NCBI RefSeq assembly: GCF_008693385.1
Contig: NZ_CP044065.1
Span: 2,356,001-2,420,000 of the forward strand
Length of the DNA stretch: 64,000 bases
From: Cupriavidus pauculus
Lineage (GTDB): Bacteria > Pseudomonadota > Gammaproteobacteria > Burkholderiales > Burkholderiaceae
Reading direction: 5' to 3'
How positions within the stretch are numbered: the first letter of the stretch is position 1; the number at the start of each line of letters is the position of its first letter. The notes beneath the pieces are model-generated. The model was given only the letters and a program-made list of their open reading frames with translations. It made no database searches and was not told the origin of the DNA. Positions 1 to 64,000 of this stretch are shown piece by piece. The translations under genes were made by a program, and so were the position numbers.

Positions 1-615
1 CTGATCGATATGGACCGCGCCTCGAACCCCGGTTTCGGCATGCCGAAGGCGGGCGGCACCATCTATCTGACGGCCGCCGACGAGAACGGCATGATGATCT
101 CGTTCATCCAGTCGAACTACATGGGCTTCGGTTCGGGCGTGGTCGTGCCGGGCACCGGCATCAGCCTGCAGAACCGCGGCGTGGGCTTCTCGATGGATCC
201 GAAGTCCGCCAACGTGGTGGCCGGCGGCAAGCGTCCGTTCCACACCATCATCCCCGCGTTCCTGACCCGCGACGGCCAGCCCGTGATGAGCTTCGGCGTG
301 ATGGGCGGCGACATGCAGCCGCAAGGCCATGTGCAGACCGTCGTGCGCATGCTCGACTACAAGCAGCAGCCGCAGGCCGCGTGCGACGCGCCGCGCTGGA
401 AGGTCAACCGCGACTTCACGCTCGACGTGGAAGGCACGATGAACCCCGATACCGTTGCCGCCCTGAAGGCGCGCGGTCACCAGCTCAAGTCGGTCGAGGA
501 TCCGTACATGGACTTCGGTTCGGGCCAGTTCATCTGGCGCCTGTCCGACGATCGCGAGCAAGGCTACGTAATCGCCAGCGACAGCCGTCGCGATGGCCAG
601 GCTGTCGGCTTCTGA
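1..615 (+). CDS. gamma-glutamyltransferase family protein, C-terminal part (5' end outside window)
   Basis: This is an N-terminal nucleophile hydrolase of the gamma-glutamyltransferase family, which cleaves or transfers gamma-glutamyl groups; the substrate cannot be read from the sequence. The frame is open from base 1 and 204 codons are present. The visible part matches the small (catalytic) subunit. AGGTIYLTAADENG aligns with the family motif around the autocatalytic cleavage site, so the Thr encoded at 58-60 is the likely nucleophile. It is followed by GFGSGVVVPGTGISLQNRG and by the typical PFHTIIPAFL and FGVMGGDMQPQGH stretches. A strong intrinsic terminator follows at once, so this is the last gene of its transcript. 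The processing site and large subunit lie outside the window. Confidence 0.88.
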   Translation: MIDMDRASNPGFGMPKAGGTIYLTAADENGMMISFIQSNYMGFGSGVVVPGTGISLQNRGVGFSMDPKSANVVAGGKRPFHTIIPAFLTRDGQPVMSFGVMGGDMQPQGHVQTVVRMLDYKQQPQAACDAPRWKVNRDFTLDVEGTMNPDTVAALKARGHQLKSVEDPYMDFGSGQFIWRLSDDREQGYVIASDSRRDGQAVGF

Positions 616-634
616 CAGCGCTCATGCGGCACTG

Positions 635-667
635 AAAGCGCCACGGGCAACCGTGGCGCTTTTTTTT
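635..667 (+). terminator. intrinsic terminator after the gamma-glutamyltransferase gene
   Basis: A perfect 12-bp stem (635-646 with 651-662) closes a GCAA tetraloop and runs directly into a T tract ending at 667. This is a textbook Rho-independent terminator, placed 20 bases after the stop codon. Confidence 0.92.
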
Positions 668-763
668 CGCCAACTGTTCCGTTCGCGAGGGGGGCAACTG
701 TGCATGGCGAACGGCGTGCGCATCACTACACTGGGAGGCCCTGCTTCCACGAGGTTTGCCATC

Positions 764-1651
764 ATGGCCACGTACGCGTACCGCATCGTCAACGTCTTCG
801 CCGAGTCCACCCTTGCCGGCAATCCGCTCTGCGTCTTCGAGGATGCGCGCGGCATGGACGACGCGACCATGCAGGCGCTGGCCCTGCAGTTCAACCTCTC
901 CGAAACCACGTTCCTGCTGCCGTCGGAACGCGCCACGCGCCGCATGCGCATTTTCACGCCCAACTTCGAGATGCCGTTTGCCGGCCACCCGACGCTCGGC
1001 AGCGCGCACGTCGTGCGCGACCTCGCCGGTTGCGGCGATACGCTCTCGCTCGAGGTCAAGGCGGGCATCGTCCCCGTGACGGCCGGAAATGGCGCGGATG
1101 GCGCCAGCGGCAGCGACCGCTGGACGCTGACCGCGCCGCATGACGGAACGCCACCTACCGCGCCGGCCGGCGTGCCCGATGCCACGATCGCATCGCTGCT
1201 GGGGCTCGAGGTTTCGGATCTCGCGGGATCGCCGGTCTGGGTCAATACCGGCAGCGAGCAGCTGCTGGTGCCGTTGCGCTCCGCCGAGGCCGTGCGCCGC
1301 GCGCGGCCCGATGGCGGGCGCTTCGAGCAATGGCCGCAGAGCCCGGCCTCCGGCCGCCGGTGCGCGTATGTGTTCGCGCCGGATGCGCAGGTGCCGGGCA
1401 AGATGCTCGTGCGGTTCTTCTTCACCAAGAACGCGGGATCGTTTGCCGAAGACCCGGGCACCGGGTCGGCCTGTGCGAACCTCGGAGGCTGGCTGCTGGC
1501 CACGGGACATCCACTGCCGGCGGTCTACGAGCTCGATCAGGGCGAAGCCGTCGATCGGCGCTGCCGGCTCGATCTGGCCGTGACGGCCGAAGGCGCGATT
1601 CGTGTCGGCGGCCGGGTGATCGAACTCGGCCGAGGCACGGTGACACTGTAG
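764..1651 (+). CDS. PhzF family isomerase-like protein
   Basis: A 295-aa protein of the PhzF/diaminopimelate-epimerase fold. PhzF itself isomerises a phenazine precursor, but most homologues are uncharacterised and no phenazine genes lie nearby. The family landmarks are all present. The N-terminal VFAESTLAGNPLCVF is there, the catalytic-type Glu sits in FNLSETTFLLP (about residue 47), and GHPTLGSAHVV and AEDPGTGSACANLGGWL follow. The ATG at 764 is chosen because homology begins there and a GAGG sits about 10 bases upstream. The frame stays open further upstream but shows no family similarity. It stands alone between a terminator and the next gene. Confidence 0.88.
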   Translation: MATYAYRIVNVFAESTLAGNPLCVFEDARGMDDATMQALALQFNLSETTFLLPSERATRRMRIFTPNFEMPFAGHPTLGSAHVVRDLAGCGDTLSLEVKAGIVPVTAGNGADGASGSDRWTLTAPHDGTPPTAPAGVPDATIASLLGLEVSDLAGSPVWVNTGSEQLLVPLRSAEAVRRARPDGGRFEQWPQSPASGRRCAYVFAPDAQVPGKMLVRFFFTKNAGSFAEDPGTGSACANLGGWLLATGHPLPAVYELDQGEAVDRRCRLDLAVTAEGAIRVGGRVIELGRGTVTL

Positions 1652-1706
1652 TCCGTCATACTGTGGGCCTGCTCTTTCCCGCATCGCCCACCCATCCCGA
1701 AGCACC

Positions 1707-2360
1707 ATGTCCGAAAACGATCCGCAATCCGCCCCCCATGTTGCCGTCCCCCATGTGCTGACCGACACCGCGGCGCTGGAAGCGCTGTACGCGCAGCCGA
1801 GCGCGGCGTCGCTGTCGAAGGAAGTCGATTACCTGCATCCGCACTATCGCGCCTTCGTCGAGAAGTCGCCGTTCTGCCTGCTGTCGACGATCAACGACCA
1901 GGGCGGCGACTGCTCGCCGCGCGGCGATGCGCCGGGCTTCGTGCAACTGCTCGACGACCGCACGCTGCTGCTGCCCGACCGGCGCGGCAACAACCGGCTC
2001 GACAGCCTGCGCAACATCATGGCCGATCCGCGCGTGGGGCTGCTGTTCCTCGTGCCCGGCGTCAACGAGACCCTGCGCGTGAGCGGGACCGCGCGCATCT
2101 CGACCGACCCCGCGCTGATCTCGCGCTTCATCGTCGACGGCAAGGCGCCGACGACGGTGCTCGTGGTGTCGGTGCTGTCGGTGTTCTTCCAGTGCGCGCG
2201 GGCACTCGTGCGGTCGCACCTGTGGTCGCCCGAGGTGCAGATTCCGCGCACGGCGCTGCCCAGCACGGGCACGATCCTCACCGATATCAGCGGCGGCGCG
2301 TTCGACGGCGCCACCTATGACCGGGAACTGCCGGAGCGGATGCGCAAGACGCTTTACTGA
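1707..2360 (+). CDS. pyridoxamine 5'-phosphate oxidase family (FMN-binding split barrel) protein
   Basis: A 217-aa protein resembling the PPOX-class flavoproteins of unknown substrate, not the true PdxH, which is encoded at 20834. The central part (about 45-130) carries the split-barrel pattern: a phenylalanine-rich strand, FCLLSTINDQGGDCSPRGD, a LLLPDRRGNNRLDSL stretch matching flavin-phosphate binding segments, and VGLLFLVPGVNETLRVSG. The C-terminal third contains SVFFQCARALVRSHLW, typical of this subgroup. It lies 55 bases after the PhzF-like gene in the same direction and may be cotranscribed. The physiological role is unknown; F420 or FMN use cannot be told apart from sequence alone. Confidence 0.8.
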   Translation: MSENDPQSAPHVAVPHVLTDTAALEALYAQPSAASLSKEVDYLHPHYRAFVEKSPFCLLSTINDQGGDCSPRGDAPGFVQLLDDRTLLLPDRRGNNRLDSLRNIMADPRVGLLFLVPGVNETLRVSGTARISTDPALISRFIVDGKAPTTVLVVSVLSVFFQCARALVRSHLWSPEVQIPRTALPSTGTILTDISGGAFDGATYDRELPERMRKTLY

Positions 2361-2395
2361 TACCGCGGGGGCCGATTCAGCCCCCCTCAGCCCCC

Positions 2396-3862
2396 TCAGA
2401 CCCACTCGGGCGCGTGCGTCCCCAGCGGCACCGACGGCAATTCCCAATGCGCGGGCGTCTCCGACAACTGCGCCGCGTGCCGCACCACGGTCAGATCGCC
2501 GAAGCCCGATGGCAACACCTCGAGCAGGTCCGCCACGTCGTCGATCTTCAGGTCCGGCACGCCAAACCCGTGCTCGACGCGCCCCAGTCCCCGCAACCAC
2601 TGACCGACCTGCGCGAGCGACACCCGCACGTGCCAGCTGCCGCCTTCCACCGCCCGGCGATGCAGCGCCGCCATCGCGCCGAATGCCAGCAGATAGCCGG
2701 CCGCGTGGTCGAGCACCTGTGCCGGCAGCGGCTTCGGATCGGCGCTGCCCGCCGCCTGCGCCTCGGCGAAATTGAGACCCGTGGCCGTCTGCACGAGCGA
2801 ATCGAAGCCGCGCTTGCCGGCCCATGGCCCCACGTGCCCATAGGCGGTCAGGGACACGTACACGATGCCTGGCCGCGCGCGCGCCGCGGCCTCCGGGCCG
2901 ATCCCCAGGTCCGCCAGGCCGTTGGGCCGGTACCCCTGCAACACCACGTCCGCCCCGTGCAGCAGCTTGTGCAGCGCGCGCTTGTCGTCGGGATCGCGCA
3001 GATCGAGCTGGCACGAGCGCTTGCCCCGCCCCGTGTCGATCACGAGCGGCGCGATCGCGGGCAGATGGCCGGCCGTCACCAGCAGCACATCGGCGCCATG
3101 CGCGGCCAGCGTGCGCCCGGCCACGGGCCCCGCGATGATCCGGGTGAAATCGAGCACGCGCACCCCCGACAGCGGCCGGGCATCGACATTGATCTCGCCG
3201 TGCGCGGGCAGCGGCGCAAACGGCCGTGGCGGCGCGTCGCCGATGCGTTCGATGGTCATCGGCGGCAACCCGCGCAGTGCCGCCGCCTGAGGATGCGCGT
3301 CCCATTCGTCGAAGCTGCGCATGGCGGCCACCACGAGCCCGGCGTCCGAAGCCGCCTGCTCGAAGGCCAGCGCCTCCCATTTGCCGAGCGCCGCCTGGAC
3401 GGCCGCGCGATCGTGCGCGCAGCTTAGAATCCGCAGGACACCGTCGCGATGATGGGGAAAATTCGTATGGAGCCGGACCCAGCGGCCATCGCCGCACCGA
3501 TACAGCCCGGCGATCTTGTCCCAGAGTTCGGGCGCCTCGCCGCCATCGACGCGCAGATAGCGCTCGCTGCGAAACTCGGCCAGCGCATGGCGCATGTCCA
3601 CCGACACCTGCTGCGCGCGTCCCGTGCGTTGGGCCCAGATGGCGGCGGCGGCCAGCGCGGAAGCCCCGAGGCTCGCCTGCGCCGCCGCGCCGATCGGAAA
3701 GCTGGACGGCAGGACCGGATCCGCGCCGGTGAGCGTCAGGTGCGCCAGCGCGTCCATCGGCATGGCCGCGTCGCGCCACAGCGTGGCCAGCGCATCCCGC
3801 GCGAGCGGAGACTCGGCGGCTACCGAAGACGGTGATGAATGTGACGAGAAGGGGCTGTTCAT
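2396..3862 (-). CDS. CaiB/BaiF (type III) CoA-transferase family protein, two-part architecture
   Basis: A 488-aa protein. Residues from about 205 onward match the start of family III CoA-transferases ([20 protein letters not shown], then [40 protein letters not shown] and [18 protein letters not shown], the Asp of the last being in the catalytic position of the family). The first 200 residues instead resemble the segment that follows this Asp ([32 protein letters not shown]). So the order is a partial second half followed by a first half, as in some duplicated CaiB-like proteins. The ATG at 3862 is chosen over 3889 because a GGGAA precedes it. The stop lies 36 bases from the convergent PPOX-like gene. 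The CoA substrate is unknown. Confidence 0.78.
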
Positions 3863-3945
3863 GGCATATGTTCCCGCGACGAAAGTCATCGGATCGTGCC
3901 ACAGTCCCGAGGCACGGTAAAATCCCCGATCTCAGTCCCAGACAG

Positions 3946-3981
3946 CGTTTTTTGCTGCCGCCCCGTTTTTTGCTGCCGCCC
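3946..3981 (+). repeat. 18-bp perfect tandem duplication in the glnS leader
   Basis: CGTTTTTTGCTGCCGCCC occurs twice head to tail (3946-3963 and 3964-3981), immediately upstream of the glnS start at 3998. A TAAAAT hexamer at 3918-3923 looks like the glnS -10 element, although no good -35 is visible, so the duplication would lie in the transcribed leader. Confidence 0.9.
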
Positions 3982-3997
3982 AGAGCGCGGCGCCACC

Positions 3998-5755
3998 ATG
4001 AGCCACGACAACAAGCCCAACGACACGCCCGCCGCTTCCAATTTCCTGCGGAGCATCATCGACCAGGACCTGGCCGCCGGCACCTATACCGCCCGCGCCG
4101 ACAAGGCCGGCGAGCCCCTGCCCGCGGTCATCACGCGCTTTCCGCCGGAGCCCAACGGCTACCTCCATATCGGCCATGCCAAGAGCATCTGCCTGAACTT
4201 CGGCCTCGCGCGCGACTACGCGGGCCGCTGCCATCTGCGCTTCGACGACACCAACCCGGTCAAGGAAGACACGGAATACGTCGATTCGATCATCGACGCC
4301 GTGCACTGGCTCGGTTTCTCGTGGGACAGCGACGCGGCTGGCGCGGCCCCGCGCGCGCACCTGTACTACGCCAGCGACTATTTCGACCAGCTCTACGCGT
4401 TCGCCGAGACGCTGATCGAGCGCGGCGTGGCCTACGTGGACAGCCAGAGCGCCGAGCAGATGGCCGCCGCGCGCGGCAATTTCTCGGAGCCCGGCAAGCC
4501 GTCGCCGTTCCGCGACCGCACCGTCGAAGAGAACCTGCAACTGTTCCGCGACATGCGCGCGGGCAAGTACGCCGACGGCGAGCACGTGCTGCGCGCGAAA
4601 ATCGACATGGCCGCGCCGAACATCGTGATGCGCGATCCGGTGCTCTACCGCATTCGCCATGCCCATCATCACCGCACGGGCGACAAGTGGTGCATCTACC
4701 CGATGTACGACTTCACGCATTGCATCTCCGATGCGCTGGAGAACATCACGCATTCGCTCTGCACGCTCGAGTTCGAGAACAATCGCCCGCTGTACGACTG
4801 GGTGCTCGGCCACCTGCGCGATGCCGGCGTGTTCAAGGATCCGCTGCCGCACCAGTACGAATTCGCGCGCCTGAACCTCACGTACGCGATCACCAGCAAG
4901 CGCAAGCTGCTGCAGCTCGTCAACGAGAAGCGCGTGAACGGCTGGGACGATCCGCGCATGCCGACCATCGTCGGTATCCGCCGCCGCGGCTTCACGCCCG
5001 AATCGATCCAGCTGTTCTGCGACCGCGTGGGCGTGTCCAAGGCCGATAGCTGGATCGACATGAGCACCCTCGAGGGCGCCGTGCGCGACGACCTCGATGC
5101 GCGCGCGCCGCGCAGCGTGGGCGTGCTGGACCCGATCAAGCTGATCCTCGACAACTACCCCGAGGGCCAGAGCGAGGAATGCTCGGCACCGGTACATCCG
5201 AAGCAGCCCGACCTGGGCCGCCGCGTGTTCCCGTTGTCGCGCGAACTCTGGATCGAGCGCGAGGACTTCAACGAGACCCCGCCCAAGGGCTACTTCCGCC
5301 TGTTCCCAGGCAACAAGGTGCGCCTGCGCTACGGCTACGTGATCGAATGCACGGGCGTGGACAAGGACGCCGACGGCAACATCGTCGCCGTGCACGCGAA
5401 CTACCTGCCGGAAACGAAGAGCGGCACGCCGGGCGCGGACAGCGTCAAGGTCAAGGGCAATATCCACTGGGTCAGCGCGGCCCATGCGTACGAGGCCGAA
5501 GTACGCCTGTACGACCGCCTGTTCAACGACCCGCATCCGGACTCGGGCGGCAAGGACTTCCTCGAGGCGCTGAACCCGGACTCGTGCAAGGTCATCCGCG
5601 CGTACCTGGAACCGGGCCTGAAGGACGCGAAGGCCGAGGACCGCTACCAGTTCGAGCGCCACGGCTACTTCGTGGCGGACCGCGTGGACTCGAAGCCGGG
5701 CCAGCCCGTGTTCAACCGCATCGTCGGCCTCAAGGACAGCTGGGGCGGCAAGTAA
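3998..5755 (+). CDS. glnS: glutaminyl-tRNA synthetase
   Basis: A class I aminoacyl-tRNA synthetase of 585 aa that charges tRNA-Gln in the cytoplasm. The HIGH-type motif is in [15 protein letters not shown] (residues about 49-63), and the KMSKS-type loop is represented by [21 protein letters not shown] and the [18 protein letters not shown] stretch are characteristic of GlnRS. The C-terminal anticodon-binding beta-barrels ([24 protein letters not shown]) are intact. The ATG at 3998 is the start of homology; an open upstream extension runs through an 18-bp duplication and is not expected to be coding. The stop codon overlaps the start of the next gene by one base, so the two are translationally coupled. 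Confidence 0.97.
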
Positions 5756-5988
5756 TGGCGAAGGACGATCGACAGTACGTCAACTTCCCGCTGGACCGGG
5801 AGTTTATTGCATTGAACGACCTGCTCAAGCTCGCGGGCGTCTGTGATAGCGGCGGCGCCGGCAAGGCGCTCGTCGCGGCAGGCGAGGTGGCCGTCGATGG
5901 CGCCACCGAATCCCGCAAGACGGCAAAGATCCGCGCGGGACAGGTCGTGGACGTGGCAGGGGTCAGGATCCGGGTAGTGGCGGGCTGA
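5755..5988 (+). CDS. small S4-domain RNA-binding protein (YbcJ-like)
   Basis: A 77-aa protein made almost entirely of one S4 RNA-binding fold: LNDLLKLAGVCDSGGAGKALVAAGEV, then VDG, and a basic RKTAKIRAGQVV turn. Proteins of this size with this pattern belong to the YbcJ family, which binds RNA with unknown targets. Its ATG shares one base with the glnS stop (TAATG), so it is cotranscribed and probably coupled to glnS. A link to translation or ribosome metabolism is an inference from this pairing. Confidence 0.88.
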   Translation: MAKDDRQYVNFPLDREFIALNDLLKLAGVCDSGGAGKALVAAGEVAVDGATESRKTAKIRAGQVVDVAGVRIRVVAG

Positions 5989-6040
5989 GGCATCCGCCTC
6001 GGCCTCTGCTACCCGCGCAGGACCAGACAAAGGAATCGGC

Positions 6041-6427
6041 GTGCCCATAGCGTTCTGGTGTGTTCTGATCGCCGGCCTGCTGCCGGTGCTGACCGTCGCC
6101 GTCGCCAAGGCCGGCGGCCGCGGCGGCTTCGACAATCACGACCCGCGCGGCTGGCTCGAGAAGCAGAGCGGCCGCGCGCGGCGCGCGGACCTCGCGCACC
6201 GCAATCACTTCGAGGCGTTTCCCTTTTTCGCGGCGGCCGTGCTCTCGGCGAGCCACCTCGGCGCGCCGGCCGCGCGCATCGACGAACTCGCGGTCGTGTT
6301 CGTCCTCGTGCGCGTGCTGTACACGGTCTGCTACCTGACCGACCGGGCCACGCTGCGCACGCTATGCTGGACCATCGGCTACCTGACCGTGATCGGGATC
6401 TTTCTGCTGCCGGTGTTTGTCCACTGA
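6041..6427 (+). CDS. MAPEG family membrane protein
   Basis: A 128-aa inner-membrane protein with four predicted hydrophobic helices and the MAPEG pattern: a first helix, then DNHDPRGWLEKQSGRARRADLAHRNHFEAFPFFAAAV, and a final helix TIGYLTVIGIFLLPVFV. MAPEG proteins include glutathione S-transferase-like and eicosanoid enzymes; the bacterial ones are mostly uncharacterised. The start is a GTG at 6041, supported by an AAGGA about seven bases upstream. It is closely followed by the YceI-family gene (3 bases), so the two are likely one operon. Confidence 0.85.
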   Translation: MPIAFWCVLIAGLLPVLTVAVAKAGGRGGFDNHDPRGWLEKQSGRARRADLAHRNHFEAFPFFAAAVLSASHLGAPAARIDELAVVFVLVRVLYTVCYLTDRATLRTLCWTIGYLTVIGIFLLPVFVH

Positions 6428-6430
6428 ATC

Positions 6431-7042
6431 ATGCGCAACCTCATCGTCAACGCCCTCCTCGCCATCCCATTCGCGGCCATCCCATTCGCGGCGGCCCTGC
6501 CGCTGCCGGCCCTGGCCGCGGCGACGAACTACACGATCGACCCGCTCCACACCGCGGTCTACTTCGGCGCGAGCCATTTCGACCGCACCACCGTGCGCGG
6601 CCGTTTCGGCAAGATCGACGGCCGCATCGTCTACGATCCGGCCACGGGCGCCGGCTCGCTCGACTTCACGGTGGGCACGGACTCCGTGGATACCGGCAAC
6701 CGCACACTCGACGGCGTGCTGCGGTCCGATCAGTTCCTGGACGCGCAGGGCAACCCGTTCGCCCGGTTCCGCGCCAACCGCTTTGTCGTCGAGGGCGGCA
6801 GGCTCGTGGCCGTGGAGGGCGACTTCACGCTGCGCGGCGTCACGCAGCCGCTGCGGCTCGAATCCGACCGCTTCAGCTGCGGCCAGACCGTGCTCTTTGG
6901 CGTGCGCCGCGACGTGTGCGGCGGGGACTTCCATGCGACGCTCAAACGCAGCGCGTTCGGCCTCACGCGTTTCCTGCCGGAGGTGAGCGACGACGTGACG
7001 CTGCAGATCAGCGTGGAAGCATCCCCGGACAATCCCCAATGA
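6431..7042 (+). CDS. YceI family periplasmic protein
   Basis: A 203-aa secreted lipocalin-like protein; YceI-family proteins bind isoprenoid or other amphiphilic lipids in the periplasm. An N-terminal signal peptide of about 32 residues ends at ALAAA. The domain begins TNYTIDPLHTAVYFGASHF and contains VRGRFGKIDGRIVYD, DTGNRTLDGVLRSDQFLD and LRGVTQPLRLE, all typical. CGQTVLFGVRRDVCGGDFH adds two cysteines that could form a disulfide. The hydrophobic core of the signal peptide contains a duplicated IPFAA, caused by a perfect 15-bp tandem repeat at 6463-6492. It starts three bases after the MAPEG gene. Confidence 0.9.
   Translation: MRNLIVNALLAIPFAAIPFAAALPLPALAAATNYTIDPLHTAVYFGASHFDRTTVRGRFGKIDGRIVYDPATGAGSLDFTVGTDSVDTGNRTLDGVLRSDQFLDAQGNPFARFRANRFVVEGGRLVAVEGDFTLRGVTQPLRLESDRFSCGQTVLFGVRRDVCGGDFHATLKRSAFGLTRFLPEVSDDVTLQISVEASPDNPQ
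6463..6492 (+). repeat. 15-bp tandem duplication inside the YceI signal peptide
   Basis: CATCCCATTCGCGGC is repeated exactly at 6463-6477 and 6478-6492. It duplicates five residues of the hydrophobic core in frame, lengthening the signal peptide without disrupting it. Confidence 0.9.
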
Positions 7043-7159
7043 CCGTCGCCGAGACGCCCCGGCGTCACCTTTGCGCAGGAATTCTTCTGTAGAATCAGCG
7101 CCTTGCATAAATTCCTGCCGCGTCCCGCAGTCCCGCGTGTCCCGGCGACGCGAGTCAAG

Positions 7160-7468
7160 ATGATTGCCATTTCTGCCGGAGACGTCGTTGCGGCGTCCCT
7201 TGCCGCGGCCGGCGCCTGCCTGGTCTGCAGCGTTCCCCTCGATTTCCTGCGCCGGTTTCCGCTGTGGGCGTTCCGCACCTACGGACGCGGCGCGCTGCTG
7301 CTGCCGATGCTGGGCCTGCTGATCCTGACCGCGATCGTGCGTATGGCCACGAACGGCCAGATCGACAGCGACGCGGGCCTCGCGATGGTGGCCGCGGCCG
7401 CGTTCCTCGGCCTCGTGTTCGCCTCGGCGCTGCTGCGGTTCTACCTGAGCGACTACCGGAAGTCCTGA
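7160..7468 (+). CDS. small hydrophobic membrane protein of unknown function
   Basis: A 102-aa protein that I do not recognise. It contains about three hydrophobic segments: residues 8-27, 43-62 and 72-93. It ends in the polar SDYRKS. The ATG at 7160 is favoured because it begins just before the first membrane segment; a TTG at 7103 would add 19 mostly basic residues, and neither has a convincing ribosome-binding site. The frame has the codon character of its neighbours. It lies between the YceI gene and the YaeQ gene, with gaps of about 100 bases on each side, which gives no functional hint. Confidence 0.6.
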   Translation: MIAISAGDVVAASLAAAGACLVCSVPLDFLRRFPLWAFRTYGRGALLLPMLGLLILTAIVRMATNGQIDSDAGLAMVAAAAFLGLVFASALLRFYLSDYRKS

Positions 7469-7569
7469 GGCATCGCCCGGGTGCGATATGGGCGTTTTCG
7501 CGTGGTTTCGCGCGGATCACGTATGATGCGGCCTTTCGCGCGTCTCCATCCGCGTCACCAATCAGGCCC

Positions 7570-8115
7570 ATGGCGCTCAAATCCACCATCTACAAGGCCG
7601 AGCTGTCGGTATCCGACATGGATCGGCCCTATTACGGCAGCCACGCGCTGACCATCGCCCAGCACCCGTCGGAAAACGACGCGCGCATGATGATCCGCGT
7701 GCTTGCGTTCGCCTGCGAGGCCACCGAAACGCTGACCTTCACGCGCGGCCTCGACGAACCCGACGAGCCCGATCTCTGGGACAAGGCGCTCACGGGCGAC
7801 ATCCTCCACTGGATCGACCTCGGCCAGCCCGACGAAACGCGGCTCAAGCGGGCCGCATCGCGCGCGCAGCGCGTGACCGTGTTCACCTACCAGAGCGCCA
7901 GCGCGCGCGAATGGTGGAAAGGCATCGCGGGCAAGGCTGGCAAGCTGCGCAACGTCACCATCTACAATGTCCCGCAGGACGCCGTCGACGCGCTGGCCGG
8001 CCTGGCCCAGCGCGCGATGCGCCTGTCCGTCACGATCCAGGATGGCGAGATCTGGGTCAGCGACGACGATCACAACGTCCAGCTCACGCTGGACGTCCTC
8101 CAGCGCGCCGACTGA
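7570..8115 (+). CDS. yaeQ: YaeQ family protein
   Basis: A 181-aa YaeQ homologue. The family has a PD-(D/E)XK nuclease-like fold but no established activity; it was once linked to suppression of RfaH loss. Typical stretches are MALKSTIYKAELSVSDMDR at the start, HPSENDARMMIRVLAFA, EPDLWDKALTGDILHWIDLGQPDE and VTVFTYQSASAREWW. The start is the ATG preceding this conserved N-terminus. The following FKBP gene begins 39 bases downstream in the same direction and could be cotranscribed. Confidence 0.92.
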   Translation: MALKSTIYKAELSVSDMDRPYYGSHALTIAQHPSENDARMMIRVLAFACEATETLTFTRGLDEPDEPDLWDKALTGDILHWIDLGQPDETRLKRAASRAQRVTVFTYQSASAREWWKGIAGKAGKLRNVTIYNVPQDAVDALAGLAQRAMRLSVTIQDGEIWVSDDDHNVQLTLDVLQRAD

Positions 8116-8154
8116 CGCGCTGCCGACTCACGCGCCCCTACAAGGAACCGCACG

Positions 8155-8502
8155 ATGCAAACCACTCCCTCTGGCCTGCAATTTGAAGACACCGTCGTCG
8201 GCGACGGCACGGAAGCCACCGCCGGCAAGCACGTGACCGTGCATTACACGGGCTGGCTGTACGAGAACGGCCAGGCTGGCCGCAAGTTCGACTCGAGCAA
8301 GGACCGCAACGATCCGTTCGTGTTCCCGCTGGGCGCGGGCCACGTGATCCGCGGCTGGGACGAAGGCGTGCAGGGCATGAAGGTAGGCGGTACGCGCCGC
8401 CTGGTCATCCCCGCCGACCTCGGCTATGGCGCGCGCGGCGCCGGTGGCGTGATTCCGCCGAACGCCACGCTGCTGTTCGAAGTGGAACTGCTCAAGGTCT
8501 GA
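8155..8502 (+). CDS. FKBP-type peptidyl-prolyl cis-trans isomerase
   Basis: A 115-aa single-domain FKBP that catalyses cis-trans isomerisation of prolyl bonds. There is no signal peptide, so it is probably cytoplasmic. The binding-site residues of FKBP12-like enzymes can be recognised in [40 protein letters not shown] and [16 protein letters not shown]. The length is standard for a minimal domain. An AAGGA lies about eight bases before the ATG. A strong hairpin follows the stop. Confidence 0.95.
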
Positions 8503-8520
8503 TCGCTACGCTGTTCGTGT

Positions 8521-8550
8521 CGCCGATCGCTTCGCTTTAAGCGATTGGCG
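8521..8550 (+). other. 12-bp hairpin downstream of the FKBP gene
   Basis: CGCCGATCGCTT (8521-8532) pairs with AAGCGATTGGCG (8539-8550) around a six-base loop, with one G:U wobble. No T tract follows, so it is not a standard terminator. It may be an mRNA 3'-end stabiliser or part of Rho-dependent termination. Confidence 0.6.
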
Positions 8551-8586
8551 GTATCTGGATCGCGACGGGCCGTCTAGGCTGTCGCG

Positions 8587-9924
8587 ATGCCAGACTCCCA
8601 CCCGTTCTACCCGCCCCGCCCCTCCCGCGTCCTGCTCGCCGGTGCCGCGCTGCTTGCGCCGCTCTCCGCCGGTGTTGCCGCCGACACCCTCCCCTCCGGC
8701 ATTCCCACGGTCACGGTCACCGATATCGCCACGTTGCTTGGCGCCAGCCCGCATGCCACGCGTTTCGATCTCGCGGCATGGCACTTCCTCGACGCGGGCG
8801 GCGTCGCGGGCCCCTCTGGCTCCCCGGCAGGCTCCCCGGCAGCCCCGCCGGCGAACGATGACGGCGCCCTGCGCTACGGCGCGGCGCGCGCATGCGGCGT
8901 CCCCGCGCTGTCCGCGCTCGCCTACGCGGCGGCACCCGCGACGCATCGGCATGCCCGGCATCCCGACGATGCGCTGATCCAGTGTTCCCGCCGCGTCGAG
9001 CGCATCGTCGCGCTATACCGCCGGCTGTTTCCGCTCAACGCGTCGGAAGCCCATTTCCGCCGGGTGCTCCGCCGCATTGCGCGCGATGGCGCCGCGGCGA
9101 CGTGGAACCGCGACCGGCGGTCCGAGCAGGCACTGATCGCGGCGATCGACGGCGCGGTCGGGGCGCTGACGCAGGAGACGATCGCGATACTGGCGCTTCA
9201 CCACGCCAATACGGTGCTTCCGCGACGGTTGTGGCCCATCGAACGGCGGCCGCCAGTCGCCGATGACGGTTCGATCGCGTCCGCCGCGGGCACCTGCGAT
9301 GCCACGCTGGACATCTATGTCTATCCGGCCAGCAGGCAACGCCTGCGACGTGCCAAGGTTCTGATTTGCGACAGCCATGGGCACTGGGCCCAATGCGACC
9401 TGACCGCCCCGTTAACCATCGTCGGCAATCACGACAATACGCATCCCCTGCTGACACGGCTCGGGCTCGTCATCGATGCGTGGTCGCGCCGCTACGCCGA
9501 CCTGGGGGACCGTCGCGCACACTACCCGCCACCGATCGGTACCGTGATCGATGCCGCCCGGTCGTCGCTGGCATTGCTCGGGCAGGACATGGAGACGCGC
9601 GTGGCCCGCGCCGACACGGTGACGCTGCTGGTGATGCGCGCCGAGGTCGCCATGGCGATTCTGGAGGGCAGCATCGTGCGCGACGAACGGGGCGACCGGT
9701 ACGCGCTGATCGAACACCTCGTGCTGAACCCCGCGAACGTGGTGCCGCAGCCGGGCACGGACCTCGTGGTCGGCGCGAGCGATTTCGCGCTGCGAATGTT
9801 TATCCAGCGCGTGCGGGCGCGCGGCGTCAGCGGCATCGTCATGGTCGCGCTGACCGCGCTCGAGCATCGCGCGGCAAGGGATGTCCCGTTTCGCCGCTGG
9901 GACCCGGGCCCCTCGGGCTGCTGA
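8587..9924 (+). CDS. secreted hypothetical protein
   Basis: A 445-aa protein that I cannot assign. Residues 1-32 look like a signal peptide with a proline-rich start (VLLAGAALLAPLSAGVAA, then ADT). The mature part has an alanine- and arginine-rich middle, a cysteine-containing segment (ICDSHGHWAQCD) and no repeats or known motif that I can see. The ATG at 8587 has no Shine-Dalgarno sequence and lies inside the right arm of an 8-bp perfect hairpin (8559-8566 with 8581-8588); no better in-frame start preserves the signal peptide. It ends 15 bases before the convergent small gene. Codon use matches the neighbours, so it is probably real. Confidence 0.7.
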   Translation: MPDSHPFYPPRPSRVLLAGAALLAPLSAGVAADTLPSGIPTVTVTDIATLLGASPHATRFDLAAWHFLDAGGVAGPSGSPAGSPAAPPANDDGALRYGAARACGVPALSALAYAAAPATHRHARHPDDALIQCSRRVERIVALYRRLFPLNASEAHFRRVLRRIARDGAAATWNRDRRSEQALIAAIDGAVGALTQETIAILALHHANTVLPRRLWPIERRPPVADDGSIASAAGTCDATLDIYVYPASRQRLRRAKVLICDSHGHWAQCDLTAPLTIVGNHDNTHPLLTRLGLVIDAWSRRYADLGDRRAHYPPPIGTVIDAARSSLALLGQDMETRVARADTVTLLVMRAEVAMAILEGSIVRDERGDRYALIEHLVLNPANVVPQPGTDLVVGASDFALRMFIQRVRARGVSGIVMVALTALEHRAARDVPFRRWDPGPSGC

Positions 9925-9939
9925 AAGGGGAGACCGCGG

Positions 9940-10260
9940 TCAGAAACCGATGGAGGCGTTGCCCACGTCCACGCGCACCTTGTCGCGATCGAGCAGGCGG
10001 CCCGCGTGGCGCGCGTAGTCCTGCGCCCACGCGGCGTCCCCGGCAAAGCGCCGTTCGCCCGAGAAGCGCGCGACGTTCAGGATCTTGTCGATCACGAGCA
10101 CCTTGCCCACGGGGCTCGACGCCTGGCAGTCGAGCTCGGCGTATTCGCGATCGAACCAGCGCCAGGCGGCGTCCTCGCCGATGCCGGCCAGCTCGGCCTC
10201 GGTCAGCGTGAATTCGAATTCCCTGCCGTTACCGAAGACCACGGTAAGCGTACGCGCCAT
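9940..10260 (-). CDS. conserved-looking small hypothetical protein
   Basis: A 106-aa soluble protein of unknown function beginning MARTLTVVFGNGREFEFTLT. It is rich in acidic and aromatic residues (DAAWRWFDREYAEL) and has no signal peptide or membrane segment. The ATG at 10260 is favoured over 10278 because AGGAGA lies six bases before it. It is divergent from the ChaC-like gene, with about 157 bases between them, and convergent with the secreted hypothetical protein. Confidence 0.65.
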   Translation of the reverse strand: MARTLTVVFGNGREFEFTLTEAELAGIGEDAAWRWFDREYAELDCQASSPVGKVLVIDKILNVARFSGERRFAGDAAWAQDYARHAGRLLDRDKVRVDVGNASIGF

Positions 10261-10417
10261 GGCGCTTTCTCCTGTCATTGAACGGTTGCCGAACGTGCGG
10301 CTTCATTGTACGAACCTGCACACGCCAGCGTGGCGCAAACACCACGACCTATGGAAATGTGGGAAGACCGTGGTAACGCGGACACACCATGGCCGGCTTT
10401 GGATTATGCTTGCACGC

Positions 10418-11215
10418 ATGGCCATCACCAGACAGGACCTCGAATCGGATCGGCTGCGCGCATCGCTGTGCAGCACGCCAGTCGCGTCCTCGCTGTTGAC
10501 CGAAGATGCCATCGAACGTTCCCTGCACTGTGCGCTGGCGGAACGCGCCGATGCGGACGGCCCCGACGGCGACAGCGGCGACGTCTGGATTTTCGGTTAC
10601 GGCTCGCTGATCTGGAATCCGATGGTCGTCCACACCGACCGCCGCGTCGCGTCGGTGCACGGCTATCACCGCGGCTTCTACCTGTACTCCCGTATCAATC
10701 GCGGCACCTGGGACCATCCGGGCCTTGTGCTCGGCCTCGACCGTGGCGGCAGCTGCACGGGCATGGCATTTCGCATTCCGAAAAATGTGATCGAACAGGA
10801 ATTTCGGGTGCTCTGGCGCCGCGAAATGATGACGGGCGCCTATCACCCGCGCTGGCTGCGCCTCAAGTTCGGGGACGGGCAGCAAACCGGCCCGCGCCGC
10901 GCGCTCGCCTTCGTCATGAACCGCGCCCATAACGGCTACGCCGGGCGCCTGCCCGACGACGAGGTCGTGGGCTGCCTGCGGCACGCCTGTGGCGTCTACG
11001 GCCCCGCGCGCGACTACCTTCAGCAGACGCTGCTCGGACTCGCCACCCATGGCGTGGGCGATCCGTATCTGGAGCGCCTGTGGCGCCAGTTGCAGGAGCG
11101 CGATGCGCGCGAAGGCAGCAGCGCCGCGCCGGGCGTCCACCATGCGCCCCAGCAGGCAGCGGCCGACGCCGGCACCGCCGTGGCTTCCACCATGGCCCCG
11201 CACGAGACCGTCTGA
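10418..11215 (+). CDS. ChaC-type gamma-glutamylcyclotransferase
   Basis: A 265-aa member of the ChaC family, which degrades glutathione to 5-oxoproline and Cys-Gly. The nucleotide-like binding motif FGYGSLIWNP lies near residue 62, and the acid catalyst is likely the Glu in WRREMMTGAYHPRW. RINRGTWDHPGLVLGLDRGG and GMAFRIP are also typical. The last 35 residues are a low-complexity Ala/His/Pro tail not expected in the family. Either ATG at 10418 or 10406 could serve; 10418 is used here. The ankyrin gene begins 17 bases downstream. Whether it acts on glutathione specifically is inferred from the family. Confidence 0.9.
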   Translation: MAITRQDLESDRLRASLCSTPVASSLLTEDAIERSLHCALAERADADGPDGDSGDVWIFGYGSLIWNPMVVHTDRRVASVHGYHRGFYLYSRINRGTWDHPGLVLGLDRGGSCTGMAFRIPKNVIEQEFRVLWRREMMTGAYHPRWLRLKFGDGQQTGPRRALAFVMNRAHNGYAGRLPDDEVVGCLRHACGVYGPARDYLQQTLLGLATHGVGDPYLERLWRQLQERDAREGSSAAPGVHHAPQQAAADAGTAVASTMAPHETV

Positions 11216-11232
11216 ACCGAACCGAACCGGCC

Positions 11233-12042
11233 ATGAGTCGCTTCCACTCACGCACCCGACGCCAGGCCCTTGCCGAGATGCTCGGGCTCATGGGGGTACT
11301 GATGGGCGGGGCGCTGCTTGCGGGCCAGGGCGGCCAGTCGCTTGCGCGTTCGATCGTCGCCGCGGGACCGGTGCCGTTACCGGCGCGGCCGCGCCCGCTC
11401 GCGCCGCAGGAGCCCGCGCCCCCCTATGCGCACCCCGAGGGCGTGACCGCGCTCGACCGCAACCTGATTACCGCGGCATCGCTCGGCGACCTCGAGCTCG
11501 TCAACCGGCTGCTGTCGGCGGGGGCATCGCCGCTGGTTGCCGACGAACGTGGCCGCACCGCGCTGCTGAGCGCGCTCTATAACCGCCGGGGCGACGTCGC
11601 ACGCGCGCTGATCCTTGCCGGCGCAGACGTCAACCGCAAGGATGCCGATGCCAACAGCGCATTTCTGCTGGCCTCGGCTACGGGACAGGTGGATATCGTC
11701 CGGCTGTCGCTTTCGCACGGTGCCGATCTCAACAGCACGGACCGCTATGACGGCACCGCGCTGATCGCGGCCGCGCAGCACGGCAATACCGAGGTGGTGC
11801 GCATGCTGCTGAAATCGGGCATCGCCGTGGACCACGTCAACCAGCTCGGCTGGACCGCGTTGCTCGAGGCCGTGATTCTCGGCGACGGGAGCTCGCGGTA
11901 CGAAGACATCGTGCAGTTGCTGCTCGATGCCGGTGCCGACGCCAACCTGCCCGATCGCGAGGGCATCTCGCCCACGCGGCATGCGCGCGACCGTGGCTAC
12001 AAGACGATGGTCAAGATGCTCGTGCGCGCGCGCGGGCACTGA
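11233..12042 (+). CDS. exported ankyrin-repeat protein
   Basis: A 269-aa protein with an N-terminal basic stretch and a hydrophobic segment (residues about 13-32, MLGLMGVLMGGALLAGQG) that acts as a signal peptide or anchor. A short proline-rich linker follows, then about five ankyrin repeats from residue 75 to the end, for example NLITAASLGDLELVNRLLSA and TALIAAAQHGNTEVVRMLLK. Ankyrin repeats bind proteins, and periplasmic forms occur beside catalases in other bacteria. No catalase is present here, so the partner is unknown. It follows the ChaC gene closely in the same direction. Confidence 0.88.
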   Translation: MSRFHSRTRRQALAEMLGLMGVLMGGALLAGQGGQSLARSIVAAGPVPLPARPRPLAPQEPAPPYAHPEGVTALDRNLITAASLGDLELVNRLLSAGASPLVADERGRTALLSALYNRRGDVARALILAGADVNRKDADANSAFLLASATGQVDIVRLSLSHGADLNSTDRYDGTALIAAAQHGNTEVVRMLLKSGIAVDHVNQLGWTALLEAVILGDGSSRYEDIVQLLLDAGADANLPDREGISPTRHARDRGYKTMVKMLVRARGH

Positions 12043-12083
12043 CGTCCGCGCGCATCTCCCGCGCATCTCCCGCACGTATCCCG

Positions 12084-13847
12084 CTAGCCGCCGGACTTCG
12101 CGTTCTCGCTTTCCTGCAACTGCCGCCACATCACCTTGCCCGTGCCGGACTTCGGCAGCGCATCGACGAACTCGACCACGCGCGGGTACTTGTACGCGGC
12201 CATATTGTCGCGCGCCCATGCAATGATGTCTTCGGCCGTGGTGTTGCCGCGCGCGGCCGCCCGCAACACGACCACGGCCTTCACGGTCTCGCCGCGATAG
12301 GCGTCGCGCGTGCCGATGATGCAGGCCTCCTGCACCGCCGGATGCTTGTACAGCAGGTTCTCCACTTCGGCCGGCCACACCTTGAAGCCCGATGCGTTGA
12401 TCATGCGCTTGAGGCGGTCCGTCAGGAAGAAGTAGCCCTCCTCGTCCATGCGGCCCAGATCGCCGGTGCGGAAGAACGTGGCGCCCTCGAACTCGATGAA
12501 TGCCTCGCGCGTGGCGTCCGGCTTGCCCCAGTAGCCCTTGAAGACCTGCGGGCCGCGCACGATGATCTCGCCGACCTCGCCCACGGGTAGTTCCTTTAGC
12601 GTGACGGGGTCGATCACGCGCGCATCGGTATTGAACGTCGGAATGCCCAGGCACTGCTGTTTCGGCCGTTCGAGCGGATTGCTGTGCGTGGGGGCGATCG
12701 TCTCGGACAGTCCATAGCCCTCGATGTAGGAGAGCCCGAACTGCTCGCGCAGCCGTTCCGCCACCGCCTGCGGCATCGCCGCTCCGCCGCCGCCGATATA
12801 GCGCAGGCTGCGCAGGTCGAAATCCGACAGGTTCGGGCTGCCGAGGAAATCGATCACCATCGTCGGGATATTGGTCCAGTGCGTGACCTGATACCGGGAA
12901 ATCAGGCGGCCCGCGACCTCGCGGTCCCAGCGCGGCAGCATCACCACGGTCGCACCGGTATAGATGGGCACGTTCATGCCGTACTGCATGCCGGTCACGT
13001 GGAACAGCGGCAGCACCGACAACTGCACCGACTCCGAACCGTTGCCCGACCAGGTGGCGCCGCCGATCACGTTGTGCATGACCGTGCGATGCGTGTGGAT
13101 GCAGCCCTTCGGAAAGCCCGTGGTCCCGGACGTGTACGGCATCACGGCCATATCGTCGGGACCGGCCGTGTGCGGACCGGGCGTCAGCTGCGCGTCCATG
13201 GCGTCGGTCCACCGCGCATAGCCCGCGGGCAGCGCGTGCGTGGCCGTCAGCCACGCGGGCGGTGCATCTTCGGGATGCTCGTGCGAAGGCGGCAAGGCGT
13301 CGGCATACTCGGTCACCAGCACGTGCGCGAGGCGCGCGGCTTCGTCCACGCCCGCGTTGGCCTCCGCGACGCCACCCGCGAGATCCGCACTGCAGATCGC
13401 GACCTTCGCCTGCGCGTCGGTGATGTAGTGCCGGAACTCCTCGGTCCGGTTCATCGGATTGACGGGCACGACCACGGCATCGGCACGCAGGATCGCATAG
13501 TACGCAAGCAGGAACTGCGGGCAGTTCTGCATATAGAGCAGGACCCGGTCGCCTTTCTTCACCCCCGCGCGCTGCTGCAGCCAGCCGGCCAGCGCGGTGG
13601 CCTGCGTCTCCATCTCGCGAAACGTAACGGCGCCTCCGAAATACCGGATGGCCGCCTTGTCCGGATAACGGCGCGCGGCGACTTCGAGGTTGTACCAGAG
13701 CGAGGTTTCGGGCAGCACGACCTGCGTGGGCAGGCGGCGCGGCCAGGAGCGGAAGTGCGGGCGGTCCGGCGGTGCGGCAAAAGGTGACACCACGGGTGAA
13801 ACGACGGGAGAAACAACGCGGGAAGCAGCGGGAACAGCGGTGGTCAT
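12084..13847 (-). CDS. AMP-dependent acyl-CoA ligase (long-chain fatty acid--CoA ligase-like)
   Basis: A 587-aa ANL-superfamily enzyme that activates a carboxylic acid through an acyl-adenylate to the CoA thioester. The phosphate-binding loop is YTSGTTGFPKG, the adenine-binding region is IEGYGLSETIAPTH, and the hinge is FFRTGDLGRMDEEGY followed by DRLKRMINASGFKVWP. The catalytic Lys is in PKSGTGKVMWRQL near the C-terminus. The first 25 residues are an unusual Val/Pro/Ser-rich run (repeated VVSP) that looks like a low-complexity extension. Substrate is probably a medium- or long-chain fatty acid, but aromatic acids cannot be excluded. It is divergent from cnoX. Confidence 0.9.
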   Translation of the reverse strand: MTTAVPAASRVVSPVVSPVVSPFAAPPDRPHFRSWPRRLPTQVVLPETSLWYNLEVAARRYPDKAAIRYFGGAVTFREMETQATALAGWLQQRAGVKKGDRVLLYMQNCPQFLLAYYAILRADAVVVPVNPMNRTEEFRHYITDAQAKVAICSADLAGGVAEANAGVDEAARLAHVLVTEYADALPPSHEHPEDAPPAWLTATHALPAGYARWTDAMDAQLTPGPHTAGPDDMAVMPYTSGTTGFPKGCIHTHRTVMHNVIGGATWSGNGSESVQLSVLPLFHVTGMQYGMNVPIYTGATVVMLPRWDREVAGRLISRYQVTHWTNIPTMVIDFLGSPNLSDFDLRSLRYIGGGGAAMPQAVAERLREQFGLSYIEGYGLSETIAPTHSNPLERPKQQCLGIPTFNTDARVIDPVTLKELPVGEVGEIIVRGPQVFKGYWGKPDATREAFIEFEGATFFRTGDLGRMDEEGYFFLTDRLKRMINASGFKVWPAEVENLLYKHPAVQEACIIGTRDAYRGETVKAVVVLRAAARGNTTAEDIIAWARDNMAAYKYPRVVEFVDALPKSGTGKVMWRQLQESENAKSGG

Positions 13848-14034
13848 GGGTGTCTCCGGTTGGCTCGGCCTGTTCTATATGCGCATCGACGGGCAATATA
13901 ACTGAACGACCGTGCTATTTTCAACCCGAGACAATCCCTCGGTTTGCCCCCTTCCCCGGCGACGGAGGTTGTTTTTCCGTCATTCGCCCCCACAATAGCC
14001 ATCAACATCAGTCAATCGAAACGAGGCCAATACG

Positions 14035-14880
14035 ATGAGCGACGTCACCCTGCAGAACTTCGAAGCCGAAGTCATCGAGTTATCGCGTCAGGTGCCCGTG
14101 CTGGTCGATTTCTGGGCGCCGTGGTGCGGGCCGTGCCGCACGCTCGGGCCGATGCTGGAAAAACTGGAAGCCGAAGCGGGCGGTACGTGGCGCCTGGCAA
14201 AGGTGAACGTCGACGAGAACCAGCAACTGGCCGCGCACTTCGGCGTTCGCAGCATTCCGCATGTGGTCGCGTTCGTCGATGGGGAAGCCGTCGATCAGTT
14301 CACGGGCGTGCTGCCCGAGTCCGGCCTGCGCGAATTCCTCGAACGCCTGTCGCCGAATCCCGCGGACCTCGCGCTGGTCGAGGCACGGCATCGGCTCGAA
14401 GCCGGCGATCGCGATGGCGCGCAGGAAGCGTTCCTGGCCGCGCTGGATTACGACCCGACCGCCGACGACGTTCGCCTCGCCTATATCTCGTTCCTGCTCG
14501 ACGGCAATGCGATCGCGGAGGCGGAAGCCGAGTTCGCGCGGCTCTCGCCGCAGGCCACCCAGCTCGATGGGTTCGCGGCCCTGCGCACGCGCATCGACGC
14601 CATGCAGAACGTGTCGGACATGCCCGATGCCGGCACGCTGAACGCGCGTGTGGAAGCCAATCCGGCCGACCTGCCCGCGCGGCTCGACCTGGCGCGCGTG
14701 CTGATCGCGCGACGCGAGTACGAAGGCGCGCTCGCGCAGTTGCTGGAAATCGTGCGGCGCGACCGGACGTTCGAGGACGACGCGGGCCGCAAGACGATGC
14801 TGTCGGTGTTCGACATGCTGACGGAGCAGCCCGAGATCGTGTCGCGCTGGCGCCGCCAGCTGGCCACCGCGCTCAACTGA
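14035..14880 (+). CDS. cnoX: thioredoxin-TPR chaperedoxin CnoX (YbbN)
   Basis: A 281-aa two-domain protein: an N-terminal thioredoxin fold (residues 1-110) and a C-terminal TPR-like helical domain that contains an ATPEIVSRW-like end. CnoX holds unfolding proteins under bleach or oxidative stress and hands them to GroEL or DnaK. This copy keeps a full WCGPC active site (Cys31 and Cys34), unlike the E. coli protein, which has lost the first Cys. It may therefore also be redox active. The ATG at 14035 is preceded by GAGG. The gene stands alone between the acyl-CoA ligase and the convergent hemerythrin. Confidence 0.93.
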   Translation: MSDVTLQNFEAEVIELSRQVPVLVDFWAPWCGPCRTLGPMLEKLEAEAGGTWRLAKVNVDENQQLAAHFGVRSIPHVVAFVDGEAVDQFTGVLPESGLREFLERLSPNPADLALVEARHRLEAGDRDGAQEAFLAALDYDPTADDVRLAYISFLLDGNAIAEAEAEFARLSPQATQLDGFAALRTRIDAMQNVSDMPDAGTLNARVEANPADLPARLDLARVLIARREYEGALAQLLEIVRRDRTFEDDAGRKTMLSVFDMLTEQPEIVSRWRRQLATALN

Positions 14881-14904
14881 TCGCGCCTGTTCGCTCCGGA
14901 AGGC

Positions 14905-15360
14905 TCAGGCCGGCGGCCCCTCGACCAGCGAGAAGCCGTTGGCCTTCATATGGCTGACCATCATCGCGTCCATCGACTTGACGTGATGGTCGAACCAGCC
15001 CGATAACTCGCCGACGAGGCGACGGCCGAGATCGAGCCGGCCGTCGTCGGCGACGGACTGCCGGATCGCGTCGGCAATCGCGAGCACCTGCTGATGCTCG
15101 CCCGCGTGGCAGCCGCGCGGGCCGAATGACATGGCCTCCATCCACTGTTCTTCCTGCTGGAAGTGATAACGCGTGTGGTCGATCCACGCGTCGAACGCGG
15201 CGAGGAATCCGGCATCGTCGGCGGCCACGGCGGCCGCCAGCAGCTGCACGAATTCGGCGTGCGTGGAATCGGTCACCGGCTCGTCGAGATGGAGGTCCGC
15301 CGGCAGTCCCTCGGAGGAGAGACCGTCGTAGGGCGATACGGGCATTGCGGTTTCGGTCAT
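14905..15360 (-). CDS. bacteriohemerythrin
   Basis: A 151-aa single-domain hemerythrin, a cytoplasmic non-haem diiron protein that binds O2 reversibly and may act in oxygen storage, delivery or NO handling. The full ligand set is visible: His34, His62 or His66 with Glu70 (HFQQE), His85 and His89 (HAGEH), and His126 with Asp131 (HVKSMD). The C-terminus ANGFSLVEGPPA is short. The start ATG at 15360 is 39 bases from the divergent P-loop gene, so the two promoters must overlap. Confidence 0.92.
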   Translation of the reverse strand: MTETAMPVSPYDGLSSEGLPADLHLDEPVTDSTHAEFVQLLAAAVAADDAGFLAAFDAWIDHTRYHFQQEEQWMEAMSFGPRGCHAGEHQQVLAIADAIRQSVADDGRLDLGRRLVGELSGWFDHHVKSMDAMMVSHMKANGFSLVEGPPA

Positions 15361-15399
15361 GGCTGGCACTCGAGATGCAAGCCGCAAGGATACCGCGTT

Positions 15400-15990
15400 A
15401 TGCTGTGCCCCATGCCCAGACTGATTTTCTTCTGCGGTCACGCCGGCACCGGCAAGACCACCCTCGCGCACCGGCTGATCGGCCCGCTGATGGCCGCCAC
15501 CGGCGAACCGTTCTGCCTGCTGGACAAGGACACGCTCTACGGCCGCTACAGCGCGGCCGCGATGCGCGCGATCACGGGCGACCCGAACGACCGCGACAGT
15601 CCGGCCTACCTCGACAACCTGCGCGATCCCGAATACGAAGGGCTGCTCGATACCGCGCGCGAGAATCTCGCGCTCGGCATCAGCGTGATCGTCATCGGCC
15701 CGCTCTCTCGCGAGATTCGCGCGCACCAGCTCAGCGATCCACAATGGCTCCACGTGCCGGCGGGCACGACCGTCAGTATTCTGTGGGTGCATCTGCCCGA
15801 GGACGAGGCGCATGCGCGCATCATCCGCCGCGGCAATCCCAACGATGCGTACAAGCTTGCGCACTGGGATACGTACCGCACGCGCCGGTTCCAGCCGGCG
15901 CCCGCCGACTATCCGGAACTGATCTTCTTCGACAACTCCGCACCCGACGCGGCGCAGGTGGACGCGCTGCTGAAAACGCTGGCGGCCTAG
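15400..15990 (+). CDS. P-loop NTPase, AAA-family kinase-like protein
   Basis: A 196-aa protein with a Walker A motif near the N-terminus (FFCGHAGTGKTTLAHRL) and the overall layout of small-molecule kinases such as shikimate or gluconate kinase. LLDKDTLYGRYS is a substrate-contact candidate, LGISVIVIGPLS is a beta-strand with Walker B-like character, and HARIIRRGNPND is a lid with arginines. The start at 15400 is favoured because AAGGA lies nine bases before it; 15412 is the alternative. The last codons overlap the end of the convergent tcdA by four bases. The substrate is unknown. Confidence 0.82.
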   Translation: MLCPMPRLIFFCGHAGTGKTTLAHRLIGPLMAATGEPFCLLDKDTLYGRYSAAAMRAITGDPNDRDSPAYLDNLRDPEYEGLLDTARENLALGISVIVIGPLSREIRAHQLSDPQWLHVPAGTTVSILWVHLPEDEAHARIIRRGNPNDAYKLAHWDTYRTRRFQPAPADYPELIFFDNSAPDAAQVDALLKTLAA

Positions 15991-16925
15991 CTGGTGGCCT
16001 GGCTGGTGGCCTGGCTGGTGGTCTGGCTGGTGGTCTGGCTGGTGGTCTGGCTGGTGGCAGGCGCCGCGGCGGCGAGCTTCCCGATCACGGCCGACGCGGC
16101 AACGAACCCGAACACCGCCGTCACCGCCACCGACGAGCCGAAGCCCGCGCACGCGAGCCCCTGCGGGCCGCTCGGGGCCACCGGCTGCACGGGCGGCGCC
16201 TCGTCGATCTCGCACGCCTGTTGTTCGGGCTCCGGATAACGGAGCGGCTCGTCCGAGTACACGGCCTGGATATCGAACTTGCGCTTCGGATTGCGCGGGA
16301 AGTTCCACTTCTGCCGCAGCGACTGCCGCACCTTGGCGAGCAGCGGGTCCTGGACCGTGCGCGACAGATCCTCGATGCGCACGCGCGTCGGGTCGAGCTG
16401 TCCGCCCGCGCCGCCGCACGTGATGAACGCGCGCCCTTCACGGCGCGCCCAGGCGATCATCGCGATCTTCACCTTGACCGAATCGATCGCATCGATCACG
16501 TAGTCGAAGCCCGACAGCAGCTCGGCCACGTTGTCGGTGGTCACGAAATCATCGACGGTGGTCACGCGGCAGCGCGGATTGATCGCGACGATACGCTCGG
16601 CCATCGCCTCCACCTTCGCGCGGCCATAGGCATCGCCGAGTGCATGGATCTGCCGGTTGGTGTTGGACACCGCGATATGGTCGAGGTCGATGAGCGTGAT
16701 GCGGCCCACGGCATTGCGCGCCAGCGCCTCCGCGGCCCAGCTGCCCACGCCGCCGACACCGACCACGCACACGTTCGCCGCCTCGAGCCGCGCAAGGCCG
16801 TCCGCGCCGTAGAGGCGCGCGACACCGCCGAAGCGGCGATGGTAGTCGTCGTCCTCGGGCGATTCGTGGGCGAGGGGCGCGGGCAGATCCGACAGGTCGG
16901 CCAGGGGCGTAGGGGCAATGGTCAT
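15987..16925 (-). CDS. tcdA: tRNA threonylcarbamoyladenosine dehydratase TcdA
   Basis: A 312-aa E1-like enzyme that uses ATP to cyclise t6A37 of ANN-decoding tRNAs to ct6A. The Rossmann motif VVGVGGVGSWAAEAL and the adenylation region LIDLDHIAVSNTNRQ, DYVIDAIDSVKVK and ITCGGAGGQLDPTRV match TcdA (CsdL). A C-terminal hydrophobic stretch (SSVAVTAVFGFVAASAVIG) is typical and may anchor the protein to the membrane. The protein ends in an odd Thr/Ser/Gln/Ala tail encoded by a 12-bp tandem repeat. The ATG at 16925 gives the usual N-terminus; no clear ribosome-binding site is seen. Confidence 0.92.
   Translation of the reverse strand: MTIAPTPLADLSDLPAPLAHESPEDDDYHRRFGGVARLYGADGLARLEAANVCVVGVGGVGSWAAEALARNAVGRITLIDLDHIAVSNTNRQIHALGDAYGRAKVEAMAERIVAINPRCRVTTVDDFVTTDNVAELLSGFDYVIDAIDSVKVKIAMIAWARREGRAFITCGGAGGQLDPTRVRIEDLSRTVQDPLLAKVRQSLRQKWNFPRNPKRKFDIQAVYSDEPLRYPEPEQQACEIDEAPPVQPVAPSGPQGLACAGFGSSVAVTAVFGFVAASAVIGKLAAAAPATSQTTSQTTSQTTSQATSQATS
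15991..16058 (-). repeat. 12-bp tandem repeat encoding the TcdA C-terminal tail
   Basis: CTGGTGGCCTGG or CTGGTGGTCTGG (plus strand) is repeated five times at 15991-16050, with a partial sixth copy. On the minus strand it encodes tetrapeptides of the type TTSQ and ATSQ. The unit is a multiple of three, so copy-number change alters tail length and not frame. Confidence 0.93.
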
Positions 16926-17125
16926 GCTTGGGGAAACAGGGGCGACTCTGGGGGCAACTTCAGGCCGGCATTTTATGTCATTGGACGAAAATCGGCGCAC
17001 CGGCGACCGCAATGTCAGCGGATGACCGACAACACGCGCGCGCCGCGATTCCTACAATGACTTGCAGTGGTTGATGCGCCGCTTCGGCCCGCCCGAGCGC
17101 CGCACACGATTACAAGGCCAACTCC

Positions 17126-19348
17126 ATGCCCGTCACCCGCCGCCAGAAGGTTGCCCTCTGGAGCATTTTTACGCCGCTCGCGCTGATCGCCATCATCGTG
17201 ATCGTGATTCTCACGTTCGACTGGAATCGGCTCAAGCCCTGGCTCAACGACAAGGTGTCGCAGGCCATCGGCCGTCCGTTCGCGATCAACGGCGACCTCG
17301 TCGTGACCTGGAAGCGCGCGCAGGGCGAAACCGGCTGGCGCACGCTGGTGCCGTGGCCGAGACTCTCGGCAAGCGATATCACGATCGGCAATACCGAGTG
17401 GGCCAAGGCCCCGCAGATGGCGACCGTGCGCGAGGTCATCTTCGTGCTGCGGCCACTGCCGCTGCTCGCGCACGAGATCAATGTGCCGAGCATCGTGATC
17501 GACAGCCCCGCCGTCTGGCTCGAGCGCCTTGCCGACAAGCGCAACAACTGGACCTTCGATACCGGCCCCAAGACCGGCAACTCGAACTGGCATCTCGACA
17601 TCGGCGAGATCGTGCTCGCGCAGGGCAATATCGCGCTCAACGACGCCGCGTCCAAGATCGACATGCAGGCCGAGATCGGCACCATCGGCGACAACGCGCT
17701 GTACAACAAGGCGCGCGATGGCGCATTGATCAATGCCGCGTCGGAAGCCTCGGCCGTACAGGGCAACCCCTCCGACGAGCGCCGTTACGGCCTGCGCTGG
17801 AAAGCGGTGGGCCACTACAACCAGGCCACCATCAACGCCAGCGGCAAGGCCGGCACGGTGCTGAGCCTGCGCGATACCGACACGCCGTTTCCCGTGCAGG
17901 CCGACGTGCGCGTCGGCGGCACGCGCGCGGTCATCGAGGGCACGCTGACGAATCCCGCGCACCTCGGCGCGCTGGACGTGCACCTGGCCCTGTCCGGCGA
18001 CAACATGGCCAAGCTCTACGCGCTTACCGGCATCGTGCTCCCGTCCACACCCCCGTATGAAACGCGTGGCCGGCTCGTGGCGACGCTCAGGAAGGACGCA
18101 TCGAGCTACAGCTATCGCAACTTCACCGGCAAGGTGGGCGGCAGCGACCTGGGGGGTACGCTGAACTTCCAGCAACGCTCGCCGCGCCCGCTGCTCTCGG
18201 GCGAGCTCGAATCGAAGCAGTTGCTGTTCTCCGATCTCGCGCCGCTGATCGGTGCCGATGCCAAGCCCGGCGAAGCGGCGTCCGACAGCAGCGTCAAGCA
18301 GCCCGCCGACAAGGCGCTGCCGGTCGCACCATTCCACACGGAGCGCTGGGACCAGATCGACGCCGACGTGCAATTCACGGGCCGGCGCATCGTGCGGACC
18401 GAAGACCTGCCGATCACGAACCTGACCACGCACCTGAAGCTGACCGATGGCGTGCTGTTGCTCGATCCGCTCAATTTCGGCGTGGCGGGCGGCAACCTCG
18501 TCTCGACGATCCGGCTCGACGGCAAGCGCGAACCGATGGCCGCGATGATCGACATGAACGCGCGGCGCCTCAAGATCAAGCAAATGTTCCCGAAGGTCGA
18601 GTCCATGCGCGCGAGCATCGGCGAGATCAACGGCGCCGCGAAGCTGTCCGCCACCGGCAACTCCGTGGCCGCCCTGCTGGGCACGTCCAATGGCGAGGCA
18701 CGGCTGCTCGTCGAGAACGGCACCGTCAGCAAATTCATCCTCGAAGCCATGGGGCTCAATGTCGGGAGCGTCGTGATCTCCAAGCTCTTCGGCGACAAAC
18801 CCGTGCAGATCAACTGCGGCGTCGCGGACTTCGGCTTTACCAACGGCGTGGGGCGCGCGCGCACGTTCGTGCTCGATACGCAGGACGCGGTCATCAATGT
18901 CGATGGCGCGGTCGATCTTGCCAACGAGCGCACGGCGCTGACGATCCATCCCGATTCGAAGGGCGTGCGGATCATCTCGCTGCGGTCGCCGCTTTATATC
19001 GGCGGCACGTTCAAGAAGCCGTCCGTGAGTCCGAATATCGCGGTACTCGCGCTGCGCGCGGGCGGGGCCGTCGCGCTCGCGCTCGTGGCGCCCGTGGCCG
19101 CGGTGCTGCCGCTCATCGACCTGTCGTCGGGCGACGAGAGCCAGTGCGGACGCCTGCTGACGGAACTCAAGAAGCGCCCCACGGCGCCGCCGCCGGGCAA
19201 GACCTACAAGGATCCCAAGGCGCAGGCGGCCAGTGCGCCGGCCGCCGCCGCGCCTTCCGGAAACACCCCGGCGGACGCCGCCTCCGCAAAGAAGCCGACG
19301 GCCCCCACGGCCATCCAGCAGCCGGACCCCATGCACGAAGGCAGCTGA
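17126..19348 (+). CDS. AsmA family protein
   Basis: A 740-aa AsmA-like protein. Family members span the periplasm from the inner membrane and are implicated in lipid transport or outer-membrane assembly. Residues 1-35 are a signal anchor (basic VTRRQK, then LALIAIIVIVILTF), followed by DWNRLKPWLNDKVSQAIGRP, the classical start of the domain. The long middle is beta-rich, and the C-terminal third contains ISKLFGDKPVQINCGVADF and GGTFKKPSVSPN, as in AsmA. A hydrophobic stretch (about 635-660) and a Pro/Ala-rich tail end the protein. Length is within the family range. Confidence 0.9.
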   Translation: MPVTRRQKVALWSIFTPLALIAIIVIVILTFDWNRLKPWLNDKVSQAIGRPFAINGDLVVTWKRAQGETGWRTLVPWPRLSASDITIGNTEWAKAPQMATVREVIFVLRPLPLLAHEINVPSIVIDSPAVWLERLADKRNNWTFDTGPKTGNSNWHLDIGEIVLAQGNIALNDAASKIDMQAEIGTIGDNALYNKARDGALINAASEASAVQGNPSDERRYGLRWKAVGHYNQATINASGKAGTVLSLRDTDTPFPVQADVRVGGTRAVIEGTLTNPAHLGALDVHLALSGDNMAKLYALTGIVLPSTPPYETRGRLVATLRKDASSYSYRNFTGKVGGSDLGGTLNFQQRSPRPLLSGELESKQLLFSDLAPLIGADAKPGEAASDSSVKQPADKALPVAPFHTERWDQIDADVQFTGRRIVRTEDLPITNLTTHLKLTDGVLLLDPLNFGVAGGNLVSTIRLDGKREPMAAMIDMNARRLKIKQMFPKVESMRASIGEINGAAKLSATGNSVAALLGTSNGEARLLVENGTVSKFILEAMGLNVGSVVISKLFGDKPVQINCGVADFGFTNGVGRARTFVLDTQDAVINVDGAVDLANERTALTIHPDSKGVRIISLRSPLYIGGTFKKPSVSPNIAVLALRAGGAVALALVAPVAAVLPLIDLSSGDESQCGRLLTELKKRPTAPPPGKTYKDPKAQAASAPAAAAPSGNTPADAASAKKPTAPTAIQQPDPMHEGS

Positions 19349-19351
19349 GGC

Positions 19352-19395
19352 GCGCCCGGGGCCCGATAGCGCGATCCGGGGGCGTTGCTTTTTTC
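19352..19395 (+). terminator. possible intrinsic terminator after the AsmA gene
   Basis: A GC-rich imperfect stem (CGCCCGG near 19352 pairing with the CCGGGGGCG ending near 19384, with a bulge) is followed by a six-T run at 19390-19395. The imperfect stem lowers confidence. Confidence 0.45.
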
Positions 19396-19433
19396 CGACG
19401 CCTCCGACCACCCCTCGACCGCCCCGCGACCGG

Positions 19434-19463
19434 CCGCACGACTGACCGCACGACTGACCGCAC
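19434..19463 (+). repeat. short 12-bp tandem repeat upstream of the MFS gene
   Basis: CCGCACGACTGA occurs 2.5 times in a row at 19434-19463, in the gap between the AsmA gene and the MFS gene. No function is evident. Confidence 0.8.
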
Positions 19464-19480
19464 CAAGACCGTTGCGTTTT

Positions 19481-19508
19481 TGCACGACACAGTCCCCGTT
19501 GTTGTGCA
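19481..19508 (+). promoter_or_regulatory. inverted repeat, candidate operator for the MFS gene
   Basis: TGCACGACA (19481-19489) and TGTTGTGCA (19500-19508) form an inverted repeat with 9-base arms, one mismatch and a 10-base spacer. It lies 55 bases before the MFS start codon. The binding regulator is unknown. Confidence 0.4.
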
Positions 19509-19563
19509 TGTGCCACATTGAGGCGCATACTTAAACGGCCATTTACAAGCCCCCGCCCCCCAA

Positions 19564-20757
19564 ATGACGTTGCCCCCTGCCACGGTGCCGCCGATCAGCT
19601 GGCTGATCGCCCTCACGGTGTGCAATCACGTCGCCTTCAACGCGAGCCGCGTTGTCGTCTCGCTGTTCGCCATCTCCCTCAAGGCCTCGACGATCACGCT
19701 CGGCGTGCTGATGGCGCTCTATGCGCTGCTGCCGATGTTCCTCGCGATTCCCGCGGTCCGCCGGATCGATGCCATCGGGCCGCGACTGCCGATGACCGCG
19801 GGCTCGATCATGGTCGTGGCCGGCACGCTGATGCCCGCGGTGTGGCACGACATCGCATCGCTGTATGGCGCCTGCGCGCTGATCGGCGTCGGCTTCATGC
19901 TGGTGCAGGTGGCCATGCAGCTGCTGATCGGACAGGTCTCGACCAACGAGACGCGGCTGCGCAACTATTCGCTGCATGCGCTGGGGCTGTCCGTCTCCGG
20001 CACGCTCGGCCCGGTGACGATGGGTTACGTGATCGAACATGCAGGGTTCCGCTGGGCCTTCATCGTGCTCGTCGGGGTGGCCATCGCGGGCCAGATCGGC
20101 CTCCAGTACGTGCGGCCGCGCCTGCCCGCCACGGGCGGCAACGCGGGCCGCATCGCCATCGAGGACGGCTCGCGGCAATCGACGCTGAGCCTGCTTCAGT
20201 ACCCCGAGCTGCGCGCGGTGTTCGTCGCGAGCGCGGTGCTCTCGGCCGCGTGGGACCTGCACGCGTTCCTGATCCCGATTCGCGGCTCGAACATCGGCCT
20301 CACCCCATCGTCGATCGGCTGGGTGCTCGGCGCCTTCTCGCTCGCCACGCTGGCCATCCGTATCGCCATGCCGCTGATCACGCGCCATTTCTCGGAATGG
20401 AAGATCATTCGCATCGCGCTGACGGTGGGCGCGCTCGCCTACCTGATCTATCCGTTCGTCTCGCAGTTCTGGCTGATGTGCGCGCTCGCGTTCCTGCTGG
20501 GTCTCGCGCTCGGCAGCGCGCAGCCCAATGTCATGAACATCCTGCATATCGCCTCGCCCTCGGGCCGCGCCGGCGAGGCCCTCGGCCTGCGCTCGGCCGT
20601 GCTGAACACGAGCCAGGTCGTCTGGCCGCTCACGTTCGGCGTGGTGGGCACGGCGCTGGGCATGCTGCCGATCTTCCTCTCGATGGCGGGCGCGATGGGC
20701 ATGGCCGGCTACTACTCGCGCACGCAGACGCGCAACAAGGCATTGCCTCCCGTTTGA
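19564..20757 (+). CDS. major facilitator superfamily (MFS) transporter
   Basis: A 397-aa inner-membrane protein with about 12 transmembrane helices in two halves and a short central loop (about 190-212). The loop 2-3 region is [19 protein letters not shown], a weak version of the MFS motif A. The second half repeats the pattern with [16 protein letters not shown]. The length is standard for drug or metabolite MFS exporters. No substrate can be inferred. It starts at the ATG at 19564 and is followed 76 bases later by pdxH in the same direction. Confidence 0.88.
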
Positions 20758-20790
20758 TGCAGCGCAGGTCGCGCCATGCGGCGCATTCGC

Positions 20791-20796
20791 TATACT
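20791..20796 (+). promoter_or_regulatory. candidate -10 element for pdxH
   Basis: TATACT at 20791-20796 lies 37 bases upstream of the pdxH start and is close to the sigma-70 -10 consensus. No good -35 hexamer is visible at the usual spacing. Confidence 0.4.
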
Positions 20797-20833
20797 CGAA
20801 GCATCCTTCGTGATGTTTTCGTGCGGATGTGAC

Positions 20834-21472
20834 ATGACTGAACTAGCCGACCTGCGCCGCCAATTCGTGCTCGGCGCGCTCTCCGAAACCGACGTGGCCA
20901 ACGACCCGATCGTGCAGTTCCAGCGATGGTTCGACGAGGCCGTGGTCGCGAAAATGCCCGACCCCAACGCCATGACCCTCGCGACCGTTGGCGCGAACGG
21001 CCAGCCCTCGGCGCGCATCGTGCTGCTCAAGGGCGTGGACGCATCGGGGTTCACGTTCTTCACCAACTACGAGAGCCGCAAGGGCAACGACCTGCTCTCC
21101 AACCCGCGCGCGGCGCTGCTCTTCCACTGGGTGCAACTCGAGCGCCAGGTGCGCATCGAGGGCGAAGTCCGCAAGGTCGATGAAGCCGAAAGCGATGCAT
21201 ATTTCGTGTCGCGTCCGCTCGGCTCCCGGCTCGGCGCCTGGGCGTCGGAGCAAAGCCGCGAGGTGGCCGACCGTGGTGTGCTCGAAGCCCGCGAGGCGGA
21301 TTTCCGCGCGCGCTTCGGCGACGATCCGCCCCGCCCGCCGCACTGGGGCGGCTACCGCCTGATGCCGAACTGGATCGAGTTCTGGCAGGGCCGCGCATCG
21401 CGCCTGCACGACCGCATCGGCTTCCGCCGTCAGGACGACGGCAGCTGGCGCATTGTGCGATTGTCGCCCTGA
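20834..21472 (+). CDS. pdxH: pyridoxine/pyridoxamine 5'-phosphate oxidase
   Basis: A 212-aa FMN enzyme that oxidises PNP and PMP to pyridoxal 5'-phosphate, the last step of vitamin B6 synthesis and salvage. The canonical segments are [20 protein letters not shown] and [19 protein letters not shown] (FMN phosphate and PLP contacts), then [23 protein letters not shown] and [16 protein letters not shown]. The C-terminus ends RLSP, as in true PdxH. The ATG at 20834 begins [11 protein letters not shown], the usual start; an upstream ATG at 20810 has no support. A 27-base hairpin follows the stop. Confidence 0.97.
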
Positions 21473-21482
21473 TTTTTGTCCC

Positions 21483-21509
21483 GACCGTTGGACGATCTGT
21501 CGAACGGTC
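21483..21509 (+). other. hairpin downstream of pdxH
   Basis: GACCGTT (21483-21489) pairs with AACGGTC (21503-21509), with an inner GAC/GTC helix and a five-base loop. There is no T tract after it. The rest of the 220-base gap before cfa contains another short inverted repeat, TTTGCT/AGCAAA, at 21600-21621; I see no gene in it. Confidence 0.5.
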
Positions 21510-21692
21510 TGGACAGTCCCGCGCCGCGCCGCGCCACGCGCTCCCTATATCCCTGAAAGCCACGCCCAGCTTGCGTTTCCGCGAGGCCGGGAATCCATGT
21601 TTGCTCGCCTAGACAAGCAAAGGGCCCGTCACACGCGCGCTCCCGTTCGGCAGTAGAGTCAATGGATCGTTGCCATTACGGGAGAGCACGGC

Positions 21693-22928
21693 ATGTTGTT
21701 CAAACAAGCTTTGGATACCCAACTCGAACGCTGGATCGCCGACGTGCGCGAGCACGCCAACCTTCCGGTCCGATTGCGTTTGTGGAATGGCAGCGAGTTC
21801 GCGCTGGGCCGGTTCGAGACGCCCGATGTCACGCTGACCGTGCGCGAGGCCGCGGCGCTGCCGCTGCTGCTCGTGCCGAGCCTCGACAACCTCGGCGAGG
21901 CCTACGTGCAGCAGAAGATCGATCTCGACGGCAAGCTGGCCGACATCATCAATGTGGGATACGGCTTCTCGGCGGCCGCAAAGTCCGTCGCGGGCGGCAT
22001 GCTGGCCAGGGTGGCGCAGCACTTCACGCATTCGAAGCAGGAAGACAAGTCCGCGATCCAGTACCACTACGACGTCTCCAACGACTTCTATCAACTGTGG
22101 CTCGACCCGCGCATGGTGTATTCCTGCGCCTACTTCGAACATGGCGACGAGGACCTCGCGACCGCGCAGCTGAAGAAGATCGACCATATCCTGACGAAGA
22201 TCCGGCTGCAGCCCGGGCAGACGCTGCTCGATATCGGCTGCGGATGGGGCGCGCTCGTGATCCGCGCCGCGCAGAAGTTCGGCGCGCGCTGCGTGGGCAT
22301 TACGCTCTCGCAGAACCAGTTCGACCTCGCCACGGCACGCGTGAAGGAAGCCGGGCTGGCGGACCGGATCGAGATCCGGCTGCAGGATTACCGCGACGTC
22401 ACGGGGCAGTTCGACCGCATCACGAGCGTCGGCATGTTCGAGCATGTGGGCAAGGACAACCTGCCCGGCTACTTCGGGCGCATCCGCGAGCTGCTGGCCG
22501 ACGACGGCGTGGCGATGAACCATGGGATCACCGCGACCGATCCGGACAGCGGCGAGGTGCCGATGGACGGCGCGGCCTTCATGGACCGCTACGTGTTTCC
22601 GCAGGGCGAGCTCCCGCATATCGGCCTCGTGCTGCAGACCCTGCAGCAGGGTGGGCTCGAGGCATTTGACGTGGAACTGCTGCGGCGGCACTATGCGCAG
22701 ACGCTGCGCCACTGGGCCGAGAATTTCGAGGCCCATGGCGATGCCATTCGCGAGATGGTCGGCGAAACCAAGTTCCGCATCTGGCGCGTGTACCTGGCCG
22801 GATGCGCGCACGCGTTCACGACGGACCAGATGTCGATCTACCAGATCGTCTGCCACAAGGCGGGACGACAGGCTGAGACGCTGCCTTCGTCGCGACGGTA
22901 TATCTACGACACCACGCTGGCCAGTTGA
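21693..22928 (+). CDS. cfa: cyclopropane-fatty-acyl-phospholipid synthase family methyltransferase
   Basis: A 411-aa S-adenosylmethionine-dependent enzyme that methylenates double bonds of membrane phospholipid acyl chains. The SAM-binding motif is LLDIGCGWGALVIRAA, and substrate-domain features are IQYHYDVSNDFYQLWLDPRMVYSC, GMFEHVGKDN and the C-terminal YLAGCAHAF, which holds the Cys that is conserved in Cfa enzymes. The protein is slightly longer than E. coli Cfa (382). The DUF72 gene begins within its stop codon (TTGA), so the two are likely cotranscribed. Confidence 0.93.
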   Translation: MLFKQALDTQLERWIADVREHANLPVRLRLWNGSEFALGRFETPDVTLTVREAAALPLLLVPSLDNLGEAYVQQKIDLDGKLADIINVGYGFSAAAKSVAGGMLARVAQHFTHSKQEDKSAIQYHYDVSNDFYQLWLDPRMVYSCAYFEHGDEDLATAQLKKIDHILTKIRLQPGQTLLDIGCGWGALVIRAAQKFGARCVGITLSQNQFDLATARVKEAGLADRIEIRLQDYRDVTGQFDRITSVGMFEHVGKDNLPGYFGRIRELLADDGVAMNHGITATDPDSGEVPMDGAAFMDRYVFPQGELPHIGLVLQTLQQGGLEAFDVELLRRHYAQTLRHWAENFEAHGDAIREMVGETKFRIWRVYLAGCAHAFTTDQMSIYQIVCHKAGRQAETLPSSRRYIYDTTLAS

Positions 22929-23980
22929 CGACGAATCTAGACCTGTTTGGCATGCCGGCCGACTCGGCTGACGATACGCCGGCCGACGACCGCGCGGCAC
23001 CCTCGGCCAGGGCCGCGCGGGGCAAGGCGATCCAGCCCGCCGAGGTCTCGGCCGAGCTCGCCGCGCTGGCCGCGCGCCTGCCGCGCCATCTCTACCTCGG
23101 CACGTCGTCGTGGTCCTATCCGGGCTGGCACGGCCTCGTCTACGATGGTCAGTACAGCGAGAGCCTGCTCGCGCGCAAGGGACTGACCGCATACGGCCGG
23201 CATCCGCTGCTGCGCGCCGCCGGCATCGACCGCGGCTTCTACGGTCCGATTCCGCTCGCCGACTACCTGTCCTACGCCTCCCAGGTCCCAGAAGATTTCC
23301 GTTTCCTGATCAAGGGGCCCGCCAGCGTCTGCGACGGCTGGGTGCGCGGATCGGACGGCGCGGGGCGCCTGCCCAACGCGGCGTTCCTCGACCCCGATAT
23401 CGCCGTGCGCGACTTTATCGTGCCCGCGACGGGCGGACTCGGACGCCGTTGCGGCCCGCTGCTGTTCCAGCTCTCGCCGCTCGGCAGCATGGCCAGCGAC
23501 GCCGAGGCCTTTCACGCGCGGCTGGGCGCGTTCCTGCAGGCGCTGCCGCCGCTGGACCCGTCGCTGACGCCGTTCGCATGCTATGCGGTGGAGATGCGCG
23601 ACCCGTCGCTGCTGACGCCGCGCTATATCAAGCTGCTGCGCGCGCATGGCGTGCGCTTCTGCCTGTCCGCGCGCGATCGCCTGCCGCCGGTCAGCCGCCA
23701 GGCGGGTGCGCAGGCGCTCATGGACGCCGAAGCGCCGGGACCGCTCGTGCTGCGATGGATGCTGTATCAGGGCCGCTCGTACGAGATCGCCGAGGCCGCG
23801 TACGCGCCGTTCGACAAGCTCGTGGACGAGGATGCGCCCACGCGCGAGGCCATTGCCGACCTCGTCGTGCGCACGCTCGCGGCGGACCAGCCCGCCTACG
23901 TGATCGTCAGCAACAAGGCCGAGGGCTCGGCCCCGCTGACTTGCCTGAAGCTGGCGCAGGCCATCGCCGAGCGGCTCTGA
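22925..23980 (+). CDS. DUF72 domain-containing protein
   Basis: A 351-aa protein of the DUF72 (YecE-like) family, a TIM-barrel fold of unknown activity. The family start is seen at YLGTSSWSYPGWHGLVYDG (about residue 59), followed by DFRFLIKGP and the C-terminal YVIVSNKAEGSAP with LAQAI. The first 55 residues are an Ala/Asp-rich extension. The TTG start at 22925 overlaps the cfa stop; an ATG at 22951 is the alternative. The close pairing with cfa suggests a shared transcript but not a function. Confidence 0.88.
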   Translation: MTTNLDLFGMPADSADDTPADDRAAPSARAARGKAIQPAEVSAELAALAARLPRHLYLGTSSWSYPGWHGLVYDGQYSESLLARKGLTAYGRHPLLRAAGIDRGFYGPIPLADYLSYASQVPEDFRFLIKGPASVCDGWVRGSDGAGRLPNAAFLDPDIAVRDFIVPATGGLGRRCGPLLFQLSPLGSMASDAEAFHARLGAFLQALPPLDPSLTPFACYAVEMRDPSLLTPRYIKLLRAHGVRFCLSARDRLPPVSRQAGAQALMDAEAPGPLVLRWMLYQGRSYEIAEAAYAPFDKLVDEDAPTREAIADLVVRTLAADQPAYVIVSNKAEGSAPLTCLKLAQAIAERL

Positions 23981-23998
23981 CCCGCGTACGGCGAGCCC

Positions 23999-24568
23999 TT
24001 ACTGACGCAGGCGGTGCGCGAACTGCCTGCGGAACTTGGCCACCTTCGGCGTGATGACGAACGCGCAGTAGCCCTGCCCCGGATGATCGACGTAGTAGTT
24101 CTGGTGGCTTTCTTCGGCGCGCCAGTACGGCTGCTCCGGCTCGATCTGCGTCACGATCGGATCGTCATAGACCTTGTTGGCCGCGATCTCGCGCATCACG
24201 TACTCGGCGGTCGCGCGCTGCGCCTCCGAATGCGTGAAGATCACGGACCGGTACTGCGTCCCCACGTCGTTGCCCTGCCGGTTCAGCGTGGTTGGGTCAT
24301 GGATCGCGAAGAAGATCTCGATGATCTCGCGGTAGGTGATCACGGACGGGTCGAATGTCACGCGCACCACCTCGGCATGTCCCGTGTCGCCCTCGCAGAC
24401 CTGCCGGTACGTGGGATGACTGACATGGCCGCCCGTATAACCGGACTCCAGGGCACGCACGCCCTCCACGTGCTGATAGACCGCTTCCAGACACCAGAAG
24501 CATCCGCCGCCAAGCGTGGCGATCTCCAACTGTTGCTGTTCCATGTCTTTGGCTCCCTTCGCCGTCAT
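23999..24568 (-). CDS. msrA: peptide-methionine (S)-S-oxide reductase MsrA
   Basis: A 189-aa repair enzyme that reduces the S form of methionine sulfoxide in proteins using thioredoxin. The catalytic motif GGCFWCLEAVYQ is near the N-terminus, followed by GYTGGHVSHPTYRQVC, GHAEVVRVTFDP, FFAIHDPTTLNRQGNDVGTQYRS and the recycling Cys in GQGYCAFV. ATG codons at 24568 and 24544 both have good ribosome-binding sites (GGGGAA and AAGGGAG); the longer is used here. It ends 18 bases from the convergent DUF72 gene. Confidence 0.95.
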   Translation of the reverse strand: MTAKGAKDMEQQQLEIATLGGGCFWCLEAVYQHVEGVRALESGYTGGHVSHPTYRQVCEGDTGHAEVVRVTFDPSVITYREIIEIFFAIHDPTTLNRQGNDVGTQYRSVIFTHSEAQRATAEYVMREIAANKVYDDPIVTQIEPEQPYWRAEESHQNYYVDHPGQGYCAFVITPKVAKFRRQFAHRLRQ

Positions 24569-24786
24569 GTCGTCTTCCCCATTCACTAGGATATTCAAGC
24601 AAATGGAGACGCGCTTGCAAATATGAAGGGGCGGCGGGCGCACCCCGTCCGCTACAATCACGGGTATGCCCGGGTGGGCCCGGGTGGCGCGATTCGTGCG
24701 GAGCCCAACCGAGCCGCCCGCGCCTGGAGATTAGGTTGTGGTTGCGCGCGCGCATCCGCGAGCGCGATTACACTGTGGAACCCGTC

Positions 24787-25389
24787 ATGGAATTGTGTGG
24801 AGCCCAAGACATGGGCATGCCTGAAACCGGAAGCCGCCTGGAGGGCCCGGATGCGGACCCCGCCGCAAGCGGCGCGGCCGCGCCCGACTTCGATACCCAG
24901 CATTTCCGCCGTGCGCTGTCGCAGTTCGCCACGGGCGTGACCGTCATGACCACGCGCTCGGCCGGCCATCATCACCACGGCGGCGCACCGTTTGTCGGAA
25001 TTACCGCCAGTTCCTTCAACTCCGTCTCGCTCGACCCGCCGCTCGTGCTCTGGAGCCTGGCCATGCGCGCCAGCAGCCTGCCGATGTTCCGCGCGGGATC
25101 GCACTACATCATCAACGTGCTGGCCGCTTCGCAGCTGGATCTCTGCCAACGCTTTGCCACGCTCAAGGGAGACCGGTTCGCCGGCGTGGACTATCGCCTG
25201 TCCGAGACCGGGCTGCCGATTCTCGCCAACGCGCTGGCCTGGTTCGAATGCCACAACCGCAGCCGCTACGACGAGGGCGATCATGTGATCTTCGTCGGCG
25301 AAGTGGAACGCTGCGGCATTCTCGACGACGCCGGCCAGCCACTCGTGTTCCAGCGCGGCGGGTTCTCGACGCTCAAGCCCCTGCCTTGA
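24787..25389 (+). CDS. flavin reductase family protein
   Basis: A 200-aa protein of the short-chain flavin reductase family, which reduces FMN or FAD with NAD(P)H, usually for a partner monooxygenase. Recognisable are FRRALSQFATGVTVMTTR, FVGITASSFNSVSLDPPLVL, HYIINVLAASQ and HVIFVGEVERC. An unusual AGHHHHGGAP insertion sits after the second strand. No monooxygenase gene is next to it, so the partner is unknown. The ATG at 24787 has a GGAA upstream; ATGs at 24811 and 24817 or a TTG at 24736 are alternatives. Its 3' end overlaps kynR by 17 bases on the other strand. Confidence 0.85.
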   Translation: MELCGAQDMGMPETGSRLEGPDADPAASGAAAPDFDTQHFRRALSQFATGVTVMTTRSAGHHHHGGAPFVGITASSFNSVSLDPPLVLWSLAMRASSLPMFRAGSHYIINVLAASQLDLCQRFATLKGDRFAGVDYRLSETGLPILANALAWFECHNRSRYDEGDHVIFVGEVERCGILDDAGQPLVFQRGGFSTLKPLP

Positions 25390-25849
25390 GGATCGCCAGC
25401 GGCGACCCTTCGGTCTTGATCCGCTGCAGCACGATGTTCGACCGGATATCCATCACGCCCGGCGTGCGGTAGAGCCGGTTGACGATGAAATCCGAGTAGT
25501 GCTTGAGGTTGCGCGCCTGCACGCGCAGGATGTAGCTGCTGTCGCCGGTGATCACGTAGGCAGACAGCACTTCGGGCCACGCCTGCACGGCCTCGTTGAA
25601 CGTCTCGTGCCACCCTTCCACGTCGTGGCGCATCGATACCTGCACGATCGCCTCGATCTCCAGCCCCAGCTGTTCCGCGTCGAACCACGCGCGGTAGCCC
25701 CCGATCACCCCGCCTTCCTCGAGTAGCCGCACGCGCCGCAGGCACGCCGATGGCGACAGCGCCACGCGGTCCGCCAGATCCTGATTGCTGATGCGGCCGT
25801 TCTCCTGCAGGCAGGTCAGGATACGGAGATCGATGGGGTCGAGGGTCAT
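25373..25849 (-). CDS. kynR: Lrp/AsnC family regulator of the kynurenine operon
   Basis: A 158-aa Lrp-type DNA-binding protein with an N-terminal helix-turn-helix (DLRILTCLQENGRISNQDLADRVALSPSACLRRVRLLEEGGVI) and a C-terminal effector domain containing SAYVITGDSSYILRVQARNL. It is divergent from kynB and is expected to be KynR, which activates kyn genes in response to kynurenine in related bacteria. The ATG at 25849 follows GGTGGA; a GTG at 25861 is possible but less likely. The 131-base gap to kynB holds an inverted repeat. Confidence 0.92.
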   Translation of the reverse strand: MTLDPIDLRILTCLQENGRISNQDLADRVALSPSACLRRVRLLEEGGVIGGYRAWFDAEQLGLEIEAIVQVSMRHDVEGWHETFNEAVQAWPEVLSAYVITGDSSYILRVQARNLKHYSDFIVNRLYRTPGVMDIRSNIVLQRIKTEGSPLAILKAGA

Positions 25850-25890
25850 TGCAGATTCCACCGTGAAATAGTTGTTCTACGCAAGATTCT

Positions 25891-25912
25891 GCGAAATCGT
25901 ATCGATTTTCGC
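25891..25912 (+). promoter_or_regulatory. inverted repeat in the kynR-kynB gap, candidate KynR site
   Basis: GCGAAATCG (25891-25899), a TAT spacer and CGATTTTCGC (25903-25912) form a near-perfect inverted repeat between the divergent kynR and kynB. A GTGAAAT heptamer also recurs about 50 bases apart (25863 and 25914), which would be in helical phase for a multimeric Lrp-type protein. Confidence 0.5.
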
Positions 25913-25980
25913 GGTGAAATGGCAAGCCTCTTTCGCGATGTTTTGACTACCATGCGGGCATGCATCGAGAAAGGTTTGCC

Positions 25981-26622
25981 ATGACAAACGCGCCCCGCAC
26001 GCTCTGGGATATCACGCCGCCGGTGTCCCCCGCCACGCCCGTCTGGCCCGGCGATACGCCGTTCCAGCATCAGCCGTCGTGGCAGATGGATGCCCACTGC
26101 CCCGTCAATGTGGGCCGCATCACGATGTCGCCCCATACGGGCGCCCACACCGACGCCCCGCTCCATTACGCGGCGGATGGCGCCGCGATCGGCGATGTCG
26201 CGCTCGATGCGTATCTGGGCCCATGCCGCGTGATCCATTGCCTCGGCGCCAGGCCCGCCGTCACGCCCGACCAGATTGCCGATGCGCTCGATGGCACGCC
26301 GCCGCGTGTGCTGCTGCGCACCTACGCGCGCGCGCCGCTCGACGCGTGGGACAGCCAGTTCTGCGCCGTGGCCGCGGAGACCATCGCGCTGCTGGCCGCG
26401 CATGGCGTGCGGCTGATCGGCATCGACACGCCCTCGCTAGACCCGCAGGACTCCAGGACCATGGACGCCCATCGCGCCGTGCATGCCCACGGCCTCGCGA
26501 TTCTCGAGGGCATCGTGCTCGACGACGTGCCTGCCGGCGACTACGAACTGATTGCGCTGCCGCTCCGGCTGGCGGGCCTCGATGCCAGCCCCGTGCGCGC
26601 GGTACTGCGAACCCTTCCCTGA
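25981..26622 (+). CDS. kynB: kynurenine formamidase
   Basis: A 213-aa metal-dependent hydrolase that converts N-formylkynurenine to kynurenine and formate. The metal-binding signature [12 protein letters not shown] (His52, His56, Asp58) is that of the bacterial KynB family, and [20 protein letters not shown] is the standard start. [12 protein letters not shown] is the second conserved motif. The ATG at 25981 is preceded by GAAAGG. It is the first gene of kynB-kynU-kynA, with 19 bases to kynU. Confidence 0.96.
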
Positions 26623-26641
26623 TTTCCACCGCCCTCTGCCC

Positions 26642-27898
26642 ATGACAGCCTTCACCCGGGAACACTGCCTCGCGCTCGACCGCGAAGATCCGCTTGCGCC
26701 GCTGCGGGAGCAATTCGCGCTGCCTTCGGGCGTGATCTACCTCGACGGCAACTCGCTCGGCGCGCGGCCGCACGCCGCGACCGCGCGCGCCGCCGAAGTC
26801 GTCGCCGCCGAATGGGGCAACGGACTCATCCGCAGCTGGAACGACGCGGGCTGGTTCGATCTGCCCCGCCGGCTCGGCAACAAGCTCGCGCCGCTGATCG
26901 GCGCACGCGACGATGAAGTGGTGGTCACCGACACCACGTCGATCAACCTGTTCAAGGTGCTGGCCGCCGCGCTGCGCGTGCAGCAGCAGCGCGACCCCGC
27001 GCGCCGCGTGATCGTGTCCGAGTCGAGCAACTTCCCGACCGACCTCTATATCGCGCAGGGCCTTGCGGACCTGCTCCAGCGCGGCTATTCGCTGCGCCTC
27101 GTCGACGATCCCTCCGAACTCGATGCCGCGATCGATGCCGATTGCGCGGTGCTCATGCTCACGCACGTCAACTACAAGTCAGGCGAGATGCTCGACATGA
27201 CGGGCCTGACCGAACTCGCTCATGCGCGCGGCGCGCTCACGGTATGGGACCTCGCCCACTCGGCCGGCGCGGTGCCCGTCGATCTGCATGGCGCGCATGC
27301 CGATTACGCGATCGGCTGCACCTACAAATACCTCAACGGCGGCCCCGGCTCGCCCGCGTTCGTGTGGGTCGCGCCCGCGCTGCGCGATGCATTCTGGCAG
27401 CCGCTGTCGGGATGGTGGGGCCATGCCGCGCCGTTCGCGATGTCGCCGCGCTATCGGCCCACCGAGGGGATCGGGCGCTTCCTCTGCGGTACGCAGCCGA
27501 TGACGTCGCTCGCGCTCGTCGAATGCGGCCTGGACGTGTTCGCGCAGACGAGCATGGCCGCGCTGCGCGAGAAGTCGCTGCGGCTCACGGACCTGTTTAT
27601 CCGCCTCGTGGAGCATCGCTGCGGCGATCATCCGCTGAAGCTCGTCACGCCGCGCGACCATGCCCGCCGCGGCAGCCACGTCAGCTTTGCGCATCCCGAC
27701 GGGTATGCGGTCGTGGCGGCGCTGATCGAGCGCGGCGTCATCGGCGACTATCGCGAGCCGTCGATCGCGCGGTTCGGCTTTACGCCGCTGTACACGAGCT
27801 TTACAGAGGTATGGGATGCCGTCGAGGTGCTGCGCGACGTGCTCGATACGGGCGTCTATCGCGAAGACCGCTTCGCGGTGCGCGGGCAAGTGACCTGA
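26642..27898 (+). CDS. kynU: kynureninase
   Basis: A 418-aa pyridoxal-phosphate enzyme that cleaves kynurenine to anthranilate and alanine. Characteristic stretches are [14 protein letters not shown] near the N-terminus, [31 protein letters not shown] and the PLP-lysine region [33 protein letters not shown] supplies the Asp that binds the pyridine nitrogen. The length fits the family. It is the middle gene of the operon, and kynA follows after 28 bases. Confidence 0.97.
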
Positions 27899-27926
27899 TT
27901 CGATCCGATTTTCAAGGCAGAAACCT

Positions 27927-28796
27927 ATGAGCACCACCTCGGGATGCCCGTTCTCGGGCAAGACCACCACCGGCGAGGGCGACTGGCACGGCGCGCAGAT
28001 GGACTTCGCGCGCGACATGAGCTACGGCGACTACCTCGGCCTCGATCAGATCCTCGATGCCCAGCATCCGCGCTCGCCCGACCACAACGAGATGCTGTTC
28101 ATCGTCCAGCACCAGACCACCGAGCTGTGGATGAAGCTGATGCTGCATGAACTGCGCGCGGCACGCGAGAGCGTGCGCGAAGACCGCCTGCCGCCCGCGT
28201 TCAAGATGCTGACGCGCGTGTCGCGCATCATGGACCAGCTCGTCCAGGCGTGGAACGTGCTGGCCACGATGACGCCGCCTGAATACTCGGCCATGCGGCC
28301 GTACCTCGGCGCATCGTCCGGGTTCCAGTCGTATCAGTATCGCGAGATCGAATTCATCCTCGGCAACAAGAACGCGGCCATGCTGCGGCCGCATGCGCAT
28401 CGGGCGGAGCACCTCGCGCTGGTCGAGACCGCGCTGCGCACGCCCTCGCTGTACGACGAGGCCATTCGCCTGATGGCACGGCGCGGCTTTGCGATCGACG
28501 CGGCATGCCTCGAGCGCGACTGGTCGCAACCGGCGGGCGACAACGCGTCGGTGGAGGCGGCGTGGCTGCAGGTCTATCGCGACCCGTCCGCGCACTGGGA
28601 TCTCTACGAGCTCGGCGAAAAATTCGTGGATCTCGAGGATGCGTTCCGCCAATGGCGCTTCCGCCATGTGACGACGGTCGAACGCGTGATCGGCTTCAAG
28701 CGCGGCACCGGCGGCACCGAAGGCGTCGGCTATCTGCGCAAGATGCTCGACGTGGTCCTGTTTCCGGAACTGTGGAAGCTGCGCACCGATCTCTGA
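27927..28796 (+). CDS. kynA: tryptophan 2,3-dioxygenase
   Basis: A 289-aa haem dioxygenase that opens the indole ring of L-tryptophan to N-formylkynurenine, the first step of the pathway. Family landmarks are [42 protein letters not shown] (the His in this region binds substrate), [19 protein letters not shown] and the haem-ligand segment [30 protein letters not shown]. It is the last gene of the operon. A 6-bp hairpin without T tract spans its stop and the stop of the convergent iclR gene. Confidence 0.97.
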
Positions 28797-28805
28797 GCCC
28801 CCGGC

Positions 28806-29663
28806 TCAGCCCGTGGCCTCCGACAGCCGCGCCGCCAGCGCGCGCAGCGCCGGCGCGAGCTTGTCATGGAAGTCCTGTTCAGGCACCGCGCCATACGATG
28901 CGCTGCAGCTGAGCATATGGATCTCGCGTTCACCAATCGGCCGGAACGCGACCGCACAGGCGTGGATCGCCGGATGCCAGTCCCGGAACGACGCCGAGTA
29001 CCCGAGGCGCTCGGCCGCTTCGAGTGCCACACGCATCGGCGCCTCCTGCTGACGCCATTGCTCGGGATAGGCCTGCGCGAATTCCGCGATCACGCGCTCG
29101 CGCCGCGCCGAGGGCAACGCCGCCAGGTACGCGCGCCCCATCGAGCTCGAAACCAGCGACAGCCGCGACCCCACCCCGAGACCGAGCATCACGCCCGCGT
29201 CGTTACGAATCGACTCGAGGTAGATGACCTCGAGCCGGTCGCGCTTGCCCAGCGACACCGACACCCCATGCGACTGCGCGAACGCGAGCATATGCGGGCG
29301 CGCCAGCGCCACGACATTCGACGCCGACAGATACGAGAACCCTAGCGCGAGCACGCCGGCGTCGAGCGCGTACTTGCCGAGCGAGGCGTCATAGCGAAGA
29401 TAGCCCAGCTGGACCAGCGTGCCGGCCAGCCGGCTCACGGTCGCCTTCGGAAAACCGGTACGGCGCACGAAGTCCTGGTTGCCCAGCATCGCCTCGCCCG
29501 TGCGGAAGCAGCGCAGCAGTTCGAGGCCGCGCGCGAGCGCGGTGACGAAATTCGGGTCGCTGGCCCGCTCGCCCGCCGCGCTATCTGGGGCGCTGTCTGG
29601 GGCGCTATCCGGGACGGTGTCGGCAACGACATCGGATGTCTGGGGAATCGGCACATCGGCCAC
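28806..29663 (-). CDS. IclR family transcriptional regulator
   Basis: A 285-aa regulator with an N-terminal winged helix (FVTALARGLELLRCFRTGEAMLGNQDFVRRTGFPKATVSRLAGTLVQLGYLRYD) and a C-terminal GAF-like ligand domain. It is transcribed away from gcdH and probably controls it: a palindrome typical of IclR-family sites covers the gcdH promoter. The GTG start at 29663 is chosen because AGGAGA lies six bases upstream; the open frame continues to 29732 without support. The N-terminus contains a Asp-Ser-Ala-Pro repeat (three 12-bp units at 29580-29615). The effector is unknown, perhaps glutarate or its CoA ester. Confidence 0.92.
   Translation of the reverse strand: MADVPIPQTSDVVADTVPDSAPDSAPDSAAGERASDPNFVTALARGLELLRCFRTGEAMLGNQDFVRRTGFPKATVSRLAGTLVQLGYLRYDASLGKYALDAGVLALGFSYLSASNVVALARPHMLAFAQSHGVSVSLGKRDRLEVIYLESIRNDAGVMLGLGVGSRLSLVSSSMGRAYLAALPSARRERVIAEFAQAYPEQWRQQEAPMRVALEAAERLGYSASFRDWHPAIHACAVAFRPIGEREIHMLSCSASYGAVPEQDFHDKLAPALRALAARLSEATG
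29580..29615 (-). repeat. 12-bp tandem repeat in the IclR N-terminus
   Basis: Three near-identical 12-bp units at 29580-29591, 29592-29603 and 29604-29615 encode consecutive DSAP-type tetrapeptides ahead of the DNA-binding domain. Change in copy number would preserve the frame. Confidence 0.85.
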
Positions 29664-29689
29664 GGCGGTCTCCTGATTGCGCAACGGTA

Positions 29690-29717
29690 TTGCACCGCCA
29701 CGAGGTTCGGCTATACT
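29690..29717 (+). promoter_or_regulatory. gcdH: sigma-70 promoter for gcdH
   Basis: TTGCAC (29690-29695) and TATACT (29712-29717) are separated by 16 bases. Transcription would start near 29724, inside the downstream palindromes, which would allow repression by occlusion. Confidence 0.7.
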
Positions 29718-29724
29718 ACCGCAT

Positions 29725-29750
29725 CGGAACATGGTTCCGCAATGCGGAAC
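29725..29750 (+). promoter_or_regulatory. overlapping palindromes, IclR-type operator
   Basis: GTTCCGCA-A-TGCGGAAC (29734-29750) is a perfect 8-bp dyad of the TTCCGCnnnGCGGAA type known for IclR-family regulators. It overlaps a second perfect dyad CGGAAC-ATG-GTTCCG (29725-29739). Three half-sites therefore lie in a row just downstream of the gcdH -10 element. Confidence 0.75.
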
Positions 29751-29772
29751 TTTAAATCTTCAGGAGACCTCG

Positions 29773-30966
29773 ATGGCCGCGAACGCCGAATTCCATTGGA
29801 CCGATCCTCTGCTGCTGGACCAGCAACTCACCGACGAAGAGCGCATGGTGCGTGACGCGGCGGCGTCCTACTGCCAGGACAAGCTCATGCCGCGCGTGCT
29901 GCAGTCCTTCCGTAACGAGAAGACCGATGTCGAGATCTTCCGCGAGATGGGCGAACTGGGCCTGCTGGGCCCCACCATTCCGGAGCAATACGGCGGCCCC
30001 GGCCTCAACTACGTGAGCTACGGCCTGATCGCGCGCGAAGTGGAGCGCGTGGACTCGGGCTATCGCTCGATGATGAGCGTGCAGTCGTCGCTCGTGATGG
30101 TGCCGATCTACGAATTCGGCAGCGATGCCCAGAAGGAAAAGTATCTGCCGAAGCTCGCCACCGGCGAATGGATCGGCTGCTTCGGCCTGACCGAGCCGAA
30201 CCACGGTTCGGACCCGGGCTCGATGGTCACCCGCGCGAAGAAGGTGGATGGCGGCTACGAGCTCAGCGGCGCCAAGATGTGGATCACCAACTCCCCGATC
30301 GCCGACGTGTTCGTCGTGTGGGCCAAGCTCCAGGGCGAGGACGGCAAGGGCGCGATCCGCGGCTTTATCCTCGAGAAGGGCTGGAAGGGCCTGTCGGCCC
30401 CGGCGATCCACGGCAAGGTGGGCCTGCGCACGTCGATCACGGGCGAGATCGTGATGGACCAGGTGTTCGTGCCCGAAGAGAACATCATGCCGGGCGTCAG
30501 CGGCCTCAAGGGCCCGTTCACGTGCCTGAACTCGGCACGCTACGGCATCGCCTGGGGCGCGATCGGCGCCGCCGAATTCTGCTGGCATACCGCGCGCCAG
30601 TACACGCTGGACCGCAAGCAGTTCGGCCGCCCGCTGGCCGCCACGCAGCTCGTGCAGAAGAAGCTGGCCGACATGCAGACCGAGATCACGCTCGCGCTGC
30701 AGGGCTGCCTGCGCCTGGGCCGCATGAAGGACGAAGGCACGGCGGCGGTGGAAATCACTTCGATCATGAAGCGCAATTCGTGCGGCAAGTCGCTGGACAT
30801 CGCCCGCGTTGCCCGTGACATGCTCGGCGGCAACGGCATTTCCGACGAGTTCGGCGTGATCCGTCACGTGGTCAACCTCGAGGTGGTCAACACCTACGAA
30901 GGCACGCACGACATCCACGCGCTGATCCTGGGCCGCGCCCAGACCGGCCTGCAAGCGTTTTTCTGA
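29773..30966 (+). CDS. gcdH: glutaryl-CoA dehydrogenase
   Basis: A 397-aa FAD-dependent acyl-CoA dehydrogenase that oxidises and decarboxylates glutaryl-CoA to crotonyl-CoA in lysine, tryptophan and benzoate-type catabolism. The C-terminal [20 protein letters not shown] carries the catalytic Glu in the exact GCDH context, and [14 protein letters not shown] and [19 protein letters not shown] are also diagnostic. The ATG at 29773 follows CAGGAG. Expression is likely under the divergent IclR regulator. The bacterial kyn pathway nearby yields anthranilate and not glutaryl-CoA, so the link to tryptophan is only positional. Confidence 0.96.
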
Positions 30967-30972
30967 TCCGGT

Positions 30973-31012
30973 AAAAACAAAACGCCCGGCGGGACATCGG
31001 TCGCGCCGGGCG
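30973..31012 (-). terminator. intrinsic terminator after the peroxiredoxin gene
   Basis: A 9-bp GC stem (31004-31012 with 30983-30991) has a 12-base loop. On the minus strand it runs into a T-rich stretch (30973-30982). On the plus strand it lacks a T tract but may still help end gcdH transcripts. Confidence 0.8.
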
Positions 31013-31030
31013 AAAATCACACCACCAGGA

Positions 31031-31669
31031 TTACTTGTTCGGCTGCGGCGTCAGACGCAGGTACGGACGCACCGCCTTGTAGCCCTTCGGGAATTTCTGG
31101 CGGATCACCTCTTCGTCCTTCAGCGACGGCACGATCACCACATCGTCACCGTCCTGCCAGTTGCCCGGCGTGGCGACGCTGTGGTTGTCGGTCAGTTGCA
31201 GCGAATCGATGACGCGCAGGATCTCGTTGAAATTTCTACCCGTGCTGGCCGGATACGTAATGATCAGGCGCACTTTTTTCTTCGGATCGATGATGAACAG
31301 CGAACGCACCGTCAGCGTGTCGTTGGCGTTCGGATGAATCATGTCGTACAGGTTGGACACCTTGCGGTCGCTGTCGGCAAGAATCGGGAAATTGACCGAC
31401 GTTCCCTGCGTTTCATTGATATCGCCGATCCAGCCCTTGTGCGATTCCACGTTATCCACAGACAGCGCGATGGCCTTCACGCCGCGCCTGGCGAACTCGT
31501 CCTTGAGCTTCGCGGTCAGACCGAGTTCCGTCGTGCACACGGGCGTGTAGTCCGCTGGGTGCGAAAACAGGACACCCCAGCCATCGCCGAGCCACTCGTG
31601 AAAACGGATGGTGCCTTCGCTCGACTCCTGTTCGAAATCGGGAGCGATATCGCCGAGACGCAATGACAT
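31031..31669 (-). CDS. 1-Cys peroxiredoxin (Prx6 type)
   Basis: A 212-aa peroxidase that reduces peroxides through a single peroxidatic cysteine. The motif PADYTPVCTTELG holds this Cys, and GVLFSHPADYTPVC with the later PKKKVRLIITYPASTGRNF is typical of the Prx6 group. There is no second conserved resolving Cys. The C-terminal domain (PSLKDEEVIRQKFPKGYKAV) is intact. The ATG at 31669 is supported by AGGAG; an upstream open frame to 31777 contains the likely promoter and is not coding. It is followed by a terminator, so it is monocistronic. Confidence 0.95.
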   Translation of the reverse strand: MSLRLGDIAPDFEQESSEGTIRFHEWLGDGWGVLFSHPADYTPVCTTELGLTAKLKDEFARRGVKAIALSVDNVESHKGWIGDINETQGTSVNFPILADSDRKVSNLYDMIHPNANDTLTVRSLFIIDPKKKVRLIITYPASTGRNFNEILRVIDSLQLTDNHSVATPGNWQDGDDVVIVPSLKDEEVIRQKFPKGYKAVRPYLRLTPQPNK

Positions 31670-32046
31670 GCCTAATCTCCTGTTGATCTGGGGGAAAGAA
31701 TCGAATTGAACCAGCTTAGTGAGATTGCGATCCAACTCAAACGAATATAAAGTCACTATAAAATCACTCGAAGTCATAAGACCAATGCTGTCCTACGCCG
31801 TCGAGAGTCTTGTAACGCTTCGGTTTCCAGCGGATCGGACTATAGCCGAACGCACTCGATGCCGATATCGATATGCCATCGACATCGGATCGAATGCCCG
31901 AAACCGTGCGTCAAGACTTGAAACGATGGCTCGCCGCCACATATCCTAGTTTCATGTCCCGCGTGGAGACACGAAACGCCACAAGTGGGAGCGAGCAAGG
32001 CAAAATGTCACCAACACAACCAACCGCCCGCAAACAGGAGAAACTG
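31670..32046. other. 377-base intergenic region between peroxiredoxin and DUF883 genes
   Basis: No gene is visible. The part near the peroxiredoxin gene is AT-rich for this genome and holds a candidate minus-strand promoter, TTCGAG (31767-31772) and TATATT (31744-31749) spaced by 17 bases. For the DUF883 gene, TTGAAA (31918-31923) and TATCCT (31942-31947) with an 18-base spacer is a weaker candidate. I found no convincing OxyR site. Confidence 0.45.
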
Positions 32047-32322
32047 ATGAGCGATGTCAAGACCGTTCTGTCCGACGCCGAAGAACTGCTTAAGCAAGCG
32101 GCCTCGACTACCGGCGAGAAAGCTGCCGAACTGCGCGAGCGTGGCATGGGCCTGCTGAAGCAAGCCAAGGAGAAGGCCCAGGATCTGCAGGACGCCGTGG
32201 TCACGAAGAGCAAGGCCGCCGCACGCGCGACCGACGATTACGTGCATGACCACCCGTGGCGCGCCGTGGGCGTGGCGGCCGGCGTGGGCCTGCTGATCGG
32301 CCTGCTGCTCAACCGCAAGTAA
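32047..32322 (+). CDS. DUF883 (YqjD/ElaB/YgaM-like) membrane-anchored protein
   Basis: A 91-aa protein with a long amphipathic helix (residues 1-65, rich in Lys, Ala and Glu) and a C-terminal membrane anchor, AVGVAAGVGLLIGLLLNRK. The HPWRAVGVAAGVG junction and GLLLNRK end match YqjD-like proteins. These attach to the inner membrane by the C-terminus, and in E. coli YqjD binds ribosomes in stationary phase. A clear AGGAG precedes the ATG. It begins a three-gene group that resembles yqjD-yqjE-yqjK of E. coli. Confidence 0.93.
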   Translation: MSDVKTVLSDAEELLKQAASTTGEKAAELRERGMGLLKQAKEKAQDLQDAVVTKSKAAARATDDYVHDHPWRAVGVAAGVGLLIGLLLNRK

Positions 32323-32539
32323 GATCCAGATCCAGCACGGGCGGTGCGAGCGTGCCACCCGTTGCTGCATAACGTTTTACCTGACCCGGCCGGGGCGACC
32401 CGCGCCGGGTAGTTGCCGGGGGCCACCTGCTCGGGTCTCCATGCCCAGGGCCTCCCCTGCCACAGGTGGAGGCTCCAACCCCGCCGGCCGCGTCGCGAGT
32501 CTTTCCGCGTCACGCCTCGCACATTCGCAAGACCGCCGC

Positions 32540-32917
32540 ATGAGCGAACCCTCTTCCCCGAAGTTCCTGGACGCCCTTCGCAACCTGGCCAGCTCGATCG
32601 TATCGATGCTGCAGACGCGACTGGAACTTGCGAGCGTGGAACTGGCCGAGGAGCGCGCCCGACTGATGAAGGTGGCGCTCCTTGCCTTTTTCGCGCTGGC
32701 ATTTTTCAGCATGGCGCTGATGACGTTCACGCTGCTGATCGTCATCCTGTTCTGGGAAAGTTACCGGTGGCAGGCCATCCTTGCCATCATGCTCTTCTAC
32801 TTCGTCGCGGCCGCAGCCTGTTTGCTGGTCGCGCGCAACAAGCTGCGCCATGCGCCGCCGCTGTTCGAAGCCACGCTCGCTGAGCTCGACAAGGACCGGG
32901 AGATGCTGCGCCGATGA
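32540..32917 (+). CDS. phage holin family (YqjE-like) membrane protein
   Basis: A 125-aa inner-membrane protein of the phage_holin_3_6/YqjE family. It has an N-terminal amphipathic stretch (LRNLASSIVSMLQTRLELASVELAEERAR) and two hydrophobic helices (about 44-68 and 75-98), then a charged tail. Despite the family name there is no phage context here. It follows the YqjD-like gene after 217 bases and overlaps the next gene by four bases (ATGA). Confidence 0.9.
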   Translation: MSEPSSPKFLDALRNLASSIVSMLQTRLELASVELAEERARLMKVALLAFFALAFFSMALMTFTLLIVILFWESYRWQAILAIMLFYFVAAAACLLVARNKLRHAPPLFEATLAELDKDREMLRR

Positions 32918-33483
32918 CTACTCCAAACGACGATCAGGACCCGTACGCCGACCAACGCGCGGGCGACCGTCCGCGCCGCGATCATCCGCGGCCCGCACGC
33001 TTCTCGCATGAAGTCCGGCTGCCGCTCGCGGTACGCAAGGAGCTGCTGCTCACGCGGGCCGCGCTCGAACGCTACGATGCGCTGCAGGCGCTGCAGCAGG
33101 TGCGTGGCGGTGCGCGCCGCATGACCAACGTGAGTGCGTGGCTGCCCAAGGTGGCCGGCCTCACGCGCCCTGGCGGCTGGCTCAAGCTGCTGGGCATCAC
33201 GCGCGAGTATCCGATGGTGAGTACCGCCATCACGCTGGCGCTGCCACTCTTGCGCAAGACGCCGGTCGGACGCGTGGCGTGGAAGCTTTCGAAATTCGGC
33301 GCGCTCGGTGCGGCCGGCTACTTTGCCTACCGATCGTGGCAGGCCGCGCAGCGGCCCGTGCGCAAACCCGGCGATACCGGGTTTCGCGATCCGCTCGTCC
33401 ACTCGCCGCCCGCGCCCATGACACCCGCGGGGCCTGCGGGAACCACGGACGCCACGTCGCCGATCGTACCGCCGCCGGTCTGA
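32914..33483 (+). CDS. hypothetical protein, third member of the YqjD-YqjE group
   Basis: A 189-aa protein of unknown function. Residues 40-70 are helical with a basic character (AVRKELLLTRAALERYDALQALQQVRGG). A weakly hydrophobic stretch is present around 100-145 (PMVSTAITLALPLLRKTP and GALGAAGYFAYRSW). A Pro/Thr-rich tail closes the protein. Its ATG overlaps the stop of the YqjE-like gene, so the two are coupled. In position it is the counterpart of YqjK, but the sequence similarity is too weak for me to claim homology. Confidence 0.8.
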   Translation: MTTPNDDQDPYADQRAGDRPRRDHPRPARFSHEVRLPLAVRKELLLTRAALERYDALQALQQVRGGARRMTNVSAWLPKVAGLTRPGGWLKLLGITREYPMVSTAITLALPLLRKTPVGRVAWKLSKFGALGAAGYFAYRSWQAAQRPVRKPGDTGFRDPLVHSPPAPMTPAGPAGTTDATSPIVPPPV

Positions 33484-33490
33484 CCGCGGC

Positions 33491-36325
33491 TTATAGCGTC
33501 ACCGCGAAGCGTTCGGTGGTCTCCACATGCACGCTGGTGCCGCGCGCGAACGGCATCGGCCGTGCGATGTAGTGGCCCTGCGCGTAGTCGATGCCGAGTC
33601 CGCGCAGACGCTCCAGCATGGCTTCGCTCTCGACGAACTCGGCGATCGTGCGCTTGCCCATGGCCTGCCCGATTCGCTGGATCGCCTCGATCATCACGAG
33701 GTTGACGGGATCGTCGAGCATCTCGCGCACGAAGCTGCCGTCGATCTTCAGATACGCGGTGGGCAGGTGCTTGAGATATGCGAACGACGACATGCCCGCG
33801 CCGAAATCGTCGAGCGCGAACGCGCAGCCCATCGCCTGCAGCTGCTGAATGAACGCGGCCGCCTGCGTCAGGTTCGCGATGGCCGCGGTCTCGGTAATCT
33901 CGAAGCAGACGCTATCGAGCGCCAGGCCCTGCAGTTCGGCCTGCTGCTGGACAAACGCGGGGAAGTGATCGTCGGCGAGCGACGCGCCGGATAGATTGAT
34001 CGAACACATCGCGATGCAGCCGGGCTGCTCGGCCTGCAGGCGCGCCAGCGCGGCGAAGCCGGTCTCGACGACCCATCGGTCGATCATCGGCATCAGGTTG
34101 AACCGCTCGCACGCGGGCACGAATGCCATCGGCGGGACGAGTTCGCCGCGCTCGTCGATCAGGCGCAGCAGCAGTTCGATATGGCGGCCGGACCGGCCAT
34201 CGATGCCCGGCTGCAACGCCACGATCTCCTGCGCATACAGGCAGAACCGGCCGGCGGCCAGCGCCGCATGCACGCGGCTGACCCACTCCATCTCGCCGCG
34301 GCGCGACTGCATCGCGTTGTCGTCCATGCGATAGATCTGCACGCGGTTGCGCCCGCCCTCCTTCGCCATGTAGCACGCGGCGTCGGCCGCGCTGAGCGCT
34401 TCCTCCACCTTGACGATGCTGCCATCGAGGCTGACCACGCCGATGCTCACGCCCAGCGCGAACGTGCGCTGCCGGTGCGCGAAGCGGAACGACGAGATCG
34501 CGCGGCGCAGGGCCTCGGCCACGCGCGCGCCTTCCTCGCCCGAACAGTGTTCGAGCAGGACGCCGAATTCGTCGCCGCCGAGCCGCGCGAGCGTGTCGCC
34601 CTTGCGCAGCGCCTGCCGCATGACTTCCGCTACCTGCCGGATGAGTTCGTCGCCGGCCGCGTGGCCGCACGTATCGTTGACCACCTTGAACTGGTCGAGG
34701 TCGAGGTACATCAGCGTGTGCGTGCAGTCGGTCTGCCGTGTACTGCCCGTGGCCGCCGCGAGCCGTCGCTCGAACTCCGCGCGATTGACGAGGCCCGTCA
34801 GCGCATCGTGGGTGGCCTCGTGCGCGAGCCGCGCGGCGTGCGCGCGCTCCATGCTCACGTCATGCATCACGAGCACCACGCCGATGGCAAGTCCCGCGCG
34901 GTCGCGGATCAGCGCGACCGACGGCTTGACCGCGACCAGACCGCCGCCTCGCCGCGCCAGCAGCATGATGGCCTGCGTGGGCCAGCGCTCCTGCAACGCG
35001 CGCGAGATGAGGTCGGTGATCGGCGCACCCGTGCCCTCGTCCTGCAGCGGACATGTCTGCGCCAGGAACGTGCCCAGCGCCTCCTGATTCGACCAGCCCG
35101 TGAGCAGCTCCGCCACCGGGTTCAGCGATTCGATGCGGCCCCACACGTCCGTCGTCACCACCGCTTCGCCGATGGCCTGCAGCGTGACCTGCGCACGCTC
35201 CTTTTCCGCGAAAAGCTGCGATTCGAACTCCTTGCGATCGGAGATATCGGTCAGCGATCCGGCCATGCGCGCGGGCTTGCCCGTCGTGCCGCGCACCATG
35301 CGCCCACGCGAACGGACCCACTGGAAGCCGCCGCCCTTCCGGCGCAAGCGGAACTCGACGTCGTATTGCGTACCCTCGCGCAGATGCCGCGACAGCTGCC
35401 GCTCGAATCCGGGCACGTCGGACGGATGCATCAGTGCAAGCAGGGTCTCGCGCGCATGCGGCAGTTCATCGGGTTCGTAGCCGAGCATCTCCGCGCAGCG
35501 CGGCGAGAAGTAGAGCTCCCCGCGGTGCGGATGCCAGTCCCACAGGCCGTCGCTGCTGCCAGCCACGGCGAGCTTGAGCCGCTCTTCGCTACCGGTCAGC
35601 GCCTCGCGCAGCTGCCGCTCCTGACGGAGGATGCGATAGGACAGCCAGACGGCGCTCAGCAACAGCAGCACGGCCAGGCCGACCGCGCCCCATAGCAGCG
35701 TGTCGCGCACGCGCCGCGAGGCCGTGCCGATGCTGTACGAGAACGCGATTTCGAGCGGCGTGAGGCGGGCGTCGATCTCGGTGATTTCCGAGACCAGCGG
35801 CTTCAGGCAGATGTCGTCGCAGGCGGGGTCCGCCGCGCGTTCGCGCAGCGTGCTCGCCACCGTATCGAGCTTGTGGATATCGCGGTCGGCCTCGGCCCAC
35901 AGCGCAATCGCGCGGTCGATCTCGGTAACGTTACGGAAGTAGCGATACAGCCGGATCATCGCCGGGATATCGTCGGGATGATTGCCGCCCGCGATCAGGC
36001 CCTGGAATGCCTTGTCGCGATCGAAATCGTCCTCGTTCTCGAGCGCGACGCGCGCCTCGGCATCGCCGAGCGGCAATGCGATGGCCATGCGGTACGCCTC
36101 GAAATCGACGTCCTGCCGCGTTTCGGCAAACCTCAGCAGATGGAGAACGGCGGCCTTCTGGCCCTTGGTCCAGAGGCTCTCCGCCGAAATGAACGCGCGC
36201 GACGCGGATAGCAAATCGACACTGGCGACGCAGAAAAACGCCAGCGCGATAACCACGGGGACGAACGGCCAGGCGACGCGCAGCACGCGTCCGCCGGCCG
36301 GCGGGGATCCGCCATGCTGCTGCAT
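33491..36325 (-). CDS. PAS-GGDEF-EAL membrane protein (cyclic di-GMP turnover)
   Basis: A 944-aa regulator. Domains in order: a membrane segment (about 17-38), a periplasmic region, a second membrane segment (about 235-255), two PAS/PAC domains (about 275-520), GGDEF (about 540-700) and EAL (about 710-930). The active-site motif RLGGDEF is intact, so diguanylate cyclase activity is possible. In the EAL domain the signature is ELL in place of EAL, but Glu is kept, as are NLSG, EITE, DDFGAG, LKIDGSFV and QGHYIARP. Phosphodiesterase activity is therefore plausible. The ATG at 36325 has GGGAAG upstream. It is one of few signalling proteins here and could regulate motility or pili, which is only an inference. 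Confidence 0.93.
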   Translation of the reverse strand: MQQHGGSPPAGGRVLRVAWPFVPVVIALAFFCVASVDLLSASRAFISAESLWTKGQKAAVLHLLRFAETRQDVDFEAYRMAIALPLGDAEARVALENEDDFDRDKAFQGLIAGGNHPDDIPAMIRLYRYFRNVTEIDRAIALWAEADRDIHKLDTVASTLRERAADPACDDICLKPLVSEITEIDARLTPLEIAFSYSIGTASRRVRDTLLWGAVGLAVLLLLSAVWLSYRILRQERQLREALTGSEERLKLAVAGSSDGLWDWHPHRGELYFSPRCAEMLGYEPDELPHARETLLALMHPSDVPGFERQLSRHLREGTQYDVEFRLRRKGGGFQWVRSRGRMVRGTTGKPARMAGSLTDISDRKEFESQLFAEKERAQVTLQAIGEAVVTTDVWGRIESLNPVAELLTGWSNQEALGTFLAQTCPLQDEGTGAPITDLISRALQERWPTQAIMLLARRGGGLVAVKPSVALIRDRAGLAIGVVLVMHDVSMERAHAARLAHEATHDALTGLVNRAEFERRLAAATGSTRQTDCTHTLMYLDLDQFKVVNDTCGHAAGDELIRQVAEVMRQALRKGDTLARLGGDEFGVLLEHCSGEEGARVAEALRRAISSFRFAHRQRTFALGVSIGVVSLDGSIVKVEEALSAADAACYMAKEGGRNRVQIYRMDDNAMQSRRGEMEWVSRVHAALAAGRFCLYAQEIVALQPGIDGRSGRHIELLLRLIDERGELVPPMAFVPACERFNLMPMIDRWVVETGFAALARLQAEQPGCIAMCSINLSGASLADDHFPAFVQQQAELQGLALDSVCFEITETAAIANLTQAAAFIQQLQAMGCAFALDDFGAGMSSFAYLKHLPTAYLKIDGSFVREMLDDPVNLVMIEAIQRIGQAMGKRTIAEFVESEAMLERLRGLGIDYAQGHYIARPMPFARGTSVHVETTERFAVTL

Positions 36326-36516
36326 AAAGACTTCCCTTGCCGGCGTCCGCGCAGCCAGCAAATCGTCGATACCTCGGATAAAGGAGTGCGGAGCGTCGCC
36401 AACACGCGCGGTATGGCGCGTGGCGCAACGTCCATTCTGGGTCACGACGGTATCGGCGTCTTTAACTCAGACGTGTTATTTTTTGCCGGCCCGGCGCCAT
36501 GATAGAGGCACATGGG

Positions 36517-36553
36517 AAAAAAAGCGATGTGTAACGGTGCCGCACACCATTAC
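36517..36553 (-). terminator. probable terminator downstream of the M13 peptidase pair
   Basis: On the minus strand a 9-bp stem (36553-36545 with 36539-36531, one G:U) with a five-base loop is followed after seven bases by seven T (36523-36517). The gap between stem and T run lowers confidence. Confidence 0.5.
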
Positions 36554-36561
36554 CGGTACGG

Positions 36562-38652
36562 TTACCAGATCACGACACGTTCGTCCGGTCCGCGGGCCAT
36601 CGGCTGCCCGGGCGCGCAACCGAAAGCGGCCGCGAACGATGTCATGTTGGACAGCGGGCCGATGATGCGGAAGCGCGCGGGCGCATGTTCGCCGAAAGCC
36701 AGCGATTCGGCGACGGCGGCCGGTGTCTGCTTGACGCGGAAGCGCTGGGCCCAGCTGATGAAGAAGCGCTGGGCCTGCGAGAGGCCGTCGACCGGCCGAT
36801 TCTCCGCCGGAAAGCTGGCCATCCGGGCCTGCAATGCATCGTAGGCCGCGTTGAGGCCGCCAAGGTCGCCGATATTCTCGTTGACCGTGCGCCGTCCATC
36901 GACGAACACGCCCGGGGCCCCTTCGTAAGCGTCGAACTGCTTCACCATCGCGCTCGCCCGCGCCATGAAGCGCTGCCTGTCGTCCGCCTGCCACCAATCG
37001 ACCATCGTGCCCGTACCGTCCCGCCCGGCGCCCTGGGTATCGAAACCATGCGATATCTCATGGCCGATGATCGCGCCGAGCCCGCCATAGTTGAACGCGG
37101 CATCGTCGTTCGGATCGAACATCGGCGGTTGCAGCATGGCGGCGTGGAGCAGGATGGCATTCTCGTCGTGCACGTAAGTGGCATTCACCATGTACTGCGC
37201 GGCGTCGAACGGCAGCACATCGGTCGTGGTACCGATGGCGGCGCGCACGCGTTGCAGGTCGAAGCGATGCACCGCCTGCAGGTTGGCGAAATGCACGGAA
37301 GTCATCTGGGGCAAGAGCGCCGATACATCGACGGCGTCCGCCTGCGAGGCCACCGAGACCTTCATCTGCCGCTCCTTCTCCAGCGCGCGGGCGCGCGTTT
37401 CGGGCGAGAGCCACGCCGCGCGGGCCAGGCGCGCGCGGAACGCCGCGCGCACGTCATTCACCAGCCGTGTGGCCACCTCGATGGACTGCGGGGTAACGGC
37501 GCGCGCCGCGTATTCCATGCTCATGGACTGCGCCAGCGCAGGCAAGGTACTGATGGCCTGCTGCACGTCGCCCCATTGCGGGTCGTCCAGCACCAGGCCA
37601 TTCGCCATGCCGCCGTCGGCCGGACCGCCTGCCTCGCGAAACGCGGCGGACAGATACGGCGCCGCATCCTGCAGCTTCCAGACCTTGAGCGTGGCCTTCC
37701 ATTGCGTCAGCGGGACCTCGGCGATCATGCGATCGAGCGCTTCTATCCATGCGATGTCCGCCACGACGAACTTCGCGGGTGGCGTGATGCCCTGCGCGCG
37801 AAAATACGCGCGCCATTCGATGTGTTCGACCGCGCGATTGGCTTCCTCGAGGGTCACGACCGACATCTTGCCCACGGGGTCCGCGGGCTCCGCGGCGGCC
37901 GGCAGTATCCTCCCCAGGCGCGCCTCGGCGTCGAAGGCCAGCGCGGCCGCCTGCTCCGCGTCGGCGACGCCCGCGAGGCGCAGCAGCGACGCGTTCATGC
38001 GCAGGTACCGATCCCGCGCCGCCCCACTCTCCGGCGTGGTGTCCGTGTACAAGGCACGCTGCATGACACCGAGCGCCCGCACCGAGACGATGGCCATATT
38101 GAGGTCCAGCCGTTGGCCCGGCGCCAGGCCCGGCACCCGCTTCTCCGCACCCAGTCCGATGACGGAACTCCCGTCGTCGTCGTCCGGCTTCATCAGGTAC
38201 GCGACGAGCGCGTCGGTGTTGCCGATGGCATCGATGCGCGCCAGCGCGGGCATCACCGGCGCCGCGCCCGCTCGCTCGATGGCCGCCCGATCCATGCCGG
38301 CATCGTAGACGGCCTTCAGCAGTTTCAGCCGCGCGCTGGTGCCGCCGCCGCTTGCGATCTGCCGCTGGATGTCGTAGGCATTGCGCTCCGCGGTATGCGA
38401 GGGACTGATGACCGCCTGCCCCGGCAGCGTGAACGGCGTCGTGGCGCGCCATTTCCCATTGACGTAGGCGTCGAAGTCCGTGCAGGCAGCGCTCGGGGCC
38501 TGAAGGCCCCGGCTGTCGATGGGGTTCGAGGCGGCAGCCTGCCCACCCACGGCGCCCCGCGTCAGAGGTGGGGACGGGGGCGGGGACGAATCATCGCCCC
38601 CGCATGCGACCACGGCGGCGGCGGCGAACGGTACGAAGAGAGACGGCTTCAT
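36562..38652 (-). CDS. M13 family metallopeptidase lipoprotein (copy 1)
   Basis: A 696-aa neprilysin/PepO-type zinc metallopeptidase. The N-terminus is a lipoprotein signal with lipobox VVAC (about residue 17) followed by GGDDSSPPPSPP, so it is probably a periplasmic or outer-membrane lipoprotein. The zinc motif HEISH is at about 531-535 and the third ligand region is NENIGDLGGL. VNATYVHDENAILLHAAML is the substrate-binding stretch. The C-terminus ends RVVIW, without the CxxW motif that many family members have. The start is aligned to the paralogue (ATGAAG after CCGCC); 38685 is an alternative. The paralogue lies 100 bases upstream, so they are probably cotranscribed. Confidence 0.92.
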   Translation of the reverse strand: MKPSLFVPFAAAAVVACGGDDSSPPPSPPLTRGAVGGQAAASNPIDSRGLQAPSAACTDFDAYVNGKWRATTPFTLPGQAVISPSHTAERNAYDIQRQIASGGGTSARLKLLKAVYDAGMDRAAIERAGAAPVMPALARIDAIGNTDALVAYLMKPDDDDGSSVIGLGAEKRVPGLAPGQRLDLNMAIVSVRALGVMQRALYTDTTPESGAARDRYLRMNASLLRLAGVADAEQAAALAFDAEARLGRILPAAAEPADPVGKMSVVTLEEANRAVEHIEWRAYFRAQGITPPAKFVVADIAWIEALDRMIAEVPLTQWKATLKVWKLQDAAPYLSAAFREAGGPADGGMANGLVLDDPQWGDVQQAISTLPALAQSMSMEYAARAVTPQSIEVATRLVNDVRAAFRARLARAAWLSPETRARALEKERQMKVSVASQADAVDVSALLPQMTSVHFANLQAVHRFDLQRVRAAIGTTTDVLPFDAAQYMVNATYVHDENAILLHAAMLQPPMFDPNDDAAFNYGGLGAIIGHEISHGFDTQGAGRDGTGTMVDWWQADDRQRFMARASAMVKQFDAYEGAPGVFVDGRRTVNENIGDLGGLNAAYDALQARMASFPAENRPVDGLSQAQRFFISWAQRFRVKQTPAAVAESLAFGEHAPARFRIIGPLSNMTSFAAAFGCAPGQPMARGPDERVVIW

Positions 38653-38752
38653 GGCGGCGAATGGGCGGGTGAGTACCTTCCGCATTCTCGGCTTTCACGC
38701 CATCCGGTCCATCGCCATCCGCCGATTCCTGGTGAAACGGCTCGCGTCGCCG

Positions 38753-40861
38753 TTACCAGATCACCACGCGATCTTCCGCCTTGCGCGCCATCGGCTGGCC
38801 AGGCTCGCAGCGGAACGTGGCAGCAAAGGCTTCCATGTTCGACAGCGGTCCATTGATGCGGAAGCGCGCGGGCGCATGCACGCCCTCGGTCACGATTTCG
38901 ACGAGGTACGCCGGGGTCTGCCGGGTGCGATCGAATTGCGCGCGGCTGACAAAGAAACGTTTCATCGGCGACATGCCGTCGATCAGCCGATTCTCCGCCG
39001 GGAAACTGGCCAGGCGCGCCTGCAGGGCATCGTAGGCGGTGTGGACACCGCCGAGGTCGGCGATATTCTCGTTGACCGTACGCGCGCCGTTGACGAACAG
39101 GCCGGGAGCCGCCTCGTAGGCGTTGAACTGTTTCACGAGCGCATCGGCGCGGCCATAGAAGCGGCCATAGTCTTCCTGCTCCCACAATTGACCCATCTTG
39201 CCCGTGCCATCGAATCTGGCACCGTTCGTATCGAATCCATGGGAGATCTCGTGGCCGATCACGGCACCCAGGCCCCCGTAGTTGAAGGGTGCGTCGCTAT
39301 CCGGGTCGAACAGGGGCGCCTGCAGCATGGCCGCGTTCAGCACGATCAGGTTGCGCTCCGGCCAATAGGAGGCATTGGCGACCTGATTATCGGCGCCGGG
39401 CGGGGTCAGATCCGTCTCGGTGCCGATCGCCGCGCGCATGCGATGCAAGTCGAAGCGCTTCACCGCCTGCACGTTGGCGAAGTGATAACCGGACATTTGC
39501 GGGACGAGCGAGGAGACGTCCATGTTGGCGTCCGACGAGGCGATCACGACCTGCATCAGCCGCTCCTTCTCCACCGCCTTCGCGCGTGCCTCGGGTGACA
39601 GCCACTCCACCTTGTCCAGGCGCGCGCGGAACGCCGCGCGAACGTCGTCGACCATCCTCGCGGCCACTTCGAGCGTGCGCGGCGTCATCGCGCGTTTGGC
39701 ATACTCCGTGCTCATTGCCTGCTTCAGCGGCGCCATCGTATTGATGGTCGACATCACGCGGCGCCAGTTCTCATCCTCCAGCACGAGGTCGCTCGGGTGG
39801 TCATGCGAACCCTTGTACAGCGCCTCCTGGAACGCCGTGGAAAGATGCGGCGCCGCATCCTGCAGCGCCCAGACCTTGAGCGCGGCCTTCCATTCCGTCA
39901 GCGGCACCTCCGCGATCATCCGGTCGATGTTCCCGATCCGATCCGTGCCGCTGATCGCGAACCTCCGCGGCCGCGCCACGTTCTGGGCGACGAAGAACGC
40001 GCCCCATTCGATGTTCCTGACGCTCTGGTTGCCTTCCTCGACCGTGACCAGCACATACGGCGGGGGCGGATACCCGTCGGGCGCACCGGCGCCCGCGCCG
40101 GGCTGCGATCGCCTGACGATGCGCGCCTCGGTCTCGAACGCGGTTTTCGCCACCTGATCCGCGTCGGCCACGCCGGCCAGGCGCAAGAGCGTCGCATTGG
40201 CGCGAATATACGGCTCGCGACTGGCAACCGCCGCCTGCGTGTCGGCATACATCTCCGGCGTGCCCTGAGGATTGCGCACCACGACCGTCGCCAGGTTTCG
40301 TACCGGGCCGTTTTCGTCGAACCCTTCCTGCGCGATCAGCAGGATGGTGGACGATCCGTCGGCGGTATCGGGCGTGGTCAGGTGCGTGGTCAGTGCCGCC
40401 GCGTCGCCGATGGCGTCGATGCGGGCGAGCGCGGTCAGCACGGGCGCCGCGCCCGCGCGCTCGATGGCATCGCGATTGCTCGCGCCATCGTAGAACGCCT
40501 TTAGAAGCCTGGCTTCCGCGCTGGCACCGCCGCCGCTCGCAATCTGCCGCTGCAGGTCCGCCGAGTTACGCGCGGCGGTTGTCATCGGACTCGCAATCTG
40601 CTGACCTTCGGGCGTCAGCGGCGTCGCGGCGCGCCATTGACCGTTGACGTACTCGTCGAAGTCCGTGCAGGCAACGCGCTCCGCGTCCAGCTCACGGGAA
40701 TTGATCGGGTTCGAGGTGGGCGCCGGCGCTGCCTGCGGGGCCGGCGAAGCGGTGGCGGCCCGAGGCGTCGGCGGGTCGTCCCCTCCGCATGCGGCCACGA
40801 GGGCGGACGCCGCGAGCGGCGCGAGGAAGGACGAGGAAATGGAACGCAGGTTTGACTTCAT
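38753..40861 (-). CDS. M13 family metallopeptidase lipoprotein (copy 2)
   Basis: A 702-aa paralogue of the neighbouring peptidase, of the same architecture. It has a lipobox VAAC after a short signal peptide, then GGDDPPTPR. HEISH lies at about 537-541 in GAVIGHEISHGFDTNGARFDG, and NENIADLGGV carries the third zinc ligand. The C-terminus ends in RVVIW like copy 1. The two share long stretches, such as the INSRELDAERVACTDFDEYVNGQWRA region near residue 45. Sequences differ widely between the motifs, so the duplication is not recent. The start is placed at the ATGAAG shared with copy 1. It is the upstream gene of the pair, and a tRNA-Lys terminator precedes it. Confidence 0.92.
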   Translation of the reverse strand: MKSNLRSISSSFLAPLAASALVAACGGDDPPTPRAATASPAPQAAPAPTSNPINSRELDAERVACTDFDEYVNGQWRAATPLTPEGQQIASPMTTAARNSADLQRQIASGGGASAEARLLKAFYDGASNRDAIERAGAAPVLTALARIDAIGDAAALTTHLTTPDTADGSSTILLIAQEGFDENGPVRNLATVVVRNPQGTPEMYADTQAAVASREPYIRANATLLRLAGVADADQVAKTAFETEARIVRRSQPGAGAGAPDGYPPPPYVLVTVEEGNQSVRNIEWGAFFVAQNVARPRRFAISGTDRIGNIDRMIAEVPLTEWKAALKVWALQDAAPHLSTAFQEALYKGSHDHPSDLVLEDENWRRVMSTINTMAPLKQAMSTEYAKRAMTPRTLEVAARMVDDVRAAFRARLDKVEWLSPEARAKAVEKERLMQVVIASSDANMDVSSLVPQMSGYHFANVQAVKRFDLHRMRAAIGTETDLTPPGADNQVANASYWPERNLIVLNAAMLQAPLFDPDSDAPFNYGGLGAVIGHEISHGFDTNGARFDGTGKMGQLWEQEDYGRFYGRADALVKQFNAYEAAPGLFVNGARTVNENIADLGGVHTAYDALQARLASFPAENRLIDGMSPMKRFFVSRAQFDRTRQTPAYLVEIVTEGVHAPARFRINGPLSNMEAFAATFRCEPGQPMARKAEDRVVIW

Positions 40862-40980
40862 GGCGGCGGAACAGAGTCGAAAGAATCCGCGATTCTCGCC
40901 ATGTGCCTCGCCTGTCTCCATAGGCGAAACCTAATAAGGCAACACCCGATCAGGGACCGACGCAGAGGCGCAACACAAAC

Positions 40981-41011
40981 AAAAAGGGCCTGTGACGTGC
41001 GCCACAGGCCC
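40981..41011 (-). terminator. terminator of the tRNA-Lys gene
   Basis: On the minus strand a 9-bp GC stem (41011-41003 with 40994-40986) with an eight-base loop is followed by TTTTT (40985-40981). It sits directly downstream of the tRNA. Confidence 0.9.
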
Positions 41012-41021
41012 TTCGACATGC

Positions 41022-41097
41022 TGGTGGGTCGTGCGTGACTCGAACACGCGACCAACGGATTAAAAGTCCGCTGCTCTACCGACTGAGCTAACGACCC
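41022..41097 (-). tRNA. tRNA-Lys (anticodon UUU)
   Basis: A 76-nt tRNA on the minus strand with CCA encoded. The acceptor stem GGGTCGT pairs with its complement, the D arm is TAGCTCAGTCGGTAGAGC, and the anticodon loop CTTTTAA has anticodon TTT. The T arm contains GTTCGAGTC. Everything needed for a functional tRNA is present, and a terminator follows. Confidence 0.97.
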
Positions 41098-41140
41098 GGA
41101 AAAACAGAATCCGCGATTATAAGGAGGTCTCCGCGGAGCG

Positions 41141-42247
41141 TCAACCCATGCGCCAGAGCTGGTAGCGGAACGCGAGAACCGCGCCGACGACGATTGCGGC
41201 GAAGACGATGAAGGAGCCGATGGCAAGCGTCGAGATGCCCGACAGGCCCTGGCCGATCGTGCAGCCCAGCGCGGTCACGCCGCCGATGCCCATCATCGTG
41301 CCGCCGATCATATGGTTGGCCACATCCTCGGGACCGCCGAAGCCTTCCCAGCGGAACGTGCGCGTGGCGAGCGCGCAGACCGCGGCGCCGGCGATCACGC
41401 CGAATACCGACACGATGCCGATCGTCAGCACCTTGCTCGTATCGCTGAACAGCATCAGCCAGTCGAGCGTATACGCATACGGCGCGACGAAGCTCAGGCT
41501 TTCCATGCGGCCGCTGTTGGTCGCGACAAAGACTTCCTCGAGCGTGTTGGGGTCTTCGGCCACATAGCCGAGATGGCCGGACACGTACCACATGGCGACG
41601 ATGATCAGCCCCACCGCGATGCCGCCGAGCAGGTTGTCGAACGAGCGGAAATCGCGGCCCGCGAGCGCCCAGCCGCCGACGATCGCGCCGAACGCGAGGC
41701 CGAGCGCGAGCTGCAGCGTCCCGCGCGCGATGCCGGTGGCCTGCGCGATCAGCGAGGGCAGATCCTGCGTCGCGGGCAGCGTCACGGCGACCGCATCCAC
41801 CGTGTTCACACGCACTACGCCGAACACGCCGCGCAGCGTCATATACGCGGACAGGCCCAGGAACACGAACACCACCACCGATTTCAGGTTGCCGGCGCCG
41901 ATGCGCACGAGCGTCTTGCTGCCGCAGCCCGAGGCCATCACCATGCCGAAGCCGAACAGCAACCCGCCGACGATCGCCGACAGCCAGCCGAGCTTCGCCG
42001 CGGTGTAGATCGTACGCGTGGGATCGATCTGCCCCGCCCATGCAAGCACGCCGGTGCCGATCATCGCGACGCCGATCGCGAGGCCCCACATGCGCAGGCG
42101 ATTCCAGTCGCCCATGTTGACCACGTCCGAGATCGCACCCATAGTGCAGAAGTGCGTGCGCTGGAGAATCGCGCCAAACAGGAACGTGAGCGCGAACGTG
42201 CTCCACAGCACGGTCTGCGTGACCGCGGAAAGATTGACTTCGGGCAT
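41141..42247 (-). CDS. YeeE/YedE family sulfur-compound transporter (TsuA-like)
   Basis: A 368-aa polytopic inner-membrane protein of the YeeE/YedE family. The TsuA branch imports thiosulfate, using three conserved cysteines along the path. Here these correspond to Cys34 (RTHFCTMGAI), Cys108 (MASGCGSKTLVRIG) and Cys329 (ALGCTIGQG), each in the typical context. The protein appears to contain two similar halves, as expected of TsuA. It starts at the ATG at 42247, 51 bases after the queC stop and in the same direction, so it may share the queC transcript. Confidence 0.9.
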   Translation of the reverse strand: MPEVNLSAVTQTVLWSTFALTFLFGAILQRTHFCTMGAISDVVNMGDWNRLRMWGLAIGVAMIGTGVLAWAGQIDPTRTIYTAAKLGWLSAIVGGLLFGFGMVMASGCGSKTLVRIGAGNLKSVVVFVFLGLSAYMTLRGVFGVVRVNTVDAVAVTLPATQDLPSLIAQATGIARGTLQLALGLAFGAIVGGWALAGRDFRSFDNLLGGIAVGLIIVAMWYVSGHLGYVAEDPNTLEEVFVATNSGRMESLSFVAPYAYTLDWLMLFSDTSKVLTIGIVSVFGVIAGAAVCALATRTFRWEGFGGPEDVANHMIGGTMMGIGGVTALGCTIGQGLSGISTLAIGSFIVFAAIVVGAVLAFRYQLWRMG

Positions 42248-42298
42248 GTCGGGGCCGTCTTGTTATTTATTGGTATGGGTCGGGTGTCGCGACGGGTA

Positions 42299-42982
42299 TC
42301 AGGCGGGGTCCTGATATCGCGTGGGATCGGGCACGCCCGCGGCTTCGAAGCCCGCGCGGCGGATGCGGCAGGAATCGCAGACCCCGCACGCGCGGCCATC
42401 GTCGTCCGCCTGATAGCACGACACGGTCAGCCCGTAGTCGACGCCGAGCCGCGTGCCCGCGCGAATGATCTCGCCCTTGGTCATGTCGATGATCGGCGCA
42501 TGCACGTGGAAACGATCGCCCTCGACGCCGGCCTTGGTGGCCAGATTCGCGAGCGCCTCGTACGCGGACACATATTCCGGGCGGCAGTCGGGGTAGCCCG
42601 AGTAATCCACCGCGTTGGCGCCGAAGAACAGGTCGCGACCGCCGACGGCCTCCGCCCAGCCCAGCGCGAGCGACAGCATGATCGTGTTGCGCGCGGGCAC
42701 GTAGGTAATCGGAATACCGCCAACCGCACCATCGGTCGGCACCTCGTACGCGTCGTCGGTCAACGCGGACCCGCCAAAGCGGCGCAGGTCGAGATCGATG
42801 ATCTCGTGACGCACCGCGCCGAGGGCCGCGGCCACACGCTTGGCCGCCTCGAGTTCGGACGAATGGCGCTGGCCGTAGCGCATGGACAGCGCATACGTTT
42901 CAAAGCCCTGCGCATTGGCCATGGCAAGGACGGTGGCGGAGTCGAGACCGCCCGAAAGCAGGACGATGGCGCGTTTGGTCAT
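42299..42982 (-). CDS. queC: 7-cyano-7-deazaguanine synthase
   Basis: A 227-aa enzyme that turns 7-carboxy-7-deazaguanine into preQ0 with ATP and ammonia, in queuosine synthesis. The PP-loop motif [12 protein letters not shown] is near the N-terminus, then [18 protein letters not shown] and the zinc-binding four-cysteine cluster [17 protein letters not shown] at the C-terminal side. The ATG at 42982 is the family start. No clear ribosome-binding site precedes it. It lies downstream of the Tol-Pal operon but separated from it by a terminator. Confidence 0.96.
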
Positions 42983-43080
42983 GATTGGGGGAACCTGGGG
43001 GAATTCGGGGTACGGCGGGGGAAACGCGTATTTTAGCCCGTCTGGGCATCCCACCCGCGAGCGGGCCTCCGCGTCGTGCC

Positions 43081-43110
43081 AAAAAACAAAAAACCCGCGG
43101 TAACCGCGGG
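43081..43110 (-). terminator. terminator of the Tol-Pal operon
   Basis: A near-perfect dyad, CCCGCGGTAACCGCGGG, at 43094-43110 is followed on the minus strand by a T-rich run (43093-43081). It ends transcription coming from tolQ through cpoB before queC. Confidence 0.88.
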
Positions 43111-43156
43111 CTTTCTGTCATGACCTTCCAACTACCCGATCAAACGTTCACGGGGC

Positions 43157-43912
43157 TCACTTCAGCGTCTTCAGGCGATTGCTTGCCGCCTGGGCGCCTT
43201 CCGTGCCCGGGTACTTGGCCACCACGTTCTCCAGCGTCTTCTTCGCAGCCGCTTTCTGGTTGGATTCGAGCTGGTTGTTCGCAATGGCGATCATCGCGTC
43301 CGGTGCCTTCGGATGCGTGGGATTGGCCTCGACCATGTTCTGCAGGACCGAGATCGACCCCTTGTAGTCGCGTTGCGCGTAGAGCGAGTTGCCGAGCCAG
43401 AACTGTGCGAGCGGCAGGTACGGGCTCTGCGGATACTTGCGCGCGAACGACGAGAACGCACTGCCCGCCCCCTTGAAGTCGCCGCTCTGGAACTGCTTGA
43501 GCGCGGCATCATACTCGGGCTTCTCCGTGGGCTGCGACATGCCCTCGCGACCATCGACGGTCACCTGTTGCGGCTCGAACTTCTTCAGGCGCGCGTCGAG
43601 GTCGGCGTAGTAGTCCTTCTGCTGACGCTGCAACGTGTCCACCTGATTCTGCAGCACCTCGTTCTGACCGCGCAGACGAGCCACCTCCTGACGCAGACCT
43701 TCGAGCTGGTTCTGCATGTCGAGCTGGACTCGGCTGTTCTGGTCGATACGCTGCGAAGCCGTGGCCTGGAAACCGTTGAACTGGTCTCGCAGGGTGATCA
43801 CGGCCTTGCGCGCCTCGTCGTCGTCAAAGACGCCGGCGTGCGCCTGGGTGGCAGCCAGCAGGCCGCCGGTGGCGGCAACCAGCCAAAGCAAGGTGGATAC
43901 GCGTGCGTTCAT
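43157..43912 (-). CDS. cpoB: cell division coordinator CpoB (Tol-Pal system protein YbgF)
   Basis: A 251-aa periplasmic protein linking the Tol machine with PBP1B and peptidoglycan synthesis at the division site. A signal peptide (about 1-26, ending AHA) is followed by a coiled coil (about 36-105, for example LEGLRQEVARLRGQNEVLQNQVDTLQ) that trimerises in E. coli. Then comes a TPR domain (about 130-251) with the repeat LAQFWLGNSLYAQRDYKGSI. It is the last gene of the operon, 18 bases after pal. Confidence 0.94.
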   Translation of the reverse strand: MNARVSTLLWLVAATGGLLAATQAHAGVFDDDEARKAVITLRDQFNGFQATASQRIDQNSRVQLDMQNQLEGLRQEVARLRGQNEVLQNQVDTLQRQQKDYYADLDARLKKFEPQQVTVDGREGMSQPTEKPEYDAALKQFQSGDFKGAGSAFSSFARKYPQSPYLPLAQFWLGNSLYAQRDYKGSISVLQNMVEANPTHPKAPDAMIAIANNQLESNQKAAAKKTLENVVAKYPGTEGAQAASNRLKTLK

Positions 43913-43929
43913 GAAGGCTCGTCCGTGGA

Positions 43930-44442
43930 TCAGTAAACGATGTCGGCGCGGCGGTTTTCAGCCCACGCGGCTTCGTCGTGACCGAGGGCCTTCGGCTTTT
44001 CCTTGCCCAGGCTCACGGCTTCCAGTTGAGAGTCGGCCACGCCGAGAGAGTTCAGCGAACGGCGAACGGCTTCCGCGCGCTTCTGGCCCAGCGCGAGGTT
44101 GTACTCGCTGGTGCCGCGCTCGTCGGTGTTGCCCTGGATCAGAACCTTGCGGCTCTTGTTGGCGTTCAGGTACTGGGCGTGAGCCGACAGCACGCTCTGG
44201 TAATCCGACTTCACGGTGTAGCTGTCGAAGTCGAAGTACACGCTGCGCTTGGCCAGCGGGCCGTTCGGGTCGTTCAGCGGGTCGCGCGACACGTCCACCG
44301 GTGCCACCGCGCGGCCATCGGTTGCCGATCCGCCGGTGCCGGCGCCGGACTTGGCGGCGTCGTCGAGCTTCACACCGGAGCTGCAGGCGCCGAGCGCGAG
44401 CAGCGCGGCGATAGCGAGAGTCTTGGTCATCATTTGGGGCAT
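43930..44442 (-). CDS. pal: peptidoglycan-associated lipoprotein Pal
   Basis: A 170-aa outer-membrane lipoprotein of the Tol-Pal system that binds peptidoglycan. The lipobox LGAC (about residue 20) follows a short signal peptide. The OmpA-like domain has VYFDFDSYTVKSDYQ and GNTDERGTSEYNLALGQKRAEAVRRSL, including the Asp and Arg that bind meso-diaminopimelate. The start at 44442 has AGGAG about ten bases upstream; a second ATG lies four codons later. It lies 25 bases after tolB. Confidence 0.97.
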   Translation of the reverse strand: MPQMMTKTLAIAALLALGACSSGVKLDDAAKSGAGTGGSATDGRAVAPVDVSRDPLNDPNGPLAKRSVYFDFDSYTVKSDYQSVLSAHAQYLNANKSRKVLIQGNTDERGTSEYNLALGQKRAEAVRRSLNSLGVADSQLEAVSLGKEKPKALGHDEAAWAENRRADIVY

Positions 44443-44467
44443 GGCGATTTACTCCTCTGTTATTGCG

Positions 44468-45790
44468 TTATTGCATGAAAGGACCCCAGGACGGCTCGCG
44501 AACCTCGCCGGACTGGAGGGAGAGAACCTGTTTGGTGCGACCATCGGTCGACACCGCTGCCAGGACCGCGCGGCCTCCCACGCGAGTGGCGTACAGAATG
44601 TACTTGCCGTTGGCAGCAAAACTCGGCGACTCGTCGTTCGAGGTATCCGTGAGCGACGTCACGTCACCGTTCGACAGGTCCTGCAGCTGCAGCTTGAAGC
44701 CGCCCGCGCGCGTGATGTAGGCCAGGTACTTGCCGTCCGGCGAGAGGCGCGGACTGACGTTGTAGTTGCCCTTGAAGGTCACGCGCTGTGCCGCACCGGA
44801 TTCTTCCCCGTTTGCCGGCATGCGATAGATCTGCGGCGCGCCGCCGCGATCGCTGGTGAAGTAGATGCTGCGGCCATCCGGCGAGAACTGCGGCTCGGTA
44901 TCGATGGCGCTGCTGCGCGAGATGCGGCGCAGGCCGGAACCGTCGGCATTCACGAGGTACACCTGCGTGTTGCCGTCGCGCGAGAGGGCCACGGCAAGGC
45001 GCTGGCCATCGGGCGACCACGACGGAGCGCTGTTGTTGCCCTTCTGGTTCGAGACCAGCACGCGCTTGCCGGTGGCCAGGTCATGCACGTACACCACGGG
45101 CTTCTTCGCTTCGAATGAAACGTAGGCCACGCGGCGGCCGTCCGGCGACCATGCCGGCGAGATGATCGGCTCGTTGCTGGACAGCGCGACCTGCGCGTTC
45201 TGGCCGTCGGAGTCCGAGATCAGCAGCTGGTAGCGATTGCCCACGCGCGACACGTACGACAGGCGCGTGGCAAACACGCCGCGCTCGCCGAGCAGTTTCT
45301 CGTAGATGTAATCCGCGATCTTGTGCGCGGTCACGCGCAGCTGGTTCGGGCCGACCGTGAAGGCCAGGCCGCCGAGGCTCTGCTGCTTGACCGTGTCGTA
45401 CAGGCGGAAGCGCACCTCGAACTGGCCGTTGCCCGCGGGCGTCACGCTGCCGGCCACGAAGGCATCGGCGCCGCGGCCCTTCCAGCTGCCGAGGTCGACG
45501 TTCGCGGTTTCAGCGACGGTCGCGCCGGCGGGGTCGACGTTACGGAAGCGGCCGCTGTTGACGAGGTCGCTGCGGATGATGGCGGTGAGGTTGACCGGTG
45601 CCTGCGCTTCGCCCTGGAAGTTGGCGGTGGCAATCGGGAACTGCGTCGAGCCGACGCCGACGATTTCCACATTCAGCTGGGCGTGCGCGATGCCCGCGGT
45701 CAGGGTCAATGCCGCGGCGAGCCACGCCATCAGTGCGCGGGCGATCAGTGCACGGTCCGACAGCCAGTTTGGGACCCAAAGCTTTCGCAT
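44468..45790 (-). CDS. tolB: Tol-Pal periplasmic beta-propeller protein TolB
   Basis: A 440-aa periplasmic protein that couples TolA and Pal. A signal peptide (about 1-37, ending GIAHA) is followed by an N-terminal domain ([21 protein letters not shown]) and a six-bladed WD40-like propeller with repeated [30 protein letters not shown] and [15 protein letters not shown] blocks. The ATG at 45790 follows GAGGAG; the upstream in-frame extension to 45973 lacks a signal peptide. A 219-base gap separates it from tolA, which could hold a separate promoter. Confidence 0.96.
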
Positions 45791-46009
45791 GCTGCTCCTC
45801 AAGTCGATATCAAGATTCATCGGGCTCGGCGAGGCGCAAGACCAGCAAGGCACAAGGTGCGGCTGGCGCATCCCGTGCTTGCGTACGTCTTGCACACTGC
45901 CGGCTGCGTCAGGCAACCGTTCATGGTAGCGACGGTGTCGATCCCCAGCGATGAAGGTTGCATTCTGTTGCAAATCATATGCTTAGCTACCTAACGCCTC
46001 GGTTTCCCC

Positions 46010-47122
46010 TCAGTTGCGGGGGCGGAACTGCAACGTGATGCTGCCTGGCGCCTTGCCATCCTCGTCGCGAGGCAGCGGGCTCGAGGCTTCCACCGCGCGC
46101 AGGACCGCATCGTCCCAGCCGGAATTGCCGCTGCTGCGCGACACGCGCGCCGATAGCACCGTGCCATCGGGGGCCAGCTGAACGGAGACGGTCGCCGTCG
46201 GGTTGTTCGACGTATCGCCGCCAAAATTAACGTTCGGCAGCACTTTTCGGCGGACACGATCGGGATAGCCGGGCGACGCCTTGCCACCCGAGCCCGCGCC
46301 CGAGCCGCTCGCATTGCCCACGCCACCGCCGCTGACCGCCGCGCCGCCACCGGCCAGCGCCTGCAGGCGCGCGAGTTCGGATTTGCGCTGCGCATTGGCC
46401 GCGGCTTCGCGCTTGGCCTTGGCATCGGCGTCGGCCTTGGCCTTGGCTTTCGCTTCGTCGGCCGCCTTGGCCCTGGCTTCGGCATCAGCCTTCGCCTTGG
46501 CGTCTGCCTCGGCCTTGGCTTCAGCCCTGGCCTTCGCATCGGCCTTGGCCTTGGCGTCGGCCTTCGCCTTCTCGTCGGCGTCCTTGCGGCGCTGCTGTTC
46601 CTGTTGTTCCTGCTGCGCCTTCTTGCGGGCGTCGTCCTTGCGCTGGGCTTCCTGCTGCGCGCGGAGTTCGTCCTGACGCTGCTGCTCCTTGCGCTCTTGA
46701 TCCTTGCGCTGCTGCTCCTGCCGCAGGCGGTCCTGCCGCGCGGCCTCTTCCTTTGCGGCCTGCTCCTGCGCGAGCTTGCGCTTCTGCTGCTCCAGCGCGA
46801 TATCGGCGTCCTCTTCGGCCTTGCTGCGGACCTGCGGCGCAGGCACGGGGCGTGGCTGCTCCACCGGCGGCGGCGGCGGGGGCACGGGCTGCGGCGTCGC
46901 GACGTCGGGCACTTCTTCCCAGAGTTCGGCTTCGCCGCCGACCGGGGTGCTGCTCTGCCAGTGCACGCCGAAATACAGCACGATGCCGAGCAGCACGTGC
47001 ATGAACAGTGCAAGCAGGAAAGACGGCAGCGTGCCGCGTTCCTTGACGGGCTCGTACGGATAGGCCGCGCGGACTTTGCGCGGCGGTCGCGAGGACGGGT
47101 GTTGCGAGGACAGAGTGGCCAC
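46010..47122 (-). CDS. tolA: Tol system protein TolA
   Basis: A 370-aa inner-membrane protein that transmits proton-motive force to Pal. The N-terminal part has a cytoplasmic segment and one membrane helix (about 32-51, FLLALFMHVLLGIVLYFGVH). A very long charged coiled coil (about 100-255) follows: first Gln/Arg/Glu-rich (EQQRKDQERKEQQRQDEL), then 25 or more AK/AD/AE repeats such as AKADAKAKADAKARAEAK. The C-terminal domain (about 280-370) is the TolA/TonB-like fold with LAPDGTVLSARVSRSSGNSGWDDAVLRAVE. The Ala/Lys repeats make the DNA at 46400-46600 quasi-periodic. It lies 15 bases after tolR. Confidence 0.95.
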   Translation of the reverse strand: MATLSSQHPSSRPPRKVRAAYPYEPVKERGTLPSFLLALFMHVLLGIVLYFGVHWQSSTPVGGEAELWEEVPDVATPQPVPPPPPPVEQPRPVPAPQVRSKAEEDADIALEQQKRKLAQEQAAKEEAARQDRLRQEQQRKDQERKEQQRQDELRAQQEAQRKDDARKKAQQEQQEQQRRKDADEKAKADAKAKADAKARAEAKAEADAKAKADAEARAKAADEAKAKAKADADAKAKREAAANAQRKSELARLQALAGGGAAVSGGGVGNASGSGAGSGGKASPGYPDRVRRKVLPNVNFGGDTSNNPTATVSVQLAPDGTVLSARVSRSSGNSGWDDAVLRAVEASSPLPRDEDGKAPGSITLQFRPRN

Positions 47123-47137
47123 GAGAGGACGCGACGC

Positions 47138-47575
47138 TTATTTGGACTTCACCATCAGGCCGACGCGCTTCACGCCGTCGGCCTTCAGAACGGACATGAC
47201 GTCGAGCACGGCTTCGTACTTGACGGCACGGTCGGCGGCGATCACGACCGGCTGGTCCGGATTCTCGTTCTGGCGCTGATGGACGAAGTCCAGCAGGCCA
47301 CGCTTGTCGAGCTTGCTCTCGAACGTCTTGCCCGATGCATCCTTGCCGCGCGCGGTCAGCGAGCCGTCTTCGTGCACGGACACGACGATCGGCGGCGCCT
47401 TCTGTTGCGGCGTGGCATTCGCGACCGACGGCAGATCGACGACGGACGGGTTCACGATCGGTGCCGCCACCATGAAGATGACGAGCAGCACGAGCATCAC
47501 GTCGATATACGGCACGACGTTGATCTCGGCGCTGGCCCGGCGGCGGGAGCCGCCGCGACGCTGGATGGCTGCCAT
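47138..47575 (-). CDS. tolR: Tol system protein TolR
   Basis: A 145-aa inner-membrane component of the TolQR stator, homologous to ExbD. One membrane helix near the N-terminus (VVPYIDVMLVLLVIFMVAAPI) contains the critical Asp that carries protons in the TolQR motor. The periplasmic domain has VVSVHEDGSLTARGKDASG and PDQPVVIAADRAVKYEAVLDVMSVL. The start MAAIQRRGGSRRRASAEI is standard. It is spaced 16 bases from tolQ. Confidence 0.97.
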   Translation of the reverse strand: MAAIQRRGGSRRRASAEINVVPYIDVMLVLLVIFMVAAPIVNPSVVDLPSVANATPQQKAPPIVVSVHEDGSLTARGKDASGKTFESKLDKRGLLDFVHQRQNENPDQPVVIAADRAVKYEAVLDVMSVLKADGVKRVGLMVKSK

Positions 47576-47591
47576 ATCTGTTAGCTCCGGC

Positions 47592-48275
47592 TCAGCGCGT
47601 TTGACGCTGCAGGATGTTCAGGAACTCTTCCATGAAGCTCTCGAACCGGATCGCCAGGCGGTCGATCTCGGTGGCATAGCGGTTATAGGCGATGACGGCC
47701 GGAATCGCGGCGAACAGGCCGATTGCCGTGGCGACCAGTGCCTCGGCAATGCCGGGCGCGACCGAGGCGAGCGTCGCCTGCTGGACGTTCGACAGGCCGC
47801 GGAACGCGTTCATGATCCCCCACACGGTACCGAACAGGCCGATATACGGGCTGACCGAACCGACCGACGCGAGGAACGGCAGATGCGACTCGAGGACGTC
47901 CATCTCGCGCTGGTACGCGGCGCGCATCGCGCGGCGTGCCGCGTCGAGCAGCGCGCCGGCGTCGTTGCTGCGCTCGCGCGCCTTCAGGAATTCGCCCATG
48001 CCCGACTCGAAGATCCGTTCGAGCGCGCCCGTGTTGTGGCGATTGTTCACGGCGCTGTTATAGAGCGCCTGCAGGTCGCCGCCCGCCCAGAAGTCCCGCT
48101 CGAAACCCTCGGTCTGCGTGCGCGCGGCGCGCAGCGCCAGGTGCTTGCGGAAAATATAGGTCCACGAGAAGAGGGACATGACCAGCAGCAGTGCCATGAC
48201 GGCCTGTGCCAGCAGGCTGGCGTTCAATACCAGCGAAATGATCGACAGGTCTTGCGTGACGGTCACCGGATTCAT
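47592..48275 (-). CDS. tolQ: Tol system protein TolQ
   Basis: A 227-aa inner-membrane proton-channel subunit homologous to ExbB and MotA. Three membrane helices are recognisable: ASLLAQAVMALLLVMSLFSWTYIF near the N-terminus, LASVGSVSPYIGLFGTVWGIMNAF and AEALVATAIGLFAAIPAVIAYN. The last two carry the small and hydroxylated residues lining the channel. Its ATG overlaps the end of ybgC by four bases, so they are coupled. Confidence 0.97.
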   Translation of the reverse strand: MNPVTVTQDLSIISLVLNASLLAQAVMALLLVMSLFSWTYIFRKHLALRAARTQTEGFERDFWAGGDLQALYNSAVNNRHNTGALERIFESGMGEFLKARERSNDAGALLDAARRAMRAAYQREMDVLESHLPFLASVGSVSPYIGLFGTVWGIMNAFRGLSNVQQATLASVAPGIAEALVATAIGLFAAIPAVIAYNRYATEIDRLAIRFESFMEEFLNILQRQTR

Positions 48276-48685
48276 CGAGTCTTCTTTATCGTTTCTAGGA
48301 CGGGATTGGGAATCGGAGCCGGGCGAAAAGTGCTCTTATCGACGCACCCCACCCGAATCGACCCGGCCGCCAGATGCAGCTCGCCGCGCCACGCTTCCTG
48401 GGCGAATTGGACCGAAGCCGGCCCCACCCGTTCCACGCGCGTGCGAATCTCCAACTGGTCGTCCAGCCGGGCGGGCGCATTGTATTCGACGGCCGTACTG
48501 CGTACGACGAAGACCACGCCGGCTTCATCGGCGAGCCTTTGTTGTTCGATGCCGAGCGAGCGCAGCCACTCCGTGCGGGCGCGCTCGAAAAACTTGAGGT
48601 AGTTGGCGTAGAACACCACGCCGCCTGCGTCGGTATCTTCCCAGTACACGCGCAGCGGCCACACGAAAATCGACATGGGCGGCAT
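48272..48685 (-). CDS. ybgC: Tol-Pal-associated acyl-CoA thioesterase YbgC
   Basis: A 137-aa hotdog-fold thioesterase of the YbgC/FadM group, first gene of the Tol-Pal operon. The catalytic motif is YWEDTDAGGVVFYANYLKFFERARTEW, with the active-site Asp in DTDAGGV. In E. coli it hydrolyses short-chain acyl-CoA thioesters and associates with the acyl carrier protein. Either ATG at 48685 or 48676 could be used; neither has a clear ribosome-binding site, and a TACAAT hexamer overlaps the first. It overlaps tolQ by four bases. Confidence 0.94.
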   Translation of the reverse strand: MPPMSIFVWPLRVYWEDTDAGGVVFYANYLKFFERARTEWLRSLGIEQQRLADEAGVVFVVRSTAVEYNAPARLDDQLEIRTRVERVGPASVQFAQEAWRGELHLAAGSIRVGCVDKSTFRPAPIPNPVLETIKKTR

Positions 48686-48811
48686 TGTAACGGAGTGCGG
48701 CGCTCATACGTGGTTAACCCGCAGACGACTTTGCAACAGCAAGTTGCGAGCCAGCACCGGCGCGGCTTTGCGGGAAGCGGGCTGGCGGGAAGCGCCGCGG
48801 CGCGGGGTCAT

Positions 48812-48840
48812 TTGCAGACCGGCGCGCGAAGCAGTAAAAT
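48812..48840 (+). promoter_or_regulatory. glyA: sigma-70 promoter for glyA
   Basis: TTGCAG (48812-48817) and TAAAAT (48835-48840) are spaced by 17 bases. The start of transcription would be near 48847, leaving a leader of about 310 nt before glyA. Confidence 0.65.
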
Positions 48841-48983
48841 CCGCGTCAACCATTCCATCTTGCGCAACTGGCGAAGTCAGTGGGCACTACCACGAGGAAG
48901 CGCAAGTTCTCTGGCATGCCGCATAAGGCTTTATGAAGTCTATGCGAACATGCCTGCCGCTCGCCTGGGCAGCGAATGGGAAG

Positions 48984-49034
48984 CAGGGTGCGCCCTGTGC
49001 CGTCGGTTCCGTCTGGAAACGGAATCTCTGGCAC
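48984..49034 (+). ncRNA. structured part of the glyA leader (candidate cis-regulatory RNA)
   Basis: Two adjacent helices: CAGGG-TGCG-CCCTG (48984-48997), then a two-part stem made of GTGCC/GGCAC (48997-49001 with 49030-49034) enclosing TTCCGT/ACGGAA (49007-49012 with 49019-49024) around a CTGGAA loop. They share one base at 48997, so the two could be alternative or stacked. No class is recognised. Confidence 0.4.
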
Positions 49035-49156
49035 GGACGCCGTTGCCTCCCCGCACGCCCTACTCTCCAACGCCTGTTTCCAGAATTTGCCGATGCAATG
49101 TGACGTAAATTGCAATCGGTGCCCTCTGAATTCCCTTTTTACAGACGAGTGACGCC

Positions 49157-50404
49157 ATGTTCGAACGCAGCCGCTTTACGATCGACCAGATCGACCCCGA
49201 GGTCTTCGCCGCGATCCAGAAGGAAAACCAGCGCCAGGAAGACCATATCGAGCTGATCGCTTCCGAGAACTACACCTCGCCGGCCGTGATGGCCGCGCAG
49301 GGTTCGCAACTGACCAACAAGTACGCCGAGGGCTATCCCGGCAAGCGCTACTACGGCGGCTGCGAATATGTCGACGTGGTCGAACAGCTGGCCATCGACC
49401 GCATCAAGCAGATCTACGGCGCCGAAGCCGCCAACGTGCAGCCGAACTCGGGCTCGCAGGCGAACCAGGGCGTGTTCTTCGCGATGCTGAAGCCGGGCGA
49501 CACCATCATGGGCATGAGCCTCGCCGAGGGCGGTCACCTGACGCACGGCATGGCGCTGAACATGAGCGGCAAGTGGTTCAACGTGGTCAGCTACGGCCTG
49601 AACGCGCAGGAAGACATCGACTACGACGCGATGGAAAAGCTCGCGCACGGGAAGAAGCCCAAGCTGATCATCGCGGGCGCCTCGGCCTTCGCGCTGCGTA
49701 TCGACTTCGAACGTATTTCGAAGGTTGCCAAGGCAGTCGGCGCTTACTTCATGGTGGACATGGCCCACTACGCGGGCCTGATCGCCGCCGGCGAGTACCC
49801 GAACCCGGTGCCGTTCGCGGACTTCGTCACCACGACGACCCACAAGAGCCTGCGCGGTCCGCGCGGCGGCGTCATCCTGATGAAGGCCGAGCACGAGAAG
49901 GCCATCAACTCGGCCATCTTCCCCGGCATCCAGGGCGGCCCGCTGATGCACGTGATCGCCGCCAAGGCGGTCGCGTTCAAGGAAGCGCTCACTCCCGAGT
50001 TCAAGGCTTACCAGCAACAGGTGGTGAAGAACGCCGCCGCGCTGGCCGAGACGCTGATCGCGCGCGGCCTGCGCATCGTGTCGGGCAAGACCGAGAGCCA
50101 CGTGATGCTCGTGGACCTGCGCGCCAAGCAGATCACCGGCAAGGAAGCCGAGAAGATCCTCGGCGACGCGCATATCACCGTGAACAAGAACGCGATTCCG
50201 AATGACCCGGAAAAGCCGTTCGTGACCTCGGGTGTGCGTCTGGGCTCGCCGGCCATGACCACGCGCGGCTTCAAGGAAGAGGAAGCCCGCCTGGTAGGCA
50301 ACCTGATCGCCGACGTGCTGGACAACCCGCACGACGAAGCGAACATCGCCAAGGTGCGCGAGCAGGTGGCGGCGCTGACCAAGCGCTTCCCGGTTTACGG
50401 TTAA
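49157..50404 (+). CDS. glyA: serine hydroxymethyltransferase
   Basis: A 415-aa PLP enzyme that interconverts serine and glycine and supplies one-carbon units as methylene-tetrahydrofolate. The start is standard ([19 protein letters not shown]), with [32 protein letters not shown]. The PLP-lysine region is [19 protein letters not shown], and the C-terminal half has [20 protein letters not shown]. The length is that of bacterial GlyA. Transcription likely begins far upstream, giving a long leader. nrdR follows after a 70-base gap with a hairpin. Confidence 0.98.
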
Positions 50405-50419
50405 GCTGCGACAGTCCCT

Positions 50420-50445
50420 TCCCTCTCCCCTGGCGGGGAGAGGGA
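50420..50445. repeat. CCCTCTCCCC-type dyad in the glyA-nrdR gap
   Basis: A 10-bp perfect inverted repeat (50421-50430 with 50435-50444) closed by TGGC, extended by one more pair. It lacks a T tract. Elements of this CCCTCTCCCC/GGGGAGAGGG form are seen between genes in many high-GC proteobacteria; whether it is repeated in this genome cannot be judged from one window. Confidence 0.6.
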
Positions 50446-50473
50446 CGCCCCCCAACCCAACAGGCGGCCCGGC

Positions 50474-50950
50474 ATGAAATGCCCTTTCTGCGGTCACTCC
50501 AATACCCAGGTTCTCGATAGCCGTGTCTCCGAGGACGGCGACACCGTGCGCCGCCGCCGGCGCTGCGAAACCTGCGATCGCCGCTTCACCACCTACGAAC
50601 GCATCGAACTGTTCTTCCCGGCCATCGTGAAGAAGAACGGCTCGCGCGTCGACTACGCGCGCTCCAAGCTGCAGGACTCCATGCGGCTGGCCCTGCGCAA
50701 GCGTCCCGTCTCGGCCGAGGCCATCGACCTCGCCATCACGCAGATCGAAGAGAAACTGCTCGCCCTCGGCGAGAAGGAAATCCCGAGCAGCCAGGTCGGC
50801 GAGCTCGTGATGCGCGAACTGCGCAAGCTCGACAAGATCGCCTATATCCGCTTCGCCTCCGTCTATCGCAGTTTCGAGGATGTGTCGGAATTCCGTGAAG
50901 TGATTGAAGAATTCTCAACGTCGTCCCGCAAGCCCGGCAGGAGTGGTTAA
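50474..50950 (+). CDS. nrdR: transcriptional repressor NrdR
   Basis: A 158-aa nucleotide-sensing repressor of ribonucleotide reductase genes. The N-terminal zinc ribbon has Cys3, Cys6, Cys31 and Cys34 (MKCPFCG and [15 protein letters not shown]), followed by an ATP-cone ([26 protein letters not shown]), which binds ATP/dATP. The C-terminal end is in the range of the family. The pairing glyA-nrdR is common in beta-proteobacteria. The first pilus cassette begins 110 bases downstream. Confidence 0.97.
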
Positions 50951-51060
50951 ATCGCGGACGCGACGGCGCCCCGCGCGCACGTCGTAGCAAACCATCGTCG
51001 CCCCCCGACTGATTCGTGACACCCGTGTTGCAGACACGGTGAACACGGGAGGGCACGCGC

Positions 51061-51654
51061 ATGACCCTGCGCCGCATGCGCATCGGTACCGGCTTCACCA
51101 TGATCGAGTCATTGGTGGCCGTGCTCGTTCTCGGCATCGGTGTGCTCGGCGTGGCGAACCTGCTCGCCAACTCGCTGCGGTTCTCGCAGCAATCCACTTA
51201 CGAACTCGTCGCCTCGTCGCTCGCCCATGACATGGCCGAGCGCATGCGCGCCAACGCGGCGCGCGTGCGCGATGGCGGCTACCGCGCCGTCGATACCGCC
51301 ACCTTTACCGGGCGTGGCACGGACCCGCTCTCCAACGGCTGCACCGGGCAGGACTGCGCCTCGCGCCGCGAGCAGCGCGATGTCGAGGAATGGAGCCGCC
51401 GCGTCACCGGCAGCCTGCCGGGCGGACGCGGCGTGGTGTGCGCCGATGCGGCGCCGCGCGTTCCCGTTGGTGGCGCGTGGGCATGCACGCCTCCTGCCTC
51501 CGGCGTGCGCTCGCCACTGGTGATCAAGCTCGGCTGGGTCCCCCGTTCGGGAGGCGGAAATGCCCACGCAACCGGGGCGAGCGGCGGCAAGGCCGGCGAC
51601 GGCGAGGCGGTGGTCCAGCTCGTCGTCGTGACGAGCACGCTGGCGGGCCCATGA
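51061..51654 (+). CDS. pilV: type IV pilus minor pilin PilV (cassette 1)
   Basis: A 197-aa type IV pilin-like protein. The prepilin cleavage site is Gly-Phe in RIGTGFTMIESLVAVLVLGIG, with Glu5 of the mature helix conserved. RQAQ- and LLANSLRFSQQSTYELVASSLAHDMAERMRANAARV are typical for PilV. PilV is a minor pilin that primes pilus assembly with PilW, PilX, PilE, FimT and PilY1. It is the first gene of cassette 1, and its stop overlaps the pilW start. Confidence 0.9.
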   Translation: MTLRRMRIGTGFTMIESLVAVLVLGIGVLGVANLLANSLRFSQQSTYELVASSLAHDMAERMRANAARVRDGGYRAVDTATFTGRGTDPLSNGCTGQDCASRREQRDVEEWSRRVTGSLPGGRGVVCADAAPRVPVGGAWACTPPASGVRSPLVIKLGWVPRSGGGNAHATGASGGKAGDGEAVVQLVVVTSTLAGP

Positions 51655-52562
51655 CACGGCATACCGCACGGCCCGCTTCGCATGCGCGATGCCACGGCTA
51701 TACGCTGGTGGAGCTGCTGACATCGCTCGTGATGGGCATGATCATCCTTGCCGCGGGCTTCGCGCTCTATACGATGAGCCGCGGCAACCAGAACGCCATC
51801 GCCAACAGCAGCACGCTCGACGAGCGTGGCTGGCTAGCACTCGATGCCGTGGCGAGCCAGCTGCGGCAGGCGGGGTACGTGCCGCCGGGCGCGAAGCGAG
51901 ACGCCGCCATGCCGATGCTGCTGGGGCTCGACGACTGCGACGCGCCTGCCGTGGCGCACGGCACGCTGCAATGCACGGGCGCGTCCGCGAAGACCGATGC
52001 GTTGCTGATCCGCTTCTACGGTGCGAGCCGGGCTGGCTCGCCAGCGGCCGACGACACGGTCATCGACTGTGCGGGCGAAGGTGTGCCGGCCCCCGACGGC
52101 GACAGCCCGCGGGGCGCCTCGCTCTTCTTCGTGCGCCACGCCGCCGACGGCACCGCAAGCCTGATCTGCCGGCATGGCGCCGGTGCGGGCGCCGCCGACG
52201 TCGAACTGATACGCGGCGTCGAGCGCATGGAGTTGCTCTATGGCATATCGACGGCCGGTGACGGCATGCCGGACAAGGTCGTGCCTGCACGGGTCATGAC
52301 AGCCGACGACTGGCGCAACGTGGCGACGGTCACGGTCTCGCTGCTGCTGCGCGGCGACCATCGCCGCCGTGGCACCACCTCCGGCACCACGTCCACCACC
52401 ACGTCCACCACCACGCTCGCGATGTTCGGCGCCGCCGACGATCCCGACTATCGCGTCGAGACCGGCAAGACGCCCGATATCGTCCGCCGCGTGTTCACCA
52501 GCACCGTGCAGTTGCGAAATCAACTGGCCTGCCCCACGAGCGGAGATCCATCGTGCGGCTGA
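51651..52562 (+). CDS. pilW: type IV pilus minor pilin PilW (cassette 1)
   Basis: A 303-aa PilW-like minor pilin. The leader peptide ends at Gly in CHG, then YTLVELLTSLVMGMIILAAGF with Glu5 present. The following GYVPP and QLRQAGY stretch is a recurrent PilW feature. A low-complexity GTTSGTTSTTTSTTT segment (four 12-bp units, 52371-52418) lies near the C-terminus. It begins inside the pilV stop (ATGA) and overlaps pilX by 10 bases. Confidence 0.88.
   Translation: MTRHTARPASHARCHGYTLVELLTSLVMGMIILAAGFALYTMSRGNQNAIANSSTLDERGWLALDAVASQLRQAGYVPPGAKRDAAMPMLLGLDDCDAPAVAHGTLQCTGASAKTDALLIRFYGASRAGSPAADDTVIDCAGEGVPAPDGDSPRGASLFFVRHAADGTASLICRHGAGAGAADVELIRGVERMELLYGISTAGDGMPDKVVPARVMTADDWRNVATVTVSLLLRGDHRRRGTTSGTTSTTTSTTTLAMFGAADDPDYRVETGKTPDIVRRVFTSTVQLRNQLACPTSGDPSCG
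52371..52418 (+). repeat. 12-bp tandem repeat inside pilW (cassette 1)
   Basis: Four related 12-bp units (52371-52382, 52383-52394, 52395-52406, 52407-52418) encode GTTS GTTS TTTS TTTL. It is a possible site of in-frame length change in a surface-exposed part of a minor pilin. Confidence 0.85.
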
Positions 52563-53167
52563 CGCGATGGGTGCCGTCCATGCGCGGGGACAGCGGCATG
52601 GCCCTCGTCACCACGCTGACCATGCTTGTCGTGGTGCTGCTGCTCGCCATCACGGGCGCGCGCGTGGCGCTCGATGGCAAACGCAATGCCCGCCACATGC
52701 GGGACATGGACATCGCCTTCCAGGCGGCCGAGGCCGCGTTGCGCGACGCGGAACTCGACATCGAGGCATCGCCGGACGCACGCAGCCGCTCGTCGCTGTT
52801 TTCCACGCGGTCGTCGGAGGGGTTTATCGAGGGATGCAATACCGGCGCGGCCGGCGCGCAGCCTTATCTCGGCCTCTGCCTGCCCAACGCCGCGGACGGG
52901 GACATATGGAACGTTGTCGACTGGGACGCCACGACCACGCCCCGCACGGTGGCGTTCGGCACCTTCACGGGCCGGCGTTTCCAGACCGGCACGGGCGCGA
53001 TGCCTTCCCGCCCGCCCCGCTATCTCATCGAACTCGTGGTCGATCAGTCCATCGGCGCGCAAGCCGATGGACTGCGCTACCTCTATCGCATCACGGCACT
53101 TGGTTTCGGGCCTCATCCGGACACACGCGCCATGGTGCAGTCGGTCTATCGCAAATCCAATCGCTGA
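52553..53167 (+). CDS. pilX: type IV pilus minor pilin PilX (cassette 1)
   Basis: A 204-aa PilX-type minor pilin starting at a GTG (52553) with GGAG upstream. The hydrophobic helix begins after Gly in DSGMALVTTLTMLVVVLLL; the residue at mature position 5 is not Glu, a feature shared by tip-type minor pilins such as GspK. NARHMRDMDIAFQAAEAALRDAE is the helix shared with other PilX proteins, and the C-terminus ends YRITALGFG plus a short tail. It sits directly before pilY1, with two bases between the stop and the next start. Confidence 0.85.
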   Translation: MRLTRWVPSMRGDSGMALVTTLTMLVVVLLLAITGARVALDGKRNARHMRDMDIAFQAAEAALRDAELDIEASPDARSRSSLFSTRSSEGFIEGCNTGAAGAQPYLGLCLPNAADGDIWNVVDWDATTTPRTVAFGTFTGRRFQTGTGAMPSRPPRYLIELVVDQSIGAQADGLRYLYRITALGFGPHPDTRAMVQSVYRKSNR

Positions 53168-53169
53168 AC

Positions 53170-56100
53170 ATGTGCTTCGATCCCATCGTACGGACGATAC
53201 GACGCGCGCGCGCCATGCTGCTGGCCGCATCGCTCACCGCGCCCCTGACGTCCGCGCTCGCGGCATCCACACAACCCACTCCCACGATCGACATCGCAAC
53301 GGCGCCGCTGTCGCTGTCGCTCGAGAGTGCGTATTCGAACGTGATGCTCACGCTATCGGTCGAGTTCCCGACCGTCGGGGCGGCATATCGCGGGCCCTAC
53401 CGGAAAACCGAGACGTACCTGGGCTACTTCAACCCCAACCGCTGCTACAGCTACGACGAGGGGGCTGGTTACTTTGTGGGCAAGGGCAACACGGACGCGG
53501 CATACGAATGCGTCGTCGCGACGGAGGGCGAGTTCAGCGGCAACTTCATGAACTGGGCCACCGCGTCCGCGATGGACGTGTTTCGGATGGCCATGACCGG
53601 TGGGGATCGCGTCATCGACACGCCCAGCGAAACGGTCCTGCAGCGGGCCCTGTTGCCGTCGAACTTCTTCGCGTCGCACTGGACCTTCCCGCTGAAGGGA
53701 CTCGATGGAAGCGGAGAGAACAGCGAGCCGTCGAAAGTAACGCCTTTCGCGCACGGCAATCTGTATATCGCATCCTGCGGCAATCATGTCTTCTTTTCGC
53801 CGACTTACGATCCCAGTGCGGACTGTTACTGGCCTGGTGAATACAGTGACACGGCCACGGAGCGGCGCGCGTTCCGCGTGCAGGTGAAGGTCTGCGACGG
53901 CGGCGAAGCGACCTCCCGAGGCGACCTCTGCCATCGTTATCAAGGCAGCAACTACAAGCCGATCGGAGAGATGCAGCGCAACGCCGGCAAGGCGCGCTTT
54001 GCCGCGTTCGGCTATCTGAACGACAGTGACTGGAACCGGTATGGCGGCGTGCTTCGCGCACCGATGAGATACGTTGGCCCAACCGCCACCGACGACAAGT
54101 TCCAGCCCACCGGCAACCCCGCGCCCGAATGGGACAAGGATGGTGTGCTGCGAGCCAATCCGCTGGGCGACAAGACGTACGGCCAGAGTGGCGTGATCAA
54201 TTACCTGAACAAGTTCGGCCGGACGCAGCACGCGAGCATGGGCGCCCCTGGCACTAACCCTTCGGGCAGCTACAAGCAATACGATCCGATCGGCGAACTG
54301 TATTACGAGAGCCTCCGCTACCTCCACAGGCATCCGGACGGCCCCACGCCGGAGGCGTTCGCCGACGGGTGGCAGAACTTTACCGACAGCTTTCCCGCCT
54401 ACCGCGACTGGAAGGCGCTGGACGACCCGTTGCTCGGCAACTGTCAGCGCAACTACGTCATTCTCATCGGCGACATCAACACCAACTTCGACAACTACGT
54501 TCCCGGCAACACGAAACCCGAGGGCGTCACCGGGGATGCGCCTCGCCCGGTCGATCCCTACTCGGGCCTCGACGTGATGGCCGAGACCGACAAGGTGGGA
54601 AGACTCGAGACGAACACGCCCGCCTCGACCGGCAATGCGAAGCCACTGCCGGCCGACTTCCTGAGCCTCGGCGCGAAGTTCCTGCACGGCTCGTCACGCC
54701 GGTCCTACTACGTCGCGGGTCTGGCCTACTGGGCGCATACCTCCGCGTTCCATCCCCAGCGAAAGGAGGCGCGCGTGACCACCTACGCCATCGACGTGAA
54801 CGAAGGCGGCGACGGCACCATCCACGACTGGCACAGACACTCGCAGATCTATCTCGCCGCGAAATACGGCGGCTTCCGTAACGAGCTCGCGGAGGGCGGC
54901 AATGCCGATGGGAATCCCTTCCAGGCGCTCGGCGCGGATGGCGCGGTCGCGGCCAGCGACAGGGAATGGGAAGCCGCGCCGCCGGGATCGAACCTGCCCT
55001 ACAACTGGTTCCTGGCCAGCCAGCCGCGCAAGATGATCGATGCGATCAAGCAGATCTTTGCGCAGATCTCGAGCGGCGTGGCGGGGACCGGCGGCATGGC
55101 GCTCAGCACCCACAGCATTCGCCGTGGCGGCCCGCCACCGCTGGCGTTCGTCCCGGGCTACGACGCGCAGTGGAATGGCACGCTCACGGCATACGACGTT
55201 CGCGTGGACCCCGGCAAGGGCATCGCGCTGGCCTCCGCGCAGTGGGAAGCCGGTGAGCGCCTCGGCACGCGCGCCCACACCTCGCGCGCCATATTCTCGC
55301 TCGACAGCGCCGGCCGCGGCATGCCCTTCACGTGGGCAGCGCTCGACGCGGCACAGAAGACATCGCTGGACATCGACCCTGACACCGGCACCGCCGACGG
55401 CCGCGGCGAGCAGCGCGCGGAATATGTCCGTGGCGACCGCGCCCAGGAGACCGCGACTCCGCGCAACGCGCGCCCCTTCCGCGGCCGTCGCAACGTTCTT
55501 GGCGACGCGGTGAATGCCGGCCCGGTTCATGTCGGCGGCCCGTCCGGCAATGCCGGCGCGGGCGGCGCGCGCTACGAAGCCTTCCGTACCCGCTATGCGG
55601 CGCGCACGCCAATGGTCTACCTTGCCGCGAACGACGGCATGCTGCATGGCTTTGCCGCGCGTACGGGGCACGAAGTGTTCGCGTACGTGCCGCGCAGCGT
55701 GGTGCCCGCCCTCAACCAGCTGACCTCTCCAGCCTATGCACACCGCAACTTCGTGGATGCGACACCCGTGACGGCAGATGCAGAAATCGGCGGTACCTGG
55801 CGCACGGTGCTGGCGGGCGGCCTCGGCGGCGGCGGCCAGGGCCTGTATGCGCTCGATATCACCGATCCCGAAGGCGGCCAGCGCGGGCGCGCGTTCGGCG
55901 CGGCCGACGTGCTCTGGGAGTTCACCGATCGCGACGATGCCGACATGGGCAACGTCATGAGCGCGCCGATCATCGCGAAGCTGCGCACCGGCACCGATAA
56001 CCGCGGCGCCCCCATCGAGGCATGGTTCGTCATCGCCGGTAACGGCCTGAATGCCAACCTGGACGACGGCCACGCCAATCCGGCCGCGTCGGGCGTGCTG

Positions 56101-57102
56101 TTTCTGCTTCGCCTCGACAAGCCCGCCGGGCAACGGTGGCAGCTCGATCGGAACTACTACAAGATCGTCACGCCGCGCGGCATGATCCCGGAAGCGCTTC
56201 AACATCCGAACGGACTGAGCGCGCCGACCGGTGTCGCCAACGCGGCAGGCGTGACCCAGACCGCGTATGCCGGCGATCTGCTCGGGCAGCTTTGGAAGTT
56301 CGATCTCACACGCGGCGCATCGACGTGGCATGGGGGCCGCGATGGCGCCATCCCCGCTTATGGGGAACCCAGGGGCACGCCATTCTTCAGCGCCACGTCC
56401 ACCGCGGGCGAGCCCCGCCCCATCACGATGGCGCCAAGCGTGGCCCATGCGGGCGGCGGCCATATGGTGCTGTTCGGCACCGGCAAGTATTACGAACTGG
56501 CGGACGCACGACAGGACGCATCCGACTCCAACGCGTTCTATGGCGTGTTCGACGATGGTCAGCGCCGGGTGGAGCACCGCGGCAGGCTCAACACGCTGAT
56601 TGCCATGCCGGCGCATAACGGAGCCGCGGTCGCATGGCTCGGCAAGGGAACCCCGCCCGGCCACGTGTCGCCCGCCAGGCCGGGGTGGGTGTTCGAATTC
56701 ATCGAGCCAGCCGAACGCCAGGTCGGACCCGCCACGCTGCAAGGCGGCTTCGTCCACTTCAATTCCATGACCACCAGCACCAGGTCCTGCAGTTCGCCCG
56801 GCAGCAGCCGCAACTACGCGCTCAATGCATTGACGGGGCTGCCCAGCGATACGGTGTCGGGCACCCTGTCGGCGGAGGGGATTCTGGGGCCGCCGGTGAC
56901 CGTATCGAGCGAGCCCGTCGTGGACGCGCGCAACAACACCGGACAGATCCGCCAGGCCGAAACGCAGCAGGTGCTGAGTCTCGGCACGACCGGCCAGGCC
57001 AGACCCACGCCCCCCACACGCGTCGCGTCGATCGCCGGCCGCCTGAGCTGGCGCGAGATTCGCCACCCCGACCCGCGCGCGCAGCCGGCCGCGAAGCCAT
57101 GA
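53170..57102 (+). CDS. pilY1: PilY1-type pilus adhesin/assembly factor (cassette 1)
   Basis: A 1310-aa protein. A signal peptide (about 1-35) is followed by a large N-terminal part with YLGYFNPNRCYSYDEGAGY, and by the C-terminal beta-propeller of PilC/PilY1 proteins (from about 810). ARTPMVYLAANDGMLHGF, LYALDITDPEGG, NVMSAPIIAKLRTG and the Ca-binding-like loop NGLNANLDDGHAN are in the right order. PilY1 controls extension and retraction, adhesion and surface sensing, and needs minor pilins to be incorporated. It starts at 53170, right after pilX, and its stop overlaps the start of pilE (ATGA). Confidence 0.93.
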   Translation: MCFDPIVRTIRRARAMLLAASLTAPLTSALAASTQPTPTIDIATAPLSLSLESAYSNVMLTLSVEFPTVGAAYRGPYRKTETYLGYFNPNRCYSYDEGAGYFVGKGNTDAAYECVVATEGEFSGNFMNWATASAMDVFRMAMTGGDRVIDTPSETVLQRALLPSNFFASHWTFPLKGLDGSGENSEPSKVTPFAHGNLYIASCGNHVFFSPTYDPSADCYWPGEYSDTATERRAFRVQVKVCDGGEATSRGDLCHRYQGSNYKPIGEMQRNAGKARFAAFGYLNDSDWNRYGGVLRAPMRYVGPTATDDKFQPTGNPAPEWDKDGVLRANPLGDKTYGQSGVINYLNKFGRTQHASMGAPGTNPSGSYKQYDPIGELYYESLRYLHRHPDGPTPEAFADGWQNFTDSFPAYRDWKALDDPLLGNCQRNYVILIGDINTNFDNYVPGNTKPEGVTGDAPRPVDPYSGLDVMAETDKVGRLETNTPASTGNAKPLPADFLSLGAKFLHGSSRRSYYVAGLAYWAHTSAFHPQRKEARVTTYAIDVNEGGDGTIHDWHRHSQIYLAAKYGGFRNELAEGGNADGNPFQALGADGAVAASDREWEAAPPGSNLPYNWFLASQPRKMIDAIKQIFAQISSGVAGTGGMALSTHSIRRGGPPPLAFVPGYDAQWNGTLTAYDVRVDPGKGIALASAQWEAGERLGTRAHTSRAIFSLDSAGRGMPFTWAALDAAQKTSLDIDPDTGTADGRGEQRAEYVRGDRAQETATPRNARPFRGRRNVLGDAVNAGPVHVGGPSGNAGAGGARYEAFRTRYAARTPMVYLAANDGMLHGFAARTGHEVFAYVPRSVVPALNQLTSPAYAHRNFVDATPVTADAEIGGTWRTVLAGGLGGGGQGLYALDITDPEGGQRGRAFGAADVLWEFTDRDDADMGNVMSAPIIAKLRTGTDNRGAPIEAWFVIAGNGLNANLDDGHANPAASGVLFLLRLDKPAGQRWQLDRNYYKIVTPRGMIPEALQHPNGLSAPTGVANAAGVTQTAYAGDLLGQLWKFDLTRGASTWHGGRDGAIPAYGEPRGTPFFSATSTAGEPRPITMAPSVAHAGGGHMVLFGTGKYYELADARQDASDSNAFYGVFDDGQRRVEHRGRLNTLIAMPAHNGAAVAWLGKGTPPGHVSPARPGWVFEFIEPAERQVGPATLQGGFVHFNSMTTSTRSCSSPGSSRNYALNALTGLPSDTVSGTLSAEGILGPPVTVSSEPVVDARNNTGQIRQAETQQVLSLGTTGQARPTPPTRVASIAGRLSWREIRHPDPRAQPAAKP

Positions 57103-57551
57103 GGAGGCCGCTCGTGTCGCAAACCGAAACGGGTCCGGGAACGGGAACCGGGTTCACGCTGATCGAACTGGTGACGGTGGTTGCCATCATCGGAATACTG
57201 AGCACGATTGCGTATCCGCAATACATCGAGCACACGCGCCGCGCGAGCCGCGCCGATGCAAGCGCCGCGCTGCTCTCCGCCATGCAGCAGTTCGAACAGC
57301 ACTATTCGGACGCCAATACCTATTACAAGCCGAACACGAACGTGCTCTGGGACGGCTTTCAGAAGAAGTCGGACGGCGGAAAATTCGTACTGTCCGCACA
57401 AGGCTGCGGCGCGTTCAATGGCCACTGCGTCGAGCTTCGCGCCACGGCGCAAGGCACGGGCGATCCATGCGGCGCGCTCGTGCTTCGCAGTACCGGCGAG
57501 CGCCTGGTGTGGACGCAGAATCAGTATCTGAACAAGCGGGAGTGCTGGTGA
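57099..57551 (+). CDS. pilE: type IV pilus minor pilin PilE (cassette 1)
   Basis: A 150-aa type IV pilin with an unusually short C-terminal domain. The leader ends at Gly in GTGTG and the mature helix is FTLIELVTVVAIIGILSTIAYPQYIEHTRRA, which has Glu5. Cysteines in GCGAFNGHC and GDPCG could form the D-region disulfide loops. PilE-type minor pilins complete the priming complex. It overlaps pilY1 and the next gene by four bases each, so the cluster is translationally coupled. Confidence 0.9.
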   Translation: MRRPLVSQTETGPGTGTGFTLIELVTVVAIIGILSTIAYPQYIEHTRRASRADASAALLSAMQQFEQHYSDANTYYKPNTNVLWDGFQKKSDGGKFVLSAQGCGAFNGHCVELRATAQGTGDPCGALVLRSTGERLVWTQNQYLNKRECW

Positions 57552-58069
57552 CGCGGGCCATAGACCGGCAGCGGGCCTTCACGCTGATCGAACTCGTCAC
57601 CACACTGGCCATTGCCGCCATCGCGATGGCCGCGGTGGTCCCCAGCGCGGCGACTTTCGTCCGCGAGCATCGCGTTGCCGCGACCACCGAGCGTCTGGCC
57701 TCCGCATTGACGATGGCGCGGACCACGGCGATCGCGCGGCGCACCTACGTCAGCGTCGCCCCGCTCGGCACGGGGTGGCAGGAGGGCTGGCGCGTGTTCG
57801 TCGAGCACGACCCGCCTCGCGGCCAGTTCAACGGACGCGATGCCGTGCTCCTCCTGGAGGACCGCCTGTCCTCCGACCTCGCCGCCCTGACGCCGGGCGC
57901 GAATGCCGTCACGTTCTCGCCGGTGGGCCGTGTGGTTGCGGCAGGCCCGCCGGGCGGACGCCAGCATATTGGCTTTCGCATCGAAAGCGCGAGCCGGCTG
58001 GTGGAAATCGGCGCGATGGGTCAGGTTCGCGTCTGCATTCCGGCAAGCCAGCCCACCGCCTGCAAATAG
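57548..58069 (+). CDS. fimT: GspH/FimT family pseudopilin (cassette 1)
   Basis: A 173-aa GspH/FimT-like minor pilin. The start is GTG at 57548, overlapping the pilE stop, with GGGAG five bases upstream. The N-terminal helix FTLIELVTTLAIAAIAMAAVVPSAATF is preceded by Ala (QRA) where other pilins have Gly, an unusual residue for prepilin peptidase. ERLASALTMARTTAIARRTYVSV is typical of the family. It is the last gene of cassette 1, after which there is a 257-base gap. Confidence 0.85.
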   Translation: MTRAIDRQRAFTLIELVTTLAIAAIAMAAVVPSAATFVREHRVAATTERLASALTMARTTAIARRTYVSVAPLGTGWQEGWRVFVEHDPPRGQFNGRDAVLLLEDRLSSDLAALTPGANAVTFSPVGRVVAAGPPGGRQHIGFRIESASRLVEIGAMGQVRVCIPASQPTACK

Positions 58070-58326
58070 CCGCGCCGCCGGCTTGTGACAGGACTGTCTG
58101 AATTTCGCGACGAAACCCGACGCGACCGGGTGAGATTCGGCCATTACCCCACGAAAGGGGTAGCCTTTTGCCATAAAAAGCCGTCTAATCTGCCCTGACC
58201 TTCCCCATGGGTTAGGGAAGGGCGTATTACGCGAGCGCGCATCGCGGCTTCTCACACATCGCAAACATAACCGCGCGCAGCACAACAAAAAGCAAAAAGC
58301 AGCACCTTTTTTTGACGGGAGTCATG
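58070..58326 (+). promoter_or_regulatory. gap between cassettes with hairpins and a possible sigma-54 promoter
   Basis: No gene is visible. TACCCC/GGGGTA (58145-58150 with 58157-58162) and CCTTCCC/GGGAAGG (58199-58205 with 58215-58221) form hairpins. GGGTAGCCTTTTGC at 58158-58171 resembles a -24/-12 promoter: GG and GC are 10 bases apart and TTGC is kept. This would give cassette 2 its own control, as is known for sigma-54 pilin genes. The match is imperfect. Confidence 0.3.
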
Positions 58327-58953
58327 ATGGGTCAGTCTGTCTGCCTTTGGGCAGTGGGCTTGCTGGCGTCTGCGCAGCCCACGGCCGGGGACGATCTCAC
58401 GCGCCACGCATGCGGGCGCGGCGCCAGCCATGGCGCGCCCTCCACGATCGGCGGCTTCACGCTGATCGAGATGCTCGTCGCCGTCACCATTCTCGGCGTG
58501 GTCGCCATGGCCGCGTTACCGAACCTCAGCAGCTTTACCCATAGCAGCAAGATCCGCTCGGAAGCCTCGAGCTTCGCCAGCGACATGGAAGTCGCGCGCA
58601 GCGAAGCCGCGCGCCGCAACGCCACCGTCACGATCTGCCCGAGCCAGGACGGGAATACCTGCTCCGACGACTGGTCGCAGCCTCGGGTGATCTTCTTCGA
58701 TACCAATAACGATGGCGCCTATGGCAATGGCGACGACCTGATCCGCCGCGGCAACACGCCGCCCGCGCGCATCGTCATCACGGCCGCCGATCTTGCCGCG
58801 CCGACCTATATCCGCTTCCGCTCGTTCGGACCCTCGACCTCGCCGACCGCGAACTGGCAGATCTGTGAAAGCGGATCGGCGCTTCCGGGCCAGACGATCT
58901 CGATGACGGGCAGCGGCAAGCCCTATATCCAACTGCAGACCCCCTGCTCCTGA
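58327..58953 (+). CDS. fimT: GspH/FimT family pseudopilin (cassette 2)
   Basis: A 208-aa GspH/FimT-like minor pilin, first gene of cassette 2. The pilin helix FTLIEMLVAVTILGVVAMAALP follows Gly in TIGG. The leader preceding it is over 40 residues and partly hydrophobic (CLWAVGLLASA), much longer than the usual 5-25. The ATG at 58327 has GGGAG at a suitable distance, so the extended leader may be real; if not, an internal start is needed. Compared with the fimT of cassette 1, the helix differs and the C-terminal domain is cysteine-containing (TICPSQDGNTC). Confidence 0.82.
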   Translation: MGQSVCLWAVGLLASAQPTAGDDLTRHACGRGASHGAPSTIGGFTLIEMLVAVTILGVVAMAALPNLSSFTHSSKIRSEASSFASDMEVARSEAARRNATVTICPSQDGNTCSDDWSQPRVIFFDTNNDGAYGNGDDLIRRGNTPPARIVITAADLAAPTYIRFRSFGPSTSPTANWQICESGSALPGQTISMTGSGKPYIQLQTPCS

Positions 58954-58957
58954 CGCC

Positions 58958-59542
58958 ATGTCGAGACACCCTTCGCATGCCCAACGCTCCGGCAGGGTCC
59001 CGCGTATCCGCGCGCGGCGGCCCGCTCCGCGCAACGCGGCCGGCTTCTCGCTGATCGAGGCGCTCGTCACGATCGTCATCCTGTCGTTCGGCGTACTGGC
59101 ACTGGCGATGCTGCAGGTGCAGACGCTGGTGGACACGCGTACGTCGGCGGCACGGAACATCGCGGCGGAGATGGCGTACAACCTCGCCGACGAGATTCGC
59201 AGCAACAACGCCGCGTACGACCTCGGAGCGTTCAAGACCCTGCCGACGGATCCGCCGGCTCAGGTCGCGGCCTGCTACGGCGCCGGCTGCACGCCCGCGC
59301 AGATGGCCACCACCAGCTATGCGACCTGGCGCAACGATCTCGGCAGCGCGCTGCCGCAGGGCAAGGGCTACGTATGCGTGGATGGCTCGCCCGACGATGG
59401 CGAAAGCCCGGCGGACAATCAATGCGACAACGCGCCCGGCGCACCGTACGTGATCAAGATCTGGTGGAACGAAGACCAGGGCAGCGCCCTGCGCTTCGTG
59501 ACGTCGTTCGTCCCCTTCCCCGTCGCCGCCGGCACCCCATGA
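58958..59542 (+). CDS. pilV: type IV pilus minor pilin PilV (cassette 2)
   Basis: A 194-aa PilV-type minor pilin. The leader is basic and ends AAG, then FSLIEALVTIVILSFGVLALAMLQ with Glu5. The ARNIAAEMAYNLADEIRSNNAAY stretch is the PilV counterpart of the equivalent in cassette 1. It begins four bases after the fimT stop and overlaps pilW by four bases. Overall it is clearly homologous to the first pilV but not close. Confidence 0.92.
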   Translation: MSRHPSHAQRSGRVPRIRARRPAPRNAAGFSLIEALVTIVILSFGVLALAMLQVQTLVDTRTSAARNIAAEMAYNLADEIRSNNAAYDLGAFKTLPTDPPAQVAACYGAGCTPAQMATTSYATWRNDLGSALPQGKGYVCVDGSPDDGESPADNQCDNAPGAPYVIKIWWNEDQGSALRFVTSFVPFPVAAGTP

Positions 59543-60378
59543 GACAGACGCCCCGCCTCCTCCCGCGCCGCGATGGCGGCTTCACGCTTGTCGAGATCAT
59601 GGTCGGGCTGGTCATCAGCCTGCTGCTGTTGCTCGCCGCGAGTTCGATGTTCATCGCCCAGCAGCGCACGAACGCCACGCAAGGCGACATCTCCGAGATC
59701 CACGAGAACGCACGCGCCATCTCGCAATTGATCCAGCGCGAAGCCCGCCAGGCCGGCTATAGCGATTTCATTTTCGCCAACAACGCGTTTCCCGGCGACC
59801 TGAGCATCTCCGCGACCAACGACGATGGCGTCAACCTCTCGGACTCGCTCACGCTGAGCTACTTCGGCGCCTCCCAGCCCGGCGCGGATCCGTTCGCCAC
59901 GCCAAGCACGCCGGCCGCCGCGGCGCCGGACGGCACCGTCATCGACTGCACCGGCAAGGAGGTCAATGCCAACGTGCTGACGACGGAAGTGTTCTCGGTG
60001 GTCCAGGCCCCCGACGGCACGCCCTGGCTGCAATGCGCGGTCAACGGCGTCAGCACGCCGCTGTTCCCGAACGTCGAATCGATGCAGCTCCTGATGGGCG
60101 AGGACACCAATGGCGACAAGACCGTCGACCGCTATGTGCGCCCCGGCGTCGCGAACATGAGCCAGGTACGCGCGCTGCGCATCTCGTTCGTCCTGCGCGG
60201 CAAAAGCACGACGAACGTGGCGCCGACCGCCGCGGCCATCAACCATTTCGGTCCCGGCTACGCGGGCGGAGACGTCGCGCCCGCCGGCGATGCCGGCAGC
60301 ATCTTCAACCAGCCCGCCGACGGCAGGCTGCGCAAGCATTACGCGTTCTACGTGGCCATCCGCAACCGGCTGAACTAG
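59539..60378 (+). CDS. pilW: type IV pilus minor pilin PilW (cassette 2)
   Basis: A 279-aa PilW-type minor pilin. The leader ends in DGG and is followed by FTLVEIMVGLVISLLLLLAASSMF with Glu5. The AISQLIQREARQAGYSDFIFANNAFPGDL region is typical of PilW, and the C-terminus is longer and more standard than the cassette 1 version, without the Thr/Ser repeat. It starts within the pilV stop and is two bases from pilX. Confidence 0.93.
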   Translation: MRQTPRLLPRRDGGFTLVEIMVGLVISLLLLLAASSMFIAQQRTNATQGDISEIHENARAISQLIQREARQAGYSDFIFANNAFPGDLSISATNDDGVNLSDSLTLSYFGASQPGADPFATPSTPAAAAPDGTVIDCTGKEVNANVLTTEVFSVVQAPDGTPWLQCAVNGVSTPLFPNVESMQLLMGEDTNGDKTVDRYVRPGVANMSQVRALRISFVLRGKSTTNVAPTAAAINHFGPGYAGGDVAPAGDAGSIFNQPADGRLRKHYAFYVAIRNRLN

Positions 60379-60380
60379 TC

Positions 60381-60980
60381 ATGAGCATTCGACCCCTGCG
60401 ATCCCTGCGATCGATCCGGCGCCGCCAGCGCGGCATTTCGCTGGTCATGGTGCTGTTGTTCCTCGTCATCCTGACGCTGGTCGGCGTTGCTGCGAGCATG
60501 TCGGGCCGCTCGGCGGAACTGATGTCGCGCAATGCGCGCGACGAGAACGTTGCGCTACAGGCGGCCGAGTCGGCCCTGCGCGATGCGCGCCAGGATATCG
60601 GCGTCGCGCGCGCGCTCCCGGCCGGCAACGCCGTCGGCGCCTCCCCGACCTGCGACTGGCCCTCATACAAGGGCTACTGCACACCCGCCGGCCTGGGCGA
60701 GCAACCGCGCTGGGAACAGTACATCGAAGACCCGCTGCGATCGGTGGAACTTGGCGAAATCACCGCCCTGAAGACCGAGCAGAAGATGCCGACCCTCAGC
60801 GCCGGCAAGGGGGGCGGCGTGTCGCGGCAGCCGCGATACATCATCGAGCGCCTGCCCGACCTGAACAACGGCGGCGGTACGTGCCCCGAATGCATCTCCT
60901 ACGTCTATCGCATCACCGCTGTCGGGTATGGCACGAATACCACTACCCGCGTGATGGTGCAGGAAGTCGTTCGCTTCTGA
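60381..60980 (+). CDS. pilX: type IV pilus minor pilin PilX (cassette 2)
   Basis: A 199-aa PilX-type minor pilin. A basic leader ends RQRG, and the helix is ISLVMVLLFLVILTLVGVAASM, again without Glu at position 5. NARDENVALQAAESALRDARQD is the family motif following the helix and closely parallels NARHMRDMDIAFQAAEAALRDAE in cassette 1. The C-terminal region ends YVYRITAVGYGTNTTTRV. pilY1 begins 50 bases downstream. Confidence 0.9.
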   Translation: MSIRPLRSLRSIRRRQRGISLVMVLLFLVILTLVGVAASMSGRSAELMSRNARDENVALQAAESALRDARQDIGVARALPAGNAVGASPTCDWPSYKGYCTPAGLGEQPRWEQYIEDPLRSVELGEITALKTEQKMPTLSAGKGGGVSRQPRYIIERLPDLNNGGGTCPECISYVYRITAVGYGTNTTTRVMVQEVVRF

Positions 60981-61029
60981 TCATGTCACTGAGCCGTTCT
61001 TGCGCAACCTCCCACCTGTCGGGCGCACT

Positions 61030-64000
61030 ATGACCCAGCTAACCTCCTTCCGCGTCATGAGCCGCATCCAGCGCGTGCTCCTGGCCACGTCCTGCCTGCT
61101 AGCGATTGCGTCCGCGTCGGCCGCGCAGCTGAACCTGTCCACGCGACCCCTGTATGCGGGCGGCGCCGTGCCACCGATGGTCATGATCGACCTGAGCAAG
61201 GACCATTCGCTGCACCAGAAGGCCTACAACGACTACACGGACCTCGACGGCGGCGGAATCGACTCGACGTACAAGAACAGCATCGAGTACGCCGGGTACT
61301 TCGACTCGTACAAGTGCTACGACTACGACGCGAGCGGCGTCAAGGGCTTCGTGCCCAAGGCGTTGACGACCACGAAGTACTGCGATGGCAAGACCTGGAG
61401 CGGCAACTTCCTGAACTGGGCGTCGATGAGCCGGATCGACGAAGTGCGCAAGATCCTGTACGGCGGCACGCGCTCCACCGACACGGCCACGCAGACCATT
61501 CTCGAGCGCGCGTTCCTGCCGATGGATGCCCATGCGTGGGCCAAGTACTACTCGGGCACGGACATCGCGCAGCTCACGCCATTCAGCGTGGAACTGCCGG
61601 GCGACGTCAAGGGTGTGACCTCGACCACGAGCATGACGCTGTCGGCGGCGGTCCGCACCGTCTCGGTCAGCAGCACGAGCGACATGCAGGTGGGCGACCA
61701 GATCCAGCTCAAGCCGACCAGCGGCAATGCCGGCGCGTCGATGACGGGCTGGATCTCCAGCGTCGGAACGGGGCAGATCACCCTTGCCATCTACGGCGAG
61801 AGCGTGATCAACCCGACCAACACGAACACGACCTACAACAACTGGAACGTGCTCAACCTGACCCGCGGCGGGCTGACGTTATGCAACGTCACGCCGAAGG
61901 ACAGCAACAACCTCAACTCGCAGAGCAACACGCAGCCGCCGCAGATCCGCGTGGTGCGCGGCAACTATGCGACGTGGGGCGCCAGCGAGAAATGGCAATG
62001 CAACTGGTCTTCGGAGGCGTCGAACACGCAGAGCGGATTCCTGCCCAATATCGGCAGCACGGCGGTATCGGGATCGTCCAACGGTAACCGCGCCGCGGTG
62101 TCGGGCATCAATTCGTCCGCGGAGAATCCTTCGAAATCTGCGCGCGGCCTGGGCACGGGTCAGGACACGGGCACGTTCAACGCACGCGTGCAGGTGTGCG
62201 TAGCGAGCCTGATCGGCACCGAGAACTGCAAGCAGTACGGCACGAGCTACAAGCCTTACGGCCTGCTGCAGAAGTACGGCGAAACGGGGCAGATGCTGTT
62301 CGGCCTGATGACGGGCACGTACGACAAGAACATTTCGGGCGGCGTGCTGCGCCGCAACGTGACGAACTTCGCGAGCGAGATCAACCAGGCCGACGGCACG
62401 TTCGTCTTCACGGGCACCAACGGCGTCAAGGGCATCGTCTGGAACATCGACAAGCTGCGCCCGTATGGCTACAGCTACAGCGATGGCGGCTACACGAGCG
62501 CGGATTCCTGTAATTACCAGCAGACGTCGATCGTGCCGAGCGGCGGCAGCAACGCGCAGAACAAGCCCGCCAGCGAGGGGAATTGCTCGACATGGGGCAA
62601 TCCGATGTCGGAGATCTACATCGAGACCCTGCGCTACTTCGGCGGGCTGACGCAGAACGCCGATTTCCAGCCCAGGAGCAACGGCAAGGACAACGCGCTG
62701 GGCCTCACGCAGGCCACCTGGGCCAACCCGATGGACCTGCCGGCCAACAACGCCAGCAAGGCGCCCTACTGCTCGCCGATGAACGCGCTGGTGTTCAACG
62801 CGAGCGTGACGTCCTACGACAACGACCAGGTCGGCATCCTCAACGGTCTGGCCGGCGCGCCCAATGTCAGCACCTACACCGACAAGGTCGGCACCGGCGA
62901 AGGCGTCGATGGCAAGTCGTGGTTCGCGGGCGGCGTGAATGGCGGCGTGATCGACAACCTCTGCTCGGCGAAGAAGGTCGGCAAGTTCAGCGACGTGCTC
63001 GGTATCTGCCCAGAAGGCCCGTCGCAGCTCGGCACGTTCCAGATTGCCGGCGCGGCGCTGTTCGCGCATATGAACCGCATTCGCGATGGCAGCAAGCTCG
63101 GCGTCCCCACGAGCGATACGACGTCGCTGAAGGTCTCGACCTACGCGGTGCAGCTGGCAACCACGACGCCGAAGATCAACGTGAACGTGAACGGCAAGAC
63201 CGTGACGATCATGCCGGCCTATCAGCTGCATCCGTCCGGCGTGGTGGCCAGCAGCGGCACGCTGGTGGACTTCAAGGTCATTTCGCAGACGGCGACCGAC
63301 GGCAAGTTCTACGTGAACTGGGAAGACTCCACCGCGGGCGGCGACTACGACCAGGACGTGTGGGGTATTCTGAGCTACAGCGTCAGCGGCAACAACATCA
63401 CGGTCACCACGCGCGTGGTGTCGGCCTCTACAGCAAACGGTCAGGGCTTCGGCTACGCCATCTCCGGCACGGACAAGGACGGCCCGCACTTCCACTCGGG
63501 CATTCTGGGCTTCAACTACTCCGACCCGGTACCGGTGACCGTGACGCCGAATACCAAGGTCGACAAGACCGGCGGCTGCAGCAACTGCGTACTCGGCGAT
63601 GCCGCGACGAGCGTGACCTACTCCGCCAGCGGCAACGCGGCGGCGGAGTTCCTGGATCCGCTGCTGTATGCGGCGAAATGGGGCGGCTTCAAGGACATCA
63701 ACGGCTCGGGGGCCCCGGACCAGGCGTCGGAGTGGGATGTGCGCCTGCAGGACGGCACGCCCGGAAACGATGGCATTCCCGACAACTACTTCTATGCGAC
63801 GAACCCGGGCGCGCTCAGTGCGGCGCTGGAGCGGGCATTCCTGTCGATCCTGAAGGCTTCGTCGGCCGCGGCGGCCGCCACCAACTCGACGACACTGTCC
63901 ACGGACACCACGATCTTCCAGGCCCGCTTCAACGGTTCGGACTGGTCGGGCCAGTTGCTGGCGTACGGTCTCGGCCCCGACGGCTCGGTCAAGACGCCCG
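61030..64000 (+). CDS. pilY1: PilY1-type pilus protein (cassette 2), 3' end outside window
   Basis: A 990-codon open frame without a stop in the window. The signal peptide VLLATSCLLAIASASAAQ is followed by an N-terminal domain with PPMVMIDLSKD and NDYTDLDGGGID, which resemble a metal-ion site. YAGYFDSYKCYDYD and GNFLNWASMSRIDEVRKILYGG show homology to the PilY1 of cassette 1 (YLGYFNPNRCYSYDE and GNFMNWATASAMDVFRMAM). Later, ALERAFLSILKASSAAAAATNSTTL and FQARFNGSDWSGQLLAYGL mark the join with the propeller domain, which continues beyond the end. The ATG at 61030 is used; another at 61057 would shorten the N-terminus. Confidence 0.92.
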   Translation, partial: MTQLTSFRVMSRIQRVLLATSCLLAIASASAAQLNLSTRPLYAGGAVPPMVMIDLSKDHSLHQKAYNDYTDLDGGGIDSTYKNSIEYAGYFDSYKCYDYDASGVKGFVPKALTTTKYCDGKTWSGNFLNWASMSRIDEVRKILYGGTRSTDTATQTILERAFLPMDAHAWAKYYSGTDIAQLTPFSVELPGDVKGVTSTTSMTLSAAVRTVSVSSTSDMQVGDQIQLKPTSGNAGASMTGWISSVGTGQITLAIYGESVINPTNTNTTYNNWNVLNLTRGGLTLCNVTPKDSNNLNSQSNTQPPQIRVVRGNYATWGASEKWQCNWSSEASNTQSGFLPNIGSTAVSGSSNGNRAAVSGINSSAENPSKSARGLGTGQDTGTFNARVQVCVASLIGTENCKQYGTSYKPYGLLQKYGETGQMLFGLMTGTYDKNISGGVLRRNVTNFASEINQADGTFVFTGTNGVKGIVWNIDKLRPYGYSYSDGGYTSADSCNYQQTSIVPSGGSNAQNKPASEGNCSTWGNPMSEIYIETLRYFGGLTQNADFQPRSNGKDNALGLTQATWANPMDLPANNASKAPYCSPMNALVFNASVTSYDNDQVGILNGLAGAPNVSTYTDKVGTGEGVDGKSWFAGGVNGGVIDNLCSAKKVGKFSDVLGICPEGPSQLGTFQIAGAALFAHMNRIRDGSKLGVPTSDTTSLKVSTYAVQLATTTPKINVNVNGKTVTIMPAYQLHPSGVVASSGTLVDFKVISQTATDGKFYVNWEDSTAGGDYDQDVWGILSYSVSGNNITVTTRVVSASTANGQGFGYAISGTDKDGPHFHSGILGFNYSDPVPVTVTPNTKVDKTGGCSNCVLGDAATSVTYSASGNAAAEFLDPLLYAAKWGGFKDINGSGAPDQASEWDVRLQDGTPGNDGIPDNYFYATNPGALSAALERAFLSILKASSAAAAATNSTTLSTDTTIFQARFNGSDWSGQLLAYGLGPDGSVKTP

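Follow-up and report, generated by a model that had tools for sequence, protein, structure and literature searches.

The nrdR–ribD interval of Cupriavidus pauculus is probably a tip-complex exchange locus of the type IVa pilus, at which two divergent minor-pilin/PilY1 cassettes were apparently stacked by insertion and would furnish two alternative tips for a shared machine. In such pili, the minor pilins together with PilY1 constitute the priming/tip complex. Across close relatives, alternative whole sets swap as blocks at this one conserved address in the style of a pilin island, and we consider it likely that the two cassettes are two alternative tips, for which P. aeruginosa, Xylella and Myxococcus offer precedents; they may differ in adhesion or in their conditions of use. 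Hereinafter, the window denotes the whole 64,000-nucleotide stretch of DNA that was analyzed, with positions above 64000 given in extended window coordinates.

Two diverged cassettes and their surroundings

The first-pass annotation had described two adjacent minor-pilin/PilY1 cassettes lying on one strand and differing in gene order, and both the open reading frames and the family matches agree with this. Cassette 1 (51061-58069, type 1) has the order pilV-W-X-Y1-E-fimT, all on the plus strand: pilV1 (51061..51654; TIGR02523, 108 bits against a cut-off of 52), pilW1 (51651..52562; PF16074, E 1.8e-21), pilX1 (52553..53167; PF13681/PF14341), pilY1-1 (53170..57102; 1310 aa; PF05567, E 2e-39), pilE1 (57099..57551; a PilE/ComP-type minor pilin with PF16732 and N_methyl matches) and fimT1 (57548..58069; a GspH/FimT protein of the 3′-end type, PF12019). 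The C-terminal region of PilY1-1 is a beta-propeller, and the protein matches Pseudomonas aeruginosa PilY1 (3HX6) at E 3e-52. The repeat noted earlier in PilW1 is a real low-complexity TTS repeat, though short.

Cassette 2 (58324-66265, type 2) follows after a 254-bp spacer between fimT1 and fimT2, has the order fimT-pilV-W-X-Y1-E, likewise all on the plus strand, and extends beyond the window end. It comprises the fimU-like fimT2 of the 5′-end type (58324..58953; PF12019), pilV2 (58958..59542; TIGR02523, 94 bits, cut-off 52), pilW2 (59539..60378; PF16074), pilX2 (60381..60980; PF13681/PF14341) and pilY1-2 (61030..65778, its window part running to 64000; 1582 aa; PF05567, E 3e-53; match to 3HX6 at E 2e-72). 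Reading past 64000 showed that pilY1-2 ends at 65778 and is followed on the same strand by pilE2 (65810-66265), which lies outside the window. Five of the 10 within-cassette junctions overlap by 4-10 bp and two more have a 2-bp gap; as four of the five overlaps fall in cassette 1 and one in cassette 2 (each with five junctions), the earlier description of the genes as mostly overlapping fits the former and only partly the latter. The best local pairwise identities between the cassettes are just 24–37%, which rules out a recent tandem duplication. Thus, the earlier suggestion that neither set was recently copied from the other is borne out, and it agrees with the ancestral-looking status of type 1 at nrdR–ribD and the placement of type 2 in another lineage, discussed below.

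The left border of the site is nrdR (50474..50950, plus strand; Pfam Zn_ribbon_NrdR and ATP-cone), with glyA (49157-50404) upstream of it, while the right border, ribD (C1:2427476-2428645), lies beyond the window end. The interval measures 20.5 kb and holds 17 consecutive pilin-type genes in the order cassette 1, cassette 2, short third set, ribD. The short set (~66843-71473, outside the window) consists of pilW, pilX, a propeller-only pilY, pilE and fimT; its PilY is about 690 aa long, and a profile of the short PilYs of congeners and relatives aligns with the P. aeruginosa PilY1 propeller at E 1e-34 over profile positions 114-441 of 607. A fourth tip set, with a PilY1 showing a weak lectin-like match, is found on contig C3. 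Hence, two complete, anciently diverged sets are indeed present as first annotated, but the count has to be revised to three in tandem and a fourth elsewhere. Consensus scans of the region returned one promoter-like site versus 2.2 expected, and 16 terminator-like sites versus 8.1 expected, the latter mostly on the minus strand or intragenic and therefore set aside. A sigma-54 consensus matched 13 times in the window versus 12.5 expected, and its candidate at 51017 in the nrdR–pilV1 leader, having two mismatches, was rejected as evidence.

The two PilY1 proteins differ in a feature with known meaning elsewhere, the EF-hand-like calcium loop of the PilY1 propeller with the motif Dx[DN]xDGxxD (PMC8833165). 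PilY1-2, the PilY1 of tip 2, carries this loop as DADGDGVVD and is predicted to bind calcium; PilY1-1, that of tip 1, is without the loop. By a looser pattern, the loop is seen in 10 of the 11 located type-2 proteins (15 ORF pieces in all) and 9/9 of type 3, and in none of the 11 located of type 1 (12 in all), the eight of type 4, the one of type 5 or the 32 located short-set PilYs (of 50 ORF pieces). The cassettes also differ in the DNA-receptor motif of FimT. While the other 11 of the 12 type-1 FimTs have GRxRxC under a strict pattern, that of cassette 1 reads GQVRVC and, at the level of the motif, has lost the first arginine of GRxR. The same strict pattern is found in 0/12 type-2 FimTs, FimT2 included, and the FimTs of types 2-5 are without the DNA-receptor motif. 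The short-set FimT reads GRIRIC here and has GRxRxC in 56 of 57 sites, a truncated remnant in G055 counting among the 56, making it the best candidate for a DNA receptor.

Variation of the site across the genus

Comparison of 60 Cupriavidus genomes shows a single fixed address in the genus, namely glyA-nrdR-[ ]-ribD, where a short minor-pilin set is accompanied by zero, one or two full-length sets. Both nrdR and ribD are found in 59/60 genomes each, and on the same contig in 57, which make up our site table; G012, G048 and G049 were excluded from it as split between contigs or incomplete, and two of the sites read contain gaps (309 unread bases next to nrdR in G005 and 17 in G019). The nrdR–ribD distance ranges from 552 bp to 20.7 kb. 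Single sets occupy 36/57 sites and belong to five divergent types, three of which are inverted: nine sites each have type 1, type 2 and type 3, eight type 4 and one type 5. Two sites, the present one included, have type 1 stacked before type 2, one has the reverse stack, and 18 have no full-length set. The supposition that most genomes need one set is at odds with these last figures (18/57 sites without and 3/57 with two) and with the genome-wide picture, in which 8/60 genomes are without a PF05567 match and 5/60 have three. Nor are both cassettes standard in all relatives across the 57 sites.

The sets behave as units. All six type genes are kept in 12/12 type-1 and 12/12 type-2 sites, with interrupted frames in G024 and G053. 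A type-2 site (G023) and a type-5 site (G038) are 93.5% identical over 4589 bp from the short set to ribD, and left of the short set only two 51-bp stretches align; these site-pair alignments were made on one strand, with four pairs repeated on both. In cassette-less sites, scars mark where sets of types 1, 3 and 4 have been deleted. Using rpoB alone as the species tree (G012, G031 and G048 being without rpoB and absent from it, and the type-5 G049 being in the tree though not in the table), the site state changes 23 times, or 21 times when branches with less than 95% support are collapsed, as compared to 30-39 changes in 200 shuffles. Together, the site survey and these counts rule out simple vertical inheritance of both cassettes.

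The five types form separate deep PilY1 clades in a quick tree that came with long-branch warnings. Type 1 also occurs at nrdR/ribD in other Burkholderiales: the 80 top-ranking of 214 matches include 70 loci from outside Cupriavidus, of which 29 have nrdR nearby, 33 ribD and 25 both, and fimT follows pilY1 in 61 of the 70. Six genomes from five further families carry relatives of type 2; these stand in pilin loci, and the 9-19 kb read around them contain no match to nrdR, ribD or glyA. One type-1 PilY1, that of G029, groups with Burkholderiaceae PBA (100/98), contrary to its rpoB position. From these comparisons, the operon that Burkholderiales ancestrally had at nrdR–ribD was most likely of type 1, and type 2 would be a newcomer from another lineage.

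The junction scar, selection and alternative readings

Between the two cassettes lies a relic of the nrdR 3′ end, stop codon included (58083..58163, plus strand), which we interpret as an insertion scar. It shares 57 of 81 alignment columns with the nrdR tail of a congener, including two uninterrupted matches of 18 and 19 bp, and its best score against 32 nrdR tails is 65, whereas none of 300 letter-shuffled controls scored above 33. The same relic is present in C. pampae (G005) and in G027, and a separate one in G009. Such nrdR-tail relics occur at both kinds of stacked junction, 1+2 and 2+1, the latter order being that of the one congener with type 2 then type 1. Shortly downstream of the relic is a conserved leader core, AAAGCCGTCTAATCTGCCC (58177..58195, plus strand), which stands directly after nrdR in single-cassette relatives: the pattern is found in 16/57 sites, 12 of them at position 14-20 after nrdR and all of these single-cassette. 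From the relic we infer that cassette 2 was there first and that cassette 1 was inserted upstream of it. Under this model, a single type-1 operon would be the ancestral Burkholderiales state; cassette 2 would have adjoined nrdR first, and a fragment comprising the nrdR 3′ end and cassette 1 would then have entered upstream by recombination anchored in nrdR. From the known biology of type IVa pili, each cassette would be expected to supply the shared machine with a separate priming/tip complex, made up of FimT/U-PilV-PilW-PilX-PilY1 and joined by PilE. In G027, a close relative, cassette 2 stands alone with the relic adjoining an intact nrdR, and the retained scar indicates that this genome probably lost cassette 1. 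As rpoB groups the present genome (G000) with G027 (94) and the quick PilY1-2 tree groups it with G005 (97), the scar is the main evidence for the order of events among these three.

A loss of this kind is also what would be expected if one cassette had taken over the function and the other were now silent and heading for loss, which we consider an unlikely alternative. The 18/57 sites with no full-length set speak for it, as does the state of cassette 1 itself: between this genome and C. pampae, dS is 1.36 for pilY1-1 versus 0.72 for pilY1-2, and this faster divergence, along with the FimT missing the first arginine of GRxR, means that cassette 1 could be on its way out. However, every gene of both cassettes is open here, and stacks exist in two lineages in opposite orders. 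Moreover, in comparison with C. pampae, which keeps both cassettes in the same 1+2 order, dN/dS computed on the aligned coding parts is 0.13–0.35 in 10 of the 11 genes measured; the eleventh, pilE2 against G005, gives a doubtful 0.47 from 269 pooled codons that probably include a second pilE. The value for pilV1 (0.18) comes from stop-to-stop frames only, and such frames inflate dN/dS where upstream frames overlap (pilE1, pilX2). Both cassettes are thus apparently under purifying selection.

It is far less probable that the cassettes serve two pilus systems, one for the type IVa machine of chromosome 1 and the other for a second machine. The genome codes for a PilQ scoring over the cut-off, a PilM homologue and further PilB/GspE-like ATPases, as well as two ATPases that we take to be PilT/PilU-like; a TAG within the PilT-type match proved to be merely the codon preceding a start, both neighboring ATPase frames being open. 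A second PilQ and PilM set does exist on contig C3, but it adjoins the fourth tip set and pilA-type pilins; as that machine has its own tip cassette, cassettes 1 and 2 are left to the first one. An ancient tandem duplication in a Cupriavidus ancestor possessing all types, followed by differential loss and no transfer, fits the real losses that the scarred cassette-less sites record for types 1, 3 and 4, but is highly improbable given the separate deep clades of the types (subject to the warnings on that quick tree), the insertions recorded by nrdR-tail scars in both stack orders, the location of the type-2 relatives in loci devoid of nrdR, ribD and glyA matches, and the misplaced type 1 of G029.

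Returning to the exchange locus with two stacked tips, we also entertain a more speculative extension, to which we give little credence at present: nrdR–ribD might be a self-renewing tip locus, in which the nearly invariant short set keeps the DNA-receptor FimT for uptake while the adhesin set is repeatedly renewed as the incoming DNA recombines in nrdR, the stack of two tips with their own leaders and different calcium needs being an intermediate between old and new. The genus offers a natural series of sites with no set, one of five types, or two types in both orders, exchanged as a unit. This makes it testable which tip parts of the type IVa pilus co-evolve, whether one machine uses two tips, and whether the calcium dependence of PilY1 can be separated, as a module, from the DNA-binding role of FimT. 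The insertion scars, in turn, offer a readable mechanism for the entry of new adhesins into a conserved operon site.

Comparison with known systems

The C-terminal GRxR of the Legionella FimT DNA receptor is also found in the type-1 and short-set FimTs described here (PMC8897410). In the Cupriavidus proteins it is followed by x-C (GRxRxC), and they are putative receptors by motif, in comparison with the Legionella FimT; the text of that paper makes no mention of Cupriavidus, Ralstonia or Burkholderiales. Multiple PilY1 proteins in a Burkholderiales genome are likewise described in Variovorax paradoxus EPS, which has three pilY1 homologues; the one studied, Varpa_5900, is without an evident calcium site, like type 1 here, and insertions alter swarming and biofilm (PMC3283707). 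In the account of Xylella fastidiosa, two operon-like groups of pilEVWX/fimT/pilY1 paralogues yield mostly opposing mutant phenotypes and FimT3 is a specialized DNA receptor; those sets lie in two separate genome regions and have roles known from knock-outs, whereas ours are adjacent and their roles inferred (PMC9956873).

Several divergent minor-pilin/PilY1 sets per genome are also reported in Myxococcus xanthus, whose three clusters are differently expressed, have cluster-specific roles, share less than 36% identity and differ in their PilY1 N-termini, with some classes probably acquired horizontally; unlike the present case, neither a common exchange site nor a scar of stacking is described in the account of these clusters (PMC13190605). 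In the type IVa pilin island of P. aeruginosa, strains are described as carrying either ‘PAO1’ or ‘PA14’ minor-pilin cluster types, the minor pilins of which are 61–75% similar (PMC4628258, PMC11841053, PMC5979040). As in that island, whole minor-pilin sets constitute alternative divergent cluster types at the Cupriavidus site. However, in place of the two types described there, we observe five far more divergent ones in varied order and orientation, and, unlike the island as described, sites with no full-length set as well as stacked pairs with insertion scars.

Minor-pilin/PilY1 sets in the window's genome

The two adjacent type IV pilus minor-pilin/PilY1 cassettes recognized by the first-pass annotation are both confirmed, with gene content and order as claimed: cassette 1 (pilV-pilW-pilX-pilY1-pilE-fimT, 51061-58069) and cassette 2 (fimT-pilV-pilW-pilX-pilY1-pilE, 58324-66265). 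Reading beyond the window, as it had proposed, located the pilE that completes the latter. The cassettes are separated by 254 bp and, since fimT is the last gene of the first and the first gene of the second, fimT1 and fimT2 stand back to back. Their proteins share 24-37% identity in best local alignments. Downstream of cassette 2 lies a third, shorter set comprising pilW, pilX, a PilY of ~690 aa, pilE and fimT, followed by ribD. This short PilY is devoid of the N-terminal half; in a 607-position profile of eight short PilYs from relatives, positions 114-441 match 3HX6, the propeller of PilY1 (E 1e-34).

The genome (7.06 Mb, three contigs) additionally codes for a fourth set on contig C3 (fimT-pilV-pilW-pilX-pilY1-pilE), which is followed by pilA-type pilins, adjoins a second PilQ and PilM, and has a PilY1 with a weak, below-cut-off match to the L-type lectin domain (PF18483). 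This locus (L006, 4962-16966) holds a second type IVa pilus group, with PilQ, PilM, the frames between them and pilA-type pilins alongside its own tip set, whose type-3 relatives are found inverted between nrdR and ribD in nine other species.

Content and turnover of the nrdR-ribD site across Cupriavidus

Among 60 Cupriavidus genomes, NrdR and RibD were each located in 59, and the stretch between their genes was read in the 57 with both on one contig (309 and 17 bases being unread in two). It ranges from 552 bp to 20.7 kb. Across the genus, five divergent types of full-length set are found there, of which cassettes 1 and 2 represent types 1 and 2. The typing used models built from the window genome's own genes; types 4 and 5, which have no model of their own, were recognized as minus-strand matches to the type-2 model and separated by the PilY1 tree. 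No full-length set is present in 18 of the 57 sites, while types 1 and 2 occur alone in nine each and types 3, 4 and 5, all inverted, in nine, eight and one, respectively. Type 1 followed by type 2 is seen in two (the window's genome and C. pampae LMG 32289) and the opposite order in one (Cupriavidus sp. 2SB, G009). The five types fall into separate clades of a 77-row PilY1 tree, which was built by a quick method and drew long-branch warnings. The sets are whole, with all six type genes together in 12/12 type-1 and 12/12 type-2 sites. Type-2 pilY1 frames are interrupted in two genomes (G053, C1:2614094-2618781; G024, C9:2261408-2266230), reflecting either real decay or sequencing error.

Genome-wide, at least one PF05567 match is present in 52 of the 60 genomes and three in 5; hence, PilY1 may sit elsewhere in genomes without a full-length set at this site. 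No PF05567 match was found anywhere in G016, G020, G031, G033, G040, G042, G002 and G056. The first six of these (4.7-5.8 Mb; loci L136-L141) keep pilW, pilX, pilE and FimT between nrdR and ribD, and may assemble pili that lack PilY1. A further, weakly matching PilY1-like set stands elsewhere on the chromosome in two loci read (L045, G007:C1:431001-451000; L046, G003:C2:380001-400000), with frames mostly of ~1050-1350 aa; such weak matches, counted as one group on the assumption of a single family, occur in 37/60 genomes and not in the window's.

The site state requires 23 changes when placed on a 57-species rpoB tree and 21 once the 24 branches of <95% support are collapsed, as compared to 30-39 in 200 label shuffles, thus pointing to inheritance plus frequent change. 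A replacement is seen directly in two neighbouring species: G023, with type 2, and G038, with an inverted type 5, share a 4589-bp block of 93.5% identity that begins shortly ahead of the short set and extends to ribD; to its left, only two 51-bp stretches align when both strands are compared. Their next relative in the rpoB tree, G047, has type 1. Parts of a set persist in cassette-less sites: G028 keeps 295 bp of a type-1 end (95.9% to G029), G037 has 64 bp of type 3, and G032 has 437 bp of type 4. The type-1 PilY1 of G029 clusters with that of Burkholderiaceae bacterium PBA (100/98), although the rpoB of G029 falls inside Cupriavidus.

Ancestry of the sets and the nrdR-tail scars

A type-1 profile scan, from which the best 80 of 214 relatives were kept, recovered 10 Cupriavidus and 70 other loci. 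Of these 70, 29 contain nrdR, 33 contain ribD and 25 contain the two together, counts limited by contig ends and 10-kb flanks, and fimT lies downstream of pilY1 in 61. A single type-1 set adjoins nrdR and ribD in Noviherbaspirillum, Herminiimonas, Janthinobacterium, Xenophilus, Variovorax and others. The type-2 relatives outside Cupriavidus (named organisms among the best 120 of 1634) show 43-51% identity, e.g., in Actimicrobium, Oxalicibacterium, Lautropia and Niveibacterium, the exception being a record named Ralstonia sp. 25mfcol4.1 (65%). In six genomes of five other families, type-2 relatives are located in pilin loci, with no matches to nrdR, ribD or glyA within the 9-19 kb read around them; fimT is upstream in three, unseen there in two, and the sixth has pilY1 only. 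In the family sample, type-2 PilY1 was found in 12/398 genomes at the chosen threshold, all Cupriavidus. From these loci, identities and distribution, we infer that type 1 was ancestral at the site and type 2 a newcomer.

None of the 70 non-Cupriavidus loci holds a best match to the window genome's short PilY, and of the 76 proteins from a short-PilY scan restricted to word-sharing candidates, all organism-named ones are from Cupriavidus. Two of the 70, in Ralstonia sp. UNC404CL21Col and PBA (L053, L054), combine, at the same site, type 1 with a second, divergent set that encodes a PilY of <750 aa, whose best match is PilY1-1 (30-32%). This combination hints at a short set that arose before Cupriavidus.

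Within the 254-bp spacer separating fimT1 from fimT2 lies a relic of an nrdR 3′ end with its stop codon (58083-58163). Its best alignment to 32 nrdR tails has 57/81 identical columns, including uninterrupted stretches of 18 and 19 bp, and scores 65, as against ≤33 for 300 letter shuffles; the same relic scores 65 in C. pampae (shuffles ≤37) and 69 in G027 (≤33). The leader 3′ of the relic lies directly 3′ of nrdR in twelve single-cassette species. The tail-matching species have an NrdR ending in RDVLDEF...TPRKG, the genus having other endings too; the intact nrdR of the window's genome (50474-50950), C. pampae and G027 ends in REVIEEF... As this differs from the RDVLDEF...TPRKG of many congeners, it suggests that the nrdR 3′ end itself arrived with incoming DNA. 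On the simplest reading of the scar, cassette 2 would first have adjoined a TPRKG-type nrdR; a fragment bearing cassette 1 and a different nrdR 3′ end would then have recombined in nrdR, leaving the old tail behind. Such scars would be an expected product of natural transformation with homology-anchored joining. G027 probably lost cassette 1 later, because it keeps the scar directly after nrdR without that cassette. Since G009 has the opposite order and an nrdR-tail scar at its own junction, best matching its own nrdR (score 85, shuffles ≤30), the sequences indicate that stacking arose at least twice.

Constraint, motifs and comparison with known systems

All genes of both cassettes are open in the window's genome. 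Relative to C. pampae, dN/dS is 0.13-0.35 in ten of the eleven genes (pilE2, 0.47, is doubtful), with dS of 0.47-1.36 in the cassette genes and 0.14, 0.26 and 0.40 in rpoB, glyA and ribD, respectively; both sets look constrained. The cassettes differ in two features of known significance, the first being the PilY1 calcium loop and the second the FimT motif. PilY1-2 has an EF-hand-like calcium loop (DADGDGVVD), which is absent from PilY1-1; alteration of the calcium loop is reported to disable PilY1 in P. aeruginosa, Kingella and Neisseria (PMC8833165).

A GRxRxC motif is present in the 3′-end FimT of 11/12 type-1 and 56/57 short sets and in 0/30 FimTs of types 2-5, counts that are not independent, as motifs are common by descent among related sequences. 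FimT1 is the sole type-1 exception (GQVRVC), and the short-set FimT of the same genome has GRIRIC. Within the six sites L136-L141 of PF05567-less genomes, five carry the motif, and G016 has GAIRIC. GRxR is conserved in Legionella-type FimT, where both of its arginines are described as taking part in DNA binding (PMC8897410), and has been pointed out in Xylella FimT3 (PMC9956873). Short-set fimT persists in 57/57 sites, though merely as a truncated remnant in G055, whereas short-set pilW is missing in 5, pilX in 5, pilY in 9 and pilE in 1. We read the adhesive tips as exchangeable and posit that the short set might keep a DNA-uptake role.

A full-text search, with subscription journals mostly outside its reach, found no literature on the nrdR-ribD pilin site. 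Genomes with several divergent tip sets are described in Myxococcus (PMC13190605) and Xylella (PMC9956873), and alternative minor-pilin cluster types among P. aeruginosa strains (PMC4628258, PMC11841053, PMC5979040). As far as our searches go, what is new in Cupriavidus is the genus-wide exchange of five types, including sites without a full-length set, the occurrence of stacked pairs in either order and the record of insertions left by nrdR-tail scars.
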